A stretch of DNA of 64,000 nucleotides from Adhaeribacter swui. Lineage in GTDB: Bacteria; Bacteroidota; Bacteroidia; Cytophagales; Hymenobacteraceae. The DNA is taken from contig NZ_CP055156.1 of assembly GCF_014217805.1 (NCBI RefSeq), positions 5,772,585 to 5,836,584 on the forward strand. The letters are read 5' to 3'. Position numbers and translations under genes: made by a program. Shown one piece after another: positions 1-64,000 of this stretch. The notes below the pieces were generated by a model. That model saw nothing but the letters and a program-made list of their open reading frames with translations, was not told the DNA's origin and searched no databases. The number at the start of each line of letters is the position of its first letter. The first letter of the stretch is position 1.

Positions 1-643
1 ATTTTGTATTTTAGGAATTTAGCTTTGCGGGAGATTTCATAAAAAATCCGGCAATAAACTTCTTCAACAAGTATTAACTTTAAAACAAGTACATCTACTA
101 TGGCGCGGATTTACTTCCGTGCCTTACTGGTTAATGCACAACAGTTAAAATTCTCGTTCGCACAGTTAGCTGTGTTGCTTTGATTTCTAAGAAGCTGTTT
201 AGCATTTTGAAATCTACTAATTAAAAGAACCAATTAGAAGCTTTTAGGAGCAGTATTTTGTGGAGCTATCCCGTTTTGGTGATGGAGACACCCCCTAAGG
301 CGAAGGTTGCCTCTTTTTTATAAATACGAAACAGGTTCTAAGTAAAGTTGTTTGATTGCTGAGGTTGTGTTCTTTTTATCTTGCCCCAAAGTAACAGGGC
401 CCCACCCCAGAATCAACGAAAAGCAAGGCGCTTAAAACTCGCGGAACAACAGAACAGGTTAGCGTCAACACATGCACCTGGCTCAGGCTATCAGTTGCAT
501 AGTTGGTTGATAATTATTTTCTACAGCAGGAACGAGTGCTTGTTGCATAGTAGGCCGGGGTTTATTTTCCTACAGTAAATTTTAAATTTCCTTTCGTTTT
601 AGTGCTTATATTATGCTCCAATTAAGTTCAAAATAAGATACTT
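1..643. other. Intergenic region at window start, no convincing gene
   Basis: No open frame here looks like a real protein. A 65-codon frame around 381-578 has low-complexity basic composition and no family resemblance, so I leave it out. The stretch holds several short hairpins, including a GTG...GACAC-core stem-loop at 278-292. Around 375-560 the text (TTGCCCCAAAGTAAC and onward) resembles a decayed dispersed intergenic element of the kind common in Bacteroidota; that last point is from memory and weak. Confidence 0.5.
278..292 (+). repeat. Stem-loop of the GTG-GACAC hairpin family
   Basis: GGTG and CACC pair around an ATGGAGA loop. The shape matches the better copies near 36138-36155, 43436-43457, 54667-54692 and 55040-55063. 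This copy is degenerate and its membership is tentative. Confidence 0.35.
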
Positions 644-1120
644 ATGAAACCAACCAGCTTAACTTTATTAATAAGTGGATTATTCCTTTCAATTTTAGGC
701 AATGGTTGTGTTCGTCAGAAAACTGCTGCTTCCGGAAATACGGGTAGTGCGCCGGTTACTGCGGTAGCCGTTAACAGCCCACCCGAAGAACACGCCCAAT
801 TGAGCGGCACCTGGGAGTACACCATGACCAACGACCAACAAGAACCGGTTAGCGGACTATTAACCATTCAGCGGGGAGGGGCGGCGGGTTATACCGGATC
901 GATTACGTTAAACGGGTTTCGGTCTGAGAACGAAATGGCCATTAAGAAAGCCCAACTCAACGGCGCTAATTTTATCTACGAAGGCGAAGTTATCACCCCG
1001 GAAGGCAACATTCCTTTCACCTTAATCGGCACCATTCACGGCCGCAACATGACCGGCCAAAATACCGTGGTTTACCGCAGCCAACCCGTTTTATGGCAAG
1101 TAAAAGCTACCCGTAAATAG
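644..1120 (+). CDS. Small exported lipoprotein, lipocalin-like beta domain
   Basis: A 158-residue protein with a hydrophobic signal segment (residues 5-18) ending in LGNGC, so Cys22 is the likely lipidated residue; the lipobox is imperfect because -3 is Gly. The mature part starts with a Gly/Ser/Ala/Thr linker and then a domain beginning LSGTWEYT, with alternating G-x-I and T-G-x strands and a C-terminal WQV-R. This pattern recalls small beta-barrel domains attached to metabolic enzymes in other bacteria, but I do not recognise a named family. The gene stands alone and converges on corA. A period-7 repeat begins right after the stop codon. Function unknown; probably envelope-associated. Confidence 0.75.
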   Translation: MKPTSLTLLISGLFLSILGNGCVRQKTAASGNTGSAPVTAVAVNSPPEEHAQLSGTWEYTMTNDQQEPVSGLLTIQRGGAAGYTGSITLNGFRSENEMAIKKAQLNGANFIYEGEVITPEGNIPFTLIGTIHGRNMTGQNTVVYRSQPVLWQVKATRK

Positions 1121-1267
1121 GTGGATTTTAGATTTTAGATTTTAGATGTTAGATATTGGATGTTAGACTAAAATAAAAGATATATATATTTTGACGGATC
1201 TCAATGAACTATATTATTGAAGTTAGTAAGCATCTTTTTTATAATCTAAGATCCAACATCCAAATTA
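1118..1267. repeat. Inverted arms of degenerate heptamer repeats (locus A)
   Basis: After the TAG stop at 1118-1120, six 7-base units (GATTTTA, GATGTTA, GATATTG types) run from 1124 to 1165. At the other end, 1240-1267, units TATAATC, TAAGATC, CAACATC and CAAATTA are the same heptamer family in reverse orientation. The last unit contains the stop codon of the convergent corA gene. The two arms could fold into a long imperfect hairpin spanning the whole gap. Confidence 0.8.
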
Positions 1268-2218
1268 AAGCCACTTTTTGCGTTTAAAATACCATAAGAA
1301 GGTTAGCGATGAAATAACCATTAAGGCCAGCGCAAAGGGGTAACCAGCTTGCCAGGCTAGTTCGGGCATAAATTTAAAATTCATACCGTAAATGCTCGCG
1401 ATAAGAGTGGGCGGCATAAACACCACAGTAACTACCGTAAAAATTTTAATTACCTGGTTTTGCTCAATATTCACCAAACCCAGAAACGTATTCTGCAAGT
1501 ATTCCAGTCGTTCGAAGCTAAACTGGGTGTGTTGCAGCAGTGAGTTAATATCTTTAATTACAATGCGTAAACGTTCTTTTTCCGGCTCCTCCACCTGAAA
1601 ACTCTTCAGCATCGACGAAACCAGGCGTTGCTTATCCACGATACTTTCCCGGATTAAAATGGTATTTTCCTGTAACTCGGTAATGCGCAACAGGTTTTCT
1701 TCCTGAATAGATTTTTCCTTAACTAACTTTCTACTAACGGTATTGGTGGTGCGGGTCAGGTATTCGATAAAGTCGGCGTCGTGGTCAATTTGGGTTTCCA
1801 GGATCAGTAGCCAGATTTGAATGGCTTTGGTAGTGGTGCCTTTTTTAAAAGTTTTTATTTTTCTTACGGTTTCGGCAAAAGATTTTAAATCGGCCCGGCG
1901 CAAGGTAAACAGTAAATCATCTTTTAAAATAAAGGAAACTTGCCGGGTAGTATACGACGCTCCTTCGTACACCACAAAAGCGCTATTGGCCTCAAAACCA
2001 CTGCTATCTTCAAAGTAACGCGAACTACTTTCAATTTCGGCGGCTTCCTGGGCGGTAAAAAACTCAATACCAAAATGTTTTTCTACCTGTTTCATTTCTT
2101 CCGCCGAAGGCGATTGCAAGTCCACCCAAACAATTTCTTTCTCGCCATCGGGCAAAAAATTTGTTGGATTTTTCTCCCAATGCAATTCGTTGTCCTGAAT
2201 GTAAAAGCTTCTGATCAT
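1265..2218 (-). CDS. corA: CorA-family magnesium/cobalt channel
   Basis: CorA proteins are homopentameric inner-membrane channels for Mg2+ (also Co2+, Ni2+). The protein has the expected long acidic and helical cytoplasmic N-terminal domain and two C-terminal transmembrane helices. The diagnostic YGMNF motif lies at the end of the first helix, followed by a short periplasmic loop and a second helix ending in a basic RKKWL tail. I place the start at the ATG at 2218 (317 residues). An in-frame TTG at 2245 would add nine residues with no support. Monocistronic; divergent from the amino-acid permease and convergent with the lipoprotein gene. Typical family length; nothing missing. Confidence 0.93.
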   Translation of the reverse strand: MIRSFYIQDNELHWEKNPTNFLPDGEKEIVWVDLQSPSAEEMKQVEKHFGIEFFTAQEAAEIESSSRYFEDSSGFEANSAFVVYEGASYTTRQVSFILKDDLLFTLRRADLKSFAETVRKIKTFKKGTTTKAIQIWLLILETQIDHDADFIEYLTRTTNTVSRKLVKEKSIQEENLLRITELQENTILIRESIVDKQRLVSSMLKSFQVEEPEKERLRIVIKDINSLLQHTQFSFERLEYLQNTFLGLVNIEQNQVIKIFTVVTVVFMPPTLIASIYGMNFKFMPELAWQAGYPFALALMVISSLTFLWYFKRKKWL

Positions 2219-2740
2219 AACCCGCGTGTGCTCGTAAAAAGGCAATTTTAAAGGCAGATTGTCCGTTTATTGCCTCTCGTAAAATTTACATTAAAATTCT
2301 GGTGGGCCGAAAGTCTTATGGCCCCGGTAACCGCCAGAAATCTGCCGCAAACTTATTTAATTTTAAGCTAACATTGCCATGTAACCGCTAAAATTACCCG
2401 GATTTAACTACAAATAAAGTAAAATTACTATTTACCGCTGCACAAATAGAATGAATTGGCACGGTACTGATAAATGTAAATAAGCGCTCAGTACCGGATA
2501 TAAGTTTTTAGCTATTTTAAATTACGCAACAACAGTTTTTTTAAAAATTCCGGATTTATGAATTTACCTGTTTTCTGATGGTGCGTAAGGCGGCTATTTT
2601 GTGCGTGTTTAACTATTCCTGCAGGTTAATTTTTTAAATTTTTTCTATTCTAGGGGCCGCCTTTGGTTTGGCTTATTTCCTTCCCGAAAAATTACTGTAT
2701 CTTTCCTTTACAATTTAGCCCTGTTTGGGGGCACGTACTT
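2219..2740. other. Divergent intergenic region between corA and permease
   Basis: This stretch of more than 500 bases must hold promoters for both flanking genes. I can point only to a 9-bp stem hairpin (CGGTACTGA at 2462-2470 with TCAGTACCG at 2488-2496). The open frame that extends the permease upstream to 2663 lacks membrane-protein character and is treated as non-coding. Confidence 0.5.
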
Positions 2741-4201
2741 ATGGCAGAAAATTCAACGGGTTTTAAACGAGAAATTAAATTATTCGACGCAGTAATGATT
2801 GTAACCGGCGGCATGATTGGCTCCGGTATTTTTATTGTAAGCGCTGATATTGCCCGCCTGGTAGGGTCGGCGGGTTGGCTGCTGGCCGTGTGGCTGTTGG
2901 CTGGTTTTATTACCATTATTGCGGCCCTGAGTTACGGAGAGCTTTCGGCGATGTTCCCGAACGTGGGCGGGCAGTACGTGTATTTGCGCGAAGCTTACAA
3001 CAAAATGGTGGCTTTTCTGTACGGCTGGACACTTTTTCTGGTCATTCAGACCGGCGTTATTGCGGCCGTAGCGATGGCTTTTGCCCGATTTACCGGCGTG
3101 TTTTTGCCCTGGTTTTCCGAAGCGAATGTGTTGTTCACCGTAGGCGGCTTTCCGTTTACCACGGTGCAATTATTAGCCGTGGGCGTTTTGCTGTTATTAA
3201 ATTTTATAAACGCCAGCGGCGTAAAAAGCGGTAAATGGATTGCCAATATCTTCAGTAGTACTAAAATTCTGGCTTTGCTGGCTTTAATCGTGTTGGGCAT
3301 TGCTTTTGGGATGGATGCCAACGTGGTACAAACCAATTTTGCCAATTTGTGGCAAGCCAACCAGGTAACAGCTGCCGCCCCCAATCCTTTGCCGCTGGGC
3401 GGTTCGGGTTTATTAATTGCCATAGGTTTAGCCATGATTGGTTCTATGTTTTCGAGCGATTGCTGGAACGTTATTGGTTTTTCGGGCGACGAAATTGTGA
3501 ACCCCAAGCGCACCATTGTGCTGAGCATGGTTATCGGAACTATTATTGTAACGGTGCTTTACGTGTTAGTAAACGTGGTTTATCTATTGGTGCTGCCCCT
3601 GCAAGGTTCGCCCGAAGGTACCAGCGTATTAAGCCGCGGCATTCAGTTTGCTGCCGACGACCGGGTGGGTACTGCCGTAGCCGAAGCCGTTGGTGGCCCG
3701 AAAGCTACTTTGTTTATTGCTTTTTTAATTATGGTATCCACTTTTGGCTGTATTAATACGGTAATGCTCTCCGGGGCGCGCGTGTATTACACCATTGCCC
3801 GTGACGGTTTGTTTTTTCCGCAGTTGGCCCGTTTAAATAAAAACGGCGTACCGGCAGTAGCCTTGTATTGCCAAACGGCCTGGGCGTGTTTGCTCTGCGT
3901 TTCGGGTAAGTACGGCGATATGTTAAACTACGTGATGTTTGCGGTACTGCTGTTTTATATTATTACCATAATTGGCATTTTTGTTTTGCGCCGCACCCAA
4001 CCTGAGCGGCCACGGCCATACCGGGCATTGGGTTACCCCATTCTGCCGGCGCTCTACGTAATTCTTACTTCGGGTATTTGTTTGGTTTTACTGCTTTTTC
4101 AACCGGCTTACGCGGGTGCGGGCCTTATTCTGGTAGCGCTGGGAATTCCGGTGTATTATGTTTTCCGGAAACAGTTTAAAGAAGTACCGGTTGCCAACTA
4201 A
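2741..4201 (+). CDS. APC-superfamily amino acid permease
   Basis: An integral inner-membrane protein with about twelve hydrophobic helices. The first helix carries the APC signature GGMIGSGIF, the conserved Gly-rich unwound segment that holds the substrate amino group. Proline- and arginine-rich short loops (RRTQPERPRPYRALGYP) near the C-terminus are typical of the LAT/amino-acid antiporter branch. I start at the ATG at 2741, giving 486 residues with a short cytoplasmic MAENSTGFKREIKLFD lead. An earlier in-frame start at 2663 would put a non-family sequence in front. A perfect inverted-repeat terminator follows. The substrate cannot be read from sequence. Confidence 0.9.
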   Translation: MAENSTGFKREIKLFDAVMIVTGGMIGSGIFIVSADIARLVGSAGWLLAVWLLAGFITIIAALSYGELSAMFPNVGGQYVYLREAYNKMVAFLYGWTLFLVIQTGVIAAVAMAFARFTGVFLPWFSEANVLFTVGGFPFTTVQLLAVGVLLLLNFINASGVKSGKWIANIFSSTKILALLALIVLGIAFGMDANVVQTNFANLWQANQVTAAAPNPLPLGGSGLLIAIGLAMIGSMFSSDCWNVIGFSGDEIVNPKRTIVLSMVIGTIIVTVLYVLVNVVYLLVLPLQGSPEGTSVLSRGIQFAADDRVGTAVAEAVGGPKATLFIAFLIMVSTFGCINTVMLSGARVYYTIARDGLFFPQLARLNKNGVPAVALYCQTAWACLLCVSGKYGDMLNYVMFAVLLFYIITIIGIFVLRRTQPERPRPYRALGYPILPALYVILTSGICLVLLLFQPAYAGAGLILVALGIPVYYVFRKQFKEVPVAN

Positions 4202-4220
4202 ATTACATTTAAAGTTCAAT

Positions 4221-4266
4221 AAAACAGAAGAGCCCGCTACAAGTAAGTAACGGGCTCTTCTGTTTT
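4221..4266. terminator. Perfect-stem bidirectional terminator
   Basis: AAAACAGAAGAGCCCG at 4221-4236 is exactly complementary to CGGGCTCTTCTGTTTT at 4251-4266, around a 14-base loop. A-run and T-run on opposite sides allow termination in either direction. It lies just after the permease stop and just before the small minus-strand gene's end. Confidence 0.9.
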
Positions 4267-4362
4267 ATAAAAATTTTAAAAAATTTACTTTTAAGGAATT
4301 ATACAACCAAACTCCGTTTAGGTAAACCAGGGAAATAAATAAGTGCCGATTAATCTGCTTAA

Positions 4363-4563
4363 TTAATTTAAAGAGCTAACGGGCGTTAACTTATTGTCGG
4401 CAGCTACTATTTCGGAAAAATATAAAAATTTATTAGCCGGTTGATAATCCTCATTCCAACCCGATCCGGAAGCAGGGACTGCATTAATTTCCTGCACAAA
4501 TAACCAATTTTTTTTAACTGATTTAACCAGGTTTTTCGCGTCGGTAGCTGAAAGATCAATCAT
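4363..4563 (-). CDS. Small hypothetical protein (66 aa)
   Basis: A short minus-strand frame with a plausible protein composition: MIDLSATDAKNLV start, mixed helix-forming N-terminal half, then VPASGSGWNEDYQPANK. It has no signal peptide, membrane segment or recognised motif. It is flanked by a bidirectional terminator downstream and an A/T-rich upstream region, so it would be its own transcript. Not recognised; could be a genus-level small protein or a chance frame. Confidence 0.5.
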   Translation of the reverse strand: MIDLSATDAKNLVKSVKKNWLFVQEINAVPASGSGWNEDYQPANKFLYFSEIVAADNKLTPVSSLN

Positions 4564-4805
4564 AAGTTATATAAGTTTTTAGTAGAATTTCTATACTGGT
4601 TTATACTTTATTTTTAGATCTTGGTTGTGCAAATATATAACTTATTCCGAATAAATTTATAATATATTCAACCTTTGAGCATTAAACTGAAAATATTTTT
4701 AATTAATTCCCTCAACCCAAAAATAATTTAAAATATTTTGGCCAAATACATCAAAATTTAAAAATCAGAATTTACCCACCTTCTGCTTTCCACAAAATAA
4801 TTAAT

Positions 4806-4813
4806 TATTTTTG
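4806..4813 (+). promoter_or_regulatory. Bacteroidota-type -7 element
   Basis: TATTTTTG fits the TAnnTTTG -7 consensus of the Bacteroidota primary sigma factor and lies 27 bases before the ATG at 4840. No clear TTTG -33 box is visible, so confidence is moderate. Confidence 0.45.
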
Positions 4814-4839
4814 CGTCAAATTCACGAAAGCCACTGGGG

Positions 4840-5316
4840 ATGATTCTATTTTTTAAATTTTTATTAGTTCTGTTTTTTATTTCTGGTTTTACGGCTTCGG
4901 CCCAAACCATAACGCAACTCGAAAAGAAAAATGGTTTCCGGGATGCCCGGCTGGGAGCTTCCATTAAAACTTTCCGGAACCTGGTGTTAACCGAAAAAGA
5001 AGGCAACACCAAATACTACCGCCGCAAAACCGATGTAATGACCATGAAAGGCGTAAAATTCGCAGATATTACCTACGCTTTTTACAAAGACCGCTTAAGC
5101 CATGTGTTTATCACCTTGAATGGCGTAGAAAACAGCCGCAAATTTGTGGCCTTACTCGAAAGTTTATACGGCGAAGGCGAGCGCCTTTACCCTTGGGTAG
5201 AATCGTTTGATAATGTGCTGGAATGGAACGGCGAAAACATTACGCTTACTTACGGCGAAATTGCGAACACCAAAGAAGGCATTGTTCATTATTACAGCAA
5301 TACCACTAATTTTTAA
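4840..5316 (+). CDS. Exported hypothetical protein
   Basis: 158 residues with a clear Sec signal peptide: hydrophobic residues 2-18, cleavage likely after TASAQ near residue 22. The mature protein begins TITQLEKKNGFRDARLGASI and continues as a mixed alpha/beta domain with many Tyr and Lys residues; no cysteines or catalytic motif stand out. The phrase about a fixed 'LGASI-tFknL' segment recurs in small Bacteroidota periplasmic proteins, but I cannot name the family. Monocistronic by spacing. Distinct from, and shorter than, the exported protein at 27419-27982, which has a loosely similar style. Confidence 0.7.
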   Translation: MILFFKFLLVLFFISGFTASAQTITQLEKKNGFRDARLGASIKTFRNLVLTEKEGNTKYYRRKTDVMTMKGVKFADITYAFYKDRLSHVFITLNGVENSRKFVALLESLYGEGERLYPWVESFDNVLEWNGENITLTYGEIANTKEGIVHYYSNTTNF

Positions 5317-5523
5317 ATTACCGGTAATGCCAACACCAAGCGCCACATTATTTTAAAACATTCGTCTTGGCAAAGGTAAAATTTATTTAAATTGCCAACT
5401 TTCTAAAAAGTAGCTGCCGTCTTATGTTCTAACCCATAAGAATGTAAATCAGACTATTTTTTAAATTTTAAGCAATTTATATAAAGCAAATAGCTCGTAA
5501 TTTTAATTTCCAGCGCAAATTAT

Positions 5524-6270
5524 ATGTCTTCAGAAGAAAAAACGGGAAAAGACGAAGTTTTTAAAGACGAAATCAACAAAGTTTCGGATTTTAAATTTAG
5601 CGCCAAAGTGGCCGGCGTATTCGACGATATGGTAAACCGGTCGGTACCTTTTTACGGCGAAATGCAACGCATGACCGCCGAACTAGCCGCCGATTTTGTG
5701 CAACCGGGTACCAACGTGTACGACCTGGGCTGCTCTACGGGCACCACCATGTTGGGCATGAACACCCTGATACCACCCGACATTAAATTTATTGGCGTTG
5801 ACGATGCCGTAGAAATGTTGGAAAAATGCGATTCTAAATTAAAAGAAGCCGGTTTCGAAAGACCTTACGATTTGCAGGTAGCCGATTTAAACGTAAACGT
5901 CGATATTCAGAATGCCTCGGTGGTAGTGCTTTGCTTAACCCTGCAATTTGTGCGGCCTATTTTCCGCGAGAAATTAGTAAAAACTATTCTGAATGGCTTA
6001 GTGCCCGGTGGCGCTTTAATTCTGGTGGAGAAAATTCTGGCCGAAGACAGCGTATTTAATCGGGAGTTTATTAAATACTATTACAACCACAAACGGCGCA
6101 ACCAATACAGCGAGTTAGAAATATCGCAAAAACGCGAAGCATTGGAAAATGTGTTGATTCCTTATAAATTATCCGAAAACATTCACATGCTGCGCGATGC
6201 GGGCTTTGCGCACTGCGAGGTATTTTTTAAATGGTATAATTTTTCGGGCCTGATTGCGGTAAAAAAATAA
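5524..6270 (+). CDS. cmoA: Carboxy-SAM synthase CmoA
   Basis: CmoA converts S-adenosylmethionine and prephenate to carboxy-SAM, the donor used by CmoB to make 5-carboxymethoxyuridine at tRNA wobble position 34. The 248-residue length matches the E. coli enzyme (247). Recognisable blocks are the N-terminal DEVFKDE, the FDDMVNRSVPFY segment, and the SAM-binding motif VYDLGCSTGTTM near residue 65, followed by VLCLTLQFV. No cmoB lies next to it in this window. The start is the ATG at 5524 after an A/T-rich leader; the gene is apparently monocistronic and ends right before a heptamer-repeat region. Confidence 0.92.
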   Translation: MSSEEKTGKDEVFKDEINKVSDFKFSAKVAGVFDDMVNRSVPFYGEMQRMTAELAADFVQPGTNVYDLGCSTGTTMLGMNTLIPPDIKFIGVDDAVEMLEKCDSKLKEAGFERPYDLQVADLNVNVDIQNASVVVLCLTLQFVRPIFREKLVKTILNGLVPGGALILVEKILAEDSVFNREFIKYYYNHKRRNQYSELEISQKREALENVLIPYKLSENIHMLRDAGFAHCEVFFKWYNFSGLIAVKK

Positions 6271-6273
6271 ACT

Positions 6274-6471
6274 GGTTAGATAGTAAGGTGGTAAGTTTTA
6301 GGTTATAAGTGGTAAGTATATTAATGCGTGTATGCAGCTAATCTCTTTCTATACTTAACGAACTTGCATTTTGCAGCATAGCCGAAGACTTAAATTACTA
6401 TTGCAAATATTAGCCGTTTTTACCAACCTAAAACGTAATACTTAAAACATACAACCTCCTACATCCTTCTA
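6274..6471. repeat. Inverted arms of degenerate heptamer repeats (locus B)
   Basis: Directly after the cmoA stop, 6274-6319 reads as period-7 units such as GGTTAGA, TAGTAAG, GTGGTAA and GTTTTAG. From about 6418 to 6471, just before the next start codon, the reverse complement again has period 7 with TTTTAAG, TATTACG, TTTTAGG and TTGGTAA. The arms therefore occupy both ends of the gap, including the ribosome-binding region of the methyltransferase gene. Confidence 0.78.
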
Positions 6472-7194
6472 ATGGTAACCATAGGTAATTTCTTTTTTAA
6501 ATACCGCAATTTATTATTTATCTTTTTGTATCTGGCCTTGTTTATTCCCTCGCCGGATATTTTTACACCCCAAATGTTCGGGGATAATTATTACTGGTGG
6601 CCGATTATTCTGGGATTAACTATAACCATTGCGGGCCAGGTCATCCGGGGCGCTACTATTGGTTTAGCATATATTATCCGGGGCGGGAAAGACAAAAAAG
6701 TATACGCCGAAGAATTGGTTACGCAAGGTATTTTTAATCATTGCCGCAACCCGTTGTACGTGGGTAATATTCTCATGCTCTTGGGAGTAGGTATTTTATC
6801 AAACTCGCTTATTTACGTGGGTATCCTGATTCCGCTGTTTTTATTTATTTACCAGGCTATTGTGCTGGCCGAAGAAAATTTTTTACGGAACAAATTCGGT
6901 ACGCAATTCGATGCTTATTGTAGCCGGGTAAACCGCTGGATTCCGAATCTAAAAGGAATAAGTAAAACTTTTGAAGGCATGTACTTTAACGCTAACCGCT
7001 GGATTTTAAAAGAATACAATACCCAATTTGTGTGGCTGGTAGGTATTACATTAATCTTACTTTTTAATTACCCGCAGCTTACCAATTTTAACGAAGAAAC
7101 CCGCAATAGTATATTGTACATTATTCTGCCGGTATTATTAGTGGTTTACCTTTTTGTTAAATATTTAAAAAAAACCGGTAAAATGGTAGCCTAG
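6472..7194 (+). CDS. Isoprenylcysteine carboxyl methyltransferase-like membrane protein
   Basis: 240 residues with four to six hydrophobic helices. The middle holds the ICMT/phospholipid-methyltransferase signature: a short LVTQGIFNHCRNPLYVGN segment (RNPLY box) followed by LAEENFLRNKFGTQFDAYCSRVNRWIPN, the EExxL...Y motif that binds SAM. Bacterial members methylate membrane-associated small molecules or lipids; the substrate is unknown. The C-terminal ~60 residues add two further helices. The start codon sits immediately after heptamer repeats, so no standard ribosome-binding site is evident. A strong terminator follows. Confidence 0.82.
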   Translation: MVTIGNFFFKYRNLLFIFLYLALFIPSPDIFTPQMFGDNYYWWPIILGLTITIAGQVIRGATIGLAYIIRGGKDKKVYAEELVTQGIFNHCRNPLYVGNILMLLGVGILSNSLIYVGILIPLFLFIYQAIVLAEENFLRNKFGTQFDAYCSRVNRWIPNLKGISKTFEGMYFNANRWILKEYNTQFVWLVGITLILLFNYPQLTNFNEETRNSILYIILPVLLVVYLFVKYLKKTGKMVA

Positions 7195-7269
7195 TCTCAC
7201 CGTGTTTACGCTATAATCTTTTTTTTTAAAATTTAGCTGCTAGCCTACTTTCCCAGGCAACAGCCCGGT

Positions 7270-7314
7270 AAAAGCCGAAACAAAATGCCAAAGGCAGAAA
7301 TTGTTTCGGCTTTT
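7270..7314 (+). terminator. Rho-independent terminator after the methyltransferase gene
   Basis: AAAAGCCGAAACAA at 7270-7283 pairs with TTGTTTCGGCTTTT at 7301-7314 around a 17-base loop and is followed by more T residues. Confidence 0.88.
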
Positions 7315-7522
7315 TTGTGTATTACCGGTAATGCTTTTGTGCGTGCTTCATGGTTACTTTATGCCTGGCTCTGCTATTTCCCCAACAACCTTTCAGTTAG
7401 CTCTCATCTTAATTTTTAAATAAGCCTGATTTTGCTTTTAAGTAAAGGAGCAAAATTAATTTTATCTAATTGCTGTCGGAGTTTCAGTGTAATATTATTT
7501 TAAAACAACCACTTATTCTTAC

Positions 7523-7556
7523 AAAAGTCTAGCATCTAATATCTTGATACTTGTGT
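7523..7556 (-). repeat. Solo arm of degenerate heptamer repeats
   Basis: Read on the minus strand this is AGTATCA, AGATATT, AGATGCT, AGACTTT: strict period 7 and the same words as the arms at locus C (35274-35372). No partner arm is visible on the left, so it may be a half-deleted element. Confidence 0.65.
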
Positions 7557-7745
7557 CGCTTTACTTACCTTTCAAGAATTGTATAGCAGTATACTAATTT
7601 TTAAATTCCGTATTTTCCCCTATTGTATTTCCGTAGATAACCCACCTTCCCCAATTTTATATCAGCGTATACCCACCTATTTAATTTTATTTTCTTCGGT
7701 AATCGTAGCGGGAATTTAAAACAACACCGGGTGATTTTATAACGA

Positions 7746-8609
7746 ATGAAAAGATTTGGGCAGTTTATTGGTATCGTACTTATTTTGGTTGTTGTGGCCA
7801 GTTTAGGAATCTATGCCTTTACGCCTCAAGAGAAACTACTGCGTTACGTTGCCCCCCAAATAAAAGTGGTTCGCATCAGCAACCTGCAAATAAAAAAAGA
7901 GCAAGCCACCATGCAGTTGCATTTACAAGCTACTTCGCCTTGGTTGCCGGTTTATATCAGTAAGCTGCAATATTATTTTAAAATTTTCGACCAAAGTGTG
8001 GCCCGAGGTAGTCAGTCTTTTACCAACGCGCAGAACGGCAAAGTGCAACCTATCAACTTATCTATCCGGGCTAACTATCCTCAGATATTACCATTGCTCC
8101 AGCGCCAATTAGCCGATAGTACCCCGGTAAATGCCAGCTTTAATTTAACCTGCCGCGTACCCTTAGCCGGTATCCAAACTATTGCAACCCAGGCAACACT
8201 GCCTATTGAAATTCCGATAATAATAGTGCCCGAAATAACTAGCCTGGCCACCGAAGAAATAGGTTTTCAGCACATGCAGGTAGTACTTACCCTACAAGTA
8301 AGTAACCCTAATAAATATGACTATTACCTGCGCAACTTGTCCGTGAGCGCCCAGTTTCCGGGGTATAAAGCGGTGGCAGATAACATACCGGCTAATTACC
8401 TAATCAAAACCAATCAGGTAACCCCGATCAAAATTACATCGGCTAAAGCCATTGAAAAATTAGATAAAAATAACCTATTCCGGGCCAATAATACCTTAGC
8501 GTATCAGCTAAATACCACCCTGATTCTGGAACCCGTAGGTGTACCCATTGATAAAATAAATTTTCAAGCAACGCGATCTGGTTCGGTTACGGTACCGCCC
8601 GGAATTTAA
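7746..8609 (+). CDS. LEA type 2 (WHy)-like exported protein
   Basis: 287 residues with one N-terminal hydrophobic helix (residues 8-26) that serves as signal or anchor. Two beta-rich segments follow; each resembles the LEA14/WHy fold. The clearest marks are LQVSNPNKYDYYLRNLSVSA (the N-P-N...L motif) near residue 180 and a similar LQATSPWLPVYISKLQY near residue 58. LEA2 domains are associated with desiccation or stress tolerance and lipid binding. It sits 44 bases upstream of the manganese catalase and is probably co-transcribed, which fits a stress-defence role. Exact function unknown. Confidence 0.7.
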   Translation: MKRFGQFIGIVLILVVVASLGIYAFTPQEKLLRYVAPQIKVVRISNLQIKKEQATMQLHLQATSPWLPVYISKLQYYFKIFDQSVARGSQSFTNAQNGKVQPINLSIRANYPQILPLLQRQLADSTPVNASFNLTCRVPLAGIQTIATQATLPIEIPIIIVPEITSLATEEIGFQHMQVVLTLQVSNPNKYDYYLRNLSVSAQFPGYKAVADNIPANYLIKTNQVTPIKITSAKAIEKLDKNNLFRANNTLAYQLNTTLILEPVGVPIDKINFQATRSGSVTVPPGI

Positions 8610-8653
8610 AAATTTTACCTGAATAATTTTCTCACTACTAAACCCAGTTAACT

Positions 8654-9526
8654 ATGTTTTACCACGATAAACGATTGCAGTACAAAGTAAAAGTAGACAA
8701 ACCAAATCCGGCATTTGCCCGCATGTTACAACAAGCTATTGGCGGCATCGAAGGCGAAATCCGGGTGTGTTTGCAGTATTTGTTTCAAGCCTGGGGCACC
8801 CGCGGACCGGTAAAATACCGCGATATGTTGCTGGAAACCGGCACCGAAGAAATTGGCCACATTGAAATGCTCGCCACGGCCGTAGCCCTGAATTTAGAAG
8901 GGGCGCCCATGAGTTTAAAAGACGAGATGGCCAAAGACAGCATGATTGGAGCGATATTAGGCGGTATGGACCCGCGCCACATTTTATCGAGTGGTTTAGC
9001 GGCTTTAGCAACCGATGCTAACGGCGTACCATTTAATGGTTCGTGGGTTGTAGGTTCGGGTAATATTGCCGCCAATATGCTAGCCAACGTAAATGCCGAA
9101 GCCAGTGGCCGGGTATTGGCTACCCGCCTCTGGGAAATGACTGATGACCTAGGCATGAAAGACATGCTTTCGTTTTTAATTGCCCGCGACACCATGCACC
9201 AAAACCAATGGATGGCCGTGATTGAAGAATTAGGCGGACTAAATGGGGCATTCCCGGTACCTAACAGCTTTCCGCAAAGCTCCGAAAACCAGGATTTCAA
9301 CTATACTTTTGTTTCTACCAACATTGCCGACGGCACTACGCCCGAAGGCCGCTGGACATCCGGACCTTCTATTGATGGTAAAGGTCAGTTTACTGTTCAA
9401 CCCATCCAGCCGCTGGGCGATGAGCCGCAATTAGCACCACCTGACCCGCGTGGCCACGCTCAAACCGAAGAGATGATGGGGCCCTTGGGCACTGTAATGG
9501 GCAAAATAAAAGATGCGATTGATTAG
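8654..9526 (+). CDS. Manganese (non-heme) catalase
   Basis: Dismutates hydrogen peroxide using a di-manganese centre in a ferritin-like four-helix bundle; cytoplasmic. Counting from the ATG, the expected ligands fall at Glu35 (GGIEGEI), Glu66 and His69 (TEEIGHIEML), Glu148 (VNAEASGR) and His181 (RDTMHQNQW), the same spacing I remember for the Lactobacillus plantarum enzyme. The second-shell Arg/Glu pair of that enzyme is Ala147/Asp178 here, which may alter access to the metals. The C-terminal tail (PIQPLGDEPQLAPPDP) is an extended arm typical of the family. Directly downstream of the LEA2-like gene; followed by a strong terminator. Confidence 0.95.
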   Translation: MFYHDKRLQYKVKVDKPNPAFARMLQQAIGGIEGEIRVCLQYLFQAWGTRGPVKYRDMLLETGTEEIGHIEMLATAVALNLEGAPMSLKDEMAKDSMIGAILGGMDPRHILSSGLAALATDANGVPFNGSWVVGSGNIAANMLANVNAEASGRVLATRLWEMTDDLGMKDMLSFLIARDTMHQNQWMAVIEELGGLNGAFPVPNSFPQSSENQDFNYTFVSTNIADGTTPEGRWTSGPSIDGKGQFTVQPIQPLGDEPQLAPPDPRGHAQTEEMMGPLGTVMGKIKDAID

Positions 9527-9619
9527 TTTCTTCCAGGCTGATTAGCCCAGCTACTGCTGCTCGGGTATGCAGTACACAAAAACTGATTTTTTTAAAATTT
9601 TCATAAACCCGAACTTTCG

Positions 9620-9653
9620 AAAACACCTTCTGCAGAACTGCAGAAGGTGTTTT
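9620..9653 (+). terminator. Rho-independent terminator after manganese catalase
   Basis: AAAACACCTTCTGCAG at 9620-9635 pairs perfectly with CTGCAGAAGGTGTTTT at 9638-9653 across a 2-base gap (about a 4-base loop in practice), then a T-rich tail. Confidence 0.9.
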
Positions 9654-9924
9654 TATTTTATAATATTTAATAATTAAATAGCCGTTTTATAAAATTATAA
9701 ACTTGGCTAAAATTTAAAAAATACCTAAAGCAAGAAGCATTTAGTAACTCCTCCGTTCAGGAACTTTACTAAACTTTTATGCTAGCTTCACCAAAAAAGC
9801 ACCTTTCTTTAAATTTTTGCGTAGAAAGCTTGAATTAATCCAGCTAATTTAAACAGTTAAACCTATTTCACCTCTAAGTAAAACTCCGCGTCGGCTTTTA
9901 AAAGCCCTACTATGGGTAATCAGT

Positions 9925-12900
9925 GTGCCATTGGTACTGGTTATTCTGTTGGTTATTGCCCTTCAAATTCCGGGTGTGCAACGGTTTGCCGCCCAAAAGG
10001 GCGCTAGTTATCTGGCTAAAACGCTAAACACCAAAGTTACCATCGGCGGCTTTACCACCGATTGGCGTAATAGCCTGGTTTTAAAAGAATTTTACCTCGA
10101 AGATCAAAAACGCGACACCCTGGTGTACGCCGGCCGTTTAGGCGTGGACATTAACATCTTCGGCTTGCTAAAAAACCAAATTAATGTGAGTTCGGTAAAG
10201 CTCGATGATGCCACCGTGCACATTAGTTCTACCATGCCGGATAGCGTAAACAACTACGACTTTATTATTGCGGCTTTTGCTGGCGACACTACCGCGGCTC
10301 CGGTGGATACCACGGCCAGTAAGCCTTTCGATTATAAAATAGGCACCATTCAGCTAAAGAATATTTTCTTTACCATGGCCGATCAGGTGGGAGGTAATGA
10401 TATTCGCACCCGCATTGGTTTTGTGTCGGCTAATATGGATGAATTTAATCCGGAAAAATCGTTGTACCACATCGGGGAAGTTACGCTTCAAAACAGTTAC
10501 GCTAACATTACCCAAAGCAAAGTAGTACCCGATACTACCACCACCGACTCTACCACTTTAGATCTGGGCCTGCGCCGGGTTAACCTGGAAAACATAAAAG
10601 TTAATTTTAACAACAAGGTAGCCGCGCAACGCATTATTCTGGATGTTAAAAAATCTGAACTGGGTGCGAATAAAATCGATTTAAAAAATGCCCGGATCGA
10701 CCTGAAAAACTTTGATTTAAACAATGCCTATTTTGCTTATTTCCAGGATAAAAACACGTCCCCGGATTCTTTAGCCATTAATCCGGCCGAAACCGCCGCT
10801 AAAATTGATAGCGCCGCCGAAGCTCAAGCTGGCGAACCGGTTAACTGGGTAGTAACACTCGGCGATTTAAACGTGGGCAATTTAAACGTGGACTTTGGTA
10901 ACTATAACACCCCGGAACAAAAAACCGGCATGGACTTTAACCACCTGTCCTTTAAAAACATTAACCTGGATTTAAACGACCTGTATTATAGCACTGACCG
11001 CATTACCGCCGATTTAAACCAGTTAACCTTACAAGAAAAAAGCGGTTTCCGGATAAATAATTTTGCCGCCAACATTAACGTAGATTCTACCCGCGCGGCT
11101 TTAACCAACCTGGATTTACAAACCAACGAAAGCCACTTGCGGCCAAGTTTTGCCTTGGGTTACCCTTCGTTAGCCACCATTGGCGAAGATATTAACCAGT
11201 TACGGCTTGACGCCGACTTAGAAAACTCGAAAATCGGCTTACAAGATATTTTATACTTTGTTCCTACCCTCGCGGAAAATCCATCTTTCCGGAAAATTAC
11301 CAATCGTTTTATTACCCTGGATGGTCGCTTGTTTGGCCGCATGGATAATTTAAACGCCGAAAGCTTGCGCTTGCGCGGTTTAACCGGCACCTCCATAAAC
11401 CTGACCGGTAATTTAAAGCAAATGTTGGATTTCGTGGACAAAGGCGCTTTGGACCTGCACGTGAACGAATTTACCACTACCCGCACCGATATTTTGGCTT
11501 TAGTACCGGCCGGTACCATCCCCAACACCATTTCGCTCCCAACGCGCATTTCGTTGGCGGGTGGCGTACGGGGAACCATGAAAAATTTAATGCTGAATAA
11601 TTTCCGGGCCAATGCTACGGGCGGTACTGCTCTGGCTTTAAGTGGCTCCATTCTAAATGCCACCGACCCCGACCGGCTGCGTATGAATTTACACATTCAA
11701 AATTTTGCCACCACCCGCAGTGCTTTAATGGCTTTATTACCCAAGGGCACTATTCCTACGTCTATTCAAATTCCCCAAAATTTAAAATTAGCCGGCAGTT
11801 TTAACGGTTCCCTGGAAAACTTTATTACCAACGCCAACATTACCACTTCTTTTGGCAATGGCCGGGTAGAAGCGCAGTTGCAACCTGGCGAGCGGTTTAA
11901 TGCTACGGCTCGTTTAATCCGGTTTAACGTGGGTCGCTTATTAAAACAAGAGCCTACTTTGGGTACAGTATCGGCTACGGCCACAGCTACAGGTAGCGGG
12001 TTTAGCCCCGATAAGATGCAAGCTGATTTTACGGCCACCGTGCAGGAAGCATTTTATAATAAGTACCGCTACGCCAACGTAAACCTGAAAGGCAACATCG
12101 ACCGCAACGTGTACGCCGTAACTGGTAACATGCAGGATTCTAACCTTTCGTTTAACCTGGATGGTAATTTTAATTTGCGCAACGAGAAAGTACCGGTATA
12201 CCGGGCCAACTTAAACATTGCCAACGCCAACTTAAAAGCCTTACACTTTTACCCTACCGATTTTCAACTACGGGGCATCATCAGCGCCGATTTAAGCGGT
12301 GCCTCGCCCGACGAAATGAAAGGTACTTTGGGCATTAGCGATTTATTGATGCGCCAGAACAAACGTAATTACCCCATCGATACTTTACAATTACAGTTAA
12401 ATAATGCCATTGGCCGAACCGACATCCGTTTGCAGTCTAATATTTTGTCGGGCTTTTTCCGGGGCAATAACAGCGTATCGGATTTACCGGTGGCCTTACA
12501 GAAATTTATTGACGGCTATTTTGATATTCAGGAAGCGCCTTTTGCCTCAACGGTGAACCTGCAGGATTTTGAGTTTGCTTTTAAGTTGCAGCGCTCCCGC
12601 GTGATCCGGGCTTTTGTACCCGATTTAAAACGCCTGCGCCCCAGTACTTTTAACGGTTCGTACAGCAGCGCCAACCAAAATTTGCGTGTAAACGCCAATG
12701 TTCCCGGCATGAAATACATGACCTATAACATCGACACGGCCCGGGTAAACATTAACAGCGACCGCAACAAAATTGCCTTAGCCCTAAATGTAATGGAGCT
12801 AGCCGACTCTTCCATGCAGGTCCGGAACATTGCCGTAACCACCGATTTGCAAAATAATACTTTGCGTACCCGCGCTCAGGTGTTAAACAACAACAGCCAG

Positions 12901-15150
12901 CCTCGCTTTGGTTTGGGCGGCTTGCTCAGCACCATTACCAAAGGTTACCGCTTTAGCTTTGCCTCCAATGAGTTAATTATTAACGGCGAACAATGGACCG
13001 TTACTCCGGATAACTACATCCAATACCAAGACAATAACATTTTTGCCCGCAATGTCCGGCTTTCTCACGATAATAGTTCGTTGGCTATAAATAGCCAGGG
13101 TACTAACCCGGTAAATGCGCCTTTAGAAGTAAACTTCGCCAATTTTGATTTGGGTTACATTTCCCGTTCTATCCAGAAAAACCCGGATACGTTAATGATT
13201 GCCGGCGTATTAAACGGAAACGTTGTGTTGCGGGATGTTATGAAAGCCTTACGTTTTACTTCGGATATTTCGGTAGCCAACCTGGCTTATATGGCTACTC
13301 CTATCGGTAATATTGCCGTGCAAGCCAGCAACCCCGAACCAACCCGTTACAACGTAAATGCCAACTTAACCGGCAACGGCAACAATGCCTCGGTAACGGG
13401 GTACTACCTGGCGCAGGATACAACCAACGCCTTAAACTTAACCGCTACCATTGGCAGCATCAACATGGCCATGGTCGAAGGTTTTAGCGGCGGCATGCTG
13501 AAGCGGGTATCAGGGAATATTGGCGGTAACTTTACCATTAACGGTAGCACTTCTAAACCCATTATCCGCGGAGCGGCCACCTTTACCAATGCAGCCTTTA
13601 CCGTAGCCATGTTTAATTCGGCTTACCGCCTGGTAAACGAAACCATATCGTTAAACGACCAGGGAATAAATTTTAATAATTTCACTATCCTGGATTCATT
13701 AAACAACAAAGCTGTAATATCCGGAACCGTATTTACGCCCGACTACGCCTATTATCGCTTCGACTTAACAGCCACAACGGATGATTTCTTGGCAATAAAT
13801 TCTTCCGGCAAAGATAATGATTTGTATTACGGCAAATTGATACTGGATAGCCGTACCCGTATTCAGGGCGATATTGTAACACCAATCATTAATTCGGATG
13901 TTACTGTGGTAAATGGGTCGCGGTTAACCTTGGTTTTACCAAACGAAGCAACCGAGCAATCGCAGGAAGGTATTGTGCAGTTTGTGGATATGCGCCGCCG
14001 GCGAAACCAGCTGGTAGAGGCCGAAGAAGATACCATCCAGAATACAGCCATGAGCGGTTTTGAATTAACGGCTACCATTAACTTAACCGACGAAACGCTA
14101 TTTACGGTAATCGTGGACCCGGTAACCGGCGACTTTTTGGACGTGCGGGGAAACACCCGGCTTAACTTTGGCATGGACCCCGGCGGGAGCATGGACTTAA
14201 CCGGAACGTACACCGTAAAAGAAGGAAAATACCGCTTAAGCTTCCTGAATATAACCCGCGAATTGGAATTTGCCGAAGGGGGAACGATTACCTGGCTGGG
14301 CGACCCCTTGGAAGCGAATGCCGACCTCCGGGCCATTTACCGGGTAGAGGCGCCGGTACGGGAACTAATTGCCAGCCAAACCTCCGGTAATACCTCGGAA
14401 ACTCTGCGGCAAAAAGTACCTTTTATGGTTTACGTAAATGTTAAAAATGCTTTACTTAAACCCGATATCACTTTTGATATAGATATTCCGGAAGAAGACC
14501 GGGCTTCGTCGCCAGCAGCTACAGCGGCTTACCCAGCCATTCAGCAACTGCGGCAAGAGCCATCCGAAATGAATAAACAGGTATTTGCCTTATTGGTATT
14601 AAACCGGTTCTTAGCGCCCGATCCATTGCAATCATCTGGCGGCGGCGGTTTGGAGGGTACCATCCGCAACAGTTTAAGCGATGTGCTCAACGACCAACTG
14701 GATAACTTAACCGACCGGTACGCCGGCGGTTTAGGCTTGGAGTTAGGCCTGAATACCTACGAAGATTATTCCACCGGCTCGGCACAAAACCGGACCGATT
14801 TAAACGTGGCGGTTCGTCGCCAATTTTTAAACGATCGTTTACAATTTAGAGTAGGTACCAACGTAGGCTTAGAAGGCGGGGGCAGCCCAAGTAGCGAACG
14901 AAATGGTGGCAGCGGTTTTGCGGGTAATTTTTCGGTGGAGTACCTGGTATTACCGGATGGCCGTTTACGGGTGCGGGGCTTCCGGCAAGATGCCTTTGAA
15001 ACTTTAACCGATGCCCAGGTGATTGAAACCGGTGCTGCCGTGGTTTTCCAGCGCGATTACAACAGCTTCGCGGAGTTGTTCCGGCGAATTTCCAAAGCGC
15101 AAAAAAGAGCGAAGCAACAGCAAGCGCCGGATGTAAGCGCTCAAAATTAA
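9925..15150 (+). CDS. tamB: TamB-like translocation/assembly protein (DUF490)
   Basis: A 1741-residue AsmA/TamB-type protein: an N-terminal inner-membrane helix, then a very long beta-taco region of repetitive 'F-x-N-I-x-L-x-L' strands, and the TamB C-terminal domain (residues ~1290-1620) with MDLTGTYTVKEGKYRLSF and FMVYVNVKNALLKPDI. It bridges inner and outer membranes and works with the TamA-type partner encoded next door in outer-membrane assembly or lipid transport. The GTG at 9925 is the first conventional start, but the frame is open from 9853, and the upstream codons encode a basic stretch (SKTPRRLLKALLW) exactly where TamB proteins have their positive n-region. The true start is therefore probably upstream at a rare codon; ATT at 9865 is one candidate. 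Confidence 0.9.
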   Translation: MPLVLVILLVIALQIPGVQRFAAQKGASYLAKTLNTKVTIGGFTTDWRNSLVLKEFYLEDQKRDTLVYAGRLGVDINIFGLLKNQINVSSVKLDDATVHISSTMPDSVNNYDFIIAAFAGDTTAAPVDTTASKPFDYKIGTIQLKNIFFTMADQVGGNDIRTRIGFVSANMDEFNPEKSLYHIGEVTLQNSYANITQSKVVPDTTTTDSTTLDLGLRRVNLENIKVNFNNKVAAQRIILDVKKSELGANKIDLKNARIDLKNFDLNNAYFAYFQDKNTSPDSLAINPAETAAKIDSAAEAQAGEPVNWVVTLGDLNVGNLNVDFGNYNTPEQKTGMDFNHLSFKNINLDLNDLYYSTDRITADLNQLTLQEKSGFRINNFAANINVDSTRAALTNLDLQTNESHLRPSFALGYPSLATIGEDINQLRLDADLENSKIGLQDILYFVPTLAENPSFRKITNRFITLDGRLFGRMDNLNAESLRLRGLTGTSINLTGNLKQMLDFVDKGALDLHVNEFTTTRTDILALVPAGTIPNTISLPTRISLAGGVRGTMKNLMLNNFRANATGGTALALSGSILNATDPDRLRMNLHIQNFATTRSALMALLPKGTIPTSIQIPQNLKLAGSFNGSLENFITNANITTSFGNGRVEAQLQPGERFNATARLIRFNVGRLLKQEPTLGTVSATATATGSGFSPDKMQADFTATVQEAFYNKYRYANVNLKGNIDRNVYAVTGNMQDSNLSFNLDGNFNLRNEKVPVYRANLNIANANLKALHFYPTDFQLRGIISADLSGASPDEMKGTLGISDLLMRQNKRNYPIDTLQLQLNNAIGRTDIRLQSNILSGFFRGNNSVSDLPVALQKFIDGYFDIQEAPFASTVNLQDFEFAFKLQRSRVIRAFVPDLKRLRPSTFNGSYSSANQNLRVNANVPGMKYMTYNIDTARVNINSDRNKIALALNVMELADSSMQVRNIAVTTDLQNNTLRTRAQVLNNNSQPRFGLGGLLSTITKGYRFSFASNELIINGEQWTVTPDNYIQYQDNNIFARNVRLSHDNSSLAINSQGTNPVNAPLEVNFANFDLGYISRSIQKNPDTLMIAGVLNGNVVLRDVMKALRFTSDISVANLAYMATPIGNIAVQASNPEPTRYNVNANLTGNGNNASVTGYYLAQDTTNALNLTATIGSINMAMVEGFSGGMLKRVSGNIGGNFTINGSTSKPIIRGAATFTNAAFTVAMFNSAYRLVNETISLNDQGINFNNFTILDSLNNKAVISGTVFTPDYAYYRFDLTATTDDFLAINSSGKDNDLYYGKLILDSRTRIQGDIVTPIINSDVTVVNGSRLTLVLPNEATEQSQEGIVQFVDMRRRRNQLVEAEEDTIQNTAMSGFELTATINLTDETLFTVIVDPVTGDFLDVRGNTRLNFGMDPGGSMDLTGTYTVKEGKYRLSFLNITRELEFAEGGTITWLGDPLEANADLRAIYRVEAPVRELIASQTSGNTSETLRQKVPFMVYVNVKNALLKPDITFDIDIPEEDRASSPAATAAYPAIQQLRQEPSEMNKQVFALLVLNRFLAPDPLQSSGGGGLEGTIRNSLSDVLNDQLDNLTDRYAGGLGLELGLNTYEDYSTGSAQNRTDLNVAVRRQFLNDRLQFRVGTNVGLEGGGSPSSERNGGSGFAGNFSVEYLVLPDGRLRVRGFRQDAFETLTDAQVIETGAAVVFQRDYNSFAELFRRISKAQKRAKQQQAPDVSAQN

Positions 15151-15261
15151 ATTTTTTAAAAAATTACTTTTTCATAAACATATAGTGGCAGGCAGCCAGG
15201 CTTTTAGGCCGCTGCTGCCTGCTGCAATTCTTCAACCTGATAAACCGATTATATCTTATTA

Positions 15262-17616
15262 ATGATACGATTTTATCTTCTGCGCTTATTTGTTCTTCGC
15301 CGTTTGGTAGTGGCTGCGTCTGGTCTGTTGTTGCTGGTTCTGGCAAGTTGCAGCAGCACCAAAACCTTGCCGCCCGGCCGCAAATTATACATTGGCCATA
15401 AACTCGAACTGCAATCCGATACTATCATTCCTACAAAAAAAACACTGGAACCCGAGCTGGAAAGTGTGATCACACCCAAGCCCAACACCTCGTTTTTAGG
15501 TATCCGCCCTACTTTGTGGATTAATAATATTGGCAACCCCAACAAAAAGAAAGGATTAGCCGCCTGGATCCGGCGCAAATTCGGGCAGGAGCCGGTATTG
15601 TTGGATTCGGTAAAAACTAAAAATGTGGTGAGCTTATTGAGCAACCGGCTGAGTAACAATGGCTATTTTGGTTCGCGGGTTACCTACGAAGTTAAAGAAG
15701 AAAAAGAGCGCATGGTCCGGGTAATTTACCGCGCCCAGGTAAGCGCGCCTTACCGCATCAAAGAAATTATATGGCCTTCCGGCGATTCTATCAGCGAAGC
15801 TTCTAAAGCCATGGCAGCTACGCAAAAAACCTCGCTGTTAAAAGTGGGCCAAGTGTATAATCTAAACACTTTAATTGCGGAACGCACCCGCATTGATGGG
15901 GAATTAAAAAATCAAGGATTCTTCTTTTTCGGCCCCGACGTAATTATTTTTAAAGCCGATAGCATGCGCCACGACCGCACCATTAATTTATACGTGCAGC
16001 TAAAGCCCGAAACTCCGGCCCGGGCCAAACGCGCCTACCGCTTAAACGATATTTCCATATTTACAGATTACCGGGTTGGTTACGAAACTCCGCCTAAAAC
16101 ACCACCAGTAGAGATACAAGGGTATAAATACTATCCCAATGAATTAACTTTAAAGGCCAAACGCTTGTTGCCTTCGGTATTTTTAACGCCAGATTCGTTG
16201 TACACCCGGCGCGATCATGCCTTAACGCTGAGCCGGTTAATGGGATTAGGTACCTTTCAGTACGTCGATTTAAAGTTTTTTGAAGTAGATGCCGAACCCA
16301 ACCTGTTAAACGCCGAAATGCGCTTAACCCCGATTGTTAATCAATCGCTCCGAGCCGAAGCAGAATACGTGAGCAAAAGCAACAGTTTTACCGGTCCGGG
16401 CATTAACCTGAATTACCGGCACCGGAACCTGGGTCGGGGAGCGGAGTTATTTGTGGTTACCTTAAACGCCAACCAGGAAACCCAGGTGGGCGGCAGCCGC
16501 AAAGACGAACAAAAAACTGGCACCGATAACAATACGGCCAATGCCTCGCTTAATTCTTTTTCGGTGGGGGTTACCGCCGATTTATACATTCCCCGGATTA
16601 TTTCGCCGATTAAGGGTTTACGCAACGTACGCAGCGAATTTGTACCTAAAACCCGTTTCCGGGTAGGCGCTAACTACATGAATCGGGTAGGCTTTTTCCA
16701 GATGACCGGCTACAACGCCAGCTACAGCTACATCTGGAAACCAAAAGCCACGATTACCCACGAGTTTACCCCCATTAACCTGCAATACGTGAACCTGGCG
16801 CGGGTTTCCCCCGAGTTCCAGGCCCGGTTAGATACCAGCGCCTATTTGCGGCAAAGTTTCGAAAACCAGTTTATCTTGGGCGGGATTTATAATTTTAATT
16901 ACAATGACCAGGCTCGTGCCGATTTACGCAACCATTTTTACTTTAATGCCAATATTGATGCCTCGGGTAACTTGTTTAGTTTAGTGAACCAAAGCGGCAC
17001 GTTATTTAACCAAGCTTATGCCCAGTACACCCGCCTGGACCTGGATACGCGGTATTATTTAAAATTAACCAAAGGCAGCATGATAGCGATGCGCCTGCTT
17101 ACGGGCGTGGGCTTTACCTACGGCAACTCCCGGACATTGCCCTACGTGAAACAATTTTTTATAGGTGGACCAAACAGTTTACGAGCCTTTAGGTCGCGGG
17201 CTGTGGGGCCTGGTACCTACCAGGATACTAGTGCTACCAGTTTCTTTGATCAAACCGGCGACATCCGTTTTGAAGCGAACGTGGAATACCGGGTTGATTT
17301 ATTCCCCTACGTGAAAGGTGCTTTGTTTGTGGATGCCGGTAATATCTGGTTATCGCGGGAAGCAGTTAATAAAGAAACCGGCCAAAATGAAAAACAAGGC
17401 GCTAAGTTTGAGCCGAACAAGTTTTTTCAACAATTAGCCGTTGGCGTAGGCCCCGGTATCCGGATTGATGCGCAGGTAATTGTTTTGCGCTTTGATGTAG
17501 GCTTTCCGCTCCGGATTCCAACGCGCCAACCCGAGGATTATTTACCCAACGAAAAACCATTTCCATCGCCTAGCCGCAAACCTATCCTGAATATTGCTAT
17601 TGGCTACCCGTTCTAA
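15262..17616 (+). CDS. tamL: TamL: lipoprotein BamA/TamA-family outer-membrane protein
   Basis: 784 residues. The N-terminus has a basic region, a hydrophobic stretch and the lipobox LASC, so Cys30 would be lipidated; this lipoprotein form of TamA is characteristic of Bacteroidota. POTRA-like segments follow (residues ~45-330), then an Omp85 beta-barrel ending in LNIAIGYPF with terminal Phe, the usual outer-membrane insertion signal. The conserved GGPNSLRAFRSRAVGPG segment matches the Omp85 loop that plugs the barrel (G-G-x-x-S-x-R-G/A-F). Immediately downstream of tamB, so they form one operon. Confidence 0.93.
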   Translation: MIRFYLLRLFVLRRLVVAASGLLLLVLASCSSTKTLPPGRKLYIGHKLELQSDTIIPTKKTLEPELESVITPKPNTSFLGIRPTLWINNIGNPNKKKGLAAWIRRKFGQEPVLLDSVKTKNVVSLLSNRLSNNGYFGSRVTYEVKEEKERMVRVIYRAQVSAPYRIKEIIWPSGDSISEASKAMAATQKTSLLKVGQVYNLNTLIAERTRIDGELKNQGFFFFGPDVIIFKADSMRHDRTINLYVQLKPETPARAKRAYRLNDISIFTDYRVGYETPPKTPPVEIQGYKYYPNELTLKAKRLLPSVFLTPDSLYTRRDHALTLSRLMGLGTFQYVDLKFFEVDAEPNLLNAEMRLTPIVNQSLRAEAEYVSKSNSFTGPGINLNYRHRNLGRGAELFVVTLNANQETQVGGSRKDEQKTGTDNNTANASLNSFSVGVTADLYIPRIISPIKGLRNVRSEFVPKTRFRVGANYMNRVGFFQMTGYNASYSYIWKPKATITHEFTPINLQYVNLARVSPEFQARLDTSAYLRQSFENQFILGGIYNFNYNDQARADLRNHFYFNANIDASGNLFSLVNQSGTLFNQAYAQYTRLDLDTRYYLKLTKGSMIAMRLLTGVGFTYGNSRTLPYVKQFFIGGPNSLRAFRSRAVGPGTYQDTSATSFFDQTGDIRFEANVEYRVDLFPYVKGALFVDAGNIWLSREAVNKETGQNEKQGAKFEPNKFFQQLAVGVGPGIRIDAQVIVLRFDVGFPLRIPTRQPEDYLPNEKPFPSPSRKPILNIAIGYPF

Positions 17617-17679
17617 CCAACGGGTAGTTTCTGGCTTTCTGGGTTAATAGATTTTCAAATTTTTAAAAAACTCTATTTT

Positions 17680-17795
17680 AACGTGGATTTGAACTAAGCC
17701 TATAATAAAAAAGCCATCCTGAATTAATGAAGTTGTCTTGTAAGAATCCGAAGAATTCCAGCAGGACGACCCCAATAGATCAGGATAGCTTACCC
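17680..17795. repeat. Dispersed intergenic repeat with hairpin (copy 1)
   Basis: A 21-base block at 17680-17700 (beginning AACGTG, ending CTAAGCC) matches 17 of 21 bases in a block at 21756-21776. It is followed by a hairpin: ATCCTGA near 17714 pairs with TCAGGAT near 17782, and the interior contains CGAAGAATTCCAG, also shared with the second copy. It lies between the convergent tamL and Gfo/Idh genes. Confidence 0.6.
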
Positions 17796-17828
17796 CAAAA
17801 TAGATATTTTTCTTACCTTAAACGCTTG

Positions 17829-18923
17829 TTATTCTGCTGCGCCTGGATTGAGCCAAAGATCAATGGGTTTAGTTACTTCAGGGGCAAACGGCAGGGTTAT
17901 TTTTTTACCTGTACCCGCCGAAGCATAAGCCGCGTAAATAATTTCCAGCACCGCCCGGCCGTCTTCGCCGGTAACCAGGGGCTGTAAATCTTCGCGCACG
18001 CACTGGATAAAATGTTTTAATTCGTGCGGATAGCCTTGGTTGAACACTTCTTCGAACACGGTAAAGCTCCAACCTTGGGTAGTATCGGCTTTTTCCATGG
18101 CATACCCGTAACCGTTTTTGCTGTAAGTAACCGCGGAGTTACCCATAAACAAATCGGCATAGATTACCCCGCCGGTACCGTAAATTTCACTGCGGTCGTC
18201 CATGCCGCCGTGTTTGGCCCAACTGTCTTCGGCAATGCAGGTTACTTTATTTTCAAATTCCACGATTACCACCGAGTTATCTTCGCCTTTCGTGCGCCCC
18301 TGGTGCAAAACAGTGTTCATGGTGGCGTATACGCTGCTTACTTTGGCATTGCCCAACATCCACCGGAACCAACCTAAAGCGTGGCATCCCATGTCCATGA
18401 GTACGCCCCCACCCGCCTGGTTAATATCGTAAAACCAATCGGAATGCGGCCCGGAATGTTTTTCGGAGTTTTTCAGCATGTATATATCGCCTACGGCTCC
18501 TTCTTTTACCAAAAACCGGGCCCGCTCGTATTTAGGCGCAAAGCAAAGTTCTTCGGCGTACATCAGCTTTACGTTGTTTTGTTTACAAGCAGCAATCATG
18601 GCATCGGCTTCTTCCAAAGTAACAGCCAAAGGCTTTTCAATAATCACGTGTTTACCGGCAGCAGCAGCTTTTAAAGTTACTTGGGCGTGCAAGAAATTAG
18701 GCAAACAAATATCTACCACCTCACAAGCCGACTCCAAAATGGCTTTTTCGTAGTCATCGTAATATTGGGCAATGTGGTGTTTCTCGGCAAATGCTTGGGC
18801 CTTATTCCGGTTACGGGCATAAACCGCTACTACTTCGGCTTCCGGAATAAACCGGTGGTAACACTCCAGATGAATATCCGAAATAAATCCCGCTCCCAAA
18901 ATGGCTACTTTGGTTCTGTTCAT
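17829..18923 (-). CDS. Gfo/Idh/MocA-family oxidoreductase
   Basis: 364 residues. The N-terminal Rossmann domain begins KVAILGAGFISDIHLE (GxGxxx dinucleotide motif, residues 6-21) and carries the family EKPLAV motif near residue 95, whose Lys is catalytic and contacts NAD(P). The C-terminal alpha/beta domain has GGGVLMDMGCHALGWFRWMLG with the catalytic-type His. These enzymes oxidise or reduce sugar hydroxyls. Neighbouring genes on the same strand encode a GMC oxidoreductase and its small subunit, which suggests a shared role in sugar oxidation, perhaps through 3-keto sugars. The neighbour upstream is 128 bases away, so a separate promoter is possible. Confidence 0.9.
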   Translation of the reverse strand: MNRTKVAILGAGFISDIHLECYHRFIPEAEVVAVYARNRNKAQAFAEKHHIAQYYDDYEKAILESACEVVDICLPNFLHAQVTLKAAAAGKHVIIEKPLAVTLEEADAMIAACKQNNVKLMYAEELCFAPKYERARFLVKEGAVGDIYMLKNSEKHSGPHSDWFYDINQAGGGVLMDMGCHALGWFRWMLGNAKVSSVYATMNTVLHQGRTKGEDNSVVIVEFENKVTCIAEDSWAKHGGMDDRSEIYGTGGVIYADLFMGNSAVTYSKNGYGYAMEKADTTQGWSFTVFEEVFNQGYPHELKHFIQCVREDLQPLVTGEDGRAVLEIIYAAYASAGTGKKITLPFAPEVTKPIDLWLNPGAAE

Positions 18924-19050
18924 AGTTTTCTGATAATAGATGCTTTTTTAAATATTTAGTGATATTAAGTTTTGTTGTCAATAAAAATTAGCTGAATTCC
19001 CTGACTTAGCAATTATTTCTATTTAACATAAAATTTAAAATTTTAAAAAT

Positions 19051-19617
19051 TTACATTGCCCAAGCTTTGGTACCCGGCTCATAAGGCATACAACCAATAA
19101 AGCGGCCCGGCACCGGCAAGTAGCGCAAAGCTAGGGTAGCGCCGGGTTCCGAAGTGAAATAGCCCAATAATGTGAGCTGTTTTAAATTAGTAAAGTAATG
19201 ATTGGGTTGGCCTTCTGCTTTATCTTGCTGGTAATTTTTGGCTTCGCGATCCAGGCTAACAACTAACGTATGTTTTTGCGATGGCATTAAATCTTCGAAA
19301 GCCTTATTAAATTGGGTTTGGCTAATTTCCTGCAGCTTTTTTAAGCCTGCCGTAAACGTTTGCTGGTCTATTTCCTGGTAGCAATCGGTAACCATGGTTT
19401 TTATAAATGCACCTATGTTGGCTGCTTTGGCTCCCGGCGAAGACTTGGTAGTGGGCAATATAGTGTCGGCTACTTCATTCAGCAACGACACATCCTGAAT
19501 AGAGAATAGTTCATCTGTTGCGGTCGAACGCTGGCAGCCGGTTAAAAAAGCCTCGGCTCCTATAACCGCTGTACCCATTAAAAAAGCAACCGCCGATAAT
19601 GCTTCTCGTCTGTTCAT
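19051..19617 (-). CDS. Gluconate 2-dehydrogenase subunit 3-like protein
   Basis: 188 residues with a twin-arginine type leader (MNRREAL then a hydrophobic stretch ending FLTGC, which could also be a lipobox, Cys28). The body matches the small subunit that escorts GMC-type sugar dehydrogenases: LNEVADTILPTT near residue 45 and the C-terminal LTLLGYFTSEPGA and GCMPYEPGTKAWAM. In this family the small subunit carries the Tat signal and the large flavoprotein is exported with it. It lies 114 bases downstream of the GMC gene on the same strand, consistent with one complex in the periplasm. Confidence 0.88.
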   Translation of the reverse strand: MNRREALSAVAFLMGTAVIGAEAFLTGCQRSTATDELFSIQDVSLLNEVADTILPTTKSSPGAKAANIGAFIKTMVTDCYQEIDQQTFTAGLKKLQEISQTQFNKAFEDLMPSQKHTLVVSLDREAKNYQQDKAEGQPNHYFTNLKQLTLLGYFTSEPGATLALRYLPVPGRFIGCMPYEPGTKAWAM

Positions 19618-19731
19618 TCTTTGTATTTGTTAATTCTGAGTAGGGCGTTATTAAAAGGTAAATAGTCAAACTGTATTTACCGGTGCTACGCCGAATTTTT
19701 AAATTTTTCTTTTCCGACAGGTAAATTAAAC

Positions 19732-21459
19732 TTACAAGTTCCCATTTTTCATTTCTTTAGCGGCGTGGTCGGCAGCACGGGCCGTAAGCGCCATGTATAA
19801 TATCGACGGACTTTGGTTACCGGTACTCGTCATGCAGGCGCCATCGGTTACAAACACGTTGGGGCAATGGTGCAGTTGGTTATACTTATTCAGTAACGAT
19901 GTTTTAGGATCGTGGCCCATGCGCACGCCACCCATTTCGTGAATATCCAGACCAGGCGCTTGCTTGCTGTCGTTTTGTTTGATGTTGGTACAACCGGCTT
20001 TTTCCAGCATGGCCGTGCTTTGCGCCAGAAAATCTTTAATCATTTTCTCGTCGTTGTCGTCGTAACCCACCGAGGTAATAAGCTGCGGAATGCCCCACTG
20101 GTCTTTATCGGTGGTACTTAAGCGCACGTGGTTGCTTTCTTTGGGTATGGTTTCGCCTTGCATGTACATGTACACGCGCCAGCCGCCGGGCTGCGTTAAA
20201 GCTTCTTTGTATGCGGCACCAATTTCTTCGGTTAGGCTAGCGGTGTTGCCCCGCTGCCGGTAAGCACCCATAAAAGTGGTAAAACCGCCCAGGTAATCGG
20301 TATCTTGTTGATGTAAATTCCGGTAGTTGGCAATAATAGGTTCGGTAGGATTGCGGCCGAAGTAATAAAAATCTTCAAAACCAGCTAAATCGCCGTTTAC
20401 GCTGGCCCGGTAGTTATGAAAAGCCACGTATTTTCCCATTAAGCCGTTGTCATTACCCAAACCCTGCGGAAAGCGGTTAGAGGTAGAATTTAACAGAATT
20501 AAGTTGGTATTTAAAGCCGAGGCATTCACAAAAATTATCCGGGCAAAATAATCTGTAACGGCTTTAGTTTGCGCATCAATAATGCGCACGCCGGTAGCTT
20601 TGTTTTTCTGCTCGTCGTAAATAATAGAATGCACCACCGAAAAAGGCCGCACGGTTAAGTTGCCGGTACGCGCCGCCCAGGGCAAAGTAGCCGAAACCGA
20701 ACTAAAATACGCCCCGTACGGGCAACCCCGCATGCACAAATTACGCGCCTGGCATTTACCCCTGCCTAATTTTAAGTGCGTTTCGGTGGGTTGGGTTATG
20801 TGCGCCCAACGGGCTTGCACTAAATGCCGGTCCGGGAAATGTTCTTTTATCCTTTTCTGGACGTGCGCTTCCACGCAGTTTAAATCAAAAGGCGGCAGAA
20901 ATTCCCCATCCGGCATGGCTTCAATACCATCTTGGTGGCCGCAAACCCCGGCAAACTTTTCGACGTGCGAATACCAGGGAGCCACATCGTCGTAGCGAAT
21001 GGGCCAATCTAAACCGTAGCCGTACCGGGCCGGAGCAGTAAATTCAAAATTGCTCCAACGCTGGCAAGCGCGGCCCCAGGTTAACGATTTACCGCCTACC
21101 TGGTAGCCCCGGATCCAATCAAAAGGCTTTTCCTGCACGTAGGGATGGTCTTTGTCCTGAATAAAAAAATGCGCGGTATCTTCGCCAAAACCGGCGGCTT
21201 TGCTGATAATCGGGTTATCTTTTAAAAATTGCCGGGTCATGCCGCCCCGGTGCGGAAATTCCCATAAATCTTTGTTGGCGGTGGGATAATCTTTGTTGTG
21301 TTCTACGTTGCGGCCCCGCTCCAGCACCAGGGTTTTTAAACCTTTATCGCACAACTCTTTGGCGGCCCACCCGCCACTTATTCCCGAACCGATGATAATA
21401 GCATCGTAGGTATTTTGGGCCTTGCCCTTGGTATTTATCTGTGGTGCTTCCACTGCCAT
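19732..21459 (-). CDS. GMC-family FAD-dependent sugar dehydrogenase, large subunit
   Basis: 575 residues. The N-terminal ADP-binding fold is DAIIIGSGISGGWAAKEL (GxGxxG at residues 24-29). The C-terminal part holds HEMGGVRMG and the closing NQSPSILYMALTARAADHAA, where His and Asn are the catalytic pair of GMC enzymes. It lacks its own signal peptide, which agrees with export in complex with the Tat-bearing small subunit encoded just downstream. Members of this branch include glucoside 3-dehydrogenases and sorbitol/gluconate dehydrogenases; the exact substrate cannot be read off. A Cys-rich segment (GKCQARNLCMRGCPYGAY) is typical of this branch. Confidence 0.92.
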   Translation of the reverse strand: MAVEAPQINTKGKAQNTYDAIIIGSGISGGWAAKELCDKGLKTLVLERGRNVEHNKDYPTANKDLWEFPHRGGMTRQFLKDNPIISKAAGFGEDTAHFFIQDKDHPYVQEKPFDWIRGYQVGGKSLTWGRACQRWSNFEFTAPARYGYGLDWPIRYDDVAPWYSHVEKFAGVCGHQDGIEAMPDGEFLPPFDLNCVEAHVQKRIKEHFPDRHLVQARWAHITQPTETHLKLGRGKCQARNLCMRGCPYGAYFSSVSATLPWAARTGNLTVRPFSVVHSIIYDEQKNKATGVRIIDAQTKAVTDYFARIIFVNASALNTNLILLNSTSNRFPQGLGNDNGLMGKYVAFHNYRASVNGDLAGFEDFYYFGRNPTEPIIANYRNLHQQDTDYLGGFTTFMGAYRQRGNTASLTEEIGAAYKEALTQPGGWRVYMYMQGETIPKESNHVRLSTTDKDQWGIPQLITSVGYDDNDEKMIKDFLAQSTAMLEKAGCTNIKQNDSKQAPGLDIHEMGGVRMGHDPKTSLLNKYNQLHHCPNVFVTDGACMTSTGNQSPSILYMALTARAADHAAKEMKNGNL

Positions 21460-22001
21460 GTTTCTTGTAATTCTAAGTAAAAAACGGTGGGCACCAGCAG
21501 CATTAATGCTCCGGTAATTCTTAATATTCTAGTGCGTATCCACCCGGTTTGTACCTAGTAATGTAAGGCATTTTCGTTAATTTTCAGGAGGCAACGAAAA
21601 AATAATTTTATACGGTTTAAGAAACTACCGCAAACCTAACAGAAATAGCAACAAATTTATAAGTAAAGAAACATAAGTATCCAGAAATCAGACAGCAGAC
21701 TTTTATTGAATAAATCATCTGATTACCAATAATTTTAAATTTTTCTGAATTAAGTAACGTGAGTTCGAGCTAAGCCATTCTTCATCTCCGTCATTCTGTA
21801 GAATTCGAAGAATTCCAGAAGAATCTAATCGGTTACCTACTGGTTAGATTATTCCAGAATGACTGTATTTGATAGTAAGTAAAGTAAAATATACGGCTAT
21901 TTAATCCGCTAAAAAGCTTACGTCGAACTCCCGTTAAGTAGACTAAATCATCCGGTACAGATACTTAGCTTAAAATGAGCTATTATCTAAAATTTCAAAA
22001 T
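21460..22001. other. Intergenic region with dispersed repeat
   Basis: About 540 bases between two minus-strand genes. It contains the second copy of the 17680 repeat (21756-21862) and A/T-only words; no protein-like frame. The GMC promoter should lie near its left edge. Confidence 0.55.
21756..21862. repeat. Dispersed intergenic repeat with hairpin (copy 2)
   Basis: The block at 21756-21776 matches the one at 17680-17700 in 17 of 21 bases. It is followed by a ~74-base imperfect palindrome: GTCATTCTG near 21790 pairs with CAGAATGAC near 21854, and GAATCTAATC pairs roughly with GGTTAGATTATTC inside. A shortened third relative of the block (AACGTGAGTTAATTT) sits on the minus strand near 43152-43167. 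Confidence 0.65.
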
Positions 22002-23630
22002 TTAAGCCGGAGAAGCAGGTACGCTCTCTTGTGCTGTTGCGCCTTCTGAAGCATCTTTTTTACCTTGTTCGGTAGTTTCTTCTTTACCTTCAGATAGCAA
22101 TTTTAATAATACCCCGTTGGTCCAGCCAAAACCATCCTGCAGCGGGTACTCTCCTCCCCCGGCTTCGGCTTCGCTGTTCTCGACATTATATTTCTCTACG
22201 AGCTTGCCGGTTGCTTTAAATACTTCAATGTTCAGTTGAATCCAGTTATTTTTTATTTTTTCGGCCAGTTCGTGGTAGCCGTAGTTGCGCAAAGCCACAA
22301 TGCTGATGTATTGCAGCGGCGCCCAGGCGTTGGGGGCATCCCATTGCTCCGGGGTGTGGTTAAGCGTCGTAATTAAACCGCCTGGTTTAAAAAAATCTTT
22401 CTCCAGCTTTTCGGCTACGCAGTTGGCTTGTTTGGGCAGGACCATATTAAAATACAATGGAAAACAAGCGGCCAGGCTAAAAGTGGGGGTATTATGCCGC
22501 TGTACCATATCGTAGTCCATAAAAAAGTTTTCTTTCGTAGACCAGCAATAGCGTAGCAGTGTTTTCTTGCGTTTGTGCGCCAGGTCTTTGTAATGTTCGG
22601 CTTGCTCTGGGTTATTTTCTAGTTGTACGATATGGGCCAACGTCATTTCTACGTTGTAGAGCAAGGCATTTAAATCTACCGGAATAATATCAGTGGTATG
22701 AATGGTTTTCATAGTTTGGCTATCGGCGAACCAGCGACTGCTAAAATCCCAACCCGACTCGGCGGCCGCCCGGATGTGGCGGTATAAATCTTCGGGGCGC
22801 TGGTCACTTAACCGGGCCAGGTGCACGTCTTCAATGTAAGATTCCGGCCTAGGATCGGGGCAATCGTCCCAGTAGCGGTTCAGGATGCAACCATCAGGCA
22901 TACGCACCGATCGGCGGTACGTAGGTTTTTCTTCGGATAAATTATTCGATCCATCCATCCAGAAATGATATTCTTTTTTTAAAGCCGGGCCGTATTTCAG
23001 CCACACCTCCTCACCTTTAATTTCGCTTAACGTTTGCAGCATTAAGGCATAAAAAGGTGGCTGCGACCGGGTCGTGTAATAACTGCGGTTACCATTCGGA
23101 ATATGGCCTACCGATTCTATTAAGAAAGTAAAATTATCTACCATTTCCTCGATTAACTGGTAGTCGCCGTTTACCTGCAGGCCCAGCATGCCAAAATAAC
23201 TATCCCAGTAATAAATTTCGCGGAAACGCCCGCCCGGCACCAGATACGGATTAGGCAAATGAATACGGGAGCTAAAATCATTGATCGCCTGCCGGGTAAG
23301 TAAAGGCCATAGTTTATTAATGTGCTCGGTTACGGGCAAACTGGTATCGGAAGTAAAATTAGCAGCCGGGGTGGCCGGTAATTTAAAATTTTGCAGCACA
23401 AAGGCTTTCAGGTCAAAGTCGGGTTTGTCTTTTTCGCTGTTGTACGCCTCCCGGATGAGCGCCGGCGCCAGTACCGGAATACAATCCGGAAAGGTTTTGG
23501 AATCCGGAAAAATCCCCTGGCTTTGCACTGCTTTAAAAAGTTCGGGGTATTGTTCCTGCGGTTTTAGTTGTTCTTCCTGGGCCAGGTAGCTAAACAAAAA
23601 CAAAACACTACCCAAAAACAGGAAAACCAT
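22002..23630 (-). CDS. treA: Alpha,alpha-trehalase, glycoside hydrolase family 37
   Basis: Hydrolyses trehalose to two glucose molecules. Both family signatures are present: PGGRFREIYYWDSYFG and QWDAPNAWAPLQ. AAESGWDFSSRWF contains the catalytic Asp, and GGGEYPLQDGFGWTNGV contains the catalytic Glu. I place the start at the ATG at 23630, because the sequence from there (MVFLFLGSVLFLFSYLAQ) is a good signal peptide; a start at 23690 would bury it behind twenty polar residues. So the enzyme is periplasmic or membrane-anchored. The C-terminus carries a ~28-residue acidic, low-complexity tail. Next to the GMC/Gfo-Idh sugar oxidation genes but separated by 540 bases. Confidence 0.93.
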   Translation of the reverse strand: MVFLFLGSVLFLFSYLAQEEQLKPQEQYPELFKAVQSQGIFPDSKTFPDCIPVLAPALIREAYNSEKDKPDFDLKAFVLQNFKLPATPAANFTSDTSLPVTEHINKLWPLLTRQAINDFSSRIHLPNPYLVPGGRFREIYYWDSYFGMLGLQVNGDYQLIEEMVDNFTFLIESVGHIPNGNRSYYTTRSQPPFYALMLQTLSEIKGEEVWLKYGPALKKEYHFWMDGSNNLSEEKPTYRRSVRMPDGCILNRYWDDCPDPRPESYIEDVHLARLSDQRPEDLYRHIRAAAESGWDFSSRWFADSQTMKTIHTTDIIPVDLNALLYNVEMTLAHIVQLENNPEQAEHYKDLAHKRKKTLLRYCWSTKENFFMDYDMVQRHNTPTFSLAACFPLYFNMVLPKQANCVAEKLEKDFFKPGGLITTLNHTPEQWDAPNAWAPLQYISIVALRNYGYHELAEKIKNNWIQLNIEVFKATGKLVEKYNVENSEAEAGGGEYPLQDGFGWTNGVLLKLLSEGKEETTEQGKKDASEGATAQESVPASPA

Positions 23631-23947
23631 AATATCAATAGAATCTATTTTTTCAGAAGGAATATTTAACAATATGTGGAGCCAGGTCATAGTTCAGGTA
23701 ATTACTCTACGTCGGGTTGTTTTACGAAGTAAGTACCCGGAAGTAAAAGAATATAAGTTTATTTTTTAAAAACTCTGCTTAAAGTTTTATAATACATCAG
23801 GTATTTCCTATTTAGCTATTTACTTAGGACTTGGTTTACAAACTTTATTGGTTAAAGGAAGATAAGCGCTCCTGGTTTTTAAATTTTCTCAGGCACGATG
23901 GTTGATATAAAACGGAAGTACATATGTCGATCAGCGTATGTTGTGTT

Positions 23948-23966
23948 GTTTATCTAGTAGTTAGCT
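23948..23966 (+). other. attC-like right half-site at left edge of a gene cassette
   Basis: GTTTATC (23948-23954), five bases, then GTTAGCT (23960-23966): the L'-spacer-R' layout of an integron attC site. The same layout occurs at 47007-47025. A weakly matching left arm (GATATAAAAC near 23904) may be present. The cassette would begin with the T at 23961. Confidence 0.5.
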
Positions 23967-23980
23967 GTAAATTACAAAAA

Positions 23981-24571
23981 ATGCCAAAGTCAGATTCTGA
24001 ACAAATCTTTGATTTTCTAGTTGCTAAAATAATTTGGCCGAAGTTCAAAGAAAGAGGATATAAAAAATCGGTTAATAATTTCCGCTTTTACGACCAAAGC
24101 GGCTGGGGAAAAATTGTTAATTTTCAGAAGAGCTCTTTTTACGATAAAGATAATATTCAATTCACAATCAATACAGGACTTTATTTAGCAGAGGCTGAAC
24201 AATTCCACTGCAACCGTCAATCAGCAGAAAAATTCCAGGAATCAATGTGCCTTGTCAGAAAAAGAATTGGTTATTTATCGGACGACCAAAAAGACACTTG
24301 GTTTAGTATTAATATTGATACTGACAAGCAAGTATTGTTCAATAATGTAGAAAGATATTTTAATGATTACATTTTACCTTTTCTAGACAAGGTCAGGAAT
24401 AAAGAAGATATTCTGCAAATATTAATCAACGGTCATAAATCAGAATATAAAACTGCTCAAATCCAAACTTTGCACCATAATGGTTACTTTGAACTAGCTA
24501 ATCAACAATTGCAAGATGAATTAAGGTCAACTAATAATCCTTATTTAATAAAAAGACCTCAAAGAGATTGA
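23981..24571 (+). CDS. DUF4304-type protein, probable cassette gene
   Basis: 196 residues starting at the ATG at 23981 (MPKSDSEQIFDFLVAKIIWP); a longer frame from 23924 would cross the attC-like site. The sequence follows the DUF4304 pattern: 'W-P-x-F-K-x-x-G-Y-K-K-x-x-N-N-F', then IVNFQKSSFYDKDNIQFTIN. Function of the family is unknown. Codons are A/T-rich and unlike the neighbouring trehalase gene. The ORF fills almost the whole space between two attC-like sites, 15 bases after one and 22 bases before the other, which is the size and layout of an integron cassette. Confidence 0.72.
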   Translation: MPKSDSEQIFDFLVAKIIWPKFKERGYKKSVNNFRFYDQSGWGKIVNFQKSSFYDKDNIQFTINTGLYLAEAEQFHCNRQSAEKFQESMCLVRKRIGYLSDDQKDTWFSINIDTDKQVLFNNVERYFNDYILPFLDKVRNKEDILQILINGHKSEYKTAQIQTLHHNGYFELANQQLQDELRSTNNPYLIKRPQRD

Positions 24572-24592
24572 GCAAAAATTTAAAATAAAATC

Positions 24593-24662
24593 TACAGCTA
24601 ACAAGCCATAAACGTCAGCATCGGCCGACGGCCTCGCCGTCGTTTATACTAGTCCGTTACAG
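24593..24662 (+). other. attC-like recombination site
   Basis: AGCTAAC (24596-24602) as R'', a 5-base spacer, ATAAACG as L'', a GC-rich central stem (GACGGC, CTC loop, GCCGTC), CGTTTAT as L', then GTTACAG as R' starting at 24656. The block from 24593 to 24602 (TACAGCTAAC) is the exact reverse complement of GTTAGCTGTA at 23960-23969, i.e. of the joint that a circularised cassette would form. The spacer between L' and R' (8 bases) is longer than canonical. Confidence 0.6.
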
Positions 24663-24733
24663 TTAAAAATTAAAAAATATAGCATAGAGTTCTTGAAAAC
24701 GGTGGTAGTAAATACTAGCGCTTTGCTAAAAAC

Positions 24734-25396
24734 TTAAACCTTGGCCAAAGCCTTAATATCCGGCACCTCCAGCACCGGCTTAGAATACCCCTGTTGCACC
24801 ACCTGAATCATGGCTAAACCTAACTCCCGCAACGACGAAATAGCCCCGGGGAAAAACAACCGTAACACCGGCGCCAGCCAAGCAAAGTATTTATAATAGG
24901 ATTTTACGTTTTTTAAACCGGGAGTGGCACTTAAAAAGCCGGGCCGGAACATGTAAGCCGCTTTAAAAGAAAGCCGAAGTAAATCGTTTTCGGTTTTGCC
25001 TTTTACCCGAGCCCAATGTAAACGTCCTTTTTCGGTGCTGTCGGTGCCGGCCCCGGATACGTAGCAAAATACCATCTCGGGATTTTGACGAACCATGGTT
25101 TGTGCCACGTGTAAGGTTAAATCGTAGGTTAAGCGGTAATATTCGTCTTTAGTCATTCCCACCGACGATACACCCAAACAAAAGAAACAAGCATTATAAG
25201 CCGTTAAATTAACGTCGATAGCAGAAAAATTTAAAAAATCCGGATGAATAACTTCCAGCAGTTTCGGATGCGTAATATCGCCGGGCCGGCGGTTAATCAC
25301 CAGCACTTTCTCCACATCCGGATGCTGCAGACATTCGTGCAAAACCCCTTCGCCTACCATGCCGGTAGCACCGGTTATAATTACGCTTAACTTCAT
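24734..25396 (-). CDS. NAD(P)-binding Rossmann protein (atypical SDR/NmrA-like)
   Basis: 220 residues beginning MKLSVIITGATGMVGEGVLHE, the GxxGxxG dinucleotide motif of extended/atypical short-chain dehydrogenases. Later marks are CFFCLGVSSVGMTKDEYYRLTYDLT and FCYVSGAGTDSTEKGRLHWARVKGKTEN, where a YxxxK motif is replaced by WARVKGK, as in the HTATIP2/YbjT-like branch. Such proteins often act as redox sensors or quinone/epimerase-like enzymes; substrate unknown. Monocistronic, between the cassette and the divergent aldo/keto reductase gene. Confidence 0.82.
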   Translation of the reverse strand: MKLSVIITGATGMVGEGVLHECLQHPDVEKVLVINRRPGDITHPKLLEVIHPDFLNFSAIDVNLTAYNACFFCLGVSSVGMTKDEYYRLTYDLTLHVAQTMVRQNPEMVFCYVSGAGTDSTEKGRLHWARVKGKTENDLLRLSFKAAYMFRPGFLSATPGLKNVKSYYKYFAWLAPVLRLFFPGAISSLRELGLAMIQVVQQGYSKPVLEVPDIKALAKV

Positions 25397-25599
25397 CGCT
25401 CTATTAACTTTAATGGTAATTTTTTAAATTTTTGCTTCTTTGTTAAACTAAAATTAACGCGTCTTTTAACTTTTAACCGAAAGAATTACGTACGAGCATA
25501 AGGTTTTGGCCCGGAAGAAAAGCAAACAGAAAGGCCGGTATTCTTGTATTGTACTAGCAAACTGCATTTTTTACAGCGCAATTACAAAAAATTTACTTT

Positions 25600-26643
25600 A
25601 TGGAATTTAGACAATTAGGAGCATCGGGTTTATTTGTACCGGTTTTAAGTTTTGGTACCGCCACCTTTGGCGGGGCAGGAGATTTTTTTAAAGCTTGGGG
25701 CAGCACCCAGGTAAACGAAGCCAGCCGTTTAATAGACGTGTGCCTGGATGCTGGCGTAAACTTTTTTGACACTGCCGATATTTACTCGCAGGGAGTATCC
25801 GAGGAAGTTCTGGGTAAAGCAATTGTGGGTCGGCGCGATAAAATGATCATTTCTACCAAAGGTACTTTTCCCTTCGGCGAAGGGCCGAATAATCAGGGTT
25901 CCTCGCGGTTTCATTTAATTAAACAAATAGAAGGCAGCTTAAAACGCCTGGGCACCGATTATATTGATATTTACCACATGCACGGCTTCGATGGCAACAC
26001 CCCCGTGGAAGAAACCTTGCATACCCTGGATACCTTGGTGAAAGCCGGCAAAATCCGGTACATCGCGGCATCAAACTTTTCGGGTTGGCACCTCATGAAA
26101 TCTCAAGCTGTAGCCGAAAAATATGGTTGGACCAAATACGTCGGTCATCAGGTATATTACTCTTTGGCCAACCGCGATTACGAATGGGAGTTAATGCCCC
26201 TGGGCCTGGATCAAAAAGTAGGCAGTTTAATCTGGTCGCCGCTGGCCGCCGGTCGTTTAGGCGGCAAGTACCGCCGCAACCAACCGTACCCGCAGGATAG
26301 CCGGGTAGCCCAGGGTGGTAGCCCCGTGCCGGAAGCGGTAGTTAATGAAGAAATATTTTACAACACTCTGGATGCTTTAGACGAAGTAGCCCAGGAAGTA
26401 AATAAAACCGTGGCGCAGGTGGCGCTAAACTGGTTGCTGCAACGCCCAACCGTTTCCAGCATTATTATTGGTGCCCGCAACGAAGAACAACTAAAACAAA
26501 ACTTAGGCGCTGTTGGCTGGAACCTGACCACCGAGCAAGTGAAAAAATTAGATAAAGCCAGCGAAGTGCCACCCATTTACCCGTACTGGCACCAGCGGCA
26601 AAACACTAGATTAAACCCGACTCCTGACTTCTATAAAAATTAA
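25600..26643 (+). CDS. Aldo/keto reductase
   Basis: 347 residues, TIM-barrel NADPH-dependent reductase, cytoplasmic. The catalytic tetrad is visible: Asp57 and Tyr62 (NFFDTADIYSQG), Lys87 (MIISTKGTF) and His128 (YIDIYHMHG). The cofactor-binding segment SSIIIGARNEEQLKQNLGA lies near residue 290. It resembles the voltage-gated potassium channel beta-subunit/YajO-type branch rather than the sugar reductases. A strong terminator follows, so it is a single-gene transcript, divergent from the Rossmann protein gene. Confidence 0.93.
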   Translation: MEFRQLGASGLFVPVLSFGTATFGGAGDFFKAWGSTQVNEASRLIDVCLDAGVNFFDTADIYSQGVSEEVLGKAIVGRRDKMIISTKGTFPFGEGPNNQGSSRFHLIKQIEGSLKRLGTDYIDIYHMHGFDGNTPVEETLHTLDTLVKAGKIRYIAASNFSGWHLMKSQAVAEKYGWTKYVGHQVYYSLANRDYEWELMPLGLDQKVGSLIWSPLAAGRLGGKYRRNQPYPQDSRVAQGGSPVPEAVVNEEIFYNTLDALDEVAQEVNKTVAQVALNWLLQRPTVSSIIIGARNEEQLKQNLGAVGWNLTTEQVKKLDKASEVPPIYPYWHQRQNTRLNPTPDFYKN

Positions 26644-26652
26644 AAAATTTAA

Positions 26653-26690
26653 AAAAGCCACGCGGTTCTGCCTATATCCGCGTGGCTTTT
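26653..26690 (+). terminator. Rho-independent terminator after the aldo/keto reductase
   Basis: AAAAGCCACGCGG (26653-26665) pairs with CCGCGTGGCTTTT (26678-26690), with a T-rich tail. Confidence 0.9.
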
Positions 26691-26804
26691 CTTTTTCCCC
26701 AGATTTAACTTTAACAGTCTATCCGGATACAATACAAGAACTATTTAGTGAAAACTAATTTTTAAATTTTGGTGCATCAATAAATCGAATAGTAAGATTA
26801 CGTT

Positions 26805-27281
26805 ATGAACCCCGACCAGATAGTACGCGACCAATTGGTAAAATTAATGCAAGGCGGACAGGCTTTTACCCCCATGCCGGAACTGCTGCAAGGCATTACC
26901 GCCGAAGAAGCAGGTACTGCTATTCCGGAATTGCCTTATACCCTGTGGCAGTTAATAGAACACCTGCGCATTGCCTTGTACGACATCCTGGAATTTAGCC
27001 GCGATCCCAATTACCAATCGGCGGAGTGGCCAGTGGGTTACTGGCCCCAAGAAACCAAACCTGCAAACCAGGCAGTGCTCGACGAAAGCATGAAAACCAT
27101 ACAGCAGGGAATAGCGCAAATGATACATCTGGTACAAGACCAAACCAACGATTTATACCAGCCTTTCGCGCACGGTAATGGTCAAAACCTGCTCCGGGAG
27201 GCTATGTTGGTAGCCGAACACAACGCTTACCACTTGGGCCAAATATTAATCCTACGCCGGTTGCTCGGCACCTGGAAGTAA
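26805..27281 (+). CDS. DinB-family protein
   Basis: 158 residues in the four-helix DinB/YfiT fold. The metal-binding histidine pattern is recognisable: LWQLIEHLRIALYD near residue 48 and AEHNAYHLGQILILRR near residue 140. DinB proteins are putative thiol- or metal-dependent transferases induced by stress in other bacteria; this one has no assigned substrate. Cytoplasmic, monocistronic, convergent with the exported protein gene that follows. Confidence 0.87.
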   Translation: MNPDQIVRDQLVKLMQGGQAFTPMPELLQGITAEEAGTAIPELPYTLWQLIEHLRIALYDILEFSRDPNYQSAEWPVGYWPQETKPANQAVLDESMKTIQQGIAQMIHLVQDQTNDLYQPFAHGNGQNLLREAMLVAEHNAYHLGQILILRRLLGTWK

Positions 27282-27418
27282 ATTTTTAAAAATTTAAAAT
27301 TCCAGGCTAGCTACAGGAGTGCTCTAATAAATCCGGTACGCATTATAAACCGAATGAGGCATCCATCAGGCAAACTGCCGGAAAACACAAAAGAGGAGGA
27401 AGCCGCTTGAATTACCGC

Positions 27419-27982
27419 TTATTCTTCGTAAACAATGTCGGTGATGCGACCGTTGGTGGTAAAAATACCGAGTCCGCGTTCTAAGCGGGTGCGGGTAGCT
27501 TTGTTACTGCCACTTAGCTGGTACAGCCAAAAGAAAAACACGTTTTCGCTGTTGCGGGCTTGGTAGGTTTTCGGGTAAACCGTTTTCATTTTACTCGTTT
27601 GGTCGCCCACTTTTAAAGTGTACTTGGCAGAACCACCAGCCAGTTTAGGGGTTAAAACCTGAAATGCCGGACCGGTTATCCGGAAGTAGTACAGGGTATC
27701 GGCATAGAACGAAAACTCTCCGCCGTTGTAGCGGTACACGGTAAAATCAACCTGGTCCATTTCGGCAAATTCTACCGTTTTACTTTTCGGTTTCCCAAAG
27801 GCCGCTAACAAATTGGCCGGCGTACCCGAAATTTTAAAAGCTTTACTGGTTTTACTATTATTTTTTACAATGGCTATTTTATCGGCGGCTAACTCGTCTA
27901 CGTCTGGTTCCTGGGCTTTAGCCGAAAATACCGCCGTAGTAATCAGAATCAAGCAAAACAATAACTGGTGCAGTTTTTTCAT
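27419..27982 (-). CDS. Exported hypothetical protein
   Basis: I start at the ATG at 27982 (MKKLHQLLFCLILITTAVFS), which gives a standard Sec signal peptide cleaved after SAKAQ; an in-frame ATG five codons earlier is possible. The mature protein of ~165 residues has TSKAFKISGTPANLLAAFGKPKS and later TLYYFRITGPAFQVLTPKL and VFFFWLYQL, a beta-rich pattern without cysteines. Not recognised beyond 'periplasmic Bacteroidota protein'. No operon partners. Confidence 0.7.
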   Translation of the reverse strand: MKKLHQLLFCLILITTAVFSAKAQEPDVDELAADKIAIVKNNSKTSKAFKISGTPANLLAAFGKPKSKTVEFAEMDQVDFTVYRYNGGEFSFYADTLYYFRITGPAFQVLTPKLAGGSAKYTLKVGDQTSKMKTVYPKTYQARNSENVFFFWLYQLSGSNKATRTRLERGLGIFTTNGRITDIVYEE

Positions 27983-27997
27983 GGTAACTATTTTCAA

Positions 27998-28386
27998 AAT
28001 CTTTTGTCTTTAAGGCTTCGAATAGTGCACAATGCAAATTTCTTTCCCGAAACAAAGATGGCTCGCTATCTTTAAAATAAAAAATTTAACTTTTAAGGTA
28101 AATTTTTGGATCAGGTAATTTTGACTGTATGCGAACTTTTAAATGGATAACTTAAATGCTGCCCCGGCCTCAAGCAAAAAGTGCTTATCTAAAGCCAAAA
28201 TCCCGGGCTTAAATTATTTAGCAATGAATCAGAATTTCTGATATTACTTACTTTCGTAATGGTCACACTAAAGTCTTTCTAATTCTACTTTCACGCGTCA
28301 TCCCGAGCCAGCAAGGCATGACGCGTAAAAGAATGCAGATTGCAGGTAGTTATTGCCATTTTTTAAATTTTAGTATTATCCTGCAC
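27998..28386. other. Intergenic region with REP-like hairpin
   Basis: About 390 bases. An inverted repeat, ACGCGTCAT near 28293 with ATGACGCGT near 28318, encloses a CCCGAGCCAGCAAGGC loop, a form similar to dispersed GTCAT...ATGAC palindromes. On the minus strand it could end hrpB transcription. Otherwise A/T-rich, no frame. Confidence 0.55.
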
Positions 28387-30831
28387 CTAATTCACCGGCC
28401 AGTTAACTTTAGGAAATTGCTTCAGTAAATCTGTCCGTAACGCCGGGTATTCTGCTTGCCAAAACGTGGCTAAATCTGTAACCGTAGCCAAGGGCTTTAA
28501 ATCCGGCGTAAGCAGTTGCAGCTCTACGGGCATTTCGCCGGCGTCTACAAGCGGCTGCTTTAGCCAATCCAACACATCCTGCAACCGGATTTCCAGTACG
28601 GGCGGGTTACCGTGGGCAAAGTATTGCAACTCCATCAGGGAACCATCGGATAAGGTTATTTCGGAAGGCACTAATTCTTCTAAACGCGCGCGTTGCTCCG
28701 GCGTTAAAAATTGTTGCAGAATGGGTAGCAAATCAATTTGAAATAAATCTTCGGGTACTTCCACATCAGTTAAATAAGGCCGCAGCCATTCGTAGTTGGT
28801 AATCAGCAAAGTGGGCGTGCTCACGTCGGGCCAAGCTTCCTGGGGCCGCCATTTCCGCAGACTTAGTACCCGGTTTTGCCATTGCGTAACGGCTTCCGAG
28901 AAGTTCAACAAGTCTTCGCCTTCGCGTTTTATAGCTTCCGAGATAGCGGCGGGTCGGTGTTTGTCGTTGGGGGTAGGCAAGGGTTTGCGTTGCAGCACAA
29001 TGGAGCCGATGCGTAAATCCTGAGAAGCCGTGAGTTCGCCATCGCTGGTGTCCCAGGTAATGGTTTCCTGTTTTTTAACGAGTGGCGCCAAATCTTTGGG
29101 GTTAAGCGGCGATGCCAGAAATATTTTACCCATACCCTGCCGCGCATCCAGGTTAGCCACGGCCAGCCAGGGATCGTGGGCCAGGTCATCGCGGTGGCCG
29201 GCCTGGGCGTACTTGCCGTTGGCGAGCTGGAACTGCGCGTTGTTTCCGGGGCGGGCGTAAGCAATGCGTTCGGGGTAGCAGTGCGCCAGCAGCACGCCGG
29301 TTTCATAGGGATCTAAAGTGCCGTTATCAGGAGCCAGCTCGAACATGCGGCGATACTGAGCGGCTATTTTTTCAATTTTCTTTAAACCTTTGCCACCCAC
29401 GTTTTCTTGCCGGAACCGGCGTAAGGCTTCAATGCGCAAATTAATATCAATACCTGAATCCCGGGGCAATGGGTCGCGCTCTTCCAGAATGGCAGCAATA
29501 TCGGTAGCTAAGGCTACTTGGTCTGACTCTTTAGCGGCCAGTAACATGTGGGCAATGCGCGGGTGCGTGGGCAAGGCGTGCACTTTTTTGCCGTGCTCCG
29601 CAATGCGGCCGTGCTCCAGGGCATTGAGTTGGTGCAGGGTTTCGGTGGCTTGCAACAAAGCAGCTTTGGGCGGCGGACTCAGCCAGGTAAGTTGGTTTAC
29701 ATCCATTATGCCCCACGAAGCCATGTCCAACACCAGTGAGGCTAGGTCGGCTTCCAGGATTTCGGGGGTACGATGTGGCGCGAGGCGGGCGTGGGTAGCT
29801 TCGGTCCAGAGGCGGTAAGCGGTTCCAGGTCCTAAACGACCAGCCCGACCAGCCCGTTGATCGGCGGCGTCTTTGCTGATGCGCACGGTTTCGAGGCGCG
29901 ACAATCCAGAGTTCGGATCGAAACGGCTCGTTTTGCCAAAGCCACAATCCACCACCACCGATACGCCCTCGATAGTTAAGCTGGTTTCGGCAATAGAGGT
30001 AGCCAGCACTACTTTGCGCTTGCCCTGGCGGTCGGGCATAATGGCAGCGTATTGCTTGTTGGGCGGTAACATGCCAAACAACGGATGAATCATTATATCG
30101 CGGGAGATTTGACGTCGCAGCAAACCTTCCACTTTTTTAATGTCGCCTTCGCCGGGCAAAAACACCAATACATCGCCGGTTTTTTCGCGGAGGGCGCGCT
30201 GCACGGTACGGGCCGTGAGTTCCGGTAACAGCGATTCGTCCAGGTCGCCGGTGTAAATAGTTTCTACGGGGTATTGCCGCCCCTGGCTTTGCACCACCGG
30301 CGCTTGCAGCAAACCCGACAGCGTAGGCATATCCAGCGTAGCCGACATCACGAGCAAACGTAAATCGGGACGGCGGGTGCGCTGGGCTTCGCGGCTAAGG
30401 GCCATGGCCACATCAGCGTGGATGCTGCGCTCGTGAAATTCATCGAAGATCACCAAACCTACGCTACTCAAAGCATTGTCGGTGTGGAGCATACGGGTTA
30501 AAATGCCTTCGGTTACTACCTCAATGCGGGTTTTATCAGAAATGCGGTTCTCGAAACGGATGCGGTACCCCACAGTTTGCCCTACTTCTTCGCCCAGCAA
30601 AAAGGCCATACGCTCGGCAATGGTGCGGGCCGCCAAACGCCGGGGCTCCAACATAATAATTTTCTGATTCGCTAACCAGGGTTCGTTTAGCAAAGCCAAT
30701 GGCAACAAGGTACTTTTTCCGGCACCCGGCGGAGCTTGTACAATCAGCGTGTTGCGGTCGGTGAGTTGGGCTTGTACGTCCGGGATTATTTCCCGAACAG
30801 GTAAATCGATGGTGAAGGGGTTAAAGGGCAA
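28387..30831 (-). CDS. hrpB: ATP-dependent helicase HrpB
   Basis: 814 residues, the usual HrpB length. DEAH-box superfamily-2 helicase: Walker A PPGAGKST (residues 34-41), LVIFDEFHERSIHADV (DEFH box), LLVMSATLDM (SAT motif), VVLATSIAETSLTIEGV and DQRAGRAGR (motif VI). These are followed by the HrpB-specific C-terminal region with TLLITNYEWLRPYL and LEIRLQDVLDWLKQP. Family role is in RNA or surface-related processes in a few bacteria and is otherwise undefined. Monocistronic, with very high GC relative to neighbours, and long overlapping frames on the other strand that are only shadows. Confidence 0.95.
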   Translation of the reverse strand: MPFNPFTIDLPVREIIPDVQAQLTDRNTLIVQAPPGAGKSTLLPLALLNEPWLANQKIIMLEPRRLAARTIAERMAFLLGEEVGQTVGYRIRFENRISDKTRIEVVTEGILTRMLHTDNALSSVGLVIFDEFHERSIHADVAMALSREAQRTRRPDLRLLVMSATLDMPTLSGLLQAPVVQSQGRQYPVETIYTGDLDESLLPELTARTVQRALREKTGDVLVFLPGEGDIKKVEGLLRRQISRDIMIHPLFGMLPPNKQYAAIMPDRQGKRKVVLATSIAETSLTIEGVSVVVDCGFGKTSRFDPNSGLSRLETVRISKDAADQRAGRAGRLGPGTAYRLWTEATHARLAPHRTPEILEADLASLVLDMASWGIMDVNQLTWLSPPPKAALLQATETLHQLNALEHGRIAEHGKKVHALPTHPRIAHMLLAAKESDQVALATDIAAILEERDPLPRDSGIDINLRIEALRRFRQENVGGKGLKKIEKIAAQYRRMFELAPDNGTLDPYETGVLLAHCYPERIAYARPGNNAQFQLANGKYAQAGHRDDLAHDPWLAVANLDARQGMGKIFLASPLNPKDLAPLVKKQETITWDTSDGELTASQDLRIGSIVLQRKPLPTPNDKHRPAAISEAIKREGEDLLNFSEAVTQWQNRVLSLRKWRPQEAWPDVSTPTLLITNYEWLRPYLTDVEVPEDLFQIDLLPILQQFLTPEQRARLEELVPSEITLSDGSLMELQYFAHGNPPVLEIRLQDVLDWLKQPLVDAGEMPVELQLLTPDLKPLATVTDLATFWQAEYPALRTDLLKQFPKVNWPVN

Positions 30832-31038
30832 AGTAATTATTTTAAAAATTTAGACTTAAAATCAAAGCTATTAAGCAACAAAGTTAGGTAATATTAACAT
30901 AGGACCCAGAAATTAGCCTAGACCTACACTCAACTTAAAAATATTCTGATGATATAGTGGTAGTAAGAACACCAAGTAAATAATATGAATAGTCCAGATA
31001 AACGAGTAACCACCGGGAGGATATGAAAAATAAGAAAG

Positions 31039-31086
31039 TTAAAACAGAAAAAGCAGGAAGTGGAATTTCCTGCTCTTTCTGTTTTA
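31039..31086. terminator. Bidirectional terminator below the BlaR1-like gene
   Basis: GTTAAAACAGAAAAAGCAGG (from 31039) pairs with CCTGCTCTTTCTGTTTTAAC ending at 31086, with one mismatch. It closes the BlaI/M56 operon (minus strand) and faces hrpB's upstream region on the other side. Confidence 0.85.
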
Positions 31087-31141
31087 ACTTAGATAAAATT
31101 CATCTCCGTTAATAATTAGTTTTCACGACATAATGCGGAGG

Positions 31142-32455
31142 TTAATATTTTACAATGCTAACCGTTGGTGGTGGGGGTGGAAATAAGGGTAATTTTCCTA
31201 ACTCATTTTCCACCTTTGCCAGATCTGTTTTACTTTCTATTGGGTAAACTTTTTCTACACCCGATTTTAAGGTTATATAAAGTCGATCGGCAATGAAAGG
31301 GAAATCATTTTTATTCAACTGATCTATATCATATCGCCATTTAATTTGGGCTATGTCTGGGTTGCGTTTTAATAATGTTTTAAAGCCTTCCGACCATCCC
31401 CGCGAGACATCGGCCGGATTGTAACTATCGCCAAAAAACTTTTGAGCTTGCATAAAGGCTTTTTTACCGACTTCCGTTGAAATATCAAATTTTTCCTGGG
31501 TACCATCCTGGAACTCGGCCAGAATAATATTTTGTCCTTCATGTCTGTGAGTTACAAGATTTTTATTTTCACTGGGCACTTGTGCTTTTACTTCCCGGCA
31601 AGCAAATAATAATCCGGCACTTAGGGGCACTACAAGTAAAAATTTAGCTAAATGACGTTTAGCACTAGGAATTTTGTTCATCATAACAATTCGGTTTTTA
31701 AGTGGTGAAAAATTAAACTGATTAGCTAATCTAAAATTTGGTTGCCCGGTTACCTGGAGAAGTAAATATTGGTAGTGCTTTTTATCCGTACCGGATTGTA
31801 ATACTTGATGGTCGGAGATAAACTCTAGGTTTTGCCGTACCTGCTGGCGCAGCAACCAAACAAATGGGTTGAACCAATTGAGAATGCATACTAATTCCAT
31901 CCAGATTATATCCAAAGTATGCGCTTGCCGCACGTGCACCAGTTCATGCCGGATTATTTTTAAAAGATCTTCTTCTGGGTGTAAAGTGCGGTTTATAAAA
32001 ACAGAATTCCAGAAAGAAAAAGGTTGAATGTGGCCATTAATGTGGTAGATTTTAGCGCCTACATTTGAGATTAGATTAGCTTTCCGTCGGAGCCTTACCA
32101 AAGAAAAGACTTGCACCAATGTTCTAATAAATAACAAAACGTACCCGCCTATAATTAGCAATAAAAGCCAATCCCACATACTATAGGAATTACTTACTGG
32201 CTCCAAACGCACAAACGTTGTATTTCTTACTGCTGCAATGGAAGGAATATACTTAATTACAATTGGCTCTGGCATGCTTTCCCAAATGCCAGAAACAGCA
32301 ATAAGAGGAATAAAAAAACACAAGCCCGTACCTACTAAAAAATACCAACGGTTCCAGTTAAAGAAAGTAAGCGGTCTTAAAATAGAGTAGTAAAACAAGT
32401 AAATTGCTCCTAAGCAAAATGACACTTTCAGGATATAGGAAAATAGTAAAGGCAT
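31142..32455 (-). CDS. BlaR1-like M56 membrane metallopeptidase
   Basis: 437 residues. Three to four N-terminal transmembrane helices surround a cytoplasmic zinc-protease domain with HELVH (residues 170-174) and the downstream LNWFNPFVWLLRQQVRQNLEFISDHQVL segment that supplies the third ligand. After a further helix near residue 270 (cysteine-containing LLFACREV, possible anchor) comes a ~155-residue periplasmic tail ending in PLFPPPPPTVSIVKY. There is no penicillin-binding sensor domain, so the stimulus is unlikely to be a beta-lactam. The partner repressor gene ends 10 bases upstream. By analogy it cleaves that repressor on sensing an envelope signal. Confidence 0.9.
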   Translation of the reverse strand: MPLLFSYILKVSFCLGAIYLFYYSILRPLTFFNWNRWYFLVGTGLCFFIPLIAVSGIWESMPEPIVIKYIPSIAAVRNTTFVRLEPVSNSYSMWDWLLLLIIGGYVLLFIRTLVQVFSLVRLRRKANLISNVGAKIYHINGHIQPFSFWNSVFINRTLHPEEDLLKIIRHELVHVRQAHTLDIIWMELVCILNWFNPFVWLLRQQVRQNLEFISDHQVLQSGTDKKHYQYLLLQVTGQPNFRLANQFNFSPLKNRIVMMNKIPSAKRHLAKFLLVVPLSAGLLFACREVKAQVPSENKNLVTHRHEGQNIILAEFQDGTQEKFDISTEVGKKAFMQAQKFFGDSYNPADVSRGWSEGFKTLLKRNPDIAQIKWRYDIDQLNKNDFPFIADRLYITLKSGVEKVYPIESKTDLAKVENELGKLPLFPPPPPTVSIVKY

Positions 32456-32465
32456 AGCTGTTTTT

Positions 32466-32831
32466 TTAAATTTTGTCTTTTCCCTCTATCATATTTATAA
32501 TTTCCTTCAACTCCTCGGCCGATAATTTCTTTTGCTCCACGAAAAAGTTAACCAGCTCTTTGTAAGAATTAGCAAAGTAGTTCTGCACCACGTTGTTCAT
32601 AAACTTCTTTTTGTATTCTTCTTCCAGAATAGCAGGCTGGTAGAGGTAAGTATTGCCAACTAGTCGGCTGCTCAGGTAGCCTTTTTTTTCTAGGTTTTTA
32701 ATGGTAGAAGCGAGCGTAGTATAAGGTGGTTTGGGATCCGGAATTTGTTCCAGAAATAACTTTACGTGGCCTTCACCCATTTTCCAAACGGCTTGCATCG
32801 CTTGCTCCTCTGGGGCAGTTAATTTTTCCAT
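32466..32831 (-). CDS. BlaI/MecI-family transcriptional repressor
   Basis: 121 residues from the ATG at 32831 (MEKLTAPEEQAMQAVWKMGEG). A GTG further upstream at 32852 would start inside the operator region and is less likely. The winged-helix N-terminal domain contains PYTTLASTIKNLEKKGYL, the recognition helix, followed by a coiled dimerisation C-terminus. The family binds dyads as a dimer and is inactivated by cleavage by the cognate M56 protease. Operon order is repressor then protease, with two palindromes directly upstream that look like its own operators. Confidence 0.92.
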   Translation of the reverse strand: MEKLTAPEEQAMQAVWKMGEGHVKLFLEQIPDPKPPYTTLASTIKNLEKKGYLSSRLVGNTYLYQPAILEEEYKKKFMNNVVQNYFANSYKELVNFFVEQKKLSAEELKEIINMIEGKDKI

Positions 32832-32862
32832 ATATTCTATTTTTAAATACACTTCTATATAC

Positions 32863-32897
32863 TACGAATATTTCGTAATGTTACTATAAATTAGTAA
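32863..32897 (-). promoter_or_regulatory. Two tandem dyads, likely BlaI-type operators
   Basis: TACGAA-TAT-TTCGTA (32863-32877) and TTACTA-TAAAT-TAGTAA (32881-32897) are perfect palindromes. Their centres are 19 bases apart, about two helical turns, and lie 30-65 bases upstream of the repressor ATG. The second dyad shares the TACTA/TAGTA half-sites familiar from BlaI/MecI operators; this is inference without footprinting. Confidence 0.6.
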
Positions 32898-33039
32898 AAT
32901 TTAAAAATTTTCGTACAACATTGTTTTGAAACAGGCCGAACGAAATTTTAAGAAAATGAACCGGGCAGTTTGCGTGTTAGAATGAAGGCGGGTACCACAT
33001 TTTTTTTTAACTTGCCAATCTTTTTCTCAGACAGCCCTG

Positions 33040-35274
33040 ATGCAGATGGATTACCTGAAATTACTAAACGAATCACAAAGAGATGCCGTGCTACATACCG
33101 ATGGACCGGTAATGATTATAGCTGGCGCCGGCTCCGGTAAAACCCGCGTGTTAACCTACCGGATTGCCCACTTAATTAGCAAAGGCGTAGATCCTTTTAA
33201 TATTTTATCGCTAACTTTTACCAACAAAGCCGCTAAAGAAATGCGGCAGCGGATTGAAAAAGTAATTGGCAACGAAGCCAAAAACATCTGGATGGGCACG
33301 TTTCACTCGGTGTTTGCCAAAATTTTGCGATCCGAAGCGCCAAAAATTGGTTATCCCAGCAACTTTACCATTTACGATACCGACGACTCTAAAACCCTGA
33401 TCCGGAACATCGTAAAGGAAATGAACCTCGACGAAAAATTATATAAGCCTGGGATGGTGCTGGGCCGGATTTCGGCGGCTAAAAACAAATTGATTACTGT
33501 GGCGCAGTACCGGCAAGACCCTACCATTCAGGCCGACGACGAAGCGGCGATGCGTCCGAAGATTGGCGAAATTTACCAAGCGTACCAGAGTCGCTGCTTT
33601 AAGGCCGGCGCCATGGATTTCGACGATTTGTTGTTTAACACCAATGTTCTGTTTAAAGACCACGTAGATGCCCTGAACAAATACCAGAACATTTTTAAAT
33701 ATGTGATGGTGGATGAGTATCAGGACACCAACTACTCACAGTACCTGATTACCCGCAAACTGGCCGCTAAAAACCGTAATATTTGCGTGGTGGGTGATGA
33801 TGCTCAAAGTATTTACGCTTTCCGGGGAGCTGATATTCAGAATATTTTAAATTACGAACGCGATTATCCGGAGCTGGAAGTTTTTAAACTGGAGCAGAAT
33901 TACCGTTCTACCAAAAACATTGTGTACGCGGCCAATTCAGTAATTAAAAACAACAAAGCCCAGTTGCGCAAAGATGTTTTCACCGACAACGAGGAAGGTC
34001 CGCTGATTGAAGTAATAAAAGCCAACTCCGACAACGAAGAAGGCAAGCTGGTGGCCAACGCCATTTTTGAAGAAAAAATGAACAACCACCTCTCCTACGA
34101 AGATTTTGCGATTCTGTACCGCACCAACGCCCAAAGCCGGGCCATGGAAGAAGCCTTGCGGAAGATGAACATTAAATACCGTATTATCGGTGGCTTGTCA
34201 TTCTACCAACGCAAAGAAATTAAAGATTTAATTGCTTACCTGCGCCTCACCGTAAACCCCAACGACGAACAAGCTTTGCGCCGGGTAATTAATTACCCCA
34301 AACGCGGAATTGGCGATACAACGATTGAAAAAATTATTGTTTCGGCCGACGAATCCAATCATACCATTTGGGAAGTGGTGAGCAATGCTAAGAGCTTTTT
34401 AACGGGCCGGGTAGCTGCACCTATCGAAGATTTTGCGACTAAGATTAAAAGCTTTGCTATTATGGCCGAGCACCAGGATGCCTTTGAGGTAGCTAAGCAC
34501 ATTGCCAAACAATCCGGCATCGTGGAAGAATTGTACGCCGATAAATCCATTGAAGGCTTGGCACGTTACGAAAACATCCAGGAATTGCTCAACGGGATTA
34601 AAGAATTTGTGGATGACCCTGAGAAAGAAGACAAAAGCTTATCGGCCTTTCTACAAGACATTGCTTTAATAACCGACGCCGATAAACAACAAGATGATGG
34701 CAGCGAATATGTGACCATGATGACGATTCACTCGGCCAAAGGTCTGGAGTTCCGGAATGTGCACATTGTGGGCATGGAAGAAAACTTATTCCCGAGCCAG
34801 ATGATGCTGAATACCCGGGCTGATTTAGAAGAAGAACGCCGCCTGTTTTACGTAGCCATTACCCGCGCCGAGAAAAGACTGACCCTTTCCTACGCGACCA
34901 GCCGCTACCAATGGGGCAACTTGCGCGCCTGCGAAAAAAGTAGGTTTATCGACGAGATTGACCCCCGATTTTTAAATTTTCAGTACGGCGAAGGTCCGGG
35001 CGTTTTCGACAAAGTTTTAAAACGCAAAAGCAATCTGATTCCGGCTACGCCCGTTGTAAAGAAAGCAACTAACTACGTGCCCCCTGCCGATTTTGTACCC
35101 AGCGATACGGCCAACTTACAAGCCGGTATGCGCGTAGAACATCCTAAATTTGGCTTCGGCGTGGTTTCCAAAATGGATACCCAGGGCAATAGCACCAAAG
35201 CCATTATTGAGTTTGAAGAAGCCGGTGAAAAAACCTTACTCCTCAGCTTCGCCAAATTACGCATACATGAATAA
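33040..35274 (+). CDS. pcrA: UvrD/PcrA-type ATP-dependent DNA helicase
   Basis: 744 residues, superfamily-1A 3'-5' helicase used in repair and replication restart. The ATP site is IIAGAGSGKTRVLTYRI (Walker A, residues 26-42) and the DExx box is VMVDEYQDTNYSQ. Also present are VVGDDAQSIYAFRGA, LEQNYRST, MTIHSAKGLEF and VAITRAEKRL (motifs III-VI). The C-terminus has the PcrA tudor-like segment (MRVEHPKFGFGVV...). Translation may begin at the second Met, MDYLKLLNESQ, at 33046. The stop codon TAA is the first base block of a heptamer repeat that fills the gap before the next gene. Confidence 0.95.
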   Translation: MQMDYLKLLNESQRDAVLHTDGPVMIIAGAGSGKTRVLTYRIAHLISKGVDPFNILSLTFTNKAAKEMRQRIEKVIGNEAKNIWMGTFHSVFAKILRSEAPKIGYPSNFTIYDTDDSKTLIRNIVKEMNLDEKLYKPGMVLGRISAAKNKLITVAQYRQDPTIQADDEAAMRPKIGEIYQAYQSRCFKAGAMDFDDLLFNTNVLFKDHVDALNKYQNIFKYVMVDEYQDTNYSQYLITRKLAAKNRNICVVGDDAQSIYAFRGADIQNILNYERDYPELEVFKLEQNYRSTKNIVYAANSVIKNNKAQLRKDVFTDNEEGPLIEVIKANSDNEEGKLVANAIFEEKMNNHLSYEDFAILYRTNAQSRAMEEALRKMNIKYRIIGGLSFYQRKEIKDLIAYLRLTVNPNDEQALRRVINYPKRGIGDTTIEKIIVSADESNHTIWEVVSNAKSFLTGRVAAPIEDFATKIKSFAIMAEHQDAFEVAKHIAKQSGIVEELYADKSIEGLARYENIQELLNGIKEFVDDPEKEDKSLSAFLQDIALITDADKQQDDGSEYVTMMTIHSAKGLEFRNVHIVGMEENLFPSQMMLNTRADLEEERRLFYVAITRAEKRLTLSYATSRYQWGNLRACEKSRFIDEIDPRFLNFQYGEGPGVFDKVLKRKSNLIPATPVVKKATNYVPPADFVPSDTANLQAGMRVEHPKFGFGVVSKMDTQGNSTKAIIEFEEAGEKTLLLSFAKLRIHE

Positions 35275-35372
35275 GTATCAGGTAACAGGTAGCAAGTATC
35301 AAGACTTAATAATCAAACATACAACAAAGCTAATTTTACAATCCTGATACTTGCTACCTGCTACCTGATACT
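35274..35372. repeat. Inverted arms of heptamer repeats (locus C, best example)
   Basis: Left arm 35274-35301 has four exact 7-base units (AGTATCA, GGTAACA, GGTAGCA, AGTATCA), the first sharing a base with the pcrA stop codon. Right arm 35345-35372 is the reverse complement of the same four units in order, with one mismatch in 28 bases. The 43-base interior is A/T-rich. The two arms can form a 28-bp hairpin with period 7 inside each arm. Confidence 0.88.
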
Positions 35373-35396
35373 AAATAAAATCCTTACCTTTACCCT

Positions 35397-36059
35397 ATGA
35401 TTGCTAATTCCAGTTTTAAACAAGAACTGCTGCTGCGGGAATACGGCAGAAATGTTCAGAATATCGTTTCTTACATTTTATCTATCGAGGATCGGGCACA
35501 ACGCAGCCGGAGCGCGCAATTGCTCGTCAACCTCATGGCGAAGCTTAATCCGTCTATCCGCGATATTCAGGACATGCAGCAAAAACTGTGGAATCACCTT
35601 TTTGTGATGTCGGATGGCAAACTGGACGTGGATTGTCCGTACCCGTTGAGTGCGATGGAGTACCTCAACGATAAACCATCCCACATGGAAATTCCCCGCG
35701 ACATTCCGAAGTACAAACACTACGGCAAAAACGTGGAGCATTTAATCAACAAAGCCATTGAGATAAAAGACAAAGACGAGCAGGATGCGGCCATTATTTC
35801 TTTGGGCAAACTCATGAAAACGCTTTACCGCACGTACAATAAAGATTCCATCACCGACGAAATTATTCTCAACAACATCCGCGAGCTTTCCGGTGGTAAA
35901 TTAAACATGGATTTGGCCCGCATAGAAGCTAATAGCTTGTTTGAAGTTAGCGTTAAAGCCGCTCATCAAAATAATTCTTCCAACAATAATAATAACAATA
36001 ACAACAACCGGAAGAAAATGCAGGATAACAAGCAACAGCAACGCAAAAAGCAACAATAG
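35397..36059 (+). CDS. DUF4290-family protein
   Basis: 220 residues, a Bacteroidota-restricted family usually found next to murA, as here. The fold is all-alpha: repeated helices with ELLLREYGRNVQNIVSYIL and YGKNVEHLINKAIEIKDKDEQ, the two copies of a Y-G-[KR]-N-V motif suggesting an internal duplication. The last ~30 residues are an Asn tract followed by a Lys/Gln-rich tail, likely disordered and nucleic-acid- or wall-associated; the AAT/AAC run in DNA could change length by slippage. Function unknown. The synteny with murA hints at a link to envelope biogenesis. Confidence 0.85.
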   Translation: MIANSSFKQELLLREYGRNVQNIVSYILSIEDRAQRSRSAQLLVNLMAKLNPSIRDIQDMQQKLWNHLFVMSDGKLDVDCPYPLSAMEYLNDKPSHMEIPRDIPKYKHYGKNVEHLINKAIEIKDKDEQDAAIISLGKLMKTLYRTYNKDSITDEIILNNIRELSGGKLNMDLARIEANSLFEVSVKAAHQNNSSNNNNNNNNNRKKMQDNKQQQRKKQQ

Positions 36060-36064
36060 TTCTA

Positions 36065-36312
36065 GTTGCCGGTTGTTCGTTACTCGTTGTTCGTATCAAT
36101 TTTTTAAATAATATTTTCGCAAAAAGACTTAAAAGTTGTTTGTACAGACATAAACAACGGCACGGCTTATTGGCATTGTTTTCACGATAAACTTTAGCGG
36201 AAGTCCTTAACTTACATCTCTACTATAAAATTTCGGAGTTTAAGTTCGTGTTTTAGGCAATCATTTGCCTGAAGTTTCTTACTTATAACTCTTAACTTAT
36301 AACTTTTAACTC
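36065..36312. repeat. Heptamer-repeat arms and a stem-loop before murA (locus D)
   Basis: Left, 36065-36099: GTTGCCG, GTTGTTC, GTTACTC, GTTGTTC, GTATCAA at exact period 7. Right, 36281-36312: ACTTATA, ACTCTTA, ACTTATA, ACTTTTA, ACTC at period 7, ending six bases before the murA ATG. Here the two arms use different words. Between them, 36136-36160, lies a GTTTGT...ATAAAC stem-loop of the GTG-GACAC family. Confidence 0.72.
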
Positions 36313-36318
36313 ATTTCA

Positions 36319-37626
36319 ATGGCCTGTTTTGAAGTAATTGGTGGCAACAAACTACAAGGAGAAATTATACCGCAAGGCGCCAAAAACGAAGCTTTGCAAA
36401 TTTTATGTGCCGTATTACTTACCTCCGAACCCGTTACTATTTCCAATGTACCGGATATTCGGGACGTAAATAAATTAATAGAAATTCTGGCGGATTTAGG
36501 CGTAAAAGTAGACAAGAAAGATGCTTCTACCTACACGTTTATAGCCGACGACATTAACCTGGATTATTTAAAAACCGACCAATACGCAGCACAAGGCCGG
36601 GCCTTGCGGGGCTCTGTTATGATTATGGGCCCAATGTTGGCGCGTTTCGGGGTATGTGCTTTACCTAAACCGGGCGGAGATAAAATTGGCCGACGGCCGA
36701 TGGATACTCACTTTAACGGTTTAAAAAAATTAGGCGCTACCTTTAATTACGATTCGCAGGATTCTTTCTTTCATATAACGGCACCAAATAAATTAAAAGG
36801 CACCTACATGTTGCTCGATGAAGCATCGGTAACCGGAACGGCTAATATTGTGATGGGTGCTGTGCTCGCTGAAGGTACCACTACCATTTACAACGCCGCT
36901 TGCGAACCGTATTTGCAGCAGTTATGCCGCATGTTGGTGCGTATGGGCGCTATTATTAGCGGCATTGGATCTAACTTACTTGTGATTGAAGGCGTTGAAA
37001 AACTGGGCGGCACCGAACACCGCATGTTACCCGACATGATCGAAATTGGTTCTTTTATCGGCTTAGCCGGCATGACGGGTTCCGAAATCACGATAAAAGA
37101 CGCTCAGATTCAGGAATTAGGCATTATTCCGGATACTTTCCGCCGGCTGGGTATTCAGATGGAGTTCCGGGGCGATGATATTTACATTCCGGCCCAGGAT
37201 TCTTATGAAATCGACACCTACATTGATGGCAGCATTTTAACTATTGCGGATGCCATTTGGCCCGGTTTTACCCCTGACTTAATCAGTGTAGCTTTGGTAA
37301 CCGCTACCCAGGCGAAAGGCACGGTACTCATTCACCAGAAAATGTTTGAGAGCCGCTTATTTTTCGTGGACAAGTTAATTGACATGGGTGCCCAGATTAT
37401 TTTGTGTGACCCGCACCGGGCTACCGTAATCGGTCATAACCGTAAAATTTCGCTGCGGGGTATCAACATGACTTCGCCGGATATTCGGGCCGGTGTTGCT
37501 TTACTCATTGCTGCTTTATCCGCAGAAGGTAAAAGTGTAATTGAGAACGTGGAGCAAATTGACCGCGGCTACCAGTACATCGACAAACGCTTAAATGCCA
37601 TTGGAGCCGATATCAGACGAAAGTAA
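36319..37626 (+). CDS. murA: UDP-N-acetylglucosamine 1-carboxyvinyltransferase MurA
   Basis: 435 residues; transfers enolpyruvate from PEP to UDP-GlcNAc, the first committed step of peptidoglycan synthesis; cytoplasmic. Two inverse EPT domains; key blocks include GAKNEALQILCA at residues 20-31 and RALRGSVMIMGPMLARFG. The loop residue that is Cys115 in E. coli is Asp121 here (PGGDKIGRRPMDTHF). This Cys-to-Asp form is known to make MurA insensitive to fosfomycin and is, to my knowledge, usual in Bacteroidota. The gene is preceded by DUF4290 and a repeat-filled spacer that would have to hold its promoter. Confidence 0.95.
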   Translation: MACFEVIGGNKLQGEIIPQGAKNEALQILCAVLLTSEPVTISNVPDIRDVNKLIEILADLGVKVDKKDASTYTFIADDINLDYLKTDQYAAQGRALRGSVMIMGPMLARFGVCALPKPGGDKIGRRPMDTHFNGLKKLGATFNYDSQDSFFHITAPNKLKGTYMLLDEASVTGTANIVMGAVLAEGTTTIYNAACEPYLQQLCRMLVRMGAIISGIGSNLLVIEGVEKLGGTEHRMLPDMIEIGSFIGLAGMTGSEITIKDAQIQELGIIPDTFRRLGIQMEFRGDDIYIPAQDSYEIDTYIDGSILTIADAIWPGFTPDLISVALVTATQAKGTVLIHQKMFESRLFFVDKLIDMGAQIILCDPHRATVIGHNRKISLRGINMTSPDIRAGVALLIAALSAEGKSVIENVEQIDRGYQYIDKRLNAIGADIRRK

Positions 37627-37656
37627 ATTTTAAAAAATCTTTTTTTTATAAATAAA

Positions 37657-37690
37657 AGAAAGCGTCTAATAATCATTATCAGACGCTTTT
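37657..37690 (+). terminator. Rho-independent terminator after murA
   Basis: AAAGCGTCTAATAAT pairs with ATTATCAGACGCTTT (one mismatch) around a short loop, followed by a T-rich run. Confidence 0.85.
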
Positions 37691-37905
37691 TGCTTTTACC
37701 CACGCTATATTCCAATAAAATTCAGACTTGCGCCAGAGGTTAAAGAAAAATGTAAATTTTTTAAAAACTAAAACAACAGCTCCTCTAGGTTGTTTAATTG
37801 GATTCAAAACCTGATAGTTAAAGAAAAAACGGTAATTCCTCCGTTATTGTAATTTTTTAAAATAGTAAATTCTTCTTTACTTTCGAAATCTTAACATTAC
37901 AGGCC

Positions 37906-38898
37906 ATGTCCAACACAAATTACAGCATCCGCAACGATTGGGAGATTGACGAGATTCGGGAAATTTATAGCAAACCGCTACTCGAACTTATAGTAGATGC
38001 CGCGAATGTGCACCGCCAATACCAAACCGGCAGCGAAGTGCAGGTATGCACCTTGCTTTCGGTAAAAACCGGGGGTTGTCCCGAAGATTGTGCGTATTGT
38101 CCGCAGGCGGCCCGCTACCAGACCGGCGTAAAAGCCCATGGCTTGTTAAAAGACGAAGAAGTGCTGGAAGCCGCAACCCGCGCGAAAAATGCCGGTTCTA
38201 CCCGATTCTGTATGGGCGCGGCTTGGCGCGAAGTGCGCGATAACCGCGATTTTGACCGGGTGTTAGGCATGGTGACGCAAGTAAACAGCATGGGCCTGGA
38301 AGTATGCTGTACCTTAGGCATGGTAAACGAATACCAGGCTGAGCGTTTGAAACAAGCCGGTTTATACGCCTACAACCATAACCTGGATACGTCCGGCGAT
38401 CATTACAGCAACATTATCACCACCCGTAAATACGAAGACCGATTAAACACCATTGATCACGTGCGCAAGGCCGGTATTTCGGTTTGCAGCGGCGGTATTA
38501 TTGGTTTAGGCGAAACTACCGAAGACCGGATTGAAATGCTGCACGTTCTGGCTACTATGCCGGAGCACCCTGAATCGGTGCCCGTTAACGCACTGGTACC
38601 CGTAGCCGGTACGCCCCTGGAAAATCAACCACGGGTTTTGGTTTGGGATATGATCCGGATGATTGCCACTGCTCGCATTACCATGCCTAAAGCCATGGTG
38701 CGCTTATCGGCGGGCCGCAATACCATGAGTGTTACGGAACAAGCCCTTTGCTTCTTGGCAGGCGCTAATTCTATTTTCTCCGGCGAAAAATTACTCACTA
38801 CGCCTAACCCGGACTTTAACGAAGACCAGGCCATGTTTGAGTTATTGGGTTTAGAGCCCCGCAAGGCTTTTAAAAACGCCCTGGAACCGGCTAGTTAA
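37906..38898 (+). CDS. bioB: Biotin synthase
   Basis: 330 residues; radical-SAM enzyme that inserts sulfur into dethiobiotin. The [4Fe-4S]/SAM motif is [12 protein letters not shown], with Cys58, Cys62 and Cys65. [13 protein letters not shown] and [25 protein letters not shown] are typical BioB sequences, and the latter includes the Asp/His region near the [2Fe-2S] site. First gene of a tight five-gene bio operon (only 3 bases to bioF). The 280-base upstream gap begins with the murA terminator and has no recognisable BirA operator. Confidence 0.96.
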
Positions 38899-38901
38899 GC
38901 C

Positions 38902-40029
38902 ATGCCGTTCCCTGATAATTTACAGCAAAAACTAAATACCCGGCTCGAGCAAGGCACGTACCGTCGCCTGAAAACCAGTGCGGCTACCATAGATTTTTGC
39001 TCGAACGACTATTTAGGTCTGGCCCGGTCTAAGGCTTTAAAGCAGCTGGTAGCGTTAGAAGCCGAGCAGTTTTCGGATTATTTGCTGGGCGCTACCGGCT
39101 CCCGGCTTTTATCCGGCAATCACCCCGTGTATGAGTTACTCGAAACGCAACTGGCTACCTTTCACCAAGCGGAAGCCGCTTTGTTGTTTAATTCGGGGTA
39201 CGTGGCTAATCTGGGGATATTTTCGGCGGTGCCGCAACGAGGCGATACGATTTTTTACGACGAAGCCAGCCACGCGTCCATTAAAGAAGGCATCCGGTTG
39301 AGTTTAGCCAAAGCGTATTCTTTCAAACACAGCTCCCTCGAAGATTTAAGCCGCAAGTTTAAACACGCTACGGGTAATGCCTACGTAGCCGTAGAATCCG
39401 TTTACTCCATGGATGGCGATCAGGCACCCTTAGCTGAATTAGTTACTTTTTGCGAAGAAAAAGGCGCTTATTTAATCGTGGACGAAGCGCATTCAAACGG
39501 TTTATTTGGGGAGAACGGAGAAGGCTTAGTGGTAGAACAAAATTTAACAAATCAGGTATTTGCCCGCATCATGACTTTTGGCAAAGCTATTGGCAGCCAC
39601 GGGGCAGCCGTTGTGGGCTCCACTACCCTGCGCGAGTACCTCATTAATTTTAGCCGTCCGTTTATTTACAGCACGGCTTTGCCATTGCATAACATTTTAG
39701 CCATTAAAGGTGCGTATAGCTTTTTACCCTCATTGCAGGCCGAACGGGAACATATCAGGCAACTGTCGGGGTACCTGAACCAGAAATTAGCAGCCTCCAA
39801 AAGATTTTTTTTAAAAAACCCCGGTCCTATCAACTGTATTTTCAGCAGCGACGTGGCTCAACTCAAAAAAATAAGTGAGCAATTGCAAGCTGCCAATGTA
39901 GATGTTCGCCCGGTTTTCAGCCCAACGGTGCCGGCTGGCAAAGAGCGGTTGCGTGTTATTTTGCACGCATATAATTCGCGCGCGGAAGTAGATCTTTTAT
40001 TGCAACACATTGATTTTTTAAAATTTTGA
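38902..40029 (+). CDS. bioF: 8-amino-7-oxononanoate synthase
   Basis: 375 residues; PLP enzyme that condenses pimeloyl-ACP/CoA with L-alanine. The PLP-binding Lys lies in FARIMTFGKAIGSHGAAVVG near residue 234; earlier, SNDYLGLA and GATGSRLLSGNHPVYELLE match the alpha-oxoamine synthase family. Start is the ATG at 38902, three bases after the bioB stop. The end overlaps the bioD start by four bases. Needs a pimeloyl thioester, but no bioC or bioH gene is in the window. Confidence 0.95.
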   Translation: MPFPDNLQQKLNTRLEQGTYRRLKTSAATIDFCSNDYLGLARSKALKQLVALEAEQFSDYLLGATGSRLLSGNHPVYELLETQLATFHQAEAALLFNSGYVANLGIFSAVPQRGDTIFYDEASHASIKEGIRLSLAKAYSFKHSSLEDLSRKFKHATGNAYVAVESVYSMDGDQAPLAELVTFCEEKGAYLIVDEAHSNGLFGENGEGLVVEQNLTNQVFARIMTFGKAIGSHGAAVVGSTTLREYLINFSRPFIYSTALPLHNILAIKGAYSFLPSLQAEREHIRQLSGYLNQKLAASKRFFLKNPGPINCIFSSDVAQLKKISEQLQAANVDVRPVFSPTVPAGKERLRVILHAYNSRAEVDLLLQHIDFLKF

Positions 40030-40640
40030 AAAAAATATTTGTTACCGGCATTGGAACCGACATAGGAAAAACTTTGGTGGCAGCCATCTTAACCGAAGCC
40101 TTACACGCCGACTACTGGAAGCCCGTGCAAGCCGGAAATTTAGAATTCACAGACACGGACCGGGTAAAAGAGCTGGTTTCTAATCCGCAATCCGTTTTTC
40201 ACCCGGAAGCGTACCGCTTGCAATTACCGGCTTCGCCGCACCTGGCTGCGGCTCAAGAAAACATTATTATCGATTCGGAGCAGTTTGTTTTACCTCAAAC
40301 CCAAAATCATTTAGTTATTGAAGGGGCCGGGGGGTTACTGGTGCCTTTAGCTTCTGATTTTTTAATTATTGATTTAATCGCTCAATTACAGGCCGAAGTA
40401 ATTTTGGTTTCGCAAAATTACCTGGGCAGTATCAATCATACTTTGCTCACTATTCTGGCGCTGCAACAACGGCAGATTCCAATTAAAGGCATCATCTTTA
40501 ACGGTACTCCTACTCCTTCTTCCGAAGATTTTATTACCCAATACACCGGAGTTGCTAAGCTGGGTGCTTTGCTGCCGGAAACCGAAATCAACCCGACTGT
40601 AGTACAGCGTTACGCTGCCCAATGGCACCCTTATTTATGA
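40026..40640 (+). CDS. bioD: Dethiobiotin synthetase
   Basis: 204 residues; closes the ureido ring with ATP and CO2. P-loop-type KIFVTGIGTDIGKTLVAAIL at the N-terminus, the substrate Lys in ADYWKPVQAG, and VIEGAGGLLVPL. The start is TTG at 40026, inside bioF's last codons (TTGA overlap); the next in-frame Met is far inside the protein, so TTG is firm. The overlap at both ends implies translational coupling. Confidence 0.93.
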   Translation: MKKIFVTGIGTDIGKTLVAAILTEALHADYWKPVQAGNLEFTDTDRVKELVSNPQSVFHPEAYRLQLPASPHLAAAQENIIIDSEQFVLPQTQNHLVIEGAGGLLVPLASDFLIIDLIAQLQAEVILVSQNYLGSINHTLLTILALQQRQIPIKGIIFNGTPTPSSEDFITQYTGVAKLGALLPETEINPTVVQRYAAQWHPYL

Positions 40641-41917
40641 AGAATTTAGCAACCCGCGACCACGATATTATCTGGCACCCCTATACCCAAATGCAAACCG
40701 CTGCCTTGCCCATCGGCATTGTGCGCGGCGAAGGCAGTTTGTTGTATGCCGAGGATGGCGCCGTTTACCTGGATGCGGTATCGTCGTGGTGGGTAAATAT
40801 CCACGGCCATTCGCACCCGTACATTGCCGAAAAAGTAGCCGCTCAGATTAAAGAATTAGACCATGTGATATTTGCCGGTTTTACCCACCAACCGGCCGTG
40901 GAACTAGCCGAAAAACTATTACTTCTGTTGCCCCAAAACCAAAAACGGATTTTTTACTCCGATAATGGTTCTACGGCCGTGGAAGTAGCTTTAAAAATGT
41001 CTATCCAATTTTGGGAAAACACCGGCACAGCCAAACGCCGGATTATTGCTTTCCGGGATTCATACCATGGCGATACCTTTGGCGCGATGTCGGTGAGTAG
41101 CCGCAGTGCGTTTACTCAGCCCTTTGTGCAATATTTATTCGAGGTAGATTTTCTGGATGTGCCGGTTCCAGGAAAAGAAGAGTTGGTTCTAGCGCAATTA
41201 GAGGTAATTTTAAAAAAAGACGATGTCGCGGCTTTTATCTTTGAGCCATTACTGCTCGGAACCGCCGGCATGGTCATGTACGAACCCGCTGTATTGGATA
41301 AACTTCTGGAAATGTGCCAACAGCATCAGGTGATTACCATTGCCGACGAAGTAATGACCGGGTTTGGAAGAACCGGAAAAAACTTTGCTACGGAATTTTT
41401 AAAAAATCAGCCGGATATCATGTGTTTTTCCAAAGGGTTAACCGGCGGCGTTATGGCCTTAGGAGTTACCAGTTGCACCGCAGCTATTTACGAGGCCTTT
41501 TTAAGCGATAGCCCGGCTAAAACTTTTTTTCACGGTCATTCTTTCACGGCAAACCCCATTGCTTGTGCCACCGCTTTAGCCAGCCTTGATTTGTTTGTGG
41601 CGGCTACTTGCCAGCAAAATATCCAACGAATAAGCCAGCAACACGAACATTTCCGGACTCAAATTGCGCATCACTCGGTTATAAAAGAATGCCGGCAGTT
41701 GGGTACCGTGTTAGCCCTGGAATTTAACGCCGGCGAGACTTCTTACTTCAACAACATCCGCCAGAAACTGTATCAATTTGCCCTGGATAACCAGGTTATT
41801 TTGCGACCGCTTGGCAATATTATTTACGTAATGCCGCCGTATTGCACCACCAATGAACAATTGGCGCAGATTTACCAGGTAATTTCGGGCATGCTTACCT
41901 TAATTGCAGAAAACTGA
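40637..41917 (+). CDS. bioA: Adenosylmethionine-8-amino-7-oxononanoate aminotransferase
   Basis: 426 residues from the ATG at 40637, which overlaps the bioD stop as ATGA; an ATG at 40622 would add five residues. Fold-type I aminotransferase using SAM as amino donor. IWHPYTQMQ at the start and the PLP Lys in MCFSKGLTGGVMALGVT identify it, as does IADEVMTGFGRTG. Part of the bio operon and overlapped at its end by the ketosynthase gene. Confidence 0.95.
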   Translation: MKNLATRDHDIIWHPYTQMQTAALPIGIVRGEGSLLYAEDGAVYLDAVSSWWVNIHGHSHPYIAEKVAAQIKELDHVIFAGFTHQPAVELAEKLLLLLPQNQKRIFYSDNGSTAVEVALKMSIQFWENTGTAKRRIIAFRDSYHGDTFGAMSVSSRSAFTQPFVQYLFEVDFLDVPVPGKEELVLAQLEVILKKDDVAAFIFEPLLLGTAGMVMYEPAVLDKLLEMCQQHQVITIADEVMTGFGRTGKNFATEFLKNQPDIMCFSKGLTGGVMALGVTSCTAAIYEAFLSDSPAKTFFHGHSFTANPIACATALASLDLFVAATCQQNIQRISQQHEHFRTQIAHHSVIKECRQLGTVLALEFNAGETSYFNNIRQKLYQFALDNQVILRPLGNIIYVMPPYCTTNEQLAQIYQVISGMLTLIAEN

Positions 41918-43115
41918 TTTGATTCCTAAAAGCTACATCACCCTGCAGGGCTTCGGCTCTATTTCGCCTTTGGGCGCTACCCCGGTCGAAGTAAACAGCG
42001 CCTACCTGGGGGCCGCTTCGCGGATAAATTTTAAAAGTTTTAAAAATTTATCCGCGCCGGCAGCGGCATTATTTCCTGCAACAGAAGAACAAATAACCGC
42101 TCTCCAGCAGGAAAATAAAATGTACAAAAACCTGGACCGCACAGTGCTCCTGGCAATGTACGCGGCCCGGCAAGCCATTGCGCAGGCAGGTTGGCAAACT
42201 GAGAACGAGATAGCCGTTAACATTGGCTCTTCGCGCGGTGCTACCGGTTTAACCGAACAATACCTGGAAGATTTCCGGACGAACCCAGCACAACTATCTT
42301 CCCAAACCTCGCCCACCACTACTTTAGGCAATATCTCGAGTTGGGTAGCCAACGATTTACAAGCCGAAGGCCCCGTGATCAGTCACTCGGTTACGTGCAG
42401 TACCGCTTTGCAGGCCATTGCCAACGGGTTTGCCTGGCTGCAATCCAATATGGCAATGCGTTTTTTAGCGGGTGCCGCCGAAGCGCCACTTACGCCTTTT
42501 ACCGTGGCTCAAATGCAAGCCATCGGAATTTACGCCAAAGAACCGGTCCACAATTACTGGTGCCGCCCCTTAAATCTGGAAAAGCATAATACGTTTGTGT
42601 TGGGCGAAGGAGCCGCTTTGTTTGCTTTGGAACGGCAACCCGAGCACCAATTAACGCCTGATTCTATTGTGCTGGAGGCTATTGGTTTTGGCTTTGAAAA
42701 AATAACAAGTAAAACGGGTATTTCGCGAGAGGGGTTAAATTTTCAAAAAGCAATCCGGAATGTCATTCAGCAGTTACCGGCAAACGACTCAAATATTGAT
42801 GCGGTGGTATTACACGCCCCCGGTACAGCCATAGGCGATGCCGCCGAAATAACTGCTATAAAATCAGTTTTTGGAGAGAATATACCTTTGCTCACTTCCA
42901 ATAAATTGCTCATTGGTCATACTTTAGGCGCTTCGGCCGCTTTAAGCCTGGAGTACGCCGTGTGGATTTTAGAAAATCAAAAATTTTTAAAATTTCCATA
43001 CCCGGTGTTTACACTAGAGCAGCAAAATCCCAAACAAATCCGGCGAATTCTATTATTAGCCGCTGGGTTCGGCGGCAACGCCTCCGCTTTAATTATCTGT
43101 AAAGGAAATGAATAG
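41904..43115 (+). CDS. Beta-ketoacyl synthase (KAS I/II-like) in biotin operon
   Basis: 403 residues with the complete thiolase-fold ketosynthase triad: Cys165 (HSVTCSTALQAI), His304 (VVLHAPGTAIGD) and His339 (KLLIGHTLGASAAL). Start is TTG (41904, or a second TTG at 41919), overlapping the bioA stop. Housekeeping FabF genes sit in the fatty-acid operon, so a divergent KAS as the fifth bio gene suggests a role in making the pimeloyl chain. No bioC/bioH equivalent is seen here. The stop codon lies inside the first heptamer-repeat unit of locus E. The assignment to pimelate synthesis is inference; a secondary-metabolite role is possible. Confidence 0.85.
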   Translation: MQKTDLIPKSYITLQGFGSISPLGATPVEVNSAYLGAASRINFKSFKNLSAPAAALFPATEEQITALQQENKMYKNLDRTVLLAMYAARQAIAQAGWQTENEIAVNIGSSRGATGLTEQYLEDFRTNPAQLSSQTSPTTTLGNISSWVANDLQAEGPVISHSVTCSTALQAIANGFAWLQSNMAMRFLAGAAEAPLTPFTVAQMQAIGIYAKEPVHNYWCRPLNLEKHNTFVLGEGAALFALERQPEHQLTPDSIVLEAIGFGFEKITSKTGISREGLNFQKAIRNVIQQLPANDSNIDAVVLHAPGTAIGDAAEITAIKSVFGENIPLLTSNKLLIGHTLGASAALSLEYAVWILENQKFLKFPYPVFTLEQQNPKQIRRILLLAAGFGGNASALIICKGNE

Positions 43116-43546
43116 TCGATAGTTGTTAGTCAATAATCGATAGTCCACAGAAATTAACTCACGTTAAATAGAATTTTTTAAAATTCTGACAACAGGCACA
43201 GAACGAGTTTAGTAGTAAATACGCGGGGAATGGGCGCTAACGCTAGTTTTAAACGCTATCTTTTAAGGGAACTTATATAATACCCGAATTTTAAAGATTT
43301 CTTGGATTTGCTTTTATCGTACTACGGTGGGATGTATGAACTAATACTGATGAAATACGCTGCTTTGGGTAAGGTTTATTTGCCGTTGTGTACCGTTAGC
43401 TGTGTCTGTTTGCGGTAGGTTGTGTATGTTCGCCATTGGTTGTGTCTTCACAACCAATTTCTAAAAATTAATAAATGCAATTCAAAACCTAAATTATACT
43501 AACCCCGTCGAAACTTTCCAACCTTTCAACTTTCAAACCTTCCAAC
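43112..43546. repeat. Period-7 left arm, hairpin and period-8 right arm (locus E)
   Basis: Left arm 43112-43146: ATAGTCG, ATAGTTG, TTAGTCA, ATAATCG, ATAGTCC, the first unit including the TAG stop of the ketosynthase. Right arm 43507-43546: GTCGAAAC, TTTCCAAC, CTTTCAAC, TTTCAAAC, CTTCCAAC, exact period 8, ending six bases before the stop of the convergent gene. The arms use different words, and between them lie hairpin repeats (43385-43457). Confidence 0.8.
43385..43457 (-). repeat. Hairpins of the GTG-GACAC family, tandem copies
   Basis: The last copy is a perfect 9-bp stem, TTGGTTGTG (43436-43444) with CACAACCAA (43449-43457), loop TCTT. Two degraded copies of the left stem lie in tandem upstream at about 20-base spacing (TTAGCTGTGTC and TAGGTTGTGTA). 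Confidence 0.65.
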
Positions 43547-43552
43547 TACCAC

Positions 43553-44011
43553 TCAAACCTGAAAATCGAAATAATTGATTTCTTCAATTTCTTTTAGGAA
43601 CTTAAAAGAAGCATATTTATTCATGATAAATTCATCGCCGCGCAACCAAACCAGTTTGTCGTCGTTGCCAAACGTGTTGTACACGCTAGTGGTCGGCGAA
43701 ATAATATAGTCTACCGGCTCATCTTCCAGAAAAAGTACATCGTAAGCGTTAAAGGCTTGCAGTTTTTCGCCGTAGTTCTTGTTGGCCAAGGAGTTAATAA
43801 TAAAAACCCCGCCTTCTATTTTGCCAATTTTCATAAAGCCTTCGGCAGTTTCGGCTACGCAATCAATGCCGCCCTGCTCAATCGAAGGCCCCAGAATTAA
43901 TCCGCCGTTGCGGGCATCAATAATTAATCCGGCTTTCAGCAATTTCCAGAATTCTTTTTTCGAAAAAACGTCTAAGTCCGTGTCGGAATAGGTGTAATTG
44001 TAGTCGTCCAT
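43553..44011 (-). CDS. Hypothetical cytoplasmic protein
   Basis: 152 residues beginning MDDYNYTYSDTDLDVFSKKEFWKL, acidic, without signal or membrane segment. GLIIDARNGGLILGPSIEQGGIDCV is followed by a glycine-rich beta segment and a C-terminal ISPTTSVYNTFGNDDKLVWLRGDEFIMN. I do not recognise a family. The gene is isolated: a repeat-filled gap on one side and a 320-base divergent gap before lysC on the other. Codon use looks native. Confidence 0.7.
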   Translation of the reverse strand: MDDYNYTYSDTDLDVFSKKEFWKLLKAGLIIDARNGGLILGPSIEQGGIDCVAETAEGFMKIGKIEGGVFIINSLANKNYGEKLQAFNAYDVLFLEDEPVDYIISPTTSVYNTFGNDDKLVWLRGDEFIMNKYASFKFLKEIEEINYFDFQV

Positions 44012-44338
44012 AAGTAAGCTTATTTAAAAAGGTAGGTAGGCAAACCGGGTAAAAATCTTTTACTCTAATTACTACAATAAGGTTGCTTTTTTTTTAATAT
44101 AAACCGCACTTTATAAGGCAATTAAGAACGAATTAACGAAATTTCAAAAACAAGCATTCTATTACTTGCGGCCATTTTGGCAAATTTTTAAAAATCTTGC
44201 CTTTTCGGCTATTTAACTTTCATATTTACAGCAAAATATTGTTTTGTTCAAAAAATTTTACAATTATTTAACATTACCCTGAAAATTTAAAAATCATCTA
44301 GGGTAATTTATTAGATTTGTAGCAAGTGCTAAAAACCA
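44012..44338. other. Divergent upstream region of lysC
   Basis: A/T-rich, no protein-like frame, no obvious lysine riboswitch. The -7 element for lysC is near 44312. A palindromic A/T word (AAATTTTTAAAAAT) lies near 44184. Confidence 0.5.
44312..44319 (+). promoter_or_regulatory. Bacteroidota-type -7 element for lysC-lysA
   Basis: TAGATTTG matches TAnnTTTG, 19 bases before the ATG at 44339. No clear TTTG -33 element. Confidence 0.45.
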
Positions 44339-45676
44339 ATGCCGATGAAAGTATTAAAATTTGGCGGAACTTCGGTAGGTTCCCCGCAAAACATGCGGTT
44401 AGTAGCCAATCTCATCAACGACCCGGAACCCAAAATAGTGGTATTATCGGCCATGTCGGGTACTACTAATAAATTAGTGGAAATTGCGGCTAAGTTATGC
44501 CGCCAAAAAACCCAGGAGGCGCTGGAGCTTACCGAGAGTTTGCACAAAACCTACCGCGAGGTAATTAACGAGCTATATACCACCGAAAAGAAAAAGTTTG
44601 CGGCGCTCGACTTGTTGCTTTCGCACATGGAGTTTATTAAATCATTAGCCTCCGGCCCTTTTTCCATCCGCGAAGAACGAGCGGTACTGTCACAGGGCGA
44701 ATTACTTTCTACGCATTTGTTTCAGTTTTTGCTGGAAGAGTTAAACCTGGATTCGGTTTTATTGCCCGCTTTATCTTTTATGCGGATTGATGAAAACGAA
44801 GAACCAGACACCAGCTTTTTGCAACAGGAATTAACGACTGCCTTAGCCAAATATCCCCAACATAAACTTTTTATTACCCAAGGTTATATTTGCCGCGACG
44901 CTTTTGGAGAAATTGATAACCTAAAGCGGGGTGGCAGCGATTACTCGGCTTCTTTGATTGGGGCCGCCATTAAAGCCACCGAAATCCAAATCTGGACCGA
45001 CATTGATGGCATGCACAACAACGATCCGCGGGTGGTACCCGACACCTACCCCATTGCCGAGTTGTCGTTTGATGAAGCCGCCGAGCTGGCTTATTTCGGG
45101 GCTAAAATTCTGCATCCATCCAGCATATTGCCAGCCAAACAAAAAAACATTCCGGTAAAACTACTGAACACCATGCAGCCTACTGCCAAGGGTACCACTA
45201 TTTCGGGGCGGTCTTCGGGTAAAAGCATTAAGGCCGTAGCGGCGAAAGACGGCATTGTGGCCATTAATGTAAAATCGAGCCGCATGTTGCTGGCGTACGG
45301 TTTTTTGCGGCGCATCTTCGAGGTTTTTGAAGAATACAAAACCCCCATCGACATGATTACTACTTCGGAAGTAGCCGTTTCTTTAACTATTGATAACACC
45401 AAATACTTATCCGAGATTATTGCGGAGCTAAAAGAATTTGGCTCGGTACAGGTTGACGAAAACCAAACCATTATTTGCCTGGTCGGCGACTCCATTGAAG
45501 AAGTACCCGGAACTACTGTAAGAATTTTTGAATCGTTAAAAGAAATTCCGCTTCGCATGATTTCGTACGGGGGCAGTAAAAATAATATCAGTTTATTGAT
45601 ACCAACCGCCGAAAAAAAGCGAGCTTTGCAAGCTTTAAACAGAGGAGTTTTTGAAAGAATAGCCGAACATGCTTAA
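44339..45676 (+). CDS. lysC: Aspartate kinase
   Basis: 445 residues, monofunctional; phosphorylates aspartate for lysine/threonine/methionine synthesis; cytoplasmic. VLKFGGTSVGS (residues 5-15) is the kinase N-terminal motif, GGSDYSASLIGAAIKA binds aspartate, and the C-terminal third carries ACT-type regulatory domains (from about residue 300). A second ATG two codons downstream (MKVLKFGG) may be the real start. Its stop overlaps the lysA start by eight bases, so lysC-lysA is an operon dedicated to diaminopimelate/lysine. Confidence 0.95.
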   Translation: MPMKVLKFGGTSVGSPQNMRLVANLINDPEPKIVVLSAMSGTTNKLVEIAAKLCRQKTQEALELTESLHKTYREVINELYTTEKKKFAALDLLLSHMEFIKSLASGPFSIREERAVLSQGELLSTHLFQFLLEELNLDSVLLPALSFMRIDENEEPDTSFLQQELTTALAKYPQHKLFITQGYICRDAFGEIDNLKRGGSDYSASLIGAAIKATEIQIWTDIDGMHNNDPRVVPDTYPIAELSFDEAAELAYFGAKILHPSSILPAKQKNIPVKLLNTMQPTAKGTTISGRSSGKSIKAVAAKDGIVAINVKSSRMLLAYGFLRRIFEVFEEYKTPIDMITTSEVAVSLTIDNTKYLSEIIAELKEFGSVQVDENQTIICLVGDSIEEVPGTTVRIFESLKEIPLRMISYGGSKNNISLLIPTAEKKRALQALNRGVFERIAEHA

Positions 45677-46817
45677 TTTAAAAAATCAAAACTGGGAGAA
45701 CACGCCCACCCCCTTTTATTACTACGATTTAGAATTATTAAATCAAACCGTAACCTTGGCGCACCAGGAAGCGGCCCGGTACGGTTACCACGTGCATTAT
45801 GCGTTAAAGGCCAACAGCAACGCACCCATTTTAAAAACCATGCAGCAATACGGCTTTGGTGCCGACTGCGTAAGCGGCAACGAAATTAAGCAAGCGTTAG
45901 CGAATGGCTTTGGTGCCGACCAGATTGTGTTTGCGGGAGTTGGCAAGTCCGACGCTGAAATTAAAATTGCGCTGGATGCGGATATTTTTTGCTTTAACTG
46001 CGAATCGGTGCAGGAACTGGAAATAATTAATGAACTGGCCGCACAACAAAATACAACTGCCTGGATTGCCTTGCGCATTAACCCCAACGTAAACGCCAAT
46101 ACGCATAAATACATTACCACGGGCCTGGAAGAGAACAAATTTGGCATTAACACCTGGGAATTACCCGAGGTACTTACCTTGCTCAACCAGTTAACCCACC
46201 TCGAGTTTATTGGTATTCATTTTCATATTGGTTCGCAGATAACGGATTTACAGGTTTTCGAGCAATTATGCGTGCGCGTAAACGAAATTCAGCAATGGTT
46301 CCGGGAGCAAGGCTTTAACCTGAAACATTTAAACGTAGGCGGTGGCTTAGGCGTAGATTATTACACCCCAGAAAATAACGCTATTCCGGATTTTGCCGCT
46401 TACTTTGCCATATTCAACCGTTTGTTAGAAGTGCAACCCGGTCAGGTAGTTCATTTTGAATTAGGCCGCGCTTTAGTAGCCCAATGCGGCGCTTTAATTA
46501 GCCGGGTGTTGTACATTAAAAAAGGGCAGAAAAAGAATTTTGCCATTCTGGATGCCGGCATGACCGAGCTGATCCGGCCTATGCTATACCAGGCGCATCA
46601 TAAGATTGAAAATTTAAGCAGCAATTTACCTGAACAAACCTACGATGTAGTAGGCCCTATTTGCGAATCATCGGATTGCTTTGCGCAAAATGTAGTATTA
46701 CCCGAAACCCACCGCCACGATGTTATTGCCATCCGGACCGCGGGTGCTTACGGCGAGGTAATGGCTTCTAATTATAACCTCCGCGAAAAAGCCACTGCTA
46801 TTTACAGTTCTAACTAA
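45669..46817 (+). CDS. lysA: Diaminopimelate decarboxylase
   Basis: 382 residues; PLP fold-type III decarboxylase giving L-lysine from meso-diaminopimelate. The PLP Lys is Lys47 in HYALKANSN; IHFHIGSQI and LNVGGGLGVDY are family motifs; GPICESSDCFAQNVVLPE gives the Cys of the active site at the dimer interface. Starts inside the lysC stop codon region. Followed by a strong terminator. Confidence 0.95.
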   Translation: MLNLKNQNWENTPTPFYYYDLELLNQTVTLAHQEAARYGYHVHYALKANSNAPILKTMQQYGFGADCVSGNEIKQALANGFGADQIVFAGVGKSDAEIKIALDADIFCFNCESVQELEIINELAAQQNTTAWIALRINPNVNANTHKYITTGLEENKFGINTWELPEVLTLLNQLTHLEFIGIHFHIGSQITDLQVFEQLCVRVNEIQQWFREQGFNLKHLNVGGGLGVDYYTPENNAIPDFAAYFAIFNRLLEVQPGQVVHFELGRALVAQCGALISRVLYIKKGQKKNFAILDAGMTELIRPMLYQAHHKIENLSSNLPEQTYDVVGPICESSDCFAQNVVLPETHRHDVIAIRTAGAYGEVMASNYNLREKATAIYSSN

Positions 46818-46837
46818 TCAAACATTTTTAAAATTAA

Positions 46838-46865
46838 AAAAAAAGCCTGAACTCAGGCTTTTTTT
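46838..46865 (+). terminator. Rho-independent terminator after lysA
   Basis: AAAAGCCTGA pairs with TCAGGCTTTT around a 2-base loop with an A-run before and a T-run after. Confidence 0.92.
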
Positions 46866-46973
46866 ATTGTTAAATAATTCTTGTGTAGCCACTATCTATG
46901 TTCTTTTCATTATATTAGCAAACTACTATAATGAAGAAAGTAGCTTCTCTTGCTTTTTGTTAAGTTGTAACCA

Positions 46974-47025
46974 TCCAATTATAGTGCAGATAACCGGAAC
47001 GACTCCGTTTATCTGCTAGTTGGGC
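46974..47025 (+). other. attC-like site upstream of second cassette
   Basis: Right half: GTTTATC (47007-47013), five bases, GTTGGGC (47019-47025), which fits the attC R' consensus GTTRRRY exactly. The left arm from 46974 (CCAAT, then GCAGATAAC around 46986-46994) is the inverted partner with a 3-4-base insertion. The central loop is CGGAACGACTCCG. The right half matches the one at 23948-23966. Confidence 0.5.
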
Positions 47026-47044
47026 AAAATTTAAAGTTAAAACT

Positions 47045-47428
47045 GTGGTTCAATCAATATTTATTCAAGAGATTTTAACTCTACTTCTGGATGGCGACAA
47101 AGATGGAGTACTCGCTAGGAACCAAATAGATTATATAACTGAAAGGAAAGTTGAATATACAGGAGCTGGGGTATTTATTTACTTTAATCAGATAAAGGAA
47201 ATTGAGAAATACCAAGTAGAAAATCCGACTCTGATTGTGAATGGAGTAAAAATAATTTCTTCTGAATTAACCGCAGAAGCAGATGCTACCCTGTTCTTTA
47301 AAAATGGACTTATAGATTATTTAGAAATTTGGTCACATAACGGAGAATATCCAAAAAAGGAGCTTAGGAGTTATGTTCTCAAACAGGAATGGAAAGGCTC
47401 ACCAAAAAGAATAATAACTCATAACTAA
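47045..47428 (+). CDS. Small hypothetical protein, probable cassette gene
   Basis: 127 residues with a GTG start at 47045. A short N-terminal helix is followed by a beta-rich domain (GVFIYFNQIKEIEKYQVENPTLIVNGV and KNGLIDYLEIWSHNGEYP). The latter half resembles the 'DGxIxYLEI/W' ends of small single-domain proteins often found as integron or immunity-type genes, but I cannot name the family. A/T-rich with codons unlike lysA or purC. Flanked by attC-like sites 20 bases upstream and 14 bases downstream. Confidence 0.65.
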   Translation: MVQSIFIQEILTLLLDGDKDGVLARNQIDYITERKVEYTGAGVFIYFNQIKEIEKYQVENPTLIVNGVKIISSELTAEADATLFFKNGLIDYLEIWSHNGEYPKKELRSYVLKQEWKGSPKRIITHN

Positions 47429-47441
47429 AAAGAAAAACTAT

Positions 47442-47493
47442 GTCCAACAAATGCTAAAACACATTAAAACGTGTCTTAGCTCAACCGTTAGCA
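47442..47493 (+). other. attC-like recombination site
   Basis: R'' GTCCAAC (47442-47448, fits RYYYAAC), 5-base spacer, L'' CTAAAAC, loop, L' GTCTTAG, 6-7-base spacer, R' GTTAGCA (47487-47493). The R'' pairs with the cassette's own start joint, GTTGGGC at 47019-47025, if one G-U pair is allowed. Outer and inner stems are both present. Confidence 0.6.
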
Positions 47494-47578
47494 GAGGCGT
47501 TACACGTAAGGCAAAACAAAATCAAAATACCTCAGTAAAAATCATTATATTTATCTACTGCTTACAGTTAAATTTAAT

Positions 47579-47743
47579 ATGGTAACGGTTATTAAAAAAG
47601 GTACAGACAAAACCCAAATCCAAAAAGCTCTTGAAAGCGTAAGCGTACTAATGGGAATAAATGCTTTTGCATATTGTGGTAAAGTTAAGTTAGAAAAAGA
47701 ACCGCTTGCAATGCAGAAAAACTTAAGGCATTGGTGGGAATAG
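47579..47743 (+). CDS. Small antitoxin-like protein of a PIN toxin locus
   Basis: 54 codons from the ATG at 47579: MVTVIKKGTDKTQIQKALES, then YCGKVKLEKEPLAMQKNLRH and a final WWE. The 'IKKGTDK', 'YCGxVKL' and 'P-L-x-x-Q-K-x-L-R' pattern is the common short Bacteroidota antitoxin preceding VapC-like toxins. It appears intact but its toxin partner directly downstream is broken, so it may be decaying too. It is 86 bases after the attC-like site. Confidence 0.68.
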   Translation: MVTVIKKGTDKTQIQKALESVSVLMGINAFAYCGKVKLEKEPLAMQKNLRHWWE

Positions 47744-48100
47744 TATCTTCGTAGCACTAATATTCTGCTTTATCTTATCTCTGGAGACGAAACGGTGGCA
47801 GAACTGCTTAACGGAAAGCACCTCGTTATTTCCTTTGTTACCAAATTATAGCTATTAAGCTATAAAAATTTATCTGAAAGCGACTTAAAAATTATTCAGG
47901 AGCTTATACAAGAACTAACCGTAATTGATATTGATGCAGAAATTAAGCGGCTGGTAGTTTTATTAAGAAAAAGCTATAAAATTAAGTTGCCCGATGCCAT
48001 AGTGGTTGCTTCTGCACTATATTCCAAACTTCCTCTGTTCACCGCCGACAAGCAGTTGTCCCAAATAAATAAATTAACCCTGTTGTTGTATACAAAATAA
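47744..48100 (+). pseudogene. PIN-domain (VapC-like) toxin, broken
   Basis: Reading on in frame after the antitoxin stop gives TNILLYLISGDETVAELLNG, then LSESDLKIIQELIQELTVID, then KLPDAIVVASALYSKLPLFT and ADKQLSQINKL: a clear PIN domain with the D-A-I-V-A-A and T-A-D-x-x-L blocks. It has no start codon. The first catalytic Asp (normally x-V-D-T-N-I) is replaced (RSTNI), and an in-frame TAG lies at 47849-47851. So it cannot make a functional toxin. The 119-codon span is near full length, indicating recent inactivation. Confidence 0.8.
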
Positions 48101-48265
48101 ACACATTGCTTACAATACGTTTGTGCCATTCTTCGGCTGACAGTTAATAAAAAGCTACTACAGTAAAATAGCTCTTAATACAGTATTACTCCATCTCGTA
48201 TTTTTTAAAATTTCCCAATTCCCCAAGCCCGTAAAAACCAGCTTTATTTCCGTATTTAGACTTAT

Positions 48266-48295
48266 TTTGACCTACCGAATATCTTACTAACTTTG
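48266..48295 (+). promoter_or_regulatory. Bacteroidota promoter for purC
   Basis: A TTTG -33 element (48266-48269), about 18 bases, and TAACTTTG as a perfect -7 box (48288-48295). The ATG follows at 48318. This is the most complete promoter I can see in the window. Confidence 0.65.
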
Positions 48296-48317
48296 TGTTC
48301 CATTTTAAATTAAATGA

Positions 48318-49250
48318 ATGCAGGCTCTTAAAGAGACAAATTTTAACTTCGATAAGCAAACTGGTTTTTACCGGGGTAAGGTTCGGGATGTGTATTACTT
48401 CCAAGATAAACTGGCGGTAGTGGCCACCGATCGTATTTCGGCCTTTGATGTGGTGCTGCCACGGGCTATTCCGTATAAAGGACAGGTACTTAACCAGATT
48501 GCCGCTACATTTTTAAAAGCTACCGCCGATATCGTACCCAATTGGGTAATCTCGCACCCAGATCCGAATGTGACCATTGGGATAAACTGCGAACCATTTA
48601 AGGTAGAAATGGTAATCCGGGGTTATTTGGCGGGCCATGCCTGGCGGGAATACCACAGCGGGAAACGCGAAGTTTGCGGCGTGGCTTTACCTGAAGGATT
48701 GAAAGAAAACGACAAACTGCCCACCCCTATAATTACGCCTACAACCAAAGCCGCCGAAGGGCACGATGCCGACATATCGGCGCAAGATATTGTGGCGAAT
48801 GGTATTGTTTCGGAAGAAGATTACCGGCAACTGGAGCAGTATACCTACCAGTTATTTGCCCGCGGCACCGAAATAGCCGCTGAACGCGGTTTGCTTTTAG
48901 TAGATACTAAATACGAGTTTGGCAAAGCCGATGGTAAAATTTATTTGATTGATGAAGTACACACGCCGGATTCTTCGCGTTACTTCTACGCCGATGGTTA
49001 CGAAGAACGGCAAAAAGCCGGGGAGCCGCAAAAACAATTATCTAAGGAGTTTGTTCGTAAGTGGTTAATCGAGAATAATTTTCAGGGAAAAACCGGCCAA
49101 AGCGTACCCGACATGGACGATGCCTGGATCCAAAGTATCTCCGAACGCTATATTGAGCTATTTGAAGTGGTTATCGGCAAGGCTTTCGAAAAAATGGATT
49201 ATGACAATATAAATGATCGCATAAAAGCCAATATATTGCAAAATGTTTAA
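48318..49250 (+). CDS. purC: SAICAR synthase (PurC)
   Basis: 310 residues; ligates aspartate to CAIR in purine synthesis using ATP; cytoplasmic. [38 protein letters not shown] is the ATP-grasp-like N-terminal block; [11 protein letters not shown] and [14 protein letters not shown] are family motifs; [10 protein letters not shown] binds the substrate. The length is that of the longer, yeast-like PurC type seen in Bacteroidota. Separate transcription unit with its own promoter. Confidence 0.95.
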
Positions 49251-49334
49251 TGCGGCCGCTTTATAGAGCCTGCTTAATAATAAATTATTAATTATTTTTA
49301 GTACATTCGCATTCTAAACTTTATTTCAGTTGTT

Positions 49335-49712
49335 ATGAAATACACTATTGATAAAAAAGAAAATTATACGATCATCACCATTGATGAGAAAAAGCTTGAT
49401 ACAACCATTGCCCCTGACCTGAAATCAGAATTTGTTAAATTAAACGCAGAAGGCATTACCAACCTTATTCTGGACTTAAGCAACGTTAAATATACCGATT
49501 CATCCGGACTTAGCTCTATTTTAATTGCCAACCGTTTGTGCAACTCCGCCAATGGTTTGTTAATTTTAGCTGGTTTGCAGGACCACGTAATGAAGTTGAT
49601 CACTATTTCTAAACTGGAAACAGTTTTAAATATTTTGCCAACCGTGGAAGAAGCCATTGACCGGGTATTTTTGCACGAGATTGAGCGTGATTTAACCAAC
49701 AAAGAAGAGTAG
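49335..49712 (+). CDS. Anti-sigma factor antagonist, STAS domain
   Basis: 125 residues; single STAS domain as in SpoIIAA/RsbV. The regulatory Ser lies in KYTDSSGLSSI (Asp55-Ser56-Ser57-Gly58), the site phosphorylated by a partner kinase such as an RsbW-like protein. No kinase or sigma factor gene is adjacent. It precedes rnz by 24 bases, so the two may be co-transcribed. The target is unknown; an intrinsic role in envelope or stress regulation is possible. Confidence 0.88.
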   Translation: MKYTIDKKENYTIITIDEKKLDTTIAPDLKSEFVKLNAEGITNLILDLSNVKYTDSSGLSSILIANRLCNSANGLLILAGLQDHVMKLITISKLETVLNILPTVEEAIDRVFLHEIERDLTNKEE

Positions 49713-49736
49713 TAGTTAAGGTAAGCCGCGGAAGTA

Positions 49737-50654
49737 TTGGATTTTGAACTTAAAATACTGGGCAGTTCTTCCGCCACTCCCGCCCCTGACCGGCACCATA
49801 CCGCCCAGGTTTTAACTATCGGCAATCAAATTAACCTGATTGATTGCGGCGAAAACACTCAAATGCAGCTGATGCGATACAAAGTAAAGCATCAGCGCAT
49901 TTCTAATATCTTTATCAGCCACCTCCACGGCGATCATTTTTTCGGTTTATTCGGGCTGTTATCTACCATGCACCTGCAGCACCGCTCCGCTCCCCTGCAA
50001 CTGTTTGGCCCGCCCGGTTTAGCCGAAATTCTTACTACCCAGTTTCGGTATTCTTTTACCCAGCTTAGCTTTAAACTTATTTTTCATGAACTAAACACCA
50101 GCGTTCATGAGCAAATATTTGAAGATAAGTTTATTACGGTCCATACTTTGCCCATGCAGCACCGCATTCCGTGCTGCGGGTTTATTTTCCGGGAAAAGCC
50201 TAAGCTGCGCCATTTAGTAAAAGAGAAACTACCCAACTTTTTAACGCCGCCCCAATTAATCCGCTTAAAACACGGCGAAGATATTTATGCTGAAAACGGC
50301 GAATTACTGGTAGCCAACGCCGATGTAACCCGCGAACCCAACTACAGCCGCACCTACGCTTATTGTTCCGATACCCGGTACAAAGAAGATATTTTGCCTT
50401 ATATCAAACACGTAGATTTATTGTACCACGAGGCTACTTTTCTGGACGAGTTGCAACAACAGGCGGCGTATACCATGCATTCTACGGCCCGGCAAGCTGC
50501 TACGCTGGCCTTAAAAGCCGAAGTAAAACGTTTGTTAATCGGCCACTTTTCGGTACGTTACCGCGACCTGGAACCTTTGCTTCTGGAAGCCCAATCCGTT
50601 TTTGCTAACACGCAACTCGCCACAGAGGGTAAAACCATCCAGGTTCTGGAGTAA
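49737..50654 (+). CDS. rnz: Ribonuclease Z (tRNase Z)
   Basis: 305 residues; metallo-beta-lactamase fold endonuclease that trims tRNA 3' ends; cytoplasmic. The zinc motif HLHGDH is at residues 62-67 (SHLHGDHFFGLFGL), and LYHEATFLDE and AKRLLIGHFSVRY carry the remaining ligands. The start is TTG at 49737 (the N-terminus MDFELKILGSSSATPAPDRH fits the family perfectly). Coupled to the STAS gene. Confidence 0.94.
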   Translation: MDFELKILGSSSATPAPDRHHTAQVLTIGNQINLIDCGENTQMQLMRYKVKHQRISNIFISHLHGDHFFGLFGLLSTMHLQHRSAPLQLFGPPGLAEILTTQFRYSFTQLSFKLIFHELNTSVHEQIFEDKFITVHTLPMQHRIPCCGFIFREKPKLRHLVKEKLPNFLTPPQLIRLKHGEDIYAENGELLVANADVTREPNYSRTYAYCSDTRYKEDILPYIKHVDLLYHEATFLDELQQQAAYTMHSTARQAATLALKAEVKRLLIGHFSVRYRDLEPLLLEAQSVFANTQLATEGKTIQVLE

Positions 50655-50850
50655 CTAATTTAACTTTATCAATTTTTTAAATTTTTCTTCGGGCGCTTTA
50701 TTTATCATCCTGCTATAATCTGCGGTGTAAAATCCGGTAAGTTCCGGATTAAAACTAATCTTGGTTTTCGATAAGTTTAAAGCTTGTTTTTTTAAAATCC
50801 GGCGCTTTTAAAGTAAATATCTTCGTGTAAATTGCTGATAAAAATAATTT

Positions 50851-51639
50851 ATGGCTGATATAACTACTCCGGCAAAACATAAGAAAAACACCTTATTTTT
50901 AATTTTATGCAGCATTTTTCTGGCTAACGCCTTATTGGCCGAGTTAATTGGGGTAAAAATATTTTCGGCGGAAGCCATATTTGGTTTACCGGGCGCCCAG
51001 ATTCCGGTACTCTTTGATTTTAAGCTCGATTTTAATTTAACGGCCGGGGTAGTAATCTGGCCCATTGTGTTTATCAGTACCGATATTATTAATGAATATT
51101 TCGGGAAAGCCGGGGTTAAAAAAATCAGCATCATTACGGTTCTGCTTATTTTGTACATGTTTTTGATTATTTCGGTAATCAGTGCTTTGCCGCCGGCTCC
51201 TTTTTGGCTGGATGTAAACAGCAAAGATGCCGCCGGCAATCCTTTTAATATTAACTACGCTTTTAACAGCATTTTTCGCCAGAGTTCGGGCATTATCATC
51301 GGGTCGGTAACGGCTTTTTTAATTTCACAGTTTTTAGATGCTTCGGTGTTTCATTGGCTACGGCGGGTTACCGGCAGCCGCAAAATCTGGTTACGCGCCA
51401 CGGGCTCCACGCTGGTATCGCAGTTAATTGATTCTCTGGTAGTGTTATTTGTGGCTTTTTACCTGTTTGGTAACTGGCCTTTAAAACAAGTGTTAGCCGT
51501 GGCTACCATTAACTACATTTACAAATTTGTAGTGGCCGTGGGGCTTACCCCTCTCCTGTACCTGGCTCATTTCGCCATTGATAACTACTTAGGCCAAAAC
51601 CTCTCCGAGCAAATCCAAAATGAGGCGGTAGAGATTTAG
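50851..51639 (+). CDS. Queuosine precursor transporter (VUT/DUF165)
   Basis: 262 residues, six to eight helices. NTLFLILCSIFLANALLAELIGVKIFS and IVFISTDIINEYFGKAGVKK are the signature segments of the YhhQ/VUT family, which imports preQ0/preQ1 for queuosine biosynthesis. A possible TATCTTCG -7 box lies at 50818-50825. The stop codon G is the first base of a period-8 repeat. No queuosine enzyme gene is nearby. Confidence 0.88.
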   Translation: MADITTPAKHKKNTLFLILCSIFLANALLAELIGVKIFSAEAIFGLPGAQIPVLFDFKLDFNLTAGVVIWPIVFISTDIINEYFGKAGVKKISIITVLLILYMFLIISVISALPPAPFWLDVNSKDAAGNPFNINYAFNSIFRQSSGIIIGSVTAFLISQFLDASVFHWLRRVTGSRKIWLRATGSTLVSQLIDSLVVLFVAFYLFGNWPLKQVLAVATINYIYKFVVAVGLTPLLYLAHFAIDNYLGQNLSEQIQNEAVEI

Positions 51640-51820
51640 TTGGAAAGTTTAAAAGTTAAAAGGTTAGAAAGTTGGTTAGATTTTTAAATTTATAATTTTT
51701 AGGCTATTGCCAATTTCTATTTAGGATATACATTTTTAGTTTTAATGTTAGCTTGAATACAACTATATCAACTGCGTAACCTTCTAACTTTCCAACCTTT
51801 CAACCTTCCAACTAATTAAC
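51639..51820. repeat. Inverted arms of degenerate octamer repeats (locus F)
   Basis: Left arm from 51639: GTTGGAAA, GTTTAAAA, GTTAAAAG, GTTAGAAA, then GTTGG, exact period 8, starting in the stop codon. Right arm 51778-51820 is the same family reversed: CTTCTAAC, TTTCCAAC, CTTTCAAC, CTTCCAAC, TAATTAAC, also exact period 8. An A/T-rich interior of about 105 bases separates them. Confidence 0.85.
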
Positions 51821-51848
51821 TAACTTGCCAAAAATTTAAAAAACTAGT

Positions 51849-52829
51849 ATGTCTCGTATTTTAACTGGAATTCAAAGCTCTGGTCGGCCGCATTTAGGCA
51901 ATTTATTGGGGGCTATTATCCCGGCCATTGCGCTATCTAAGAATTCCGCCAACGATTCGCTGTACTTTATCGCCGATTTACATTCTTTAACCACGGTGCG
52001 CGATGCCCAGCAATTACGCGCGAACACGTATGCGGTGGCGGCGGCCTGGTTAGCATTTGGCTTCGATACCGACCGTAACATATTTTACCGCCAATCAGAT
52101 GTGCCGGAGGTAACCGAGCTTACCTGGTATTTAAGCACGCTTACGCCTTACCCCATGCTGGCCAATGCGCATTCGTTTAAAGATAAATCTAACCGCTTAG
52201 CCGATGTAAACGCGGGGTTATTTACTTACCCGGTGTTAATGACTGCCGATATTATTTTGTATGATGCTGAGTTTGTGCCGGTTGGAAAAGACCAGATTCA
52301 ACACCTGGAAATTGCCCGCGACATTGCTACTGCTTTTAACAATACGTACGGCGAAACTTTCGTGATTCCGCAGGCCCGCGTGGATGAAAACGTAATGACT
52401 ATTCCCGGCACGGATGGTACTAAAATGAGTAAGTCGTACGGCAATATCATTGATATCTTTGTGGATGATAAAGCCTTGCGCAAATCGGTGATGTCGATTA
52501 TTTCGGACAGCAAAACGTTGGAAGAACCTAAAGATCCGGAAAACGATACTACATTTACTTTATATGCCTTGTTAGCATCGCCGGAAGAAACTGAGAAAAT
52601 GCGCGCTAATTACCTGGCCGGTAATTACGGCTACGGCCACGCAAAACAAGCTTTATACGAACTGATTATTACTAAATTTAAAAAAGAACGGGAGCTGTTT
52701 AATTACTACATGAACAACCTGCCTGAAGTAGACCAGAAATTGGCCGAAGGTGCCGCCAAAGCCCGGGCCATCGGCTCGCAGGTACTCGCGCGGGTACGGC
52801 AAAAATTAGGTTATACTACACAATCATAG
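51849..52829 (+). CDS. trpS: Tryptophanyl-tRNA synthetase
   Basis: 326 residues; class I aminoacyl-tRNA synthetase. The HIGH-type motif is SGRPHLGNLLGA near residue 11 and the signature is GTKMSKSYGN near residue 195. Conserved YPVLMTADIILYDAEFVPVGKDQIQHLEIARDIA. Start is the ATG at 51849. A perfect terminator lies after it. No trp operon or leader is visible; the gap upstream is the octamer-repeat element. Confidence 0.96.
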   Translation: MSRILTGIQSSGRPHLGNLLGAIIPAIALSKNSANDSLYFIADLHSLTTVRDAQQLRANTYAVAAAWLAFGFDTDRNIFYRQSDVPEVTELTWYLSTLTPYPMLANAHSFKDKSNRLADVNAGLFTYPVLMTADIILYDAEFVPVGKDQIQHLEIARDIATAFNNTYGETFVIPQARVDENVMTIPGTDGTKMSKSYGNIIDIFVDDKALRKSVMSIISDSKTLEEPKDPENDTTFTLYALLASPEETEKMRANYLAGNYGYGHAKQALYELIITKFKKERELFNYYMNNLPEVDQKLAEGAAKARAIGSQVLARVRQKLGYTTQS

Positions 52830-52894
52830 TGTTAAATAATTCAGCAATCTTCAATTTTTAAATTTTACGTTTTTTTATCACATAACCCAATATA

Positions 52895-52922
52895 AGAAAG
52901 CCGGAACATGTTCCGGCTTTCC
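52895..52922. terminator. Bidirectional terminator between trpS and the dehydratase gene
   Basis: GGAAAGCCGGAA-type palindrome: AAGCCGGAAC is followed by a 2-4-base loop and GTTCCGGCTT, perfect self-complement. It separates the convergent trpS and 52952 genes. Confidence 0.9.
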
Positions 52923-52951
52923 TTTTTTACAGCGTTATATTATTATAATGT

Positions 52952-54466
52952 TTAACTAAAAATCCGGTCATGGGAGCGTCTTTCGTTCCACTCGGGTGTT
53001 GGTCCAAAGTAGCTGGTATCTTCTTTATGCAAGTGCTGTTTCATAACTTCGTCGTTTAACTCTATGCCTAAGCCCGGGGCATCCAGAGGTACGTGCGCGT
53101 AACCTTTGGTGTATAAAGGTTGTTTACCCACCATTTTTACTAAAGTGGGCCACCACGGATTATCTACTACCTGATTAGGTACTTCTAAGGCTAAAACGTT
53201 TTGAGTAGCAGCAGCACTGTGCACGTTGGCCATAAAACAAACCGGGGTGCCGGCAAAGTGCAGCCCCATGGCAATGCCTTTTTCTTCGGCGTAATCGCCA
53301 ATTTTTTTGGTTTCCAGAATACCGCCAGAACTTCCCATGTCTGGTTGCACAATATCTACGGCGTGCACATCGCAGAGCTGCTGGAAAGTTTCTTTCAAGT
53401 AAATATCTTCGCCGGTCATGGTGGGCGTTGTAATGGCATCGGTAATGGTTTTGAGTTGCTCGGTGCTGTCCCAGGGCACAAAATCTTCCAGCGAAGCCAT
53501 CCGAAACGGTTCCAGTGCCCGCGCAACCCGGATGCAGTTATTCACGTCAAAGTGCCCCATGTGATCGGCGGATAAAGGAACTTCGTAACCCACAATAGAA
53601 CGAATGGTATCCACGTATTTGGCCAGCAAGTCCAGTCCTTTATCGGTAACCTGGATGGCGGTAAACGGATGGCGCGTACTTTGGTAAGATCCAAAACTCA
53701 GATCGTCGGTGCCGAAGCCAGGCACAAACTTAGTATTTACCGTAGTGCCTAAAATACTGCTGTATACCTGGATACCCGGGTGCATTTTTAACCAGGTAAA
53801 ACCTTGTTCCTCCATTCGGTGTTTGATATCGGCTTTAAACTTGGCTACATCCATGTTAGTTACCGAATGGCCCGGCACGTACGAATACAAACGCACTTTG
53901 TCGCGGTAGCGCCCACCTAATAACTGCCACACCGGCACACCGTATGCTTTGCCGGCTAAATCCCAAAGTGCCATTTCCACACCACTTACGCCGCCACCCA
54001 AACGGCCATGGTTGCCAAATTGTTTAATAATTTTAAAAAGCATTTCTACGTTGCAGGGATTTTGCCCTAAGAGCCGACTTTTTAAAAATAAGGCGTAACG
54101 GGCATCTCCCCCATCCCGCACTTCGCCTAAGCCGTAAATGCCTTGGTTGGTATCAATCCGGATAATAACGTTGCGGGCATTGGTAAACGAAGTACCGTTG
54201 CTCACGGTAGCGTAGCGCATATCCGTAATTTTTAATTCCGAAGGGTTTGAAGCGCGGTTTACCTGGGCAGTACTAAGCGCCAGCGTATCTTCCAGCGATG
54301 CGCTTCGGAAACCCGCCAGGGAAATACCACCCAACATGGATTTTTTTAAAAAATTCCGCCGGTTGTCGTTCGTAAACGGGTTATTGAGCTCGGCTAATTG
54401 GGCGGCTTTCTGGCTTTTTTCCTGCGCGAGGTTAGCCCCCATTATTTGTTGTAAAATACGCTTCAT
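52952..54466 (-). CDS. Exported mandelate racemase/muconate lactonising-family enzyme (MR-C)
   Basis: 504 residues of the enolase superfamily. The N-terminus has a ~35-residue polar lead and then DNRRNFLKKSMLGG, a twin-arginine-like signal, so the folded metal enzyme would be exported. Metal ligands Asp (LSADHMGHFD), Glu (MASLEDFVPW) and Glu (TGEDIYLK) are visible, and a C-terminal catalytic His (MGLHFAGTPV). A Lys at the start of the barrel (WLKMHPG) may be the base. Family chemistry is dehydration, racemisation or epimerisation of carboxylate sugars. It is 72% similar in layout to the gene at 59073 and is probably its paralogue. A ~670-base repeat-rich gap separates it from the next gene; a terminator lies at 54546-54577. 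Confidence 0.87.
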   Translation of the reverse strand: MKRILQQIMGANLAQEKSQKAAQLAELNNPFTNDNRRNFLKKSMLGGISLAGFRSASLEDTLALSTAQVNRASNPSELKITDMRYATVSNGTSFTNARNVIIRIDTNQGIYGLGEVRDGGDARYALFLKSRLLGQNPCNVEMLFKIIKQFGNHGRLGGGVSGVEMALWDLAGKAYGVPVWQLLGGRYRDKVRLYSYVPGHSVTNMDVAKFKADIKHRMEEQGFTWLKMHPGIQVYSSILGTTVNTKFVPGFGTDDLSFGSYQSTRHPFTAIQVTDKGLDLLAKYVDTIRSIVGYEVPLSADHMGHFDVNNCIRVARALEPFRMASLEDFVPWDSTEQLKTITDAITTPTMTGEDIYLKETFQQLCDVHAVDIVQPDMGSSGGILETKKIGDYAEEKGIAMGLHFAGTPVCFMANVHSAAATQNVLALEVPNQVVDNPWWPTLVKMVGKQPLYTKGYAHVPLDAPGLGIELNDEVMKQHLHKEDTSYFGPTPEWNERRSHDRIFS

Positions 54467-54545
54467 TGGCTCTATACGGTTTAATGTTGGAATGAGGATG
54501 GTACCGGAATAAAACTGAAATCAGGAAATAAATTAAGCTACAGAG

Positions 54546-54577
54546 AAGAAAAGCTGGAATCTCTTCCAGCTTTTCTT
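54546..54577. terminator. Terminator upstream of MR-C gene
   Basis: AAGAAAAGCTGGAA (54546-54559) pairs with TTCCAGCTTTTCTT (54564-54577). It could end transcription from the RraA genes on the minus strand. Confidence 0.75.
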
Positions 54578-54666
54578 ATTTACATTTAAAAACTGAGATA
54601 GGTACACCATACAACTGATACCTTATCTATAATCAAAGTTTACCTAAACACAACCTGCGCAAAAGT

Positions 54667-55063
54667 GGGCAGTGTGAGGACACTGCCAACGGGCGGGATG
54701 AAGCAGCCTATTATATTCTCCCAAATACGCGGTGCTGCTTTTGTGCAATCACAAGTAACTTTCATTTTTGGCGCCCTTGTTTCTATCAAGTGTCGCTTTT
54801 TATGTCTCCGTTTGTTGTTACTTGTGTTTAGTGCTATCGTTAATGTCTTCACAAACAACTTTCAAGTGCTAGTCACAAGAACACTCACCTTGGCCGTTGC
54901 GATTAGTTGCGATGCGACTGTTTTTTTCTCCACAAACAGCTTTACATTATTTCTAGTGCCGTCGTTTGTCTCTTCGCAAACAATCTCCAGACGGGCAGCG
55001 TGAAAACGGTTATTGGCTTAACGGCATTATTTCACTGCCGCAGTTTGTGTCTTCACAAACTGC
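54667..55063. repeat. Cluster of GTG-GACAC hairpins, inverted at the two ends
   Basis: Left end, plus orientation: GGCAGTGT, GAGG loop, ACACTGCC. Right end, minus orientation: GCAGTTTGTG (55040-55049), TCTT loop, CACAAACTGC (55054-55063), a perfect 10-bp stem. Degraded copies near 54840, 54918 and 54963 keep the TCTTCACAAAC or TCTCCACAAAC core. Confidence 0.7.
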
Positions 55064-55099
55064 TTTACTGTTATTCACAAATATTTAAAAAAAGTAAAA

Positions 55100-55140
55100 A
55101 GTCTGGCTTCTAGTGTCTAGCTACTAGCGTCTAATTCTAC
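55100..55140 (-). repeat. Solo arm of degenerate heptamer repeats
   Basis: CTTCTAG, TGTCTAG, CTACTAG, CGTCTAA, TTCTACC: exact period 7, ending at the stop of the RraA gene that follows. No partner arm found near 54467, so half of the element may have been lost. Confidence 0.7.
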
Positions 55141-56073
55141 CTACCAGGTTCTTTTGCTCATCATTTTGTCTACTTCGGCTTTGGTCATGGTGCCCATTTC
55201 GGGGTGCTGCCCTAACCATTTCAGAAAATCGTTCTTTAGCTGGTCGTTCCACTGGCTATCAATCTGGCCCGCCGAGTACTTGCCGGCTTTAATCATTTCG
55301 AAACCAAACTTGTCTTTCCGGATTACGAATTCGCAGGTGCTAATTACTTGTTCGGCCAAATGCGCCGGAATAAACAATACGCCTTCGCGCTTAGCAATTA
55401 CTAAATCGCCGGGCATTACCATTACGTTGCCCATCCGGATGGGGGTATTTAAACCCGTTAACACACTGCCTTCTAAAAACGACGGGTGCCAATCGCGTAC
55501 AAAAGCGTTGAAGCCTTTAATGGTTTGAATTTCTTCCAGGTCTCGGGCAGCAGCGTTAAACACCACACCATTACCCGATTTGTTGTAAATAGAATTAGCC
55601 AGAGTAGCGCCCATTAAAGTACCGCCGTTTATTTTGCCGAAGCCATCAGCCACGTACACGTCGCCTTTTACTAATACATCAATCGGCCAGGAGTTAGAAG
55701 CGCCTTTGCGGCCTTGCACTTTTTGGCCACGGTCCAGAATGCTTTTTTCTACATCGGGGCGGCTGGGCATAAACTGAGCGGTTACCGCCCGGCCCACTAC
55801 CGGCGTTACATCGTCTACAGTTTTCCAGTTACCTTCGTATTGGTTCAGGTAGCCTTCATTTTTTAAAACGGTCCAAGCATCGGCAATACCTACTTTTTTT
55901 GCTCTTTCCAGTAAGCTTTCTGCTACTTTCGGGCGGCCGTCCGGGAAACGTTCCCCCTTCCACTCCGAGGTTAAAAAAGTAAGTTCTTCTTTCGAAATTG
56001 TTTGGGCTTGTAATGATTGAAAACCGAAAAGGCTTACAGCAGAAAGGACTACGAATGAAATTTTAAAATTCAT
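55141..56073 (-). CDS. Exported RraA-family enzyme (RraA3)
   Basis: 310 residues with a Sec signal peptide (hydrophobic to residue 18, then LQAQT). A conserved N-terminal segment (LTSEWKGERFPDGRPKV) shared by all three RraA genes here precedes the RraA/HMG-aldolase core. GVVFNAAARDLEEIQT has the Arg-Asp motif (Arg, Asp for metal), and PGDLVIAKREGVLFIPAHLAEQ is the conserved G-D-x-x-x-x-D/E-x-G-V-x-x-I-P block. RraA-fold enzymes act as class II pyruvate aldolases or oxaloacetate decarboxylases. The RNase E inhibitor function of E. coli RraA is unlikely for an exported, longer protein. Downstream neighbour of RraA2. Confidence 0.85.
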   Translation of the reverse strand: MNFKISFVVLSAVSLFGFQSLQAQTISKEELTFLTSEWKGERFPDGRPKVAESLLERAKKVGIADAWTVLKNEGYLNQYEGNWKTVDDVTPVVGRAVTAQFMPSRPDVEKSILDRGQKVQGRKGASNSWPIDVLVKGDVYVADGFGKINGGTLMGATLANSIYNKSGNGVVFNAAARDLEEIQTIKGFNAFVRDWHPSFLEGSVLTGLNTPIRMGNVMVMPGDLVIAKREGVLFIPAHLAEQVISTCEFVIRKDKFGFEMIKAGKYSAGQIDSQWNDQLKNDFLKWLGQHPEMGTMTKAEVDKMMSKRTW

Positions 56074-56112
56074 TAGGGTTTGTAATTAAATGAATGATTG
56101 GTAAAAAACAAG

Positions 56113-56158
56113 CTGGTTAGTTAGCTTCATCTGCAGACAGATTTGGCTAACTAACCAG
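56113..56158. repeat. Strong stem-loop between RraA3 and RraA2
   Basis: CTGGTTAGTTAGC (56113-56125) pairs perfectly with GCTAACTAACCAG (56146-56158). Inside, ATCTG pairs with CAGAT. It lacks a T-run, so it may be an mRNA processing or stability structure rather than a terminator. Confidence 0.75.
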
Positions 56159-56250
56159 GCTATAATCTTATGAAATAAAAGACCAAATAAAAAACAAACG
56201 CAAAATTTTAAAAAAGCATCTGTTTAAAAGCAACAATAAGCTTTTGTTGA

Positions 56251-57183
56251 TTAATGACCTTTGGCTAAGTAAGCTTCAATGTCTTTCTTCGTGATAGCCA
56301 GTTTTTTTGGATACTTGCCAATCCAGGTTCTAAACTCATCTTTAATTTTATCAGACCAATCGCCGTGAATTTCGCCGGACGGATATTTGCCCTGGGTTAA
56401 CAGCACCCGCTCAAACTCGTCGCGCAAAGCCGTCATTTCCGAAGCCGAAACTAAACCCTCTACTAAGTGCGCCGGAATAAATACCACGCCGTATTCGTTG
56501 GCAAAAACCACGTCGCCGGGGAAAACAGTTACCTCACCAATGCGGATGGGGGCGTTAATGGAAGCCGGAGTCATGTCTTTAATGTACGACGGATCGTGGC
56601 CTTTTACCCAGGCGTTAAAACCTTTGGTATCTTTTAGTTCCTGCATATCGCGGATGGAGCCATAGAAAATAACGCCTTTGCCGGTTTTGCCGTAAATCGC
56701 GTTTCCTAAACTGGAGCCAATTAAAGTACCGTCTTTTACTTTACCGTAACCATCGGCCACGTAAATATCGCCTTTGGTTAAAATATCGATGGGCCAAATG
56801 TTAATCCCCCCTTTTTGCGAACGGCCTTCGGCTTTGCCCTGGGCTCTTACTAAACTATCCAGATCGGGGCGGGTAGGCATAAATTGCGCGGTAACTACGC
56901 GGCCCGTCATGGTTTCGCCAGGTTTTAAAATAACCCAGTTTTTTTCTACCTGGTTGCGGTAGCCTTTATTGCCCAAATAACCCCAGATTTGCTCTAAAGT
57001 ACAGTTCTGCAAGCGTTCCAAAACTAAATCCGATACTTTGGGGCGGCCATCCGGAAAGCGTTCGCCTTTCCAGTTAGCGGTTAAGGCTTTTACTGTTTCG
57101 GGTGTGGAACCCACCCGCACCTGTGCATTTGCGAATAATCCGCTAAAAACAAAAGCGCCAACAAGTAATAGTTTTTTATTCAT
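56251..57183 (-). CDS. Exported RraA-family enzyme (RraA2)
   Basis: 310 residues with a Sec signal peptide (MNKKLLLVGAFVFSGLFANA). Same architecture as RraA1 and RraA3: LTANWKGERFPDGRPKVSDL, a bridging region with GNAIYGKTGKGVIFYGSIRDMQELKD (Arg-Asp motif), and PGDVVFANEYGVVFIPAHLVE. Reaction and substrate are not resolvable; aldol cleavage of a 4-hydroxy-2-oxo acid or oxaloacetate-type decarboxylation are the family options. Located between the NTF2-like gene and RraA3 with 150-180-base gaps. Confidence 0.86.
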   Translation of the reverse strand: MNKKLLLVGAFVFSGLFANAQVRVGSTPETVKALTANWKGERFPDGRPKVSDLVLERLQNCTLEQIWGYLGNKGYRNQVEKNWVILKPGETMTGRVVTAQFMPTRPDLDSLVRAQGKAEGRSQKGGINIWPIDILTKGDIYVADGYGKVKDGTLIGSSLGNAIYGKTGKGVIFYGSIRDMQELKDTKGFNAWVKGHDPSYIKDMTPASINAPIRIGEVTVFPGDVVFANEYGVVFIPAHLVEGLVSASEMTALRDEFERVLLTQGKYPSGEIHGDWSDKIKDEFRTWIGKYPKKLAITKKDIEAYLAKGH

Positions 57184-57337
57184 TATCCTGAAAATTTAAA
57201 AATTTAAGAAAATGTAACTCAGTTGTAATATGCTTTGCAATAGGCTGCTGTTAAATTGTTTAGGCTATAAAACAACAGGCAAATTTTGCCGGGTAGCGCC
57301 CAAACCAGCGCAGCAGAAAATTTAAAATTTTAAAAAT

Positions 57338-57769
57338 TTATGGCACCCTAAAAGCCTGGCGGGCCAGTAATTTCCATTTTCCTTTTTGCTTTTGCCAAAC
57401 CAGTAAATTCCGGATTTTGATTTCGCCGGGAGTGCCGTTGTTGGTTATTTTGGCGTTAAAGGCATGCCGCACCAAAGCCGTATTACCCGCCACCCGGATG
57501 GTTTGATCTTGTAAATCAATAATATTAAACTTAATCGGGTCGTGGAGTACGCCATTCACAAAAGCAGCTTTGTCTTCTACTTTCCCGCTGGAGTGCCCGT
57601 AACTCAGCTCCTCAGCCGTAATCGATTCCAGCAAATTTTTATCGGCGGTGGTTAAGGCATTTTTAAAAATTTCTACGGCTTCGGCTACTTGCTTTTCTTC
57701 GGCGGTTTGTGCCCAACTACCCCAGGAAAGTCCTACCCAAAGGAGGCACAAGACATATATTTTTTTCAT
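57338..57769 (-). CDS. Exported NTF2-like (DUF4440-type) protein
   Basis: 143 residues, Sec signal peptide (to GSWAQ). The mature domain is a cone-shaped NTF2/SnoaL fold: EAVEIFKNALTTADKNLLESITAEELSYGHSSG, then TIRVAGNTALVRHAFNAKI and KIRNLLVWQKQKGKWKLLARQAFR. Such domains serve as small enzymes (isomerases, dehydratases) or ligand binders. Position in the island between the BASS carrier and RraA2 suggests a role in the same pathway, but no catalytic residue set is conclusive. Confidence 0.85.
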   Translation of the reverse strand: MKKIYVLCLLWVGLSWGSWAQTAEEKQVAEAVEIFKNALTTADKNLLESITAEELSYGHSSGKVEDKAAFVNGVLHDPIKFNIIDLQDQTIRVAGNTALVRHAFNAKITNNGTPGEIKIRNLLVWQKQKGKWKLLARQAFRVP

Positions 57770-57836
57770 CTAAAAATCTGCAATTTTAAAAAATTTAAAT
57801 TTTACAGGTTCCTGGATTTTACCTGACGCATGTTGC

Positions 57837-58967
57837 TTAAGATTTAACAGCCAGCTCGTTTACTTCCAGGTTTAAGGTTTCCTCGTCGTCGCGGGGTGGT
57901 TTGCGGTGCCAGTAAGAAGCCAGGATGGAGCCGGTGATGTTCATTAACGGACCAAACACCGCGGGTGCTAAACCAATGGTAGCGGCTTTTCCCATTTCTT
58001 TGGCCAAACCAGACGCTAAACCACCGTTTTGCATACCCACCTCAATGGCAATGGTACGGGCATCGCGCTCTTTTAAACCAAACAAACGACCAATCCAGTA
58101 GCCGAACATATAACCACCGGTATTATGAATAAGGGCACAAACGATTAAAGCCGGACCAATAACAATCAGGTTATCGCGGCCAGCCGCCGTAATAATGGTA
58201 ATAATAAAAGCAATCCCGATCATCGAAACCAAAGGCATGGCTTTATCTACCCAGTCGGCTTTGCCTTTAAAAAATTTATTAAACAACAACCCGCCACCTA
58301 TTGGGAAAATCACCATTTTCACGATATCCCACATCATATCTAGAACATCCACCGCCACAAACTGACCACCTAAAATTTTCATCCACATAGGAGTTAAAAA
58401 AGGAGCCAGTAAGGTGGCCACTGCAGTAAGGGTTACCGATAAGGCCAGGTTAGCATTAGCCAGGTACGACATAACGTTTGACGCTAAGCCGCAAGGCATA
58501 CTGCCAATCAAAACAACGCCCGCCGCAATTTCTGGCGGAAAACCAAACGCTTTGGCCAAAGAAAATCCCAGCAAAGGCATTACGGTAAAGTGCCCTACTA
58601 AGCCAATTAATACCGCTTTCGGCATTTTTAAAACGCCGGCAAAATCTTTCAGGCCCATTTCGGTGCCCATGCCAAACATAATAATTTGAATAAGTGGCGT
58701 AATGAGCGTGGCAAATTTAAATCCGTTTACTTCCACGAAATACTGCGGAAAATTAAGCGCGGTAGTTACGGCCGCAAATATCATCATGGTATAGGCAAAG
58801 CCTTTGGTTACGGCAAAGCCCCGGAAACCAACGCCCAAGGCCACAAAAAACAAGATAAATAAGGGACCAGACTGCGCATTGTTCCCGCTAAATATCATGG
58901 CAAGCGCCACCAGAAGAGCAACAGCGGCTATCCCTAAGGCTACTTTATGAATACTATTCTTTTTCAA
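57837..58967 (-). CDS. BASS-family sodium:solute symporter
   Basis: 376 residues with ten hydrophobic helices. The bile-acid:sodium symporter (BASS/SBF) pattern is clear: MFGMGTEMGLKDFAGVLKMPKA, GVVLIGSMPCGLASNVMSYLANANLALSVTLTAVATLLAPFLTP (Na+ site region) and IAIEVGMQNGGLASGLAKEMG. Plant and bacterial relatives import pyruvate or other keto acids with Na+, which makes it a candidate importer for the product of a periplasmic aldolase. The C-terminal tail is acidic and cytoplasmic. It lies in the minus-strand island between MR-B and NTF2. Confidence 0.9.
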   Translation of the reverse strand: MKKNSIHKVALGIAAVALLVALAMIFSGNNAQSGPLFILFFVALGVGFRGFAVTKGFAYTMMIFAAVTTALNFPQYFVEVNGFKFATLITPLIQIIMFGMGTEMGLKDFAGVLKMPKAVLIGLVGHFTVMPLLGFSLAKAFGFPPEIAAGVVLIGSMPCGLASNVMSYLANANLALSVTLTAVATLLAPFLTPMWMKILGGQFVAVDVLDMMWDIVKMVIFPIGGGLLFNKFFKGKADWVDKAMPLVSMIGIAFIITIITAAGRDNLIVIGPALIVCALIHNTGGYMFGYWIGRLFGLKERDARTIAIEVGMQNGGLASGLAKEMGKAATIGLAPAVFGPLMNITGSILASYWHRKPPRDDEETLNLEVNELAVKS

Positions 58968-59028
58968 GGTATAAACTGTTATGCGTAATAGATATTTTTT
59001 AGTACTGCCTGGTATTTTAAAAATTTAA

Positions 59029-59069
59029 AAAATAAAGCGGAAGGTAGTGCTACCATCCGCTTTATTTTA
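59029..59069. terminator. Terminator between MR-B and the BASS gene
   Basis: AAATAAAGCGGA pairs with TCCGCTTTATTT, with inner GGTAG/CTACC, around 59029-59069. It suggests that MR-A/MR-B and BASS are partly separate transcripts. Confidence 0.8.
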
Positions 59070-59072
59070 AGA

Positions 59073-60572
59073 TTAACTGAATATACGGTCATGCGAACGT
59101 CTTTCGTCCCACTCTTTGGTTGGGGCAAAAAACGTTTTATCTCTTTTATCCAAGTGTTGTTTTACCACATCTTCGTTTAACTCAATGCCTAACCCAGGAG
59201 CTGATAACGGCACATTGGCGTAACCTTTGGTAATCATTTTTCTACCATCGGTAGTTTTAACTAAACTTTCCCACCACGGTAAATCTACGGAGTGGTGCTC
59301 CAGCGCCAGGAAGTTTTGGGTAGCGGCGGCACAATGCACGTTTGCCATAAACGAAACCGGCGTACCAGCCTGGTGCATGGCCATGGCAATACCCGCTTCT
59401 TCAGCGTAATCGCCAATGCGCTTGGTTTCCAGCAAACCACCGGAGCTCGCTAAATCCGGGTGAATAATATCTACCGCTTTTTTATCAATCAACGGCTTAA
59501 AGTATTTCAGCAAGTAAATATCTTCGCCGGTAGTAGTTGGGGTTTCCAATGCGTCCGATATGGTTTTCCATTGGTCGGTATATTCCCAGGAGATGATATC
59601 TTCTAACCAGGCTAAGCGGTATTTTTCTAAAGCTTTACCTAACCGTATACCATTGTTATGGTCGAAGTGGCCGTAGTGGTCCGTAGAAATCGGAATATCG
59701 TAACCCACCATGCTGCGCACATTTTCGGCAATTTTAGCTAATTCCTCAAAACCTTTATCGGTAATTTGAATTTGCGTGAATGGGTGCAAGGTATTGCCAT
59801 AAGACATGTAATTGCTTTGATCGCCCCACTGCGCTAAGTTACCTTGCGCATTTTCCCAGAATTTAGAGTTAACTACCGTGCCAGGTTTGCCTTTTAATTC
59901 GCCAATAGAAATATCCATTTTCAGCCAGGTATAACCTTGATCCTCTGTCCGGAACTTAATTAATTTGGCTTGTTCTTCTGGTGAGCCCGCTTCCGGCGTA
60001 TCGGCGTATAAACGCACTTTATCGCGGTAGCGGCCACCTAATAACTGCCATGCTGGTACGTTATACGCTTTACCACATAAATCCCAAAGGGCCATTTCTA
60101 CGGCGCAAACACCACCAGCCTGCCGGCTTTGACCACCAAACTGTTTAATGGCTTTAAAAATCATTTCCACGTTACAAGGGTTCATGCCCAATATGCGGCT
60201 TTTCAGCATTAACGCATACCGTGGATCGGCCCCGTCCCGTACTTCACCTAAACCATAAATACCTTGGTTGGTATCAATCCGGATGATTGCGGTACCGCCC
60301 AACACGCTGGTTAAGGCATAACGCATATCCGTAATTTTCAACTCCGAAGGATTTGATGCCCGTTTAACTTTAGAAGTAGTTTGAGCAATGGTATCTTCAA
60401 AAGAAAGGCCCATAAAAGCACCCAGCGAGATACCGCCTAAAGCTGATTTTTTTAAAAAAGAGCGGCGACTGTCTGAGGTTTGCGGATCATTTATTTCGGC
60501 CTGCATGGCGTCGGCCGTTTCTTTCTCCTGTTGTTTGTTTTGGGCAATAATCTTCTGTAAAATGCTTTTCAT
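59073..60572 (-). CDS. Exported mandelate racemase/muconate lactonising-family enzyme (MR-B)
   Basis: 499 residues, closely similar to MR-C throughout. N-terminus SDSRRSFLKKSALGG is a twin-arginine-like signal after a ~33-residue lead. Enolase-superfamily marks: ISTDHYGHFDHNNG (Asp ligand), LAWLEDIISW and TTGEDIYLLK (Glu ligands), and AMHQAGTPVSFMANVHCAAATQN (C-terminal His). The barrel-start base region is WLKMDISIG. Dehydratase on an acid sugar is the likely reaction. Adjacent to MR-A, 75 bases away; same strand. Confidence 0.88.
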   Translation of the reverse strand: MKSILQKIIAQNKQQEKETADAMQAEINDPQTSDSRRSFLKKSALGGISLGAFMGLSFEDTIAQTTSKVKRASNPSELKITDMRYALTSVLGGTAIIRIDTNQGIYGLGEVRDGADPRYALMLKSRILGMNPCNVEMIFKAIKQFGGQSRQAGGVCAVEMALWDLCGKAYNVPAWQLLGGRYRDKVRLYADTPEAGSPEEQAKLIKFRTEDQGYTWLKMDISIGELKGKPGTVVNSKFWENAQGNLAQWGDQSNYMSYGNTLHPFTQIQITDKGFEELAKIAENVRSMVGYDIPISTDHYGHFDHNNGIRLGKALEKYRLAWLEDIISWEYTDQWKTISDALETPTTTGEDIYLLKYFKPLIDKKAVDIIHPDLASSGGLLETKRIGDYAEEAGIAMAMHQAGTPVSFMANVHCAAATQNFLALEHHSVDLPWWESLVKTTDGRKMITKGYANVPLSAPGLGIELNEDVVKQHLDKRDKTFFAPTKEWDERRSHDRIFS

Positions 60573-60647
60573 AAAGTTTTAAATAGTTAGGCGTAATGAA
60601 AATAAAATTTTAAAAAATTAAAGTTTAGAAGTTTAAGCAGGGTTCTT

Positions 60648-61940
60648 TTACACAAAGAATGGTATATCCTTCGGGTGGTATTTTTTCAAGCCTTCTTCGT
60701 TGATATCTACCCCAACACCGGGCTTATCGGAAACGGTAAGAAAACCTTTTTCTATGAATGGTTTGTCGTATTTTACAACATCCTTGTAAATCTGCTCCGT
60801 ATCCATGTACGTTTGCCACTCCAGAATATGGAAGTTTGGCACCGAAGCACAAACGTGGGCTGATGCCATCGCCCCTAGGAAAGTAGCCACCATGTGCGGC
60901 GAGAAAGGCACGTAATACAAGTTTGCTAAATTAGCAATGCGTTGGCCTTCGCCTAAACCACCTACTTTCTGTAAATCCGGCATGATAATATCCACGCCGC
61001 CATCAGCTAAAACCTTGGTAAAGCCATAAGCTAAATACATGTTTTCGCCGGCACAAATAGGAGTAGAAGTGCTTTTGGTAATTTCTTTGTACACGTCCAT
61101 GTTATCGGCCGGAATGGGCTCCTCTAAAAACATCAGGTTTAAAGGCTCCATCAATTTAGCTACCCGGTGGCCCGTGGTGGCATCGTAACGGCCGTGCATA
61201 TCCACGCAAATATCAATCTTGGGTCCTACCGATTTCCGAACTGCGGCAATGGCATTGTACATCCGGTCTAGCTCAGCGGGGCTGGCGGTCCAGTTATAAC
61301 GGTCGTATTTGTTTGGGTCGTTGCCTTCATCAATATCAAACTTAACTGCGGTATACCCTTTATCCACGGCTCCTTTTGCCGATTTGGCGTAATCATCGGG
61401 GGTTGGGTTGCGGGAGGTATACAGTGCAGTGTCGCAGTACACCCGAATCTTATCACGGAATTTACCGCCTAGTAATTGGTAAACGGGCAGAGCTAACGCT
61501 TTACCGGTAACATCCCAAAGAGCGGATTCAATGGCTCCCATTACGGCTACATAAACCCCCGATTGGGCACCACCAAAGAAAGCACCTTTCCGTAAATCTT
61601 CCTGAATGCGGTTGGGATTTAATGGGTTTTGGCCTTTTAGGCGGTTGCCCATTTGCTTTACCATATAGTAGGTTCCGGCAACGGCATCTACCCCTTGCCC
61701 CCATCCTACAATGCCTTGGTTAGTCGAAATCTTGACAATTAAATCGTGGCCACCTTTAATAAAAGCGCAGGTTACATCGGTAATTTTCAGATCAGAGGGA
61801 GCGGAAGCGTGCGACGTTCTTTCTTTAGCACCAACCAAACCAGTACCCGCCGAAGCAAGAGCCGGAGCACCTAACAGACCAGCAGCCCCAGCCATTGAAA
61901 GCTTACCTAAAAAGGAGCGTCGATTTTGTTTATTTAACAT
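60648..61940 (-). CDS. Exported galactonate dehydratase-like enolase-superfamily enzyme (MR-A)
   Basis: 430 residues, a different branch from MR-B/MR-C. A twin-arginine signal NRRSFLGKLSMAGAAG is at the start. The barrel has DICVDMHGRYDATTG, the D-x-H-G motif of D-galactonate/gluconate-type dehydratases (Asp is a metal ligand, His a catalytic acid), then FLEEPIPADN, ICAGENMYLAYG and VGGLGEG and a second catalytic His in FSPHMVATF. It likely dehydrates an aldonic acid to a 2-keto-3-deoxy acid in the periplasm. Lies between RraA1 and MR-B with gaps of 41 and 75 bases, so co-transcribed. Confidence 0.9.
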   Translation of the reverse strand: MLNKQNRRSFLGKLSMAGAAGLLGAPALASAGTGLVGAKERTSHASAPSDLKITDVTCAFIKGGHDLIVKISTNQGIVGWGQGVDAVAGTYYMVKQMGNRLKGQNPLNPNRIQEDLRKGAFFGGAQSGVYVAVMGAIESALWDVTGKALALPVYQLLGGKFRDKIRVYCDTALYTSRNPTPDDYAKSAKGAVDKGYTAVKFDIDEGNDPNKYDRYNWTASPAELDRMYNAIAAVRKSVGPKIDICVDMHGRYDATTGHRVAKLMEPLNLMFLEEPIPADNMDVYKEITKSTSTPICAGENMYLAYGFTKVLADGGVDIIMPDLQKVGGLGEGQRIANLANLYYVPFSPHMVATFLGAMASAHVCASVPNFHILEWQTYMDTEQIYKDVVKYDKPFIEKGFLTVSDKPGVGVDINEEGLKKYHPKDIPFFV

Positions 61941-61981
61941 ATATTTTAAATTATGAATTTGCTACGTGTTTAGGTTAAATT

Positions 61982-62947
61982 TTAAAAAACATTATTAACA
62001 CTACTGGTTGCTATAATTTCCTCTACCTGAGCTTTAGCAACCGGTAATTTTATTTTTTTATTATTCACGCTGGCTTTTAACCAGCCCAGGTAATCTTTCT
62101 GAATTTCCGGTGGCCAGTTTGCGTCCATTTGTCCGGCAGTATATTTGCCTTCGGCGGTACGAATATGGGCAAACATGTCTTCGAGGCGGGTTTTTTCAGA
62201 TGCTTTCACTACTTTTTCGGCCAGGTGCGGCGGAATAAAAATCACTACCCCTTCTTTGCCCAACACCACATCGCCCGGCATTACCGTTACCTGCCGAATG
62301 CGGGTAGGTTGGTTAATGCCCATGATCATGGTATTTAAATCGCTGCGCGGGTTATGGTAAGTAGGGGAATAACTAGTTACATAGGAAGTAAATCCACCCA
62401 TGTCTTTCAGCCCTTCAATATCCCGGATGGCACCATCGTAGATAATACCATTCCCAGATCTCCGGTAAATATCGGCGGCTACGCGGTCGCCAATGGTGGG
62501 GCCGTTTTTGTGCAAGCCAAACTGACTTCCCACATATACATCGCCTTTTTGCAATTGCTCTACTCCCCAAACGTTTTGGTTCCGGCGGCCTTCTTTTTTA
62601 CCGCGCTCGTCTATTACTTTCCACATATCCGGGCGATACGGCATAAAAGTAGTGGTAAAAGCACGGCCAACCAGTACGCTGTCCGGATTAATCCGAACGG
62701 GCCAGTCCTCCGCTAATTGGTAAGTAAATTGCGCACCCACCATCGTGGCCCAGGCTTCTTCAATACTTACTGCTTTCATGCGTTTCAGAATATCATCCGA
62801 AACTTTAGGTCGGCCATCCGGGAAGCGCTCGCCTTTCCACTCAGGCGTAAGGAAATTTAATTCTTCTTTCGAAATCTGTTGCGCTTGCGTTAAAGAAACA
62901 GGAATTAAAAAACAGGATAATAACAGTAGGGTAAATACTTTTTTCAT
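61982..62947 (-). CDS. Exported RraA-family enzyme (RraA1)
   Basis: 321 residues from the ATG at 62947 (MKKVFTLLLLSCFLIP, Sec signal cleaved after TQAQ); a start at 62974 would precede the signal peptide with extra residues. Conserved LTPEWKGERFPDGRPKVSDD follows, then the RraA core: GNGIIYDGAIRDIEGLKDMGG (Arg-Asp motif) and PGDVVLGKEGVVIFIPPHLAE. Same reasoning as for RraA2 on activity. First enzyme gene after the SusD gene and 41 bases upstream of MR-A, which it probably feeds or follows in the pathway. Confidence 0.87.
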   Translation of the reverse strand: MKKVFTLLLLSCFLIPVSLTQAQQISKEELNFLTPEWKGERFPDGRPKVSDDILKRMKAVSIEEAWATMVGAQFTYQLAEDWPVRINPDSVLVGRAFTTTFMPYRPDMWKVIDERGKKEGRRNQNVWGVEQLQKGDVYVGSQFGLHKNGPTIGDRVAADIYRRSGNGIIYDGAIRDIEGLKDMGGFTSYVTSYSPTYHNPRSDLNTMIMGINQPTRIRQVTVMPGDVVLGKEGVVIFIPPHLAEKVVKASEKTRLEDMFAHIRTAEGKYTAGQMDANWPPEIQKDYLGWLKASVNNKKIKLPVAKAQVEEIIATSSVNNVF

Positions 62948-63085
62948 TAGCCAGATAATCAAATGCGGGTACAAAACTTGCGCTAAACAGCAGTAAGGTA
63001 TAATAGCAATTCTATAGGAATTCTGTTGTTTTACCTTAAAACTGAATTAACCTTGATTTAAAGTTGATAGAAAAGGAAAAAATTT

Positions 63086-63126
63086 AAAAAACCGCCCGCT
63101 ACCTGTTGGCAAACAGGCGGTTTTTT
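63086..63126. terminator. Terminator between SusD and the RraA1 operon
   Basis: AAAAAACCGCC pairs with GGCGGTTTTTT, with inner CCTGTT/AACAGG. It closes the SusD transcript and implies the enzyme genes have their own promoter. Confidence 0.85.
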
Positions 63127-63132
63127 AAATTT

Positions 63133-64000
63133 TTATTTATCCCAAAACAAACGGGTACCCAGCACATTTGGCCCCATGCGCGTGATAGCTTCGTTCACGT
63201 TAGCCTGGTTCACCGATACTTCGCGGTTTGGATACACTAAGCGGCGGATAAAACCTCCTTTAACGGAAACATCTTCGCCCGGATAGTTAATAGGCTGCAA
63301 TCTTGGCAACTCGGTACGGCGGAAGTTAGCCCAAGCTTCGGACCAGCTCCGGAAAGAAGCTACCCAGTACTGCGTATTAATTTGCTCCAAAGCTGTTGCC
63401 GGGTCATATAAAATGCCCGGTTGTTGCACGTAAGCATTTTTTACTTCTTCGGGTATGTTAATGGTAGCATCATAACCTTTTAGTTGATCCATGTGACCTT
63501 TGATTCCATTTTCGTAATAGGTCTTGGCATCACCGTCAATAAATCCTCTTTGGGCTGCTTCGGCTAATAATAATTGGGTTTGGGCGAAGGTTACCAAAAA
63601 CTCCGGCGAATTTTGATTTAATACCGTATTGCGGCGGAATTGCGAATAGGCATCCAAAGAACCGCGATAACCCGGAGCTGTAGGCAAGGTTACATCGGAA
63701 TAACCGTAAGGCAGGCCAAACTGATCAGCCAAATTGGTATTCATCTCACCACCAGTATCGGAACCGCGTTGCGAATACCGCACTACAATGTAAGGCGACC
63801 GGGGATCGTTGTAAGTTTTCAGGAAATTAACGAATGGCTCACCGGCGAAGAAGTTAGCTCTTTCGGTAGCAGTAAGTCCGGCAGTGGTGGGGTGCACATA
63901 AGCCGGCGAGTTAAACCGCACGTAAGCATTATCATCGTTCGAAGCCATTAATGGACCAGCCACAGCTTTATCTACCCATTGGTCGGCTTTAGCCGGATCT
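63133..64000 (-). CDS. SusD/RagB-family nutrient-binding lipoprotein, C-terminal part
   Basis: The frame is open across the right window edge, so the 5' part (signal peptide and lipobox) is missing; 289 codons are seen. The visible portion matches SusD-like proteins: LLLAEAAQRGFIDGDAKTYYENGIKGHMDQLKGY, a TPR-type segment, and FRSWSEAWANFRRTELPRLQPINYPGED with the C-terminal VKGGFIRRLVYPNREVSVNQ. It would act as the surface lid of a SusC-type TonB-dependent transporter for a glycan or acid-sugar substrate. SusC would lie to the right, outside the window. Confidence 0.92.
   Translation of the reverse strand, partial: DPAKADQWVDKAVAGPLMASNDDNAYVRFNSPAYVHPTTAGLTATERANFFAGEPFVNFLKTYNDPRSPYIVVRYSQRGSDTGGEMNTNLADQFGLPYGYSDVTLPTAPGYRGSLDAYSQFRRNTVLNQNSPEFLVTFAQTQLLLAEAAQRGFIDGDAKTYYENGIKGHMDQLKGYDATINIPEEVKNAYVQQPGILYDPATALEQINTQYWVASFRSWSEAWANFRRTELPRLQPINYPGEDVSVKGGFIRRLVYPNREVSVNQANVNEAITRMGPNVLGTRLFWDK

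Follow-up and report, generated by a model that had tools for sequence, protein, structure and literature searches.

Tandem heptanucleotides known as STRR lie between genes in heterocystous cyanobacteria, where they are described as repeats and not as the ends of an element. In eukaryotic foldback elements, short tandem repeats make up long inverted ends; these elements have different hosts and proteins and are longer. In the 23S rRNA intervening sequences of Leptospira and Coxiella, a gene for a four-helix-bundle protein, the S23 or “23S rRNA intervening sequence protein” (PF05635/TIGR02436, hereafter IVP), is found between complementary ends; in Coxiella, according to the passages cited here, two or three GACAGAT heptamers precede the S23 gene and the complementary ends are cut by RNase III (PMC4990558). 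A relative of IVP forms a ring of five (Lin et al., 2006, as cited in PMC4990558). The relevant passages of two further papers mention IVP in rRNA insertions (PMC11270868) and note IVP genes inside cas loci (PMC3936711). Besides, GGGNATC heptamers occur at gene ends in Xanthomonas and Nostoc, with the G strand after stop codons and the antisense before start codons, and two Xanthomonas genomes carry 70 and 75 inverted pairs; in the sections cited, these heptamers generally have no tie to insertion sequences or transposons and are not linked to S23 genes (PMC4692102). Finally, the cited part of another report places TAACTGA heptamers shortly upstream of start codons in Beggiatoaceae, cyanobacteria and Bacteroidetes, with one inverted case, and interprets them as possible sites of a translational regulator (PMC4679880).

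The dyads described below resemble these systems in part. In contrast to the 23S rRNA intervening sequence, they are intergenic, both of their arms consist of 7- or 8-base words that drift, and gene-less forms are far commoner than the gene. As for GGGNATC, the cited sections describe a single G-rich word per group, read as a G-quadruplex, with few pairs in Nostoc and none of the word on its plasmids (PMC4692102). The TAACTGA heptamers, unlike these dyads in their proposed regulatory role, would follow the same inward rule, as their strand read from the gap is TCAGTTA.

Repeat arms in the 64-kb window

The window is the whole 64-kb stretch of DNA analysed here, bases 5772585-5836584 of contig 3 in the 6.2-Mb genome of Adhaeribacter swui (G000); G003, G005 and G006 are congeneric sisters. 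Its arms, all located between called genes, are listed below, with scores against a library of arms flanking IVP genes and the maximum obtained with column-permuted versions.

1124..1167, plus strand: left arm of the 1.1-kb dyad, heptads GATTTTA/GATGTTA; score 27 with the IVP arm of L264, maximum of 20 column permutations 25
1237..1264, minus strand: right arm of the 1.1-kb dyad, matching the left one at 23/29 and made of heptads GGATGTT/GGATCTT; nothing above permutations in the IVP-arm library
6275..6322, plus strand: left arm of the 6.3-kb dyad, heptads GTNNTAN
6425..6467, minus strand: right arm of the 6.3-kb dyad, 23/32 inverted match; a start codon lies 4 bp beyond its end
35275..35303, plus strand: left arm of the named dyad, four heptads GTATCAG GTAACAG GTAGCAA GTATCAA, word GTAKCAR
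35345..35371, minus strand: right arm of the named dyad, inverted copy of the left, GTATCAG GTAGCAG GTAGCAA GTATCA
36065..36094, plus strand: left arm, heptads GTTGTTC; score 17 with the IVP arm of L263, permuted maximum 16
36281..36314, minus strand: right arm, heptads AGTTANR; score 23 with the IVP arm of L285, permuted maximum 22; conserved in three sister species
43112..43150, plus strand: lone heptad arm, word TAGTCRA, in a gap without a matching partner; nothing above permutations in the IVP-arm library
43512..43547, minus strand: octamer arm at the far end of the 43112 gap, AGTTGGAA/GGTTTGAA; score 29 with the IVP arm of L250, permuted maximum 24
51638..51677, plus strand: left arm of the octamer dyad, AGTTGGAA/AGTTTAAA; score 35 with the IVP arm of L250, permuted maximum 21
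51777..51812, minus strand: right arm of the octamer dyad, octamers GTTGGAAG/GTTGAAAG
55101..55133, minus strand: lone heptad arm, TAGACGC; score 20 with the IVP arm of L256, permuted maximum 17

The named dyad separates a uvrD/pcrA-type gene from a DUF4290 gene, itself followed by an EPSP-synthase-family gene that is probably murA. Its left arm begins immediately 3' of the uvrD stop codon, and the DUF4290 start codon is located 25 bp beyond the end of its right arm. The sequence-only reading had seen here four 7-base units and a near-exact inverted copy, which is borne out by a best ungapped inverted match of 28/30 (29/32 under laxer scoring). The predicted fold of 35270-35396 reaches -43.5 kcal/mol (z -12.25), a value equalled by 0/200 shuffles. 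Against the IVP-arm library, L211 was the best match, with scores of 16 and 18, and neither arm exceeded the maximum of 20 column permutations (19 and 18; means 12.3 and 12.4), perhaps because the L211 arms are short. Across the window, 7/13 arms beat all 20 permuted versions. DNA resembling the named dyad gave 13 matches in the source genome, its own two counted, and 20 in G006; twenty such GTAKCAR-like places were examined, with loops of about 14 to 500 bp that are unrelated by eye. The nearest named relatives of the DUF4290 protein belong to Pontibacter, Botryobacter, Rufibacter, Sabulibacter and Adhaeribacter.

Among the other places to which the same architecture had been ascribed, 1118-1267 and 6274-6471 do carry it. 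At 36065-36312 both arms consist of heptads as proposed, but GTT is all they have in common and neither is an inverted copy of the other; likewise, one heptad arm is present at 43112-43146, but the octamer arm at the far end of that gap has another word. The octamer dyad at 51638-51812 and the lone arm at 55101-55133 had been missed, the latter edging a 674-bp gap whose counterpart in sister G003 measures 128 bp and has no such array.

The comparison of orthologous gaps suggested by the sequence-only reading revealed a conserved design with a variable word. In three congeneric sisters, the uvrD-DUF4290 gap keeps the two-arm layout with a word shared by both arms, this word being GTAKCAR in G000 and G006, TAGATGT/TGGATAT in G003 and TAGACGC in G005. 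Words are locus-specific, as had been claimed, but they also recur between loci and genera. In 40 named loci judged by eye, some of which seem to come from the same organism as some of the G genomes, arms were seen in all except L021, L024, L025 and L036 and were weak at L007, L016 and L018; the words were AATTANR, CGTAKCA, AAGACRY, AGTTGNT and octamers GAGTGATT, with a GGATT type at L003. Rufibacter loops carry a separate terminator-like hairpin between the arms. In the gaps compared between sisters, neither a target-site duplication nor a clean empty site was established, and no clean junction emerged from the gap 60573-60647, which is longer in G005 and G006.

Period, orientation and pairing of intergenic arrays

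Genes were called by a simple codon-usage script and the gaps between them were analysed. The excess at lags 7 and 8 expected by the sequence-only reading was found, with an intergenic autocorrelation z of 5.6 and 3.8, respectively, in the window and of 11.2 and 9.7 in 400 kb elsewhere in the source genome. The strict period of 7 that it had proposed is too narrow, as unit length is 7 or 8. This is illustrated by the arrays scoring at least 10, which numbered 6 at period 7 and 6 at period 8 in the window (0.2 expected for each) and 23, 28 and 16 at periods 7, 8 and 9 in the 400 kb (1.3, 1.5 and 1.5 expected). Other periods from 2 to 20 were near or below background, save for the doubles 14 and 16 and for slight excesses at periods 10 (4 vs 0.6 expected), 17 (4 vs 1.1) and 18 (3 vs 0.6) in the 400 kb. 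The detected arrays mostly have 3 to 5 units, with a median of 4.6 at period 7 and 4.3 at period 8. Such unit counts are compatible with five units per ring, though they are no test of this simple-count idea.

Arrays were also in excess in related taxa. Pontibacter loci gave 51 vs 0.4 expected at period 7 and 55 vs 1.0 at period 8, although all these loci surround one gene and the arrays are largely orthologous copies rather than independent cases. The Rufibacter group gave 9 vs 0.2 and 9 vs 0.4, and the signal was weaker in Sphingobacteriaceae (13 vs 1.8 at period 7, 2 vs 2.4 at period 8).

Two classes of arrays are mixed in these counts: arrays of A/T alone, with periods 8-9, and heptads or octads that contain G and abut genes, from which the former look like a different thing. 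Orientation was analysed in the window and five other stretches, 964 kb in all, holding 200 arrays, 68 of them with a G+C content of at least 20%. When G-containing arrays were located at most 30 bp from a gene (n=49), their G-rich strand pointed inward to the gap in 45 cases, 15 at starts and 30 at stops, and outward in none, the 4 ties being also at stops. Farther than 30 bp from genes (n=19), 12 were inward and 7 outward, which counts against reading them as the ends of IVP elements. The A/T-rich arrays (n=132) were mostly ties, with few each way. The arrays are tandem 7-base units between genes, as are heptamer SSR and STRR repeats, but they do not show the near-identical, unoriented units of the latter, since their units drift and 45/49 point inward near genes. 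The statement that they are no plain microsatellite stands, the dyads being made of drifting units.

The inverted pairing of arms, also put forward from sequence alone, exceeds chance. In 486 gaps of at least 90 bp within the 964 kb, inverted ends scoring at least 16 were found in 21 gaps, not all of them with heptad arrays, compared with 1.0 per set across gaps and 3 direct pairs; at a score of at least 20, the corresponding numbers were 15, 0.0 and 1.

Short-period inverted arms bracket IVP genes in three phyla

One GTAKCAR loop (L208/L211) holds a complete four-helix-bundle gene (PF05635, E 6.5e-39; also TIGR02436), whose product has a solved relative, XCC0516 (2GSC, E 1.1e-21, five chains). 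The source genome contains three IVP genes, each between matching inverted arms (GTAKCAR, RGTTGCA and AATTAGA) and each the sole gene inside them; the third copy escaped the array filter, yet is plain on inspection, with arms in a 30/33 inverted match. All three copies sit between protein-coding frames and not in an rRNA helix. The sequence-only reading could name no described element with these properties; indeed, no Rfam family was detected in the window at gathering score, but the same arms bracket S23/four-helix-bundle genes. In the literature searched, no link was found between heptamer arms and IVP genes outside rRNA. Intergenic heptamer repeats, even inverted pairs, are already in print with other words, as the cited sections of two papers show (PMC4692102, PMC4679880).

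Short-period inverted arms bracket IVP genes in three phyla, according to a test in which 170-bp flanks had to reach an inverted match score of at least 16. Order-wide, this was the case for 79/102 non-redundant IVP loci (18 direct; mixed pairs 4.2%), these 102 being among the 127 IVP matches listed, from which about 25, many of them fragments, were left out and duplicates dropped (104 to 102). Among the matches listed for Bacteroidota as a whole, 17/29 loci had inverted flanks (6 direct; mixed pairs 3.6%). For IVPs on plasmids (15 cyanobacterial and 1 from Azospirillum), the proportion was 14/16 (1 direct; mixed pairs 12.9%), in a sample of 16 of 28 plasmid records that left out Riemerella and others. 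Control genes of 270-480 bp, taken from G000 and three sisters and hence from one genus only, gave 5/201 (6 direct; mixed pairs 2.4%). Of the bracketed order IVPs (79 before duplicate removal), 55 had arms of period 7, 22 of period 8 and 2 of neither. Generality is weakened by the 23/102 IVPs of the order and 12/29 of the phylum that fell below a score of 16; on plasmids, L378 is flanked on both sides by long repeats that are direct rather than inverted, and L382 is without clear arms. L224 was dropped from arm scoring because of a short flank, and the boundaries of L392 were set by hand from the match.

The arm word follows the protein. A first all-pairs comparison of arms and IVPs (92 IVPs with clear arms; rho 0.14, 0/500) was set aside as confounded by shared loci, since the flanks proved orthologous in all 11 high-identity pairs that were checked, and a locus-aware test replaced it. 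Because many high-identity IVPs share a locus, the 125 loci (133 before removal of duplicates and short domains) were grouped by both flanking genes into 19 shared-locus clusters (71 loci) and 54 singletons, and pairs were required to have arms of at least 13 on both sides. In 131 same-locus pairs, arm similarity correlated with IVP identity with a rho of 0.69, versus 0.20 with flank identity (partial 0.68), and after permutation of arms within locus (10 clusters of at least 3, 125 pairs), the observed value was reached in 0/1000. Between different loci, an arm score of at least 14 was found in 38/199 pairs at 50-60% IVP identity versus 46/3842 pairs below 30%. As arm similarity tracks IVP rather than flanks, the protein and its ends form a unit. 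Unit length was also clustered on a tree of 97 IVPs (104 before removal of the duplicates L255 and L258 and of five short domains), where period 8 needed 9 changes compared with a mean of 21.0 after shuffling (0/500 as low); this tree has few columns and many weak forks, and near-copies favour clustering in it.

Turnover was visible at single sites. At the three IVP sites of the source genome, sister IVPs were 74-90% identical where the word was the same and 52-61% where it differed. An exception that counts against coupling is G002 at the GTAKCAR site, which has a similar word but whose IVP shares 60% identity with the G000 protein. The G000 IVP of the AATTAGA site is 85% identical to L235, from another genus but the same locus, and 61% identical to that of the congeneric G005, though the flanking DNA of G005 is 86-88% identical. 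A single gap in G003, G005 and G006 contains IVPs that are 22-25% identical, with different arm words, whereas identity between the flanking protein fragments reaches 88-95%; unrelated IVPs in one gap of sisters imply replacement or independent insertion at one site. The G000 gap matching the L280 site of G003 was not found in the stretch examined. Besides, 71/125 IVP loci share a site with another genome and many sites are old, a point against a selfish element.

Gene-less dyads and competing explanations

The dyads are probably the end arms of selfish IVP elements, mostly present as copies without the gene. A full element would consist of an arm, a four-helix-bundle IVP gene and an inverted arm, each arm usually repeating a 7- or 8-base word 3-5 times, its G-rich strand facing inward. 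Arm and IVP would be inherited or exchanged as one unit, and the window dyads would be forms without the gene, either deletion products or gene-less copies. The IVP ring may recognise the arms, perhaps with one unit per subunit; TRAP reads repeats on RNA one unit per subunit. Such recognition could allow the element to persist, to occupy gaps and to be exchanged. IVP is not known to have a catalytic site, which counts against this reading.

The words of the gap arrays match those of IVP arms (score of at least 16) in 77/102 cases in the genus of the window and in 92/109 in Pontibacter/Rufibacter, compared with 21 and 21 for column-permuted copies (averaged over three permutations in each case); the reverse complement gave 6 and 10. 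The RGTTGCA site is occupied in G001 by an IVP gene whose arms have another word. In G002, the left arm is the same as in G001 and a right arm is also present, but most of the gene is deleted, the remnant between the arms being the last 11 codons, KYIKDY(Q/R)NKIK, and the stop. This remnant shows that deletion can give rise to a gene-less dyad. However, no IVP gene was found in 3.3 Mb (loci L001-L190 and the window), where three positive controls were detected, and no IVP remnant in 106 dyad gaps or 1614 other gaps, so that deletion is demonstrated at a single locus. Furthermore, 964 kb contain 19 inverted pairs, some of which are not made of clean heptads, whereas 6.2 Mb contain 3 IVPs; this counts against arms as IVP ends and leaves the abundance of gene-less dyads to be explained.

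Three other explanations were weighed. The arms could be slippage microsatellites that became hairpins and were kept matched by template switching, IVP genes having merely landed there. Template switching between inverted arms is described in the cited parts of two papers (PMC8794818, PMC8604942), and arms agree within one gap while words differ between species. Nevertheless, we consider this unlikely, given that no G-containing array at most 30 bp from a gene points outward (45 inward against none outward, with 4 ties), that word and period track the IVP lineage, between loci too, and that bracketing is found for 79/102 order IVPs against 5/201 controls. The dyads could also be miniature inverted-repeat elements (MITEs) moved by an ordinary transposase, with IVP as a passenger. 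They do have inverted ends, dispersed copies and no gene of their own, and one word recurs at many loci around loops unrelated by eye. A MITE should share its ends with a transposase element, but these arms are shared with IVP, which is the only gene between them in the three full copies; with the arm word tracking IVP and no target duplication seen in the gaps compared, this origin is very improbable.

A third possibility is that the dyads are RNA hairpins, either terminators or RNase III sites, under selection for pairing, and that IVP is an RNA-binding regulator of them. The strong predicted fold of the named dyad would fit, as would the location at stop codons of 34/49 G-containing arrays near genes and the paucity of arrays in the divergent gaps of the source genome (4 in 95 gaps vs 37 in 157 ++ gaps); in the cited passages on the rRNA elements of the IVP family, RNase III cuts in the stem (PMC4990558). 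Yet in Pontibacter, divergent gaps, where no transcript ends, are about as array-rich (29/99 gaps vs 54/170 ++ gaps), and Rufibacter loops have a terminator-like hairpin of their own. An intrinsic terminator, expected downstream of genes only, does not describe arrays that also occur in divergent gaps, many in Pontibacter and few in G000. Selection on an RNA stem is likewise not apparent, as arm mismatches have no excess of G.U over A.C, be it in tandem (110 vs 133), convergent (12 vs 11) or divergent (22 vs 16) dyads or in IVP arms (154 vs 143). The RNA explanation is thus decidedly unlikely.

A resident reverse transcriptase was rejected as mover of the IVP element: an RVT_1 match is absent from 18/30 IVP-bearing genomes, so that such an enzyme is not needed. 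Similarity of the L211 IVP to Avd, the weakly similar four-helix protein of diversity-generating retroelements, was found at E 3.6e-5, under the curated cut-off; unlike Avd, IVP has a distribution that requires no reverse transcriptase. With no sign of selected RNA pairing and these 18/30 genomes, a selfish element acting at the DNA level is favoured.

More broadly, we lean towards the idea that repeat arms and IVP genes constitute one selfish or homing-like class that spans several phyla, with end repeats that co-evolve with the pentameric ring protein and a word of its own for each lineage. The intergenic heptamers of cyanobacteria, Xanthomonas, Beggiatoaceae and Bacteroidota would then be gene-less relics, and alleles would replace one another at fixed gaps across genera. 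Intergenic heptamers and S23 genes are both widespread, and the cited parts of these papers give neither a known function. If they belong to one element, the free variation of the words at a constant period, orientation and placement would be explained, as would the presence of IVP genes inside operons such as cas loci. Two puzzles would then become one testable question, that of a ring protein reading its own repeats and of units replacing one another in a gap.

Single genes between inverted arms or between cas genes

GxxExxY (TIGR04256/PF13366) was observed as a second single-gene family with inverted arms on both sides (loci L350–L376; positions 134553–135230 of sample A, a further stretch of the 6.2-Mb A. 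swui genome, G000). Most of these arms were of a type other than those of the genes for IVP, the S23/four-helix-bundle protein, namely GGATT repeats with a spacing of 8–9. Inverted flanks scoring at least 16 were present in 15 of the 24 GxxExxY loci examined (27 in the set), while a direct-orientation match was also found in 10 of these 24. At L378, L383 and L390, loci on cyanobacterial plasmids, cas genes stood on either side of the IVP gene, and passages of PMC3936711 agree, placing IVP genes within cas loci.

Hairpins and words within loops

In Rufibacter-group uvrD gaps, the dyad loop (the stretch between the inverted arms) keeps a hairpin that resembles a terminator, with the sequence GTTTTAGGCCT...AGGCCTAAAAC or a variant of it:
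L020, L022, L028, L030, L032, near 9850–9950

TTTGTGAAGACACAA-like words, perhaps another dispersed hairpin family, recurred in both orientations in gap loops:
window 43380–43450
window 54700–55080
G000 sample A 29085–29264

Other repeats in gaps

A GC-rich inverted pair without short period (CCCCTCCGCCTGCGGCACCTCCCC...; G000 sample D, 99164–99429) probably belongs to a different repeat family. A/T-only arrays of period 8–9 (TTTTTAAAA) were frequent in the gaps of the window, for example:
4265–4287
19030–19053
57317–57340

G/C strand bias was absent from most such arrays, which apparently represent a phenomenon distinct from the G-containing heptad/octad arms.
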